Origin: a virus
Virus record (IMG/VR): IMGVR_UViG_3300020021_000116
Location: 1 to 22,997 of that record
Strand: one strand, 5' to 3'
Length of the DNA stretch: 22,997 bases
Part shown: one piece after another, positions 1 to 22,997 of the stretch
How positions within the stretch are numbered: the stretch's first letter is position 1
Layout: each line of letters starts with the position of its first letter
The notes under the pieces: model-generated
The model's database searches: none
Seen by the model: the letters and a program-made list of their open reading frames with translations, nothing else
What the model was told of the DNA's origin: nothing
Position numbers and translations under genes: made by a program

Positions 1-1
1 A

Positions 2-340
2 GGCCCTAAATGGGTGATAAAGGCGGACGATGAGCCGGTTGCTATCGGCGGTTTCGTCCCGCAGCGGCCGGGAGTTTGGCGGGATTTCATGCTGACCACA
101 CCAGATGCTTGGGAGAAGCATTGGTTCCCGATCACTCGTATTGCACGGCGCGCGATGAATGCCATGTTCTTGAGCAAGCAAGCCCACCGGTTGGAATGCA
201 TAGCGCCTGCTGCCCGACTGGCTACCAGACCTGAGATTGTGGATTGGTATGGCGTACTAGGCTACAATCGCGAGGCCACACTTTACGGATATTGCGCCAA
301 TGGCGCCGATGCTGTTCTATTTTCAAGAGTGAGGCACTAA
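2..340 (+). CDS. GNAT-like phage protein, T7 gp13-type (5' end cut off)
   Basis: The C-terminal 112 residues of a protein whose frame is open to the left edge (codons for G-P-K-W precede the GTG at 14), so the true start lies outside the window. The visible part reads like the acyl-CoA N-acyltransferase fold of phage gp13-type proteins: a beta-hairpin around PVAIGGF, the segment GVWRDFMLTTPDAW, and a C-terminal WYGVLGYNREATL segment, which is the usual last GNAT strand-helix-strand. In T7-like phages such a protein sits at the head of the internal virion protein genes and is needed for assembly rather than known catalysis. Here it also lies directly before small virion-type genes, and its stop overlaps the next start (TAATG). 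A genuine acetyltransferase acting on a host or virion target is the alternative. The assignment to the fold is fairly safe; the role is inferred. Confidence 0.65.
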   Translation, partial: GPKWVIKADDEPVAIGGFVPQRPGVWRDFMLTTPDAWEKHWFPITRIARRAMNAMFLSKQAHRLECIAPAARLATRPEIVDWYGVLGYNREATLYGYCANGADAVLFSRVRH

Positions 341-924
341 TGGGGACGGGTAGCTCAGCCGCCAACGCGGCCAATGCGGCAAACGCGCAGCAGCAGAAAG
401 ACATTACCGACTCGGTTAATCAGATTACCTCTGCGTACGATAACCCCAATCGTGCGAGCCAATATAAGCAATATCAGAGCAATCTGAGTAACTACTATAC
501 CGGCCAGGTCAATAATCAAGAGGCCGTGAATGCGCGCAATTTGCAATTTGCCAATGCGCGAAGCGGTTTGACTGGCGGCTCTGCTGCGGTCGATAGCAAT
601 ACGCAGCTTCAGAAGGATTACACGCAAGGGTTGCTCAACGCCTCGCAACAGGCGCAAGCCGGCACTTCCGCGCTTGAGCAGTCGGATGTGAATGCTAAGA
701 ATCAGCTTATCGGTTTGGCGCAGCAAGGCAACTTCACAGGCGCGATACCGACACAAGTAGCACAGTCGCAGAACGCCTCTCTGGGAGCTGCACAGAATTA
801 CGGTCAGGCTAACAACTTAGGCAACGTGTTTGCAGGCACGGCCGGTATATACCAGAATGAGCAGACGGCTGCGGCGAATCGCAAAGCGCAGTCTTCACCA
901 ATCGGGAGCCTATACGGTGGGTAG
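340..924 (+). CDS. Small virion-associated protein, Ala/Asn/Gln-rich (194 aa)
   Basis: A 194-residue protein starting at the ATG that overlaps the previous stop (TAATG); this start gives the N-terminus MGTGSSAANAANAANAQQQK. An upstream in-frame ATG at 244 would run 97 bases into the GNAT gene and is unlikely. Composition is dominated by Ala, Asn, Gln and Ser with few charged or aromatic residues, and predicted structure is mainly helix (for example NNQEAVNARNLQFANARSGL). This is typical of phage ejection or internal virion proteins, which unfold to pass through the portal. The C-terminus (SLYGG) overlaps the next gene by 8 bases. I do not recognise a named family. The virion role is inferred from composition and from its place between a gp13-like and a gp14-like gene. 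Confidence 0.7.
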   Translation: MGTGSSAANAANAANAQQQKDITDSVNQITSAYDNPNRASQYKQYQSNLSNYYTGQVNNQEAVNARNLQFANARSGLTGGSAAVDSNTQLQKDYTQGLLNASQQAQAGTSALEQSDVNAKNQLIGLAQQGNFTGAIPTQVAQSQNASLGAAQNYGQANNLGNVFAGTAGIYQNEQTAAANRKAQSSPIGSLYGG

Positions 925-1354
925 TTCTAATTTTTTCTCCAAAATAGCTAGCATTGACCCTCTGGCGCAGGCTTTGAATCTGCCGGGCGCTCATAAGTAT
1001 GCGCAGGCGCAGGCACAGGCCGTGCAGACGAATGCAGGGCCTTATGCCGGAACAACGCCAACATTGGCAGACGCTAATGCTGGATATGCGCCGGGCAGCG
1101 CCCATGCGCAGGTAGGCTGGGTCCCGAATCAAGCGACCGGGAGCACTGGTCTATTCGGCAAACTTCAAGGCGCTGCTAATCTGTCGGGTAATGTAACACC
1201 CCAACCGTGGGCTACGGGCACCTTAAAGCCCTTCACACAGGCCAATCCCACAGCCGGAACGCAGAATACATTCGTCCAAGGCAGCCAGACGGTTAATCCT
1301 TACGTAACTGCAGCACGCGGCGCGACGCAACAGAATCAGGGGTTGTATGGGTAG
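917..1354 (+). CDS. Small virion-associated protein (145 aa), GTG start
   Basis: A 145-residue protein. The GTG at 917 was chosen because it overlaps the preceding stop in GTGGGTAG and has GGGAG at 905-909 as a well-spaced Shine-Dalgarno; the in-frame ATG at 830 would overlap the previous gene by 95 bases. The N-terminus is MGSSNFFSKIASIDPLAQAL, followed by a short AQAQAQAV stretch and then Gly/Thr/Asn/Pro-rich sequence of low hydrophobicity ending QNQGLYG. No enzyme motif is visible. The N-terminal MGS-x-FF pattern and the LYG ending resemble those of its neighbours, suggesting a shared targeting or assembly signal. Function unknown; a minor virion protein is the best guess from position and composition. 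Confidence 0.68.
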   Translation: MGSSNFFSKIASIDPLAQALNLPGAHKYAQAQAQAVQTNAGPYAGTTPTLADANAGYAPGSAHAQVGWVPNQATGSTGLFGKLQGAANLSGNVTPQPWATGTLKPFTQANPTAGTQNTFVQGSQTVNPYVTAARGATQQNQGLYG

Positions 1355-1574
1355 TCAGTTCTTCAAAGGTCAAGGCAAAGGGCCGTCGATTGGCGGCAAT
1401 AGCAATTCAGGGCTTGAGGCTCGTGCGATCGGTTCGTCCGCTTATGGTGTGCGCTCGGCTGGCAGCGCTTCGCAGAAAGACATCGGTGCAGCGCAGGCAA
1501 TCAACAAGGCGGCTATTAAGTCGCACGGCCCTTTGAAGCGTAGTGCGGCGTATCCTAAAGGACCAAAGGTGTAA
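1347..1574 (+). CDS. Small basic glycine-rich protein (75 aa)
   Basis: A 75-residue protein starting at ATG 1347, overlapping the previous stop by 8 bases (ATGGGTAG), with AGGGG just upstream. It begins MGSQFFKGQGKG, like the preceding protein, then is rich in Gly, Ser, Ala and Lys and ends in a basic tail with Pro and Lys (KRSAAYPKGPKV). No domain is recognised. Its size, charge and tight coupling on both sides argue for a real gene, probably a minor virion or morphogenesis protein. The basic tail could contact DNA, but that is inference. Confidence 0.6.
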   Translation: MGSQFFKGQGKGPSIGGNSNSGLEARAIGSSAYGVRSAGSASQKDIGAAQAINKAAIKSHGPLKRSAAYPKGPKV

Positions 1575-1576
1575 TT

Positions 1577-2272
1577 GTGGGTACAGAAGCATTTTGGGTA
1601 CCGGCAGTAATCGCGGCGGCAGGCGCCGCAGGGCAGGGCGTCAATCAGATGCAGGCTCAAAAGCGCGCGAGCAATGCCGAAGTTCAAGCAATTGACAATC
1701 AGCAGCAGTTTCGCGAGCAAGCGAATAGCCAGGTCAAAAATCTAACACAGCAAATCGCACAGAACTCGCCGCAGAAGATCGCGCAGCAAGAGACTGGCGA
1801 TTTCGTCAATACGCTGCGCAAGAACGCGGCGGGCAGCGCGCAGCCTGGGGCGACCGCACAGAATCCCGATACCAATTTCGGCGCGCCGGTCTCCGCCATG
1901 CCGCCCGCCGCAGGCGCCAGCTCGCGCTATAAATCAAGTGCTGCTAACGCGCAGAAAGAGACACAGCAGTACGGCACGGATTACGCGAGCGAAATCGGCA
2001 ATATTGATGCGGCGGTACGACAACGCCAGAATGAAGGCCTTGCGCAAAATACACTAGGCACGAACTTGAACACCTTGGGCGCGGAGTCCTACACCAAGAA
2101 CTTTGTTGATCAGCTTCGAGCACAGACTGCAGGGCAGGCAAACCCTTGGGTTGGACTATTCTCCAATATGCTTCAGAATGGCTCTAAGGCTTATGCGATG
2201 AATGCTGGCGGCGATAAAACGCCGTGGTCGGATACTCCGCCGCAGTCACTAAATGTATTCGGAGATGATTAA
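1577..2272 (+). CDS. gp14-like internal virion protein (231 aa), GTG start
   Basis: A 231-residue protein read from the GTG at 1577, two bases after the preceding stop. Residues about 4-20 form one hydrophobic segment (AFWVPAVIAAAGAAGQG), followed by a long polar Gln/Ala/Asn helix region (residues about 25-70) and a low-complexity Ala/Pro linker near residues 90-115. A single N-terminal membrane-type helix followed by a Gln/Ala-rich helical body is the pattern of T7 gp14-type internal virion protein B, which forms an outer-membrane channel during genome ejection. The match is by architecture and gene order, not by alignment. The C-terminus (residues about 190-231) contains WVGLFSNMLQNGSKAYAM. 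The gene couples to the next by TAATG. Confidence 0.62.
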   Translation: MGTEAFWVPAVIAAAGAAGQGVNQMQAQKRASNAEVQAIDNQQQFREQANSQVKNLTQQIAQNSPQKIAQQETGDFVNTLRKNAAGSAQPGATAQNPDTNFGAPVSAMPPAAGASSRYKSSAANAQKETQQYGTDYASEIGNIDAAVRQRQNEGLAQNTLGTNLNTLGAESYTKNFVDQLRAQTAGQANPWVGLFSNMLQNGSKAYAMNAGGDKTPWSDTPPQSLNVFGDD

Positions 2273-3693
2273 TGCCAACAGGTCAAGGATTAGCGGATCT
2301 TCTCTCAGGTGCGGCCGGCGCTCCAGTTAATCGCGGGCAACTAAACGCTTTCGTCGCTAATTCGCAGGCCATTAATGGTTTGCGCTCGGCGCAGACGGAT
2401 GAGGCATTACTAAACGCTCAGCGCGCACAGGATGAGCAAGTGGCTAGCGGCCAGCTTGAGGATGCCTTTGTGAAATCCGGCGCACGTCCAGCAGATGCGC
2501 ATTTGATGGCTGTCTCCGCACGGATGCACGCGGGCAGCGCAGTCAATGCTATGGATATGTTCAAGGCCTATAACTCATCGGTTCTTGGCGACCCGTCTAA
2601 ACTCAATACGCCGGATCAAACGGCAGCGGCACAGGCCATTAGCGGCAAACTTGAAGGGCCGCAAGCACTACCAAATCAATTCAGCTTGCCTGCTGGCGTT
2701 AATCAGCCTGCTACTGGGCAATCGCCGCAAGGCGTGGCGCAAGTAGCCGATACGCAATCGCAGGCAGATTTGCGCAATGCGCAGGCGGCAGCAGGAGGCT
2801 TTAACCCACATACAGGGCAACAAGGCGGTCCTCTAGATCCGAATGCAATTGCCTTCGGCTCATACATGCTCTACAAAACCGGCAAGATGCCCGCTATGGG
2901 TATGGGTGGCGGCGCTGCACGCATGGCGATTATCTCAGGCGCCGCGCAACTTGCAAACCAGGAATCACAAGGTCAGCCGGTCACGAATCAAGGGTTTGAT
3001 ACCGCATTGGCAAACGGACAGGACTTTACTGCCGGACAACGTGCACTTAACACTTATGCAGGCGGTCCTGTCGGTAATCAGGTTCGCTCAATTAACAACG
3101 TCACAGGCCATTTGCAGCTAATGGAGAATCTGTTCAGTGGATTGCAGAACGGGGACGTGCAGATTGCAAACAAGTTGGGGGCGCAATGGAAGAAAGCATT
3201 CGGTAGCGAAGTGCCTACGGATATTCAGACAGCTGCCGGATTCATAGGTCCTGAACTTACGAAGATCCTATCGGCCAATGGTTCGACGGGAACCGCAGAG
3301 GAGCGTCAAGAATTTTCCAATACGGCTGCTAACTTGGGCAACTCGCCGGAGCAGACGAATGGGGCGGTTCATACCCTCAAAAACATGCTAGGCCGTCAAA
3401 TGACGGATTTGGCATTGCAGTATCACGGTGCGACTGGCCGCAGCGACTTTGCACGGCGCTACGTGGCGCCGGATGTAGCTAATTACCTTGAAATTTCGCC
3501 TGATGCGAATCCTGCGCAAACTACCGTAGTGCCGCCAGGCACCAGTCCTGCTGTTTCGGCTTCAGGCGCAGGAGGCGCAGCCACAACGCTACCGCCTCAA
3601 GCATTGAGTGCTCTGAAAGAAGGAATGCACACGACATTTGGCAATGGGCAGGTTTGGACTCTTCAGAACGGCAAGCCGGCCAGGGTGCAGTAA
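2272..3693 (+). CDS. Large virion/ejection-type protein (473 aa)
   Basis: A 473-residue protein starting at the ATG of a TAATG junction. The first ~120 residues are helical and Ala-rich (repeated LLNAQRAQDEQ-like segments); residues about 120-190 are a Gln/Pro/Gly-rich linker. Residues about 190-400 look globular and helical, with a Gly/Met-rich patch (MPAMGMGGGAARMAI) and a helical region around HLQLMENLFSGLQNGDVQ. The C-terminal ~70 residues contain a Thr/Val/Pro/Gly linker and a short beta-rich end (TFGNGQVWTLQNGKPARV) that resembles a small strand-turn-strand module. No lytic transglycosylase or peptidase motif was seen. By position after a gp14-like gene it would correspond to a gp15-like ejection protein; the family is not recognised from sequence alone. 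Confidence 0.68.
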   Translation: MPTGQGLADLLSGAAGAPVNRGQLNAFVANSQAINGLRSAQTDEALLNAQRAQDEQVASGQLEDAFVKSGARPADAHLMAVSARMHAGSAVNAMDMFKAYNSSVLGDPSKLNTPDQTAAAQAISGKLEGPQALPNQFSLPAGVNQPATGQSPQGVAQVADTQSQADLRNAQAAAGGFNPHTGQQGGPLDPNAIAFGSYMLYKTGKMPAMGMGGGAARMAIISGAAQLANQESQGQPVTNQGFDTALANGQDFTAGQRALNTYAGGPVGNQVRSINNVTGHLQLMENLFSGLQNGDVQIANKLGAQWKKAFGSEVPTDIQTAAGFIGPELTKILSANGSTGTAEERQEFSNTAANLGNSPEQTNGAVHTLKNMLGRQMTDLALQYHGATGRSDFARRYVAPDVANYLEISPDANPAQTTVVPPGTSPAVSASGAGGAATTLPPQALSALKEGMHTTFGNGQVWTLQNGKPARVQ

Positions 3694-5778
3694 ATGGCTG
3701 ATTGGGACGTTGTTGGAAACGCGCCGGCTCAGATACAAAACCCTTGGGCGGTACGTCAGGTAGCGCCTGCCCCTGCGCCAGCAACAACTGCAGGCGATGT
3801 AGTCAAAGGCGTAGGCGATGCGGCACTTTCCGGCATATCAAAAGTTTCAACCGGAATGGTTGGAGCGCCTCTTGCTCTAGTTAATCGTTTGATTGCCGGG
3901 TTGTCTGGCGGAGATGGGCAGATGGCTGCGGATGCCACACACGAATATGTAAATCGTAATTTTGGTTACGATACGCAAACTCCTGTCGGCAAACGTATCG
4001 GTGCCGCTGTGCATGCTGCGCTTGCGCCACTAGGAGAATCGGCGCAGGCCGATAAACAACTATTGGAGCAAGGAGGCCAAAAGCTAGGTCTACCGCCCGG
4101 CGAAACTTCCAATCAATTAGGCTACCTTGGCGATATTGCCGGCACTGCCGGGCTGGCTGCGCCTGTTCTAGCAGGAGCTAAAGCCTCTACTGAAGCCGCT
4201 ACGCTGGCGGCACAGAATGCGCCGGCCGCTATCACTAAATATGGCATGCAGACTGGTGCTGAAAATCCGATAGCACGCAATATCGCCGGCAGCTCGGCAA
4301 AGCCTGCTGTGACTACGCATAACCAATCAATTGCCGATCCTGTGCTCGGTGCGCAGGCTGGAGTCCCGACAGGGACGAAGATCACGCCGCAAAGTCTGGA
4401 AGCGGCGCGCGATGCTCCTAACTCTGTATATCAGCGAGCAGAAACCAGCATTCCGACCGGCCCTTTAAGTCCTAATGCGGCACAGACCATACAGGGCGTA
4501 GGGGCGGATGACATGATTGTCCATTCGCCTGATACCCAAGCCACTATCGACGCGCAGAAGGTGCGATTGCTATCTGGTCCTCTGACTGGTTCGGAAGTTG
4601 TCAATGGGCAGCGCGCCTTGCGCTTCAATGGCTTCCGCAACGTAGGTTCCGAAGATCCTGAAATGTCGGCTTTGGGCCAAGCCCAATTGAAAATGGCCGA
4701 TGCCCTGCATCAACATATGGTTGATACTCTGCCGCCGGATGCACCGGTTTCAGCCGATCAGCTAAGTGCAGCTCGCGTAGCGCTGGCTCAGAACCACACC
4801 ATAGAAAACGTCTTAGGGCCGAACGGCAATGTGAACCTGACGAAGCTCGCCAAGCTGCACAATGACAATCCTGGCATGCTGTCAGGGCCGATGGCAGATA
4901 TCGCCCAATTTGCGAGCGATCACCCAGAAGTCACCCGGCTCCCCTCAGACACAGAACGGTTCAACCCTTCAGGCTTTGTTAAGGATGTAGCCTCGGTAGA
5001 TCTTAAGAAGCCGTTATCTTATATTCAGCCATTCTTTGGTAAGGTCGCACGCCGCGCGCTAACCGGGCCTAAGCCCAATATTGCACCGCAGGTTACTGGC
5101 TTAGGTGGCGAGTTTGGACCGATTGAGCACGGTCCTCCCCAACCGCCGCCAGGAATGACGGCATCGCCTCCCGGCGCTCCTCCGGCCGCGCCTGCAGGGC
5201 CGCCAGGGCAGCTTTCCTTAGCGGACTTACTCTCGCATGGTGTTGAGCAGAGCCCAGCAGAAGGGCTCTCATTAGGTTCCGGGCCGCAGCCGCAAGGCAT
5301 GCCCTTTGCCCGCAATGCCGAGCATGAGGCAGGAGGCCTTGAACTAGAGCCACCGCGCACCTATGGCGGACAGCCGGCTAACAATCAGGATCTTGGCGCC
5401 GTTATGAGTCAAGGCGTACCAGAAGACATCATGCAGCGCGCGCCACAATCAGGGCCGCGCCCGAAAGTTGCGCATTCTCCAGCCTTCATTTCTGAAAACG
5501 CCTCTTTGGATAATCCGGCAAGCCTTGAGGGAATTGCAGCCAAGAACGAAGCTGTGGCAAAAGGCGTGCAACCAGTATCCTTCGGCGCCGACGATCAAGA
5601 GCACATTATGTCACCTCATGACATAGAGCGACGCGATTTAAACCCTGCGCCGGATTCCATATTTATCGACAAGAAAACCGGCCAGATCATCAATAGCGGC
5701 CGAATGGCGCCGCGTACCGCGCAATCTCTACTTGCACGCTGGAAAGCACTACATGGCGGCCTTGGAGATGCGTTTTGA
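3694..5778 (+). CDS. Large virion-associated ejection-type protein (694 aa)
   Basis: A 694-residue protein whose ATG follows the preceding stop with no spacer. The N-terminus carries an amphipathic, Gly/Ala-rich region (GDAALSGISKVSTGMVGAPL, residues about 33-52) and a second hydrophobic stretch near residues 145-170, both plausible membrane-interacting segments. A central helical domain (residues about 240-430) contains a PVSADQLSAARVALAQNHTI helix and a LSGPMADIAQFASDHPEVTR helix, patterns I associate with large podovirus virion proteins. Residues about 480-510 are a Pro/Gly/Ala linker. The C-terminal ~80 residues include a compact basic segment with FIDKKTGQIINSGRM. No catalytic motif is visible. 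Likely an ejection or inner-core virion protein. The gene ends in a 4-base TTGA overlap with the fibre gene. Confidence 0.68.
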   Translation: MADWDVVGNAPAQIQNPWAVRQVAPAPAPATTAGDVVKGVGDAALSGISKVSTGMVGAPLALVNRLIAGLSGGDGQMAADATHEYVNRNFGYDTQTPVGKRIGAAVHAALAPLGESAQADKQLLEQGGQKLGLPPGETSNQLGYLGDIAGTAGLAAPVLAGAKASTEAATLAAQNAPAAITKYGMQTGAENPIARNIAGSSAKPAVTTHNQSIADPVLGAQAGVPTGTKITPQSLEAARDAPNSVYQRAETSIPTGPLSPNAAQTIQGVGADDMIVHSPDTQATIDAQKVRLLSGPLTGSEVVNGQRALRFNGFRNVGSEDPEMSALGQAQLKMADALHQHMVDTLPPDAPVSADQLSAARVALAQNHTIENVLGPNGNVNLTKLAKLHNDNPGMLSGPMADIAQFASDHPEVTRLPSDTERFNPSGFVKDVASVDLKKPLSYIQPFFGKVARRALTGPKPNIAPQVTGLGGEFGPIEHGPPQPPPGMTASPPGAPPAAPAGPPGQLSLADLLSHGVEQSPAEGLSLGSGPQPQGMPFARNAEHEAGGLELEPPRTYGGQPANNQDLGAVMSQGVPEDIMQRAPQSGPRPKVAHSPAFISENASLDNPASLEGIAAKNEAVAKGVQPVSFGADDQEHIMSPHDIERRDLNPAPDSIFIDKKTGQIINSGRMAPRTAQSLLARWKALHGGLGDAF

Positions 5779-7568
5779 GGAAAATTCAACTTCCGGCTAT
5801 CGGCGGAGTGCGCAAGGTTATTAAGCCGGGCACCGATACTGTGCCCGGCACGACTATTGCCGAGCTGGGAAATGGCACCATTAGTCTCGCGCAGCTCGCC
5901 ACTATCCTGACGCAGATTCAAAAACAGCAAGTGAATACTGGCGGAGGGAACATTGGCGATGGCACTGAGGCCGTGCTTGTGCCAGGCCCAGGGCTTTCGG
6001 GCGGCGGCCCTATGCTCGGAACTGTCGGAATACGGTTGACTGCGCCGATCCCTTGGGGTTTGGAGGATAGCAGCGGCGGAGGTGATGGCGACCCAGGGCC
6101 TCCAGGACCGCCCGGCCGTAACGGTATTACGGGACAGCAAGGGGCCGCAGGGCCGGCCGCATTCATGTCTGCAGATGATGGTGCGGACGGCGACATAGGA
6201 CCGCCAGGCCTTACCGGCATTACAGGCACTGCAGGGCCTTCCGGGACTGTAGGAGCGGCCGGCCCTCCTGGCACTACGCTAGTCTTCTCAAACACGACGG
6301 TTCCTGCAGGTAATACTGTCGCCAACACAAGCATTGAGACTTTCTTTACTTCCGCATATGCGATTCCTCCAAGCACTATGGCTGTCGGTATGGTGATTAG
6401 AGTCAAACTGTTTGGTGTGTATAGCACAGGAGTTGTTGCACCTTCTTTAGCTATGCGGATCTATTTCGGTTCGACTGTAATGGTGGCATCCGGCACGCTA
6501 ACAACAGTTGCAGGAGTGACGAATGATGGATGGTCAGCAGAAGGCATATTTATTGTCCAAACTATAGGCGCAGTAGGCGCCATAGAAGCACAAGGACTAT
6601 CTGAATTTTCGACCGCATCAACCGCTGTTTTGTTCGTCAACATGGATAACACCGCACCAATAACCGTTAATACTACCATCTCACAAACAGTTCAAGTCTC
6701 TGTGCAGTGGGGCGGTACAGTAAATGCCAGCGATACCATCACGTTGCGCGAAATGACGGTAGAAGTTATGTCCGCATCAGGCGTTGCTAGTCCGCCCCCG
6801 CCGCCGCCTTTCTCTGTATTTTTTGCAGATGATGGAGAAGATGGGATGATGGGGCCTCCCGGAATTGCCGGCGCTGCAGGCACAGGCGGAACAACCGCCA
6901 TTGCGGTTCCAGGACTAATAAACGATTTGGTTTTTTGGTGGCAAGCCGATCAGGCTAAAAACTCTATAGTAGGCGCCAAACTCTTTCAAATGGCAAACTC
7001 GTGTCCTTGGCTACCTGCATATGTGACCAATGCGATAACTCCGGCCACATTATCAGGCACCGCGTTAAATGGATTGAATGCATATACTTGGGCGGCAAGT
7101 GCAACTTATGCATTTAGCAGCGCCAATATTAGCCCTATTCTGACCAGAACCACCATATTCGTAGTATTCAACCCTGCGCAATTAACAGCCAATGCGGTAT
7201 TTATTCAAGGAGCAAGCGGAGCATTCGGATTTTTCATTGGAACTACCGGAAAACTCACTACGCAATTAGTAGGTACTGGAAATATTGGCGCAGATACTAC
7301 GACTCTTACGGTCGGCACCTATTTCCAAGCTAATGTTATATATAACTCAACTTCGGGCGCATGGGCATATCGCGTGAATAGGGCCGCAGGTGCAAGCGGT
7401 ACGCAAATACGACCAATCACCGCGGGAAGTTCAAATATAGGTTCAGACCCCTCGCCTGCTTCTTTCCTTCAAGGGACTTTAGCCGAAATAATCGTTTACA
7501 ATCGCGATCTTAGCGGTACTGAAATTAGTAACGTAGAAAATTATCTACATACAAAGTGGAATGTTTAA
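5775..7568 (+). CDS. Collagen-like tail fibre/spike with LamG-type C-terminus (597 aa), TTG start
   Basis: A 597-residue fibre. The TTG at 5775 overlaps the preceding TGA and is preceded by GGAG at 5764-5767. Order: an N-terminal segment (1-100) that probably attaches to the virion; a collagen-like Gly-X-Y region (about 105-166, e.g. GDPGPPGPPGRNG); a beta-rich domain (about 167-335) of the kind seen in trimeric phage fibres; a Pro run (340-345); a second short Gly-X-Y segment (351-372); and a LamG/concanavalin-like jelly roll (about 383-597) with FWWQADQ at its start and LAEIIVYNRDLSGTEI near its end. LamG-type domains bind carbohydrates, so this is the likely host-recognition protein. The motif ADDGxDGxxGPPG occurs twice, flanking the central domain. 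Gene order (ejection proteins, fibre, lysis genes) supports the call. Confidence 0.88.
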   Translation: MRKIQLPAIGGVRKVIKPGTDTVPGTTIAELGNGTISLAQLATILTQIQKQQVNTGGGNIGDGTEAVLVPGPGLSGGGPMLGTVGIRLTAPIPWGLEDSSGGGDGDPGPPGPPGRNGITGQQGAAGPAAFMSADDGADGDIGPPGLTGITGTAGPSGTVGAAGPPGTTLVFSNTTVPAGNTVANTSIETFFTSAYAIPPSTMAVGMVIRVKLFGVYSTGVVAPSLAMRIYFGSTVMVASGTLTTVAGVTNDGWSAEGIFIVQTIGAVGAIEAQGLSEFSTASTAVLFVNMDNTAPITVNTTISQTVQVSVQWGGTVNASDTITLREMTVEVMSASGVASPPPPPPFSVFFADDGEDGMMGPPGIAGAAGTGGTTAIAVPGLINDLVFWWQADQAKNSIVGAKLFQMANSCPWLPAYVTNAITPATLSGTALNGLNAYTWAASATYAFSSANISPILTRTTIFVVFNPAQLTANAVFIQGASGAFGFFIGTTGKLTTQLVGTGNIGADTTTLTVGTYFQANVIYNSTSGAWAYRVNRAAGASGTQIRPITAGSSNIGSDPSPASFLQGTLAEIIVYNRDLSGTEISNVENYLHTKWNV

Positions 7569-7595
7569 CCGTTTTCAATTAAACTCATATTTATT

Positions 7596-7600
7596 GGAGG
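7596..7600 (+). promoter_or_regulatory. Strong Shine-Dalgarno (GGAGG) before the 129-aa gene
   Basis: GGAGG lies 6 bases upstream of the ATG at 7607. It is the strongest ribosome binding site on the + strand and sits in one of the few + strand gaps (7569-7606, AT-rich). It suggests independent, high-level translation of the following gene, as expected for an abundant structural protein. No convincing promoter is seen in the gap. Confidence 0.7.
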
Positions 7601-7606
7601 ATTGCA

Positions 7607-7996
7607 ATGGCTTCTAACAAAATTTTCAATAGCCAACCGGCATACATTGCCACAGCAGGCATGACCACAGCTTGTAACTTGTTCAACTGTCAAATTACCA
7701 CGCTGACTCCGCAAGCTGTGGGCTTTGCGGCTGCGCAGCCTTATGCGATTCAGAAACATATCCGCGTCAGCAATCAGCTCACTACTTCTGCCGTCAATGT
7801 CACTTTGTACAAGGGGACTACGCTTACCACAGCAGCCGGATCGCAGTTCGCCTTGGCAAGCGTATCTATCCCAGCACAGTCCTTTGTTGACTGGTATGGG
7901 CAGGCACGCTTTGACTCAACTGACTTTCTGACCGGCCTTGCCAGCCTACCTTTGTCAGCAGTCATAAATATGGAAGGGGAGATTGGAATCGCATGA
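7607..7996 (+). CDS. Unrecognised beta-rich phage protein (129 aa)
   Basis: A 129-residue protein with a consensus Shine-Dalgarno. It is predicted to be beta-strand rich, with alternating hydrophobic/polar segments such as HIRVSNQLTTSAVNVTLYKG and VSIPAQSFVDWYGQARF, and lacks catalytic-looking conserved residues, signal peptide or membrane helix. The VNVTLYKG segment looks like a jelly-roll strand. High expression (judged from GGAGG), beta-rich fold and placement right after the fibre gene suggest a virion accessory such as a fibre-associated or decoration protein. I cannot assign a family. Its stop overlaps the next start (ATGA). Confidence 0.72.
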   Translation: MASNKIFNSQPAYIATAGMTTACNLFNCQITTLTPQAVGFAAAQPYAIQKHIRVSNQLTTSAVNVTLYKGTTLTTAAGSQFALASVSIPAQSFVDWYGQARFDSTDFLTGLASLPLSAVINMEGEIGIA

Positions 7997-8349
7997 GCGT
8001 AATATACGTTGCAGAATACCCAGGATTGGCTACGACCGATCAAAGCGATTCGGTCCCGATTCTGGCCCTTCCGCCGACCGTCGAGTACACAGTCATCGTG
8101 TCGGCCGGCATCAGCCGATCGCCGCAACCCATCCAGGCCAGCACCAAGTTCGTTGAAATAAGTTGTGATACGACTTGTTCCATCGCCGTAGGTCCGACAA
8201 TCGGCGGCACGGTAGGGCTAACCAATCAGCGGTTGAACGCTAACGAGCGCGTCATTCGGCGCATACCGTTTCAACAGCAATCATCCGGTGCCGGGGTTTA
8301 TCAAACACTGACCACGGCATATAGCGTCTTCACTACGGCGAACGTCTAA
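7993..8349 (+). CDS. Unrecognised beta-rich phage protein (118 aa)
   Basis: A 118-residue protein translationally coupled to the previous gene through ATGA (7993-7996). It is beta-rich and contains VEYTVIVSAGISRSPQPIQA, a CDTTCSIAVGPTIGG segment with two closely spaced cysteines (C-x3-C), and a C-terminal half with NERVIRRIPFQQQ. Its predicted fold, size and expression context resemble those of the preceding gene, so the pair may build one accessory virion structure. No known family recognised. It ends in a TAATG junction with the holin. Confidence 0.68.
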   Translation: MSVIYVAEYPGLATTDQSDSVPILALPPTVEYTVIVSAGISRSPQPIQASTKFVEISCDTTCSIAVGPTIGGTVGLTNQRLNANERVIRRIPFQQQSSGAGVYQTLTTAYSVFTTANV

Positions 8350-8726
8350 TGGGTATTGACGTTACGGGTATCGGGACTGCGGTTACGGGGGTTAAAGACA
8401 TCCTCGGCATGATATTCCCGAATAAATCCGAGGATGAGAAAAATCAGATTGCCGCAGCCCTGTCCTTAATCCAGGGGCAGACGGATATCAATAAGGCAGA
8501 GGCCGCATCCTCAGACCCGCTGCAGCACTGGCGCGGCGGAATGGGTTGGGTTTGTGTAATCGGCTATTTCCACAATTTCATATTCCAGCCGCTTTTTACC
8601 GATGTCGTTAGGCTCTTAGGCAAAACGGCAGTTCTTCCACAACTGGATATCGGCCCTCTTTCCACACTAACCTTGGGGATGCTTGGGCTTGGCGGCTTGC
8701 ACGTCGCTGAGCAGTTTAAGAAATGA
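8349..8726 (+). CDS. Holin of the 3-TM (GTA-holin-like) type (125 aa)
   Basis: A 125-residue membrane protein. Three hydrophobic segments: residues about 5-24 (N-terminal, amphipathic), about 65-90 (GWVCVIGYFHNFIFQPLF) and about 100-120 (LSTLTLGMLGLGGLHVAEQF). The combination of a polar helix with KxEDEKNQIAAAL, then D-P-L-Q-H-W-R-G-G-M-G-W before TM2, and a Gly-rich TM3 is characteristic of the holin family of three transmembrane segments first described for gene transfer agent release. Holins form lesions in the cytoplasmic membrane that let the endolysin out. Its position directly before a small membrane protein and a lysozyme fits a lysis cassette. The family call is by motif memory. Confidence 0.82.
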   Translation: MGIDVTGIGTAVTGVKDILGMIFPNKSEDEKNQIAAALSLIQGQTDINKAEAASSDPLQHWRGGMGWVCVIGYFHNFIFQPLFTDVVRLLGKTAVLPQLDIGPLSTLTLGMLGLGGLHVAEQFKK

Positions 8727-8896
8727 ATCCGAGTCAACACACATCAGAGGTAGCAGCAGTGAGCGTAGGCGGATTGCTTGGCCTAGGGAAACTGCTAGCT
8801 ATGATCGAGCCTTTCTTGGCTGACGCCTCCTATTTCGCCGCAATAGTTGTGGCCGTCGTCACAGTTTATTACAAGATCAAGAATCGCGGCAAATGA
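8723..8896 (+). CDS. Small membrane protein of the lysis cassette (57 aa), possible second holin/antiholin
   Basis: A 57-residue ORF that starts in an ATGA overlap with the holin stop and ends in an ATGA overlap with the lysozyme start. Residues about 14-32 (VGGLLGLGKLLAMIEPFL) and 36-50 (ASYFAAIVVAVVTVY) are two hydrophobic segments, followed by a basic C-terminus (KIKNRGK). The topology is two transmembrane helices with a basic cytoplasmic tail, as in many small holins and antiholins. Perfect coupling on both sides makes it very likely real. Whether it opposes or assists the larger holin cannot be told from sequence. Confidence 0.72.
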   Translation: MNPSQHTSEVAAVSVGGLLGLGKLLAMIEPFLADASYFAAIVVAVVTVYYKIKNRGK

Positions 8897-9321
8897 TGCA
8901 GCTAGGGCCGAAGGGCACTGCGCTAATCAAGAGTTTTGAGGAACGTAAGCTGGCGGCCTATCAGGACCCGCGCGGTATTTGGACGATTGGTTGGGGGCAT
9001 ACGCTAGGTGTTGTCCCCTACCAGACCTGTAGTCAAGAGGATGCGGATATTTGGTTTGTGCGAGACACGCAAACGGCCGTCAACGCGGTTAATCGCACGA
9101 CAGATGTCCCACTGACTCAGGAGCAGTTCGACGCGCTGGTGAGCCTTACGTTCAATATAGGCCAGGGTTCTGAAGCGCATTCTACGCTGCTCGCACTGGT
9201 CAACCGGCGTAACTTCGCGGCTGCCGGCGATCAATTTCTCGTTTGGAATCATATAAATGGTGTTGTTAATGCTGGGTTGACACGCCGCCGTGAGGCGGAA
9301 CGAGCGCTGTTTCTCAGTTAG
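8893..9321 (+). CDS. Endolysin, T4-type lysozyme (GH24, muramidase) (142 aa)
   Basis: A 142-residue glycoside hydrolase family 24 lysozyme that cleaves the N-acetylmuramic acid to N-acetylglucosamine bond of peptidoglycan. The catalytic triad has the T4 spacing: E16, D25 and T31 (intervals of 9 and 6, as in T4 E11-D20-T26), within KSFEERKLAAYQDPRGIWTI. The motif IGWGHT follows, and QFDALVSLTFNIG and a C-terminal GLTRRREAERALF helix complete the family pattern. There is no signal peptide or SAR segment, so release should depend on the holins upstream. Two adjacent ATGs (8893 and 8896) are both possible starts; the first overlaps the preceding stop. No spanin pair was found next to it. Confidence 0.95.
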   Translation: MMQLGPKGTALIKSFEERKLAAYQDPRGIWTIGWGHTLGVVPYQTCSQEDADIWFVRDTQTAVNAVNRTTDVPLTQEQFDALVSLTFNIGQGSEAHSTLLALVNRRNFAAAGDQFLVWNHINGVVNAGLTRRREAERALFLS

Positions 9322-9378
9322 CATTGTTGCAGCGCATACGGGTAAAATACCTCCGTCCAACCTAAGAGGGTATCTGCC

Positions 9379-9450
9379 ATGTATATGCCGCCGCATGATT
9401 CTGATGAATGGGGACTTCCTGACGGGGCCGATGATGAGGCGGCCGAATAG
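9379..9450 (+). CDS. Possible acidic minicistron (23 aa)
   Basis: An ORF of 23 codons, ATG 9379 to TAG 9450, with AAGAGGG at 9364-9370 eight bases upstream. The peptide begins MYMPPHDSDEW and continues very acidic (seven Asp/Glu in the last 16 residues). It is the only ORF with a good ribosome binding site in the 138-base gap between the lysozyme and the convergent − strand gene. It could equally be chance, and no homology is recognised. Confidence 0.3.
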   Translation: MYMPPHDSDEWGLPDGADDEAAE

Positions 9451-9459
9451 TCATATTTT
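9426..9459 (+). terminator. Weak candidate terminator at the convergence point
   Basis: A 5-bp GC stem (GGCCG at 9426-9430, CGGCC at 9440-9444, 9-base loop) is followed, after about 10 bases, by six T (9454-9459). The distance between stem and T-run is longer than in standard intrinsic terminators, so this is only a possibility. A transcript end is expected here because the late + genes and the leftward − operon meet. Confidence 0.2.
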
Positions 9460-11046
9460 TTATCGGCGGTGTCTCCCTTGAATAATTGAAATCAATTGGC
9501 GCTTGCCGCCCGGATAAATAAGGCAATCGGTATGCATCCACGAGGATGGTGAGCCCTTAGCGTAGGGTTGGTCCGACTTTGCATTGTGCCCTACCTGAGT
9601 TGATCCCTCGTTAATTCCAGGCCCGTGCCCATGGGCGATAATCGTTTTCTCACCGATTCGTCGCATGTTGCGAATAGAACCAGGCGCACCGTTAGGGCCT
9701 TTATGCCCGTGGTAACCGCACTGCAAACCCTCGATTACGAGTGACTCCCCAAGTCCAAGAGCGCGGACATTAGCTAGATTACGCGCGCGGATCAAGTAGG
9801 GAAAAGGCGACGGATACGAGGGCATTCCGTCCTGTAGCATTGCACCATCAACCATGAACTTTGCGCATTTCAGGTAGAACGATCGGTTTTTAGTTGCAAT
9901 CTTTTTCCAATCTTGCTTTACGAGCCATCGTCGTAAAAAATCATCGTGGTTTGAGGCGACTACAAACGAGGTCGCCCATGGCGGCGTGCGGCTGGCCGCC
10001 CACGAAATAGCGTGATTAACCTCGGCCTCTACGTCGTCGTGATTGCCAGACGCTAAGGCTTGCTCACCGAATGGGTCGCCGTCCTCGTGAGGGTTCATGC
10101 TTTGCCCGTCGAGTAGATCGTGCCACACGATTCGGCGCGGCCTGTATCGCTCGACGATACCAGCAGGGCCAAAGGTCGCTTTATCGACGGTGAGGTCGGC
10201 TACCCGCGCGTGAGTATCGCCTAGGACCAGCCCTGAGGGGCGCGGCGCATGGCGCACGCCGTCAGGGGTAAATTTCTTATCTAGATCGATAAACTCGCCG
10301 CGACTGTTCGCGTTCAAGTGACGAAGCCAGAACAGCGGCCCCTCGATTTCCACAATGACCGCTCCGAGAGTGTGGTGAAACTCACCCATCTTACCCGCGC
10401 GCGAATCGGTGTAGTTCGCTTTCGTACACGCGCCGGTAGTCGTAAGCGCGGCAGCCATTTTGTGGCCTGGCGTCGCAACCGTCTTGAATTGAAGTTTTGT
10501 GTGCCCGATGATTTTCGACTTTGCGCCGAAACCTTCAAGGCCGGTTAGCGGCTCGCTTGCAGTCGGTAGGATCGGAATATCACACAGAAATTCAAGGTTC
10601 TTGTTCAGCTCGCGTCGCACATTGCAAAGATGCTTAACCGTTTCGGAGGCCCACCATTGCGAATCGCGCGCACCTTTAGACCAGGTAGAAGTTGGGTTGT
10701 TGTAGCTCAAGGGTTGTACGAGCAATTCGGCCTTGAAATGTTTCGCGGCGCGCTGTAATGATTTCCAGAACGCGGCGTGTACCGGCGTCGCATTCTGCGC
10801 GGCAGTAATAATGAACGTCATGCACCCGGCGCGCGTCTCGGGGTTGAACACAGGACGCGCTATCGGTTTGCCGGGTGAGTGGCCTAGAATTTCCTTAGAT
10901 TCGGGGGTTGTCGTTGCGTAGCAAACGACACGTCCGCCCGATCCAGTGTCAGTCACACACGCCCATTTTTGGGTTCCGCCCGCAGTGTAGCCATTGCGGC
11001 ACATCGGCCTACCGCATCTTGGGCAAGCGTATTGACCATTTGACAT
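9460..11046 (-). CDS. Zinc-ribbon metallophosphoesterase-like phage protein (528 aa)
   Basis: A 528-residue protein. The first ~45 residues form a zinc ribbon: C8-x2-C11, C16, C30 and C42, within a G-x-Q-K-W-x-C context similar to that of InsA-type transposase ribbons. Residues about 70-270 are a mixed domain (TFIITAAQNATPVHAAFW). Residues about 270-480 carry metallophosphoesterase-like motifs in order: GDTH (D277, H279), HDLLD (D310/D313), SNHDD (N366-H367-D368), GYHGH (H446/H448) and AHGHG (H472/H474). These match the D-x-H, GD, GNHD, H and GHxH metal ligands of the calcineurin-like fold, which binds two metals and cleaves phosphoesters. A nuclease or nucleotidase role in phage DNA metabolism is plausible but unproven. 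It is the last gene of the leftward operon. AAGGAAGG lies upstream of the ATG. Confidence 0.68.
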   Translation of the reverse strand: MSNGQYACPRCGRPMCRNGYTAGGTQKWACVTDTGSGGRVVCYATTTPESKEILGHSPGKPIARPVFNPETRAGCMTFIITAAQNATPVHAAFWKSLQRAAKHFKAELLVQPLSYNNPTSTWSKGARDSQWWASETVKHLCNVRRELNKNLEFLCDIPILPTASEPLTGLEGFGAKSKIIGHTKLQFKTVATPGHKMAAALTTTGACTKANYTDSRAGKMGEFHHTLGAVIVEIEGPLFWLRHLNANSRGEFIDLDKKFTPDGVRHAPRPSGLVLGDTHARVADLTVDKATFGPAGIVERYRPRRIVWHDLLDGQSMNPHEDGDPFGEQALASGNHDDVEAEVNHAISWAASRTPPWATSFVVASNHDDFLRRWLVKQDWKKIATKNRSFYLKCAKFMVDGAMLQDGMPSYPSPFPYLIRARNLANVRALGLGESLVIEGLQCGYHGHKGPNGAPGSIRNMRRIGEKTIIAHGHGPGINEGSTQVGHNAKSDQPYAKGSPSSWMHTDCLIYPGGKRQLISIIQGRHRR

Positions 11047-11056
11047 TGAGCCTTCC

Positions 11057-11230
11057 TTAAAACTGATTGCCTAGAGGTTTATCTTTCTTTGGCGCTTTAT
11101 CCGGCAGCTTTGCGCCGGCCGGAGTTGCCGCTACGAAATCGGCACCTACGGACTTAGGGATACCAAGGGTGCTGTTGCCGGCTTTCGCGGCAAACATCGC
11201 TCGAAGCTGTGCTTTAGATGTCGCTGGCAT
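11057..11230 (-). CDS. DUF3008-like small protein (57 aa)
   Basis: A 57-residue protein. I chose the ATG at 11230 because it gives the characteristic start [13 protein letters not shown] and lies after an A/G-rich ribosome-binding region; an upstream ATG at 11263 adds eleven residues that do not fit. The M-P-A-T-S-K-A-Q start and the later [11 protein letters not shown] segment are hallmarks of a widespread bacterial and phage small-protein family (DUF3008-like). Rich in Lys, Ala and Pro with a basic tail ([12 protein letters not shown]). No function is known for the family. It overlaps the preceding gene by 17 bases and ends 10 bases before the metallophosphoesterase start. Confidence 0.68.
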
Positions 11231-11366
11231 CAGTCTTTCTCTTCCAAGATTCCCACCGATCATTCATATCGGTGAGCTGCTGGCGCAAATCATCGCGAAT
11301 CGCGCCTTCCGTGCGCAGCAGTTTGCGATTTAGCTTCTGGACTTCCGGGCCTGTAGGTTTTGCCAT
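11214..11366 (-). CDS. Small charged helical protein (50 aa)
   Basis: A 50-residue ORF: ATG at 11366, overlapping the previous stop as TAATG, ending TAA at 11214. It begins [20 protein letters not shown] and continues with a charged helix ([20 protein letters not shown]) and a basic KRKTDASDI end. Heptad-like spacing of Leu/Ile suggests a short coiled coil. The coupled start, the overlap with the following small gene and the protein-like composition make it credible. No family recognised. Confidence 0.55.
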
Positions 11367-11617
11367 TACTTTGCAGCGTCGTCTACGGCGTTATTCACAG
11401 CGCCTTTGCGCTGTGTTATGGACTTAGGCACGAAGGCTTGTCCTAACGCCCGTATGGCATCCATAATAGCTCCTGAGATGCCTGGCGAGGCTTGCTGGCC
11501 GGCGACCGGCGCTTGCTGCATGGGAGGCGGTGGCGGCTGCCCGACTTGAGGCGCAAAAGCGCTTGCAAGCGGAGGCGAAACCTGAACAGTACCATCGGGA
11601 TTTACTATACCAGGCAT
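11366..11617 (-). CDS. Proline-rich small protein (83 aa)
   Basis: An 83-residue protein with start and stop coupled on both sides by TAATG. Residues about 15-45 are Pro/Gln/Ala-rich, including a five-proline run (GQPPPPPMQQAPVAG), so this part is likely extended and disordered. The C-terminal half (ISGAIMDAIRALGQAF, then a basic TQRKGAVNNAVDDAA) is helical. No catalytic motif. The arrangement looks like a disordered tether with a helical docking segment; the function is unknown. Confidence 0.6.
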   Translation of the reverse strand: MPGIVNPDGTVQVSPPLASAFAPQVGQPPPPPMQQAPVAGQQASPGISGAIMDAIRALGQAFVPKSITQRKGAVNNAVDDAAK

Positions 11618-11961
11618 TAATCGCTCCCAGGGACAGAGTTGGAGAGTACCACAGGCGGCCTTTGCGCCTCAATAGCTACCTGCAACGCGGCCAGTGCGCG
11701 CCAAGCGGCTTTAGCCAGATGGTATGTACCGTCCGAGTCCATAATATTACCTTCTTGGTGATCCAGCATATGGCGAATCACCTTATTAGCATGGTCTGTG
11801 GATATATCGCGGGCGAAGTGTAGTTTTGCGCCTAGTCCATGCTGTCTATTGCCGACTACTGAAACCTTGGCAATTTCCGCCCAACAGTCGGGGAAATAGG
11901 CAATACAACCATCCCAGACAGGCAGCGCATTGCGTGCGTCGCGATCACTTGGTAACGGCAT
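11617..11961 (-). CDS. dATP/dGTP diphosphohydrolase-domain protein, DUF5664-type (114 aa)
   Basis: A 114-residue protein matching, from memory, the phage family labelled dATP/dGTP diphosphohydrolase N-terminal domain (DUF5664), an all-helical MazG-like fold. Features: LPVWDGCIAYFPDCWAEIAKV at residues 13-33, the GN-x-Q-H segment, KLHFARDISTDHANKVIRHM (residues 46-65), and D-x-D-G-x-x-H-L-A-K-A-A-W-R-A-L at residues 75-90. Characterised relatives hydrolyse dNTPs to dNMPs and so shape the nucleotide pool, in some phages for base-modified DNA. It overlaps the membrane protein upstream by 17 bases, with GGAAA before its ATG. No PurZ- or DatZ-like gene is visible in the window, so substrate and purpose are uncertain. 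Confidence 0.68.
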   Translation of the reverse strand: MPLPSDRDARNALPVWDGCIAYFPDCWAEIAKVSVVGNRQHGLGAKLHFARDISTDHANKVIRHMLDHQEGNIMDSDGTYHLAKAAWRALAALQVAIEAQRPPVVLSNSVPGSD

Positions 11962-12181
11962 TTGAATTTCCGAACTTCAGACCGTTGAACCAACGGCGCA
12001 GCACATAGCTGCGTATTAGGGAAATCACGGTATATATCAAGCCTAGCAGAAAATTATTACCAGGCGATATATGCATCCCAAAAAGCGGGAAGATGAGCAG
12101 ATTAGCGCAGTAGTTTATGCTGAATCCCACGGCTATATTTGCCCAGGCTTCCGCGATAGATCCGAGTCGAGTTTGAGCCAT
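11945..12181 (-). CDS. Small two-helix membrane protein, DUF7220-like (78 aa)
   Basis: A 78-residue membrane protein. Start ATG 12181 is preferred to the ATG at 12187 because GGAGG (12190-12194) is then 8 bases away instead of 2. The N-terminus MAQTRLGSIAEAWANIAVGF followed by INYCANLLIFPLFG, and a second hydrophobic segment FLLGLIYTVISLIRSYVLRR, are the pattern of a phage inner-membrane protein family common beside replication genes (DUF7220-like, by memory). The conserved elements are the Q-T-R-L-G-S start and the R-S-Y-x-L-R-R-W-F-N ending of helix 2. Function unknown. Tightly placed after the helicase gene. Confidence 0.72.
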   Translation of the reverse strand: MAQTRLGSIAEAWANIAVGFSINYCANLLIFPLFGMHISPGNNFLLGLIYTVISLIRSYVLRRWFNGLKFGNSNAVTK

Positions 12182-12183
12182 TA

Positions 12184-13599
12184 TCATTTCCTCCGTTTCA
12201 TAGCCAAAAGTAGGGAATCTTGAGTATTGCGCTTGGCGATATGAGCCGCAATTACATCCTCATCAATGGTGTTTTCACAAATTATGTTATAAATCCATAC
12301 CGGGCGGTCGAATCCCGCCTGTAGCTGGCGCATTGGGCCTACCCGCTCTATCATCTGCATACGCTCACCAAGGTTCCAACTATGGCCGAAGAACGCGATG
12401 ATATTGGTTGCATACTGGAGGCCATCTATACCATGTCCAAGGGAGGCAGGGTGCGCCAGACCTATTGGCGCGTTTCCCGCGCGGAAGGCCTTCATGCCGG
12501 CCGGAGTGCTCAATTCTACCGCGCTGGGAAAGGCAGCCTTTATCCTGGCGAGGTCCGACTTGAAGCTATACGCCAGAAGGATTGGATTGCCGCCAGCCTC
12601 AGCCAGTACGGAGCGTACTGCCTCGATCTTCTCGTCATGAATGGGAGCCCAACTTGGGTAGTCGGTGTATACTGCGCCGTTGGCAAGTTGCAAACACTTG
12701 TTAGTCAATGACGCAGCATTGAAGACTTCTATGTTACCCAAATCGCCCAAATCGGCAAACAACTCGCGTTCAAGCTCTTTGTAAATCGCCCTGGCCTTGG
12801 GCGGCAATTTGACCATAATCGGAGCTACAATCGGCTCTTTCAGGTCGAAATAGTCCTTTGGATCGATGGTCAGGCAGCAATCGTGCAGCGCCGCATGAAT
12901 TTCCTTCTCGGCGTGGGGCATAGGCTCAACACCGTAGCCGCTCCATTTGGGCTTAAACCAACGCTGCATAAAAGCGCTGTGCGTGCGTCCTAGTCGGGCT
13001 CCTCGATCGATATACCATTGCTGGCCCCAGAGGTCCTTAAGGCCGTTAGGAGCCGGCGTGCCGGTCAGATTAACCCATCTATCGGTAAGATTGTGGGCCA
13101 CCATGCCGAGCGAATGGGCACGTTTGGCGGTTTTGCTGGTCTTCTTGGACTCAATGTCGACCCCTCCGCGCTTCTCGCGGAAACCTTTAAGCCGGTCGCT
13201 TTCATCTGCGACGACTTGGCGAAACGGCCATTTCTCCATGAAATGTTCGACAAGCCACGGTGTCAGTTCGTAGCTAATCGTGAAGATATCGGCCTTGCGC
13301 TTCAGAGCGTCTAGTCGCTCGCGCGGCGTGCCGGACAGAGAGACTATGCGTAAATCCTTGAACTGCGTCCACTTGGATACCTCCTCCGGCCACGTATCGC
13401 GCGCAACACGCGCAGGGCCTATGACGAGAGTTGGGGACGTGCCGATATCACCCATTAGTTTAAGCGTATCCAATGCGAATAACTCTGCAGAACTTTTCCC
13501 GATCCCCATGCCGGCCCACAGCGCGCAGCGTTTATGCTCAATCACCCAATCGACCATGGGTATCTGCGGAGGGCGGAGTATTAGATCCTTCACGCGCAC
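12184..13599 (-). CDS. SNF2/SF2-type DNA helicase/translocase (471 aa)
   Basis: A 471-residue two-RecA-domain ATPase of the SNF2-like group common in phage replication operons. Motif I GMGIGKS (residues 30-36) is the ATP-binding loop; motif II is VVADESD (D132-E133-S-D135) rather than DEAH; motif III is LTGTPAPN (178-185). The C-terminal domain has [10 protein letters not shown] (387-396, motif V) and [11 protein letters not shown] (415-425, motif VI, where many relatives have an R-x-G-Q ending). Motor proteins of this group move on duplex DNA or remodel forks and D-loops. Two in-frame GTG codons are possible starts: 13599, overlapping the methyltransferase end by 10 bases, and 13593, which has a better-spaced AGGG. 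Confidence 0.9.
12190..12194 (-). promoter_or_regulatory. Shine-Dalgarno GGAGG that decides the 78-aa start
   Basis: GGAGG read on the − strand at 12194-12190. It is 8 bases from the ATG at 12181 and only 2 bases from the ATG at 12187, which favours the shorter protein starting MAQTRLGS. Confidence 0.65.
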
Positions 13600-14488
13600 G
13601 CCCTGATGAAGACTTCGGCGTCTTGCGGAACAATTGCATTGCCGTAGCCCCGCAAGAGTCCCACACGGCCGGGTATCCCATGAGCCAGCGGGAATGTGCC
13701 GGGTTCAACTGGCCGCCACTTGCCGTCTCTGCATTCAATCCAATCAGCGGGCCTTCCGTCGAACCATGCGCATCGGGAAAGCCCCACTTGTTCGCTCGCG
13801 GACTGCTCCAACCCGCCAACTGCACCGCCGTCTGTAGGTTCTCCCCGCCCTTGCCGCGAGCCCCTGCGCCTGTATGATTGTTGGCTTTCGGTGAGGGCCA
13901 ACCTGCCAACTGCGCCGCGCCCGGCAGTTTCAGGTATCGCGGGCGCTGCGAGCCGTCCGTAGTTTTCTTCCCGTAGCAGTAAGTACTCCCGAGTTCGTCG
14001 TTTACGAGTGGAGTCGGCCACCCAGTACAGCCGCTGCCGGATGTGCGGTGCGCCGACGCTGTGTGCACCCACAATCGCCGCCCCGACGGCGTACTCTTCT
14101 GCTTCCAAGTCTCCTGATATAAGGTCGATCCAGGGCAGAGCGTTTGCAACCTGTTCCCCAAATATTCGCTCAGGGCGACACTCACGGATGAGATGCAAGA
14201 ACGCCGGCCATAGGTGCCGCTCGTCAGCAAACCCGCCGCCTTTGCCTGCCGTGCTGAAAGATTGGCACGGACAACTTCCCGTCCAGACGGCACGATCGTC
14301 GGGCCAGCCGGCGAGACGGAGGGCGTAGCTCCAACCGCCGATACCGGCGAAGAAATGGCATTGAGTATATCCCGCAAGATCGTTTGGCAGGATATCCTCA
14401 ATGCTACGCTCGTCAACATCTCCGTTTGCAATGTATCCGTTTCGGATAAGTTCTCGCAACCAAGTGGCAGCTTTTGGGTCGTTTTCAT
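13538..14488 (-). CDS. Nested +1-frame ORF inside the cytosine methyltransferase (316 aa), possible dual coding
   Basis: A 316-codon ORF in the +1 frame relative to the methyltransferase. Its ATG lies 16 bases inside that gene and its end runs 52 bases past it into the helicase gene. AAGG, from the first codons of the methyltransferase, lies about 9 bases upstream of this ATG. The product is Ser/Thr/Gly-rich and has a thrice-repeated motif, GWPTPLVND (156-164), [11 protein letters not shown] (194-204) and [11 protein letters not shown] (224-234), then a block [20 protein letters not shown] (261-280). I recall proteins with similar GWPTP repeats and L-N-P-x-x-x-x-W-L-M-G-x-P blocks in many phage annotations, which suggests the frame stays open elsewhere. 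It may still be only a compositional shadow of the methyltransferase. Confidence 0.3.
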
Positions 14489-14504
14489 TGTAATAAGCCT
14501 TCAT
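13590..14504 (-). CDS. C5-cytosine DNA methyltransferase (304 aa)
   Basis: A 304-residue phage DNA (cytosine-5) methyltransferase. Motifs in order: I FFAGIGG (51-57, SAM binding), IV SCPCQS with catalytic C80 (P79-C80-Q81), VI as G-E-Q-V (E117), where most enzymes have [16 protein letters not shown] (155-163), and [12 protein letters not shown] (285-293). The target-recognition region (about 165-265) is short and Arg/Gly-rich. The enzyme would methylate cytosine in a specific motif, protecting phage DNA or marking it. The N-terminal [20 protein letters not shown] is typical of a phage subgroup. It starts in an ATGA overlap with the HNH gene. A 316-codon ORF is open in the +1 frame across nearly the whole gene. 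Confidence 0.93.
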
Positions 14505-14845
14505 GCGCGTGCTTGCAGCGCAATGTTTTTATCCATTGCGCGCTGGTCCCGACGTTTAAGATTTTCTTCGCCAGTTACGGCTTCCAAGTGCGTTGGTTCA
14601 ATGCAGAGCGGATTGATGTAACAATGGTCAACCTGATAGCCTTCGGGTATTGGGCCGTTAAACACCTCATAACTGCAACGGTGCGCACGCACGGTTTTGT
14701 GCCGGCCGTTGACGCGAATATTTAGGCGGCCGTCTTCTCTGCCGCCCCGTCGTTTGGCGCGCTTGCCGGTCCATATGCGACATCCTGTTATGGGATCAAG
14801 AACGTTATTAGCTAGAAGACGAGCGGCTAGATTTGGATATCTCAT
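14501..14845 (-). CDS. HNH endonuclease (114 aa)
   Basis: A 114-residue HNH-family nuclease. The ATG at 14845 is chosen because it forms an ATGA overlap with the VRR-NUC stop; an upstream ATG at 14896 would overlap that gene by 55 bases. The sequence has G-C-R-I-W-T-G (21-27), a beta-hairpin with VRAHRCSYEVFNGPIPEGYQ (52-71), and the metal-finger core VDHCYINPLCIEPTHLE (72-88) with H74 and H86. The usual central Asn of the core is Glu (E83), and one of the usual zinc cysteines is displaced (C75 in place of the next position; C81 kept). Related enzymes nick or cut DNA in homing, packaging or restriction. It is coupled to the methyltransferase downstream by ATGA. Confidence 0.85.
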   Translation of the reverse strand: MRYPNLAARLLANNVLDPITGCRIWTGKRAKRRGGREDGRLNIRVNGRHKTVRAHRCSYEVFNGPIPEGYQVDHCYINPLCIEPTHLEAVTGEENLKRRDQRAMDKNIALQARA

Positions 14846-15225
14846 AGTGGGCGATTCTTGCACCCGTTGCAGTGGCCGCAACGTGCACATCTGCAATCAT
14901 CACCTTTATCACAAGAACAGCAATTATTTCTGCGTTCTTCATCAGTAAAGTCTGCTAGCGTGTGAAGAAACCTATCCACTTGCAGGCAACTGTATAAGGT
15001 TTCAACACGGAATCCCAAATCGCGCAGTGCGACATGGTATCGGTTTTGCCATGATTGCACATGGCCGTCAGCAGTTTTAGTCTCTACAAAAATGATCTTT
15101 CCGCCCGGCATTAGCACAGTGCGGTCAGGGAACCCTCGCCGGCCTTGATCTATGAGCTTTACGCATTTGCCGCCCTTGGCTTCAACGCCGGCTACAAGAT
15201 AGTTTTCTATTGAAGTCTCGTACAT
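14842..15225 (-). CDS. VRR-NUC nuclease with Cys-rich tail (127 aa)
   Basis: A 127-residue protein. The ATG at 15225 follows the polymerase stop by one base and has GGAAA upstream; an earlier ATG at 15279 would overlap the polymerase. Residues 1-90 are a VRR-NUC domain of the PD-(D/E)xK superfamily: Y-E-T-S-I-E-N-Y-L at 2-10, RRGFPDRTVL (D34), FVETK (E48, K50) and W59-Q60. Such stand-alone phage VRR-NUC proteins are Holliday-junction or branched-DNA nucleases. The last ~27 residues contain eight cysteines (102, 103, 105, 111, 113, 116, 119, 122) in CSCDKGDDCRCARCGHCNGC, an added metal-binding or redox module not part of the nuclease core. It sits between the polymerase and the HNH gene. Confidence 0.88.
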   Translation of the reverse strand: MYETSIENYLVAGVEAKGGKCVKLIDQGRRGFPDRTVLMPGGKIIFVETKTADGHVQSWQNRYHVALRDLGFRVETLYSCLQVDRFLHTLADFTDEERRNNCCSCDKGDDCRCARCGHCNGCKNRPL

Positions 15226-15226
15226 G

Positions 15227-17269
15227 CTATTTCCGGTATCGGTAAGTTTCAAAGCCTTTGGCGGCGAGAGGTAGTCCATTCGCCCACAACGAAGATCTCA
15301 CCAAAAGTCTGCTGAGCCCTTTGTCACTGTATTTATCCTCATCTGGCGGCTCTGTTAAGCCCTCATCGTGTACGGTTAAAATTGGATTATACCCTTCCTC
15401 GTCAGCCGCCTGCATACCATCCATGAGGATATCGACGCCCACGCCCTCAGCAATGTTCTGAGTGCGCTTGCCGCTATAGGTATCGATTCGCTTCCATTGC
15501 CTGGTATAAGGATCAACACCCATATACGAGCTGGTGTAATCATCGCCGCGCGGTGCCGGATAGCTTAGATATCGGCCGCTTGGTAGTCCGATCCTGAGCC
15601 AGTTGCCTTGTCGATCAACCGTAATGTGTTCACCGACCTTGTAAACCTTGCCCTTAACCTTCGTAGCCATCCGGCAAGCCGCGTCAAGCTGCGCCCAAAA
15701 GTTACAAATCGCAGGATGCGCGGCACGCCACATTAACACTAAGGAGTGGCAGACAACCCAAATTCGCTCTTCGAGGCCGTAATCTCTGTTGCGCTTCTTA
15801 GCCTTGAGCCAAGCGGCCTGCGCCTCATATTTAATGTCTGCGGGGATGACACCCCAAGCGGACTGCGCAAGTGCATCGAGACGCAGGCCATATGCTTCGG
15901 CCATCGAGCAGAAGGCGCCGACCCCACCGTAATACTGTAGGGCCAATTCCATGACCTTGCCGATTTGTCGCCGTGGATCTTCATCGCCTATCTCCTTAGC
16001 ATCGATATTAAACGCTCGCGCATAAGCGATCTTGTAAAGGTCGGGTCCTTCCTTTCGATCAAAGGCGGCAAAAGCATCAAGTTTCCAGCGCTCCCCCGCC
16101 ACCCACGCCACGATTCGTCCTTCGATATTCGCAAGGTCACTAACAATGAGCTTCCTACCGGGCGCGGAAACAATAAGGCCGCGCAATGAAGAACTAGCCA
16201 GCCCAAGAATTTCATCCGGCGCGTATTCAGCAATTGTTCCATCATGAAATCGGGTGATTGCATGGTCTATATCCCATTGCTGGTGCTTAGGGCGCGGAAG
16301 ATTCTGTGGCTGAAGAGTACGGCCAGCCCACCGGCCAGTACGAGCAGCCCCACAAAACACCAATAGATTACACAGACGGCCATCAACATTTTGATTAAGC
16401 ACCCGGCTATACTTTGCAGTGCTTGCCTTGCTAGCTTGCTGTCGGACACGAAGCAATTCTTTAATGTGCTCTGGGAGTGATTCATCTTCAAGTCTCCTCT
16501 CTACGGTGTCGGCAGTCAGGTCAGGCAAGTCTACGCCAAACTCTGACATATAGGCCAGCATTCTGTTTCGCTGCTGGGTTGTATCAACTTCGCCTTCTGT
16601 CAATTCTTGAGTGCGCGCAGCCATTTGCTTTTTGGCTTTGGTTGTCGCCTCAACAGCGCCGGCCGCCAGTTTCAAGTCCATTGCCACGCCGCGCGCATTC
16701 ATGCGCTGGTCAAGATGCCAAAAAGCCCACATGCGAGGCGTTGCGTTCCATTTAGGGCAATTCTTGTAGACGGCGCGCATTGATGTTATGTCGCTGCCTC
16801 CATACTTTAGGAACTCAGCCCACTGCTTAGGGTGCGAATGGCGATCGTTATAGGAGCCATCGTCCTTTGGCTTGCTAAAAAGAGCAATGCCCTCTTTGCC
16901 GGCCTTTAGCTTGGTCTCATCCTCTGGGATCTTGAATACTTCGCACAGTTTCGCAAGAGAACCCATTAGGCCGTGCATACGAGCCAAGGCGGCAGTACAG
17001 CGCCACTTTTCTAACGGTGCTGGCGGCCACCAATGCGTAGTTTCGACCATTGTGCGATCAAAACCGGCTTCGTGCGACCATACTTCATCGCAATTTTCAA
17101 CTGCTCGGATAAGCGCCTTCGACGGATGATGTGCAGTAAGGTCTTCTACGGTTACCGGACCGTCGTCTATGGCCCACTGCGCCATAATGACTTCGACTGT
17201 AAGCGCATACTTAACGTGTCCGAACCTGAAGTTTGGACCTCGCGTCTCACAGTCAAACCAGAGCTTCAT
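15227..17269 (-). CDS. Family A DNA polymerase with 3'-5' exonuclease (680 aa)
   Basis: A 680-residue replicative polymerase. An N-terminal 3'-5' exonuclease has FDCETRG (D6, E8), the SHEAGFDR segment (about 65-72) and YGGSDITS (D160). The polymerase domain carries motif A SDLANIEGR (D378, E383), motif B RRQIGKVMELALQYYGG (R433-R434, K438), and motif C LTVHDEG (H634-D635-E636). There is no 5'-nuclease domain, as expected for phage enzymes. The residue four after the motif-B Lys, equivalent to E. coli Pol I position 762, is Leu (L442). The gene overlaps the upstream methyltransferase by ATGA, and the VRR-NUC start follows its stop by one base. Confidence 0.96.
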   Translation of the reverse strand: MKLWFDCETRGPNFRFGHVKYALTVEVIMAQWAIDDGPVTVEDLTAHHPSKALIRAVENCDEVWSHEAGFDRTMVETTHWWPPAPLEKWRCTAALARMHGLMGSLAKLCEVFKIPEDETKLKAGKEGIALFSKPKDDGSYNDRHSHPKQWAEFLKYGGSDITSMRAVYKNCPKWNATPRMWAFWHLDQRMNARGVAMDLKLAAGAVEATTKAKKQMAARTQELTEGEVDTTQQRNRMLAYMSEFGVDLPDLTADTVERRLEDESLPEHIKELLRVRQQASKASTAKYSRVLNQNVDGRLCNLLVFCGAARTGRWAGRTLQPQNLPRPKHQQWDIDHAITRFHDGTIAEYAPDEILGLASSSLRGLIVSAPGRKLIVSDLANIEGRIVAWVAGERWKLDAFAAFDRKEGPDLYKIAYARAFNIDAKEIGDEDPRRQIGKVMELALQYYGGVGAFCSMAEAYGLRLDALAQSAWGVIPADIKYEAQAAWLKAKKRNRDYGLEERIWVVCHSLVLMWRAAHPAICNFWAQLDAACRMATKVKGKVYKVGEHITVDRQGNWLRIGLPSGRYLSYPAPRGDDYTSSYMGVDPYTRQWKRIDTYSGKRTQNIAEGVGVDILMDGMQAADEEGYNPILTVHDEGLTEPPDEDKYSDKGLSRLLVRSSLWANGLPLAAKGFETYRYRK

Positions 17270-17820
17270 CTGGCGTACTTAGCCCTTGCTTCAATCTCAT
17301 CCGGCCGCAGCTCGCGCGAAGGCATACCGCGAATGATGCGCTTGGGGCGCTCTAAGGCGATTACCCAAGGATATCGGTACTCAAGGAAATCCTTATATGG
17401 CGAGAGTGACGGGAATCCGTCGTGGCAATCTTCTATCAGATACACGCCTAATGTACGCGGCCAGAGGTTAAGAAACGTCTGCGCCTGGTGCTGACGGACA
17501 TGCGAACCGTCGTCAATAACGATATCGAAGGGTCCAAGCCGCGAAAGAACTGGGTCGCATTGATCGGCAATGACGACTTTTATCTGATCTTCCTCAAACT
17601 CTTTGCAGACAGGATTGATGTCAACGCCGATAATCTCAGCGTTGCTTCCAAAATAGGCTTTCCAGAGCTGCAGCGAGCCCCCGTGGTCGATTCCAATTTC
17701 CAGGATCTTGACTTTAGTGCCGCAATACTTGGCAAAGTGTTTTTCATAGATATCTAAGTAATGCGACCACTTATCAATCTGCTTTCCCTTATGGGCAAAA
17801 AACAAGTCGCTGACGGTCAT
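17266..17820 (-). CDS. SAM-dependent methyltransferase, MycE-like (184 aa)
   Basis: A 184-residue class I methyltransferase. Motif I is ILEIGIDHGGSLQLWKAYFG (39-58), then EIIGVDINP (62-70, acidic SAM ribose-binding residue D67), and FDIVIDDGSH (98-107), the metal-binding acidic pair of the Mg-dependent sugar O-methyltransferases such as MycE. A Y-L-I-E-D segment follows near residue 130, and PWVIALERPKRIIRGMPSRE lies near the C-terminus. It is short for that family and lacks the accessory N-terminal domain. The substrate is unknown; location between a small gene and the polymerase hints at phage DNA, RNA or a hypermodified base, but a host glycan is equally possible. Coupled to both neighbours by ATGA. 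Confidence 0.8.
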   Translation of the reverse strand: MTVSDLFFAHKGKQIDKWSHYLDIYEKHFAKYCGTKVKILEIGIDHGGSLQLWKAYFGSNAEIIGVDINPVCKEFEEDQIKVVIADQCDPVLSRLGPFDIVIDDGSHVRQHQAQTFLNLWPRTLGVYLIEDCHDGFPSLSPYKDFLEYRYPWVIALERPKRIIRGMPSRELRPDEIEARAKYAR

Positions 17821-18074
17821 GAGAGTAACTGTATTAGGCGCTTATCGGAATCGCCCTCTTGAGGCGATGCAGTAAGGCGCTGCGCGATGGTGAAGACTGC
17901 AAAGGCCATGCCTAAACCCACTGTCGGGTGGCCTTGGTTGTCCTTTATGAGCGCCGTAATGACTTTCTCAACCGCAACGGCTGCGCGCTTAGCGCGATCC
18001 CGCTCGCTGGGTGGAACCCCTTGAAGCAATTCTTTGATTACTTCAACATTATTCTCAATGCTATCGTTGAACAC
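17817..18074 (-). CDS. Small helical protein of unknown function (85 aa), GTG start
   Basis: An 85-residue protein read from the GTG at 18074, which has AGGAG at 18082-18086, seven bases upstream. It is helical: an acidic N-terminus (DSIENNVEVIKELLQGVP), a basic helix (SERDRAKRAAVAVEKVITAL), and a hydrophobic stretch (VGLGMAFAVFTIAQRL, about residues 51-66) which may be a membrane helix or a buried core helix. Unknown family. It is the first gene after the intrinsic terminator and thus leads the polymerase sub-operon, coupled to the methyltransferase by ATGA. Confidence 0.7.
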   Translation of the reverse strand: MFNDSIENNVEVIKELLQGVPPSERDRAKRAAVAVEKVITALIKDNQGHPTVGLGMAFAVFTIAQRLTASPQEGDSDKRLIQLLS

Positions 18075-18081
18075 GTAGGGA

Positions 18082-18086
18082 CTCCT
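18082..18086 (-). promoter_or_regulatory. Shine-Dalgarno AGGAG touching the terminator T-tract
   Basis: AGGAG on the − strand, seven bases before the GTG at 18074. It starts at the base right after the terminator T-run (TCTTTTT), so it is only transcribed on read-through. It decides the GTG as the start of the 85-aa gene. Confidence 0.65.
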
Positions 18087-18113
18087 AAAAAGAGCCGGGC
18101 GCTATCGCCCGGC
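18086..18113 (-). terminator. Rho-independent terminator between the DUF2815 gene and the polymerase sub-operon
   Basis: On the − strand an 8-bp perfect GC-rich stem (GCCGGGCG at 18113-18106, partner CGCCCGGC at 18101-18094) with a 4-base ATAG loop is followed at once by TCTTTTT. This is a textbook intrinsic terminator in the direction of transcription. It lies 28 bases after the stop of the DUF2815 gene and 20 bases before the next start. I see no clear promoter between it and the next gene. Confidence 0.9.
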
Positions 18114-18141
18114 GAGTTGTTACTACCTAAAAGGGATGGAT

Positions 18142-18693
18142 TTAGGCAGCCAGGGGATCGTCGTCACCTACGGAGATTTCATCGAACTCGTCTGCATCAG
18201 CCGGCCGCGAGCCGCCCGCGAAGGCATCACCGTCGCGCAAGAACTGCACGCCGCGAAGCTGCGCATTGATTCGCTTACCAAAGCCGTTATCCTGAGGCCA
18301 CAGCTCCAGGCTGGCATTCACGTAGCACCCAGAATAGGGCTTACCGTCAGCTTCTGAAAGCTCTTGGCGTTGCTGATCGAAGATAGAAGGCCGCACCTTA
18401 GCGCGTGCGCTGACGTACAGATTACCTTCAAACCCTTCATAATCGGCCTTACCGTCACCTTTATGCAGACAGACCTTATCGGCCGCCTCAAGCGCCTTGA
18501 GCACAGCGTCCGCCTTGGCGCCCCACTTCTCTTTGGCGAGCGTCTTGAATGCGGCCTTAAGCTCAGAGATTTGCTTATGGGTTTCGGGGAGGAGAAACGA
18601 AGCGGAAAAGGCAGCTTCGCCGCCAGTCTTTGGCGCAGTTGCTTTCCACAGAGAGGGAAAGGCAAGTCGAACATCACGTAACAGTATTCGCAT
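18142..18693 (-). CDS. DUF2815 single-stranded DNA-binding-type protein (183 aa)
   Basis: A 183-residue protein of the DUF2815 family, phage ssDNA-binding/recombination proteins related in role to T7 gp2.5. Visible hallmarks: RDVRLAFPSLWKA at the N-terminus, FSASFLLPETHKQ (29-41), a helical region (43-70), H-K-G-D-G-K-A-D-Y-E-G-F-E-G at residues 77-90, VSARAKVRPSIFDQQ (93-107), GKPYSGCYVNASLEL (116-130), LRGVQFLRDGDAF (145-157), and an acidic tail (DADEFDEISVGDDD), typical of ssDNA-binding proteins that dock partners through the tail. AAGGA lies five bases before the ATG. It is followed by the terminator at 18086-18113, so it may be expressed more strongly than the genes beyond it. Confidence 0.85.
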   Translation of the reverse strand: MRILLRDVRLAFPSLWKATAPKTGGEAAFSASFLLPETHKQISELKAAFKTLAKEKWGAKADAVLKALEAADKVCLHKGDGKADYEGFEGNLYVSARAKVRPSIFDQQRQELSEADGKPYSGCYVNASLELWPQDNGFGKRINAQLRGVQFLRDGDAFAGGSRPADADEFDEISVGDDDPLAA

Positions 18694-18711
18694 TAGATTC
18701 CTTGATTGCAG

Positions 18712-18855
18712 TTATTGCCGTTTGGCCGGCGGATTATAGCGACTGTAGCCGCCAGATGCTAGTCGGCAAGCGTTACAAAATATGTGCCCAGGCACATTTT
18801 TATTGTGACATTTTTGAGTGTCGCTGCTATTGACGCAACGCTTCGGATCTTTCAC
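18712..18855 (-). CDS. Small zinc-finger-like protein (47 aa), GTG start
   Basis: A 47-residue ORF read from the GTG at 18855, which overlaps the stop of the upstream gene (GTGA) and has GGAAGG (18866-18871) ten bases upstream. An earlier ATG at 18900 would lie inside that gene. It carries four cysteines, C7, C16, C27 and C30, in R-C-V-N-S-S-D-T-Q-K-C and I-F-C-N-A-C-R, a plausible small zinc finger, with a basic C-terminal end (YNPPAKRQ). It probably binds nucleic acid or a protein partner. It lies just before the DUF2815 gene. Family not recognised. Confidence 0.55.
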   Translation of the reverse strand: MKDPKRCVNSSDTQKCHNKNVPGHIFCNACRLASGGYSRYNPPAKRQ

Positions 18856-19049
18856 CGTAGGCCAACCTTCCAGTAATCGAGATTCTTCATTCTGGCCCAT
18901 TCATAGGCCCGGCGTGCAGTGTCGAACTTCTTAGCCTCGTCCAACTCATCCGTTACCTCAACCAGCATACTCTTCAAATGTTGGTTGGTATAGACATAAA
19001 TCTCTTTACGCGAAACGGTATCAAATCCGAATATTACATATTTATTCAT
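18852..19049 (-). CDS. Small phage protein of unknown function (65 aa)
   Basis: A 65-residue protein in an ATGA overlap with the end of the DUF2800 nuclease gene. The start MNKYVIFGFDTVSRKEIYVY reads as a beta-hairpin, followed by two helices (LKSMLVEVTDELDEAKKF, then ARRAYEWARMKN) and a basic end. No motif or family recognised. Good coupling and amphipathic pattern make it very likely real. Confidence 0.68.
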   Translation of the reverse strand: MNKYVIFGFDTVSRKEIYVYTNQHLKSMLVEVTDELDEAKKFDTARRAYEWARMKNLDYWKVGLR

Positions 19050-20269
19050 GCGGTTAGGTCCTCTTCAAATTCAGATGCAGAAGCTGAGCCAGTAAAGGGC
19101 GTCCTCGTATCGGAGCCCAAGGACAATATCGGCTTGCCTTCCGCACGTTTGATGAGCGGCTTGAATATGTCCTCCCAAAGCTGCGCGGTTTTCTTCTTGT
19201 CCAGAAGTTTCCCGGCCTGGGGCGCTGTTATAATCTTGCGCGGTGCATAGACCTTTTCTGGCGGCAGTTGTCCAAGGAGCGCTGCCTCTGCTGTTGTCTC
19301 GTCCGACCATGCGCGTTTTCCTTCATCGCCTTGAACAAATTTGTACGGCAACCCGTCAGGGCCAATAACCTTCTCGCCGGCTGTCACAAGCCGCGAGACT
19401 TCCATATCGACAGCGTTGCACCAGTCGCGTATAAGCGGCACGGCTAGCTTGGCTTTGGCAAGCCTTATGGTATCGACAGGAGGCGTCGGCGTCGGCGTCG
19501 GCGTAGCGCCTGCCTCAATCGTCTCAAACTCACAGCGCACTTCATCTGCAACGAACTTGCTAAGCGCAGGACATACAGCCTTGGCTCGGCACCAACGGCA
19601 CTGCTTCTCGCCAGGCGATAGGAAGGCTGGATTTGGTTCAATAATCGCCTTGCCGGCATGTTCTACGGCTAGAGCCGCTTTGCGGCCGAAGTCCAGCAGT
19701 TCGTCCATAGTCCATGTGCATTCGTCAATGTGCCCAAGGCGGGGCTGACATATGACACCAGTTAATTTATCGACCGGATTGCCGAGCAATTGCATGTCTT
19801 GCAATGCGCCGAGCAGGTACAGCATGAGCTGTGAATTGTCTTTAGCAAAAACCTTCTCGCCGGTTCCGTACTTAAGATCCTCAACAGTCAAATGGCCGTC
19901 TTTGTAGATCAAAGCATCGGCCATACCGCCTTGATCGTCGCCCAATTCAGGTATCTTGATGCCGTATTCGACATACAGCGATCCACCGATAGCCCGGCGC
20001 CGAACGTCGTCTATGTAGACCTGGCAGAACGATGCGCGCGTTTCGTCCATTTCGTATAACTTGGTATTGATAGTCTTGAAAGAACCTAGGAATAGTTCTG
20101 CGTCTTTGCCAGAGGTCAAGGACAAGGCGGACCACTCATGACTAGCCGTCCCATCATCGGCAAATATGCTAGATCCGCCTTCCGTCTGATTCTCAGGGAA
20201 AGCCATCGAGCCGGGGCATGGTATCCAGCGCGCCGAGCTGGAGGGAGAAAAGAATGAATGGTTGCTCAT
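19046..20269 (-). CDS. DUF2800 Cas4/RecB-like nuclease (407 aa)
   Basis: A 407-residue protein of the DUF2800 family, PD-(D/E)xK exonucleases of the Cas4/RecB type. Elements: SSSARWIPCPGS (10-21), GTASHEW (H44), QGGMADALIYKD (D118), LTVEDLKYGTG (E130, D131, K133) and a long helix with NSQLMLYLLGALQ. A cysteine set C18, C224, C227 and C233 (C-R-W-C-R-A-K-A-V-C) fits the four-Cys iron-sulphur site of Cas4/AddB relatives. A linker near residues 255-265 is (TP)n. Such phage nucleases sit beside DUF2815 ssDNA-binding proteins and probably process recombination ends. AGGAAG lies ten bases before the ATG, which overlaps the upstream stop by ATGA. Confidence 0.9.
   Translation of the reverse strand: MSNHSFFSPSSSARWIPCPGSMAFPENQTEGGSSIFADDGTASHEWSALSLTSGKDAELFLGSFKTINTKLYEMDETRASFCQVYIDDVRRRAIGGSLYVEYGIKIPELGDDQGGMADALIYKDGHLTVEDLKYGTGEKVFAKDNSQLMLYLLGALQDMQLLGNPVDKLTGVICQPRLGHIDECTWTMDELLDFGRKAALAVEHAGKAIIEPNPAFLSPGEKQCRWCRAKAVCPALSKFVADEVRCEFETIEAGATPTPTPTPPVDTIRLAKAKLAVPLIRDWCNAVDMEVSRLVTAGEKVIGPDGLPYKFVQGDEGKRAWSDETTAEAALLGQLPPEKVYAPRKIITAPQAGKLLDKKKTAQLWEDIFKPLIKRAEGKPILSLGSDTRTPFTGSASASEFEEDLTA
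19482..19505. repeat. Hexanucleotide repeat (GGCGTC)x3 + GGCGTA coding (Pro-Thr)n
   Basis: Four tandem GGCGTC-type units on the + strand encode, on the − strand, the T-P-T-P-T-P linker of the DUF2800 nuclease between its iron-sulphur region and its C-terminal helical part. Such short repeats can vary in length by slippage without breaking the frame, changing the linker by two residues per unit. Confidence 0.85.
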
Positions 20270-20451
20270 GTGATCGGCGCTTCCTGCATTATAATTATCG
20301 GGACAATGCGGTATTCGCCCGGCAGTTTCAGTTTTGTGACAATGAGCACTTCTTGGTCAACGCATTTTTTATATGTTTCGCAAATTGCCAAGCCCTTATC
20401 TGGCTGACCGGTTATCGAGAGAATCAACATAAACGCATGTATGACGTTCAT
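20266..20451 (-). CDS. Small protein with hydrophobic N-terminus (61 aa)
   Basis: A 61-residue protein coupled by ATGA on both sides. The first ~14 residues (MNVIHAFMLILSIT) are hydrophobic, like a signal peptide or membrane anchor, followed by GQPDKGLAICETYKKCVDQE with two cysteines seven apart that could form a disulphide outside the cytoplasm. The rest is short strands (VLIVTKLKLPGEYRIVPIII). Family not recognised. A small envelope protein is possible, for example superinfection exclusion, but this is speculative. Confidence 0.55.
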   Translation of the reverse strand: MNVIHAFMLILSITGQPDKGLAICETYKKCVDQEVLIVTKLKLPGEYRIVPIIIMQEAPIT

Positions 20452-20645
20452 AGTTCACTCAGTTGTTTCGCGCCGCGCATGAATAGTTCATGCTTCTTAG
20501 CGCCTGTCAAACGCGGATTGTCATGGATCAAAGCAAGTTCCGCCATGACTTCCGGACGGGCTTTATGTGGCGGATTGCGCAATAGGTTCCGGCGCATCGC
20601 GCGACGCTGACGCACAGTCGGATCTAGTTTACAGATGGTTGACAT
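20448..20645 (-). CDS. Small basic helical protein (65 aa)
   Basis: A 65-residue protein, ATG 20645 with AGGAG five bases upstream. Strongly basic N-terminal helix (TVRQRRAMRRNLLRNPPHKA) followed by RPEVMAELALIHDNPRLTGA and a C-terminal helix (KKHELFMRGAKQLSEL). Such a composition fits a small nucleic-acid-binding or transcription-modulating phage protein, but no family is recognised. It is the first gene after the structured intergenic element and is coupled to the next gene by ATGA. Confidence 0.62.
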   Translation of the reverse strand: MSTICKLDPTVRQRRAMRRNLLRNPPHKARPEVMAELALIHDNPRLTGAKKHELFMRGAKQLSEL

Positions 20646-20663
20646 TAAAGCTCCTGCCCATTT

Positions 20664-20717
20664 CCCCTGTGCTGCTCCCGGATTCGTACCGGAACTCTGT
20701 TCGTAACAGCACAGGGG
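20664..20717 (-). ncRNA. Structured intergenic RNA element: 11-bp stem enclosing a second hairpin
   Basis: In the 81-base gap between two − genes an exact 11-base inverted repeat (CCCCTGTGCTG at 20664-20674, CAGCACAGGGG at 20707-20717) encloses 32 bases. These include a second hairpin, read on the − strand as TTCCGG-TACGAAT-CCGGGA, whose loop resembles a tRNA T-loop, and a TACGAA repeated twice. There is no T-run after it on either strand, so it is not a standard terminator. It could stabilise or process the mRNA, or bind a regulator. A complete tRNA is ruled out: no D or anticodon arms. Confidence 0.6.
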
Positions 20718-20726
20718 CGGGACTCT

Positions 20727-21077
20727 TCACGCAGCCAGCAAAATCTCGTTAGCCTGTTCGATGAACGCAGCCATTACATCGCCACCTTGCGCGACGATTG
20801 CAGTTACGTTTGTGGCCTTCTCGAATGTTGCCAGCAATGCGATTGCTTCTTTGCGCTTATTCGCCTTGAGCAGCGAATCAAGTGCAGCCTTGACGGCTTC
20901 CGGCGAGACGGCTTCCGGCGCGACAGAGGGTGATTCCTCCTCAACCGCCTTCGTTTCTTCTACGACCTTAACTACCGTCTTCTTAGAGGCTTTTTCGGTC
21001 TTAACTGCAGACCCAAGTAATGCGGCAGTATTGCGGTCAATCGCGTCAATCAAATCTTCAATTTTCTTTTCAATCAT
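20727..21077 (-). CDS. Helical protein with acidic/Pro-Glu linker (116 aa)
   Basis: A 116-residue protein, ATG 21077 with AGGAG five bases upstream. N-terminal helix MIEKKIEDLIDAIDRNTAAL (a N-T-A-A-L-L motif recurring in phage proteins of replication operons), a basic patch (KTEKASKKTVVKV), a Glu/Pro/Val linker (residues about 40-60, with SPEAV/APEAV repeats), and a C-terminal helical domain (LLKANKRKEAIALLATFEKA then VMAAFIEQANEIL). The architecture, a helical pair joined by an acidic linker, fits a small adaptor or accessory to replication. Function not recognised. It is the gene directly downstream of the primase-helicase. Confidence 0.7.
   Translation of the reverse strand: MIEKKIEDLIDAIDRNTAALLGSAVKTEKASKKTVVKVVEETKAVEEESPSVAPEAVSPEAVKAALDSLLKANKRKEAIALLATFEKATNVTAIVAQGGDVMAAFIEQANEILLAA
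20892..20921. repeat. Tandem 15-base duplication coding (S/A)PEAV
   Basis: GACGGCTTCCGGCGA (20892-20906) is repeated with one base changed as GACGGCTTCCGGCGC (20907-20921). In the protein on the − strand it makes the consecutive APEAV/SPEAV units of the linker. It looks like a recent in-frame duplication. Confidence 0.85.
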
Positions 21078-21114
21078 GGAGGCTCCTATTGGGGTGAACG
21101 GATCATATGCCGGT

Positions 21115-22997
21115 TTAAGAACTCAAGTCAACGCTATTCCCTGAAATTTGCTCAATTATTTCTTTACCTGTTGCAGTAGCCCATCGCTCATGATTTTTTA
21201 AAGTGATGGCGCGGTATATAGAAGCACCAATATGAAATTGCGTTTGCCGGCCGTTAAACGGTGCGCGACATAGCATTCTACCTATGCGCTTATCAGTCGG
21301 TTTTGAAATACTGTGCTTACGAGCATAGTCCGCAACCTCGTTAACTAGCACCACCTCGTGATTCAGCGGTCCTATGTTCTGCTCTAAAGCTGTCTGCAAT
21401 AACTCATAATCAGGACTAATTGATGATTCGATCATCTCTTTACGAGCTGCTGTCTCTGGCGCCCTGGCATCTGGCGAGAAGCCCACTATTGATACGCCTA
21501 GGAAGTAATGTCTTAAGACCGGAGCAGCTCTCGGAGTCAATAGAAAATCGTGATATATCCATTTGACTTCTTTGGGCGTCATTGTCGGAGCGTGCAGCTC
21601 GTGAATTGCCCATTTACGATCATTATTATCGATTGCGGCGGCGTCTTCCTTATTGCTGCTGCCCGTGACGAATAGATGGTTAGGTGCCGTGTAGCCGCGC
21701 AAGCCCTTGGGCGCCATAGATAGAGTGTCGTCCGATATCCAATCTTCTACCTTTTTGCTGATTGCTTCCCGCTCGCCTCGCGTCCCTGCCCTGAACTCTT
21801 TCAAATTTACGTGCCATGCTCCTATAAGGTAGTCATTAAAATCGCTATTTAACAAGGAAGACGTAACATCTTGCGAATAGTGATTTCCCACCAGCAACGC
21901 AGGGATTGTCTTTATTAGTGTTGTCTTGCCGCTACCTTGCGTCTCAGACCAAATGAGCGGCGCTGAACGGATCTTAACGCCGGGTTTTTGCACAACGTGC
22001 GCCAAAAACTTAGTGTAATAGTCGCGAAATACCGAATCGTCGATGCGATCAAACACCCAGTTTATTTTCTCTAGTTCTAATGCAGTAGGCTCAATCGGTG
22101 TGGGCAATTGGTTGCGGTAGAGATTGGCGTATTGCCCTAGTTTATCGTCGAATATTGCATCTTCACCGGGGTGAAACGCCAGTGAGTCCACAATGCGTTT
22201 GGATGTACTGCCTTTAAGAACTTTGACTGGATTTAAGCGTCCTGTCTTGACGCGCGGCATCATGGACGTGAATAAATGCTCAATGGCATTATCACTGCCA
22301 ATAATCGTGTGGTGCTCCGTATCGAAATAGCGCTCTGCGCCGCGCACGAAGACTAATCGTTTTTCGAGTATCTCAATACTTGCTTGATGCTTCGCGCGGA
22401 CTGCGGCTTTAAGCTCGTCCTCCGTAGTCTCCCCTACCGCCTCTGCAGACTCGATAGGGAACTCATCGGCATCCGCCGGCAGTTCAGCAACTAGCGCCTG
22501 GCCCGATGCCACATGCTTACCAGGACCACTAGAGAAGGATAGCCAATGCGTCTTAAGCAGCGCATCTCCTGGATAGGGTTTGCGCTTTATTCCTTTCGAC
22601 CATTGGCACCAAATCTCAAAGCCTTCTTGAGCGCCGCCGGTCCCATCATTAAGCTGCATCCCGACTTTCAGCCATTCATCATATTCGCAATTCGGATCAT
22701 GCTTAAATGCTGCGCGCTTAAGCTTGCTAAGGTCAATAGAGGGGCGCGGCGCAGTCGGCGGCAAAGATTCTACTTCTGAATCTTCGGCCGTCAGGCTGCG
22801 CCAAACCGCCAGCAGTCCAGCAGGGATTGAGGGCAGATTGGACCAATGGCCTATCATCGGTTCTGGATATAACCAGCAGTACGGCTTTTTGGTATCTGGA
22901 TGAATGCTTGGCGGCAAGACATCCTGAACCGAATCGCCTTGAGCGGTAGCGCAGCGTAGTTCAAGGCCGCTGCCTTTAGGTTTAAATGTGCGAAGCG
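21115..22997 (-). CDS. Primase-polymerase/SF3-type helicase (5' end cut off by the right edge)
   Basis: At least 626 residues are visible; the frame stays open to the last base, so the start lies outside. The upstream part (GSGLELRCATAQGD, then DVLPPSIHP around 22900) is the C-terminal end of a bifunctional primase-polymerase domain. Next comes a PriCT-2-type domain (LKRAAFKHDPNCEYDEWLKV to LKTHWLSFSSGPGKH). The helicase part has Walker A SETQGSGKTT (about 21920-21950), a Walker B-like WHVNLKEF, and a sensor segment GSSNKEDAAAIDNNDRKWA. This D5/SF3-like combination makes primers and unwinds DNA at phage origins. A TTG at 22917 that could be mistaken for a start lies inside the primase domain. 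It is the first gene of the operon within the window. Confidence 0.9.
   Translation of the reverse strand, partial: LRTFKPKGSGLELRCATAQGDSVQDVLPPSIHPDTKKPYCWLYPEPMIGHWSNLPSIPAGLLAVWRSLTAEDSEVESLPPTAPRPSIDLSKLKRAAFKHDPNCEYDEWLKVGMQLNDGTGGAQEGFEIWCQWSKGIKRKPYPGDALLKTHWLSFSSGPGKHVASGQALVAELPADADEFPIESAEAVGETTEDELKAAVRAKHQASIEILEKRLVFVRGAERYFDTEHHTIIGSDNAIEHLFTSMMPRVKTGRLNPVKVLKGSTSKRIVDSLAFHPGEDAIFDDKLGQYANLYRNQLPTPIEPTALELEKINWVFDRIDDSVFRDYYTKFLAHVVQKPGVKIRSAPLIWSETQGSGKTTLIKTIPALLVGNHYSQDVTSSLLNSDFNDYLIGAWHVNLKEFRAGTRGEREAISKKVEDWISDDTLSMAPKGLRGYTAPNHLFVTGSSNKEDAAAIDNNDRKWAIHELHAPTMTPKEVKWIYHDFLLTPRAAPVLRHYFLGVSIVGFSPDARAPETAARKEMIESSISPDYELLQTALEQNIGPLNHEVVLVNEVADYARKHSISKPTDKRIGRMLCRAPFNGRQTQFHIGASIYRAITLKNHERWATATGKEIIEQISGNSVDLSS

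Follow-up and report, generated by a model that had tools for sequence, protein, structure and literature searches.

Does the long open reading frame (ORF) nested in the +1 frame of a phage cytosine methyltransferase gene encode a protein of its own, and if it does, what part would that protein play? We addressed this question for a locus in IMG/VR virus record IMGVR_UViG_3300020021_000116, positions 1 to 22,997 (this whole stretch of 22,997 nucleotides is referred to below as the window).

Layout of the locus

The catalytic polypeptide of a cytosine-C5 methyltransferase, 304 amino acids long and here called alpha, is encoded on the minus strand at 13590-14504 and matches Pfam PF00145 and PHROG 363. 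The second ORF, here called beta, lies on the same strand at 13538-14488, is 316 amino acids long, and occupies the +1 frame with respect to alpha; its ATG is 16 nt inside the alpha ORF and its end extends 52 nt beyond the alpha stop. An earlier note on this DNA, made from the letters alone, had described this 316-codon ORF with its offset, its overhang and three repeats in its product, and the sequence bears out all of these coordinates.

The alpha/beta pair is found within the phage replication block, with an HNH endonuclease, a VRR-NUC protein and a DNA polymerase on one side and an SNF2-type helicase on the other. The TGA of the HNH gene (14501-14896, minus strand, upstream of alpha; Pfam HNH_3, E 1.2e-10) overlaps the ATG of alpha in an ATGA, suggesting that the two may be translationally coupled, and the downstream SNF2-type helicase gene (12184-13599, minus strand; PHROG 62, E 7.5e-126) overlaps the ends of both alpha and beta. 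Other replication and recombination genes near the pair, also on the minus strand, encode a Gp2.5-like single-strand binding/annealing protein (18142-18693), an exonuclease (19046-20269) and a DNA primase (21115-22917), and the window holds a second methyltransferase-like ORF at 17266-17820 (minus strand; PHROG 21658, E 2.4e-17).

The +1 frame is open beyond chance and conserved among homologues

We compared the +1 open run of the window alpha with that of 1000 synonymous-codon shuffles of the same gene. The observed run of 302 codons was reached in none of the 1000 shuffles, which had a mean of 108 and a maximum of 289 codons. We also selected 64 non-redundant homologues on the alpha protein only; their +1 runs had a median of 290 codons versus 148 after shuffling, and 35 of the 64 were individually significant at p<=0.01; the +2 frame had no excess (0/64). 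One may postulate that the +1 ORF codes for nothing and is a mere shadow, whose openness results from a GC-rich composition and from repeats within the part of the methyltransferase that recognizes the target. Shuffled sequences do also yield fairly long +1 runs (the mean of 108 codons in the window and ~148 across the family), and length alone is weak in a single genome; the arrangement of the homologous loci and the pattern of selection on them speak against such a shadow, however.

The earlier note had asked whether homologous loci keep both frames, and all of those we collected do: alpha and beta are both present, overlapping, and always in the +1 relation in 240 of 240 loci, comprising 80 viral loci chosen on alpha, 80 viral loci chosen on beta, and 80 bacterial-genome loci chosen on beta. 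No stand-alone beta without alpha was found among the 80 genome loci and 80 viral loci that were chosen on beta.

Purifying selection acts on both frames

Synonymous divergence was evaluated in 3552 homologue pairs from the third bases of four-fold codons wherever both members have the same alpha residue. Over about codons 1-80 of alpha the divergence is ~0.6 (saturated); it falls to 0.07-0.3 over most of about codons 81-287, where the conserved blocks of beta lie, and rises again to 0.48-0.68 from about codon 290. Each suppressed site falls on the second base of a codon for a conserved beta residue, and the suppression follows these residues codon by codon; the residues under low sites include S78, L106, L110, L114, S121, L123, W128, K129, P134 and T143, followed by S150, P160, W197, F237, G259-P273 and W276. 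Based on this suppression, the functional part of beta covers residues ~77-285 (13634-14260, minus strand).

Two-frame rates, computed in the manner of OLGenie from homologue pairs that are not phylogenetically independent, vary in the same way along the gene. The dNN/dNS ratio of beta is 1.11 (0.87-1.44) in codons 2-80, 0.59 (0.44-0.76) in codons 83-165, 0.43 (0.33-0.55) in the repeats, and 0.43 (0.25-0.57) around motif IX. In the repeats, which lie between motifs VIII and IX, alpha displays no purifying selection (dNN/dSN 0.89, 0.73-1.05; dNS/dSS 1.37, 0.94-2.24); beta is the constrained frame in this W-P-T-P repeat region, and alpha is its passenger. These ratios should be interpreted cautiously, given that canonical Dcm, used as a control, itself has a dNN/dNS of 0.67 in its non-coding +1 frame; that ratio alone is therefore weak, and it is the synonymous suppression, absent from Dcm (SN 0.815, saturated), together with the contrast between regions, that carries weight.

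Purifying selection thus acts on both frames of the same DNA, the defining property of a dual-coding region, and the 316-codon ORF is almost certainly a gene. Of the two readings that the earlier note had left side by side, the dual-coding gene stands and the repeat shadow falls, the repeats themselves providing the contrast (dNN/dNS of 0.43 for beta, dNN/dSN of 0.89 for alpha). Neither frequent +1 stops nor a lack of selection beyond what the methyltransferase explains, which the note had named as evidence against a second gene, was observed. We reject the shadow on the openness of the frame, the layout of the 240 loci, the synonymous suppression and the two-frame rates, and we give it a negligible probability: the synonymous sites of alpha are frozen exactly at conserved beta residues, the repeats are constrained in beta and not in alpha, and motif IX, which the enzyme needs, is found only in the +1 frame.

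Motif IX is absent from alpha and encoded in beta

By family, alpha is assigned to the C5-cytosine methyltransferases (PF00145, E 5.5e-14, over residues 74-163 only; PHROG 363, E 4.2e-77). It has motif I (FAGIGGW, 14331-14351), motifs IV to VIII, including motif IV with the catalytic Cys (SCPCQSF, 14256-14276), motif VI (GEQV, the ENV equivalent, 14148-14159) and motif VIII (14013-14048), and motif X (GYGNAIVPQ, 13623-13649), all on the minus strand, with motifs IV and VI aligned to M.HhaI. The earlier note had credited this frame with all the catalytic motifs, which needs correction: motif IX is absent from alpha, and the conserved block in the beta frame is motif IX. Measured against PF00145, alpha has I, IV (PCQ), VI, VIII and X, and lacks motif IX and a recognition domain in the same chain. 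Its AlphaFold model matches the large domain of M.HhaI, and the two stretches with pLDDT <50, residues 191-235 and 275-286, which are predicted to be disordered, correspond to the expected places of the recognition domain and motif IX.

The beta product matches PHROG 1008 (E 1.8e-21), a family itself labelled 'DNA methyltransferase'. Its consensus consists of a domain reading SLSARQAK...GSTLYxLTWKxRxTPSGRxIxALRASAxRTS, then W-P-T-P-type motifs, and then the motif IX block. In the window the repeats are WPTP (14009-14020), WPSP (13889-13900) and WSSP (13799-13810), followed by the C-terminal block at 13661-13708, all on the minus strand; this block is conserved and homologous to the in-frame motif IX of single-chain enzymes. 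The first WPTP begins on bases of alpha motif VIII, after which the repeat DNA reads V-A-D-S in alpha and W-P-T-P in beta. Homologues of beta carry one to five W-P-T-P-type motifs, with none matched in 5 of 122.

A strict regular expression for motif IX matched frame 0 in none of 160 alpha-chosen loci and the +1 frame in 140 of them; canonical Dcm has the opposite pattern, with motif IX in frame 0 in 22 of 27 sequences and in the +1 frame in none. Both halves are present on a single chain and in one frame in gp68 of Mycobacterium phage Hamulus, which contains motif VIII, five LLPTPxxxD repeats, PRLTAAFPEWMMGWPAGWVT (motif IX) and IIGNGV (motif X). On this protein the alpha profile aligns with residues 67-190 (probability 97%) and that of beta with residues 302-446 (probability 91%, E 1.3e-6), and in gp78/gp77 of Mycobacterium phage MeeZee the same two halves are successive genes, with motif X on the second. 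In the single-chain enzymes, the counterpart of beta by homology is the half with the recognition region and motif IX. Searches of Pfam (single sequence and 91 members), NCBIfam and PDB sequences with beta returned nothing meaningful, and its profile had no m5C methyltransferase match by sequence in Pfam, PDB or E. coli Dcm; because there is no match to Dcm, the assignment of motif IX is based on its position and on the relatives with a single chain or tandem genes. The AlphaFold model of beta alone is of low confidence (pLDDT 61), and with this model Foldseek and VIA found no PDB match, only common folds at Z<5. Such a poor fold might be expected for an isolated half-domain, and it is neutral with respect to a division of the enzyme into two halves.

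Several relatives have other arrangements. In both Gordonia phage GordTnk2 and MeeZee, the alpha chain terminates after motif VIII, and the LLPTP region is found in the +1 frame together with motifs IX and X; in GordTnk2, part of this +1-frame stretch lies upstream of the annotated start of gp29. Mycobacterium phage Papez gp46 (locus 1309-2136) has motifs IX and X in the alpha frame on a single chain, and its +1 frame still reads SSLLPTPLARDSKGT after motif VIII; it is possibly an intermediate or a relic of frame displacement. IMG/VR contig 3300028914_000358 has motif IX-like blocks in frame 0 and in frame +1 of one methyltransferase locus, and its recognition region is possibly duplicated or recombining. 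Separately, Propionibacterium phage B22 gp50 (locus 1-1419) reads ...VYDLTVERDHSFIAAGIVVHN-CQDLSMAGRR, in which the catalytic Cys of motif IV is immediately preceded by what looks like the C-terminal junction of an intein; this suggests an intein inserted at the active site.

A proposed two-polypeptide enzyme

We consider it very probable, on the basis of sequence comparison, that the two halves of a phage cytosine-C5 methyltransferase are encoded by a single DNA segment, each in its own frame on one strand. Alpha, in frame 0, would provide the SAM-binding and catalytic domain (motifs I and IV-VIII) and the closing motif X; beta, in the +1 frame, would provide a domain of ~80 residues over alpha motifs IV-VIII, variable (G)W-P-T-P repeats in the target-recognition position, and motif IX. 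The two chains would associate into one enzyme that needs both, DNA specificity would reside in the beta repeats, and the enzyme would methylate phage DNA, probably as a defence against host restriction.

An alternative scenario is one in which beta is a genuine overlapping gene whose product is a separate accessory protein, such as a regulator, inhibitor or partner of the methyltransferase. Selection on two frames is compatible with this scenario, and the place of beta in the active enzyme is deduced from sequence. Nevertheless, what alpha is missing in every homologue checked, motif IX and an ordered region for recognition, is precisely what beta contains, and the single-chain relatives have the two halves joined in one polypeptide; we therefore regard an accessory protein as unlikely. 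The earlier note had suggested that the second product might regulate or accompany the methyltransferase, a role that can now be stated more precisely: most likely, beta is not a regulator but the half of the enzyme that alpha lacks, with the recognition region and motif IX.

Translation of beta

The conserved part of beta begins at residue ~77 (14260) and residues 1-76 are unconstrained, leaving its start uncertain; the ATG at 14486-14488 (minus strand), with an AAGG ending 9 nt upstream, is a candidate, and an ATG at 14419 and a GTG at 14293 on the same strand are others. In the non-redundant loci, an ATG is present between the last beta-frame stop and the conserved domain in 62 of 62, versus 65% in shuffles; beta-frame stops seldom occur beyond alpha codon 45 (3% versus 22% in shuffles); and Shine-Dalgarno signals are stronger, with a Shine-Dalgarno-like motif in 68% versus 31%. 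The kept ATG, the rare stops and the excess of Shine-Dalgarno motifs favour independent initiation of beta over frameshifting. Production by +1 ribosomal frameshifting from alpha near codon 80, giving an alpha-beta fusion in place of a beta with its own start, would fit the abrupt onset of selection on beta at alpha codon 82, the freedom of its first 76 residues, and the absence from the window of a further ATG after 14419 and ahead of the conserved beta domain. All three initiation signals run counter to it, however, and a protein fused at codon 80 would have motif I twice and be missing motifs VI-VIII, making frameshifting very improbable; beta would instead be initiated on its own.

Distribution and annotation in phages

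Matches among annotated phages number 201 records for beta and 386 for alpha, and a broader alpha scan of viral contigs recovered at least 591 relatives. The same nested +1 block is present in distant alpha relatives from phages of Paenibacillus, Lacticaseibacillus, Mycobacterium (Zerg), Microbacterium, Vibrio and Acinetobacter, and the nested architecture thus extends to phages of Bacillota and Actinomycetota. The two-frame arrangement appears to recur in hundreds of phages and to have been mostly missed by annotation.

Deposited annotations vary, with alpha only, beta only (Vibrio phage 1.236.O, PMG1) or both (K1ind2, Gryphonian) called as genes. In Escherichia phage K1ind2 the two frames are deposited as 'C-specific methylase' and 'Mte8-like protein', and in Paenibacillus phage Gryphonian they are paired CDS, the submitters remarking that the inner gene was called by no program. 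These are the same nested pair as here, but annotated as two unrelated or duplicate genes, and we found no statement that the two form one enzyme. The deposited gene of Vibrio phage 1.236.O is the beta frame ('hypothetical protein'), with the catalytic alpha frame unannotated. In Pseudomonas phage PMG1 (locus 1999-2890) only beta is annotated as a methyltransferase, and two stops lie near the N-terminus of the alpha frame, reflecting a later start, a sequencing error or decay. A prior report of nested methyltransferases as a general phage feature was not found in the literature searched, with most subscription papers outside its scope.

Relation to known split methyltransferases

Cytosine methyltransferases divided between two polypeptides have precedents, and in M.EcoHK31I (YGGCCR) the small subunit is likewise encoded within the large one in a different frame. 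The large subunit of that enzyme has motifs I-VIII, motif X and the predicted recognition domain, with only motif IX on the small subunit, and M.AquI (CYCGRG) is split before motifs IX-X, both of which are on its small subunit (PMC3404938). The present locus is like M.EcoHK31I in that the large chain has motifs I-VIII and X without IX, and motif IX lies on an overlapping second polypeptide. The predicted recognition domain of M.EcoHK31I has, however, been placed in the large subunit, whereas here the constrained recognition region is in beta and alpha is unconstrained there; beta also exceeds the small subunit of M.EcoHK31I in length and has the W-P-T-P repeats and a further conserved domain where it overlaps motifs IV-VIII. 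Because of this constrained recognition region in beta, we do not file the locus as a strict member of the M.EcoHK31I type, a comparison made with the published description. M.AquI is likewise divided between motifs VIII and IX, but here motif X is on alpha and the genes are nested. An AquI-like layout does occur within the alpha/beta family, in MeeZee gp78/gp77 and GordTnk2 gp28/gp29, where motifs IX and X are both on the second polypeptide, and Hamulus gp68 has the same catalytic half, LLPTP repeats, IX block and motif X but differs in being one polypeptide without an overlapping frame. The best reading is that the locus resembles M.EcoHK31I as a putative dual-coding, two-subunit cytosine-C5 methyltransferase, with its recognition region apparently in beta. 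A dual-coding methyltransferase appears to be of a known but rarely noticed kind, from which the recognition region in beta sets the present locus apart.

The overlap is long, with ~200 codons doubly read on the same strand and many homologues, such that constraint on each frame can be measured region by region, and the single-chain and tandem-gene relatives allow the origin of the overlap to be traced. As annotation usually calls one frame, a cloned 'methyltransferase' would be without its recognition half, which bears on methylome assignment and on studies of anti-restriction. A broader interpretation, to which we would give about even chances, is that cytosine methyltransferases with the recognition half hidden in the +1 frame of the catalytic half form a very large class of ancient origin, spread over phages of Pseudomonadota, Bacillota and Actinomycetota, in which the W-P-T-P repeats act as recognition modules in a series that varies. 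If so, most annotated 'DNA methyltransferase' genes of such phages would be half-enzymes, inactive if cloned as annotated, and what has been a textbook curiosity, an enzyme split over two frames of one gene, would become a widespread phage gene architecture.
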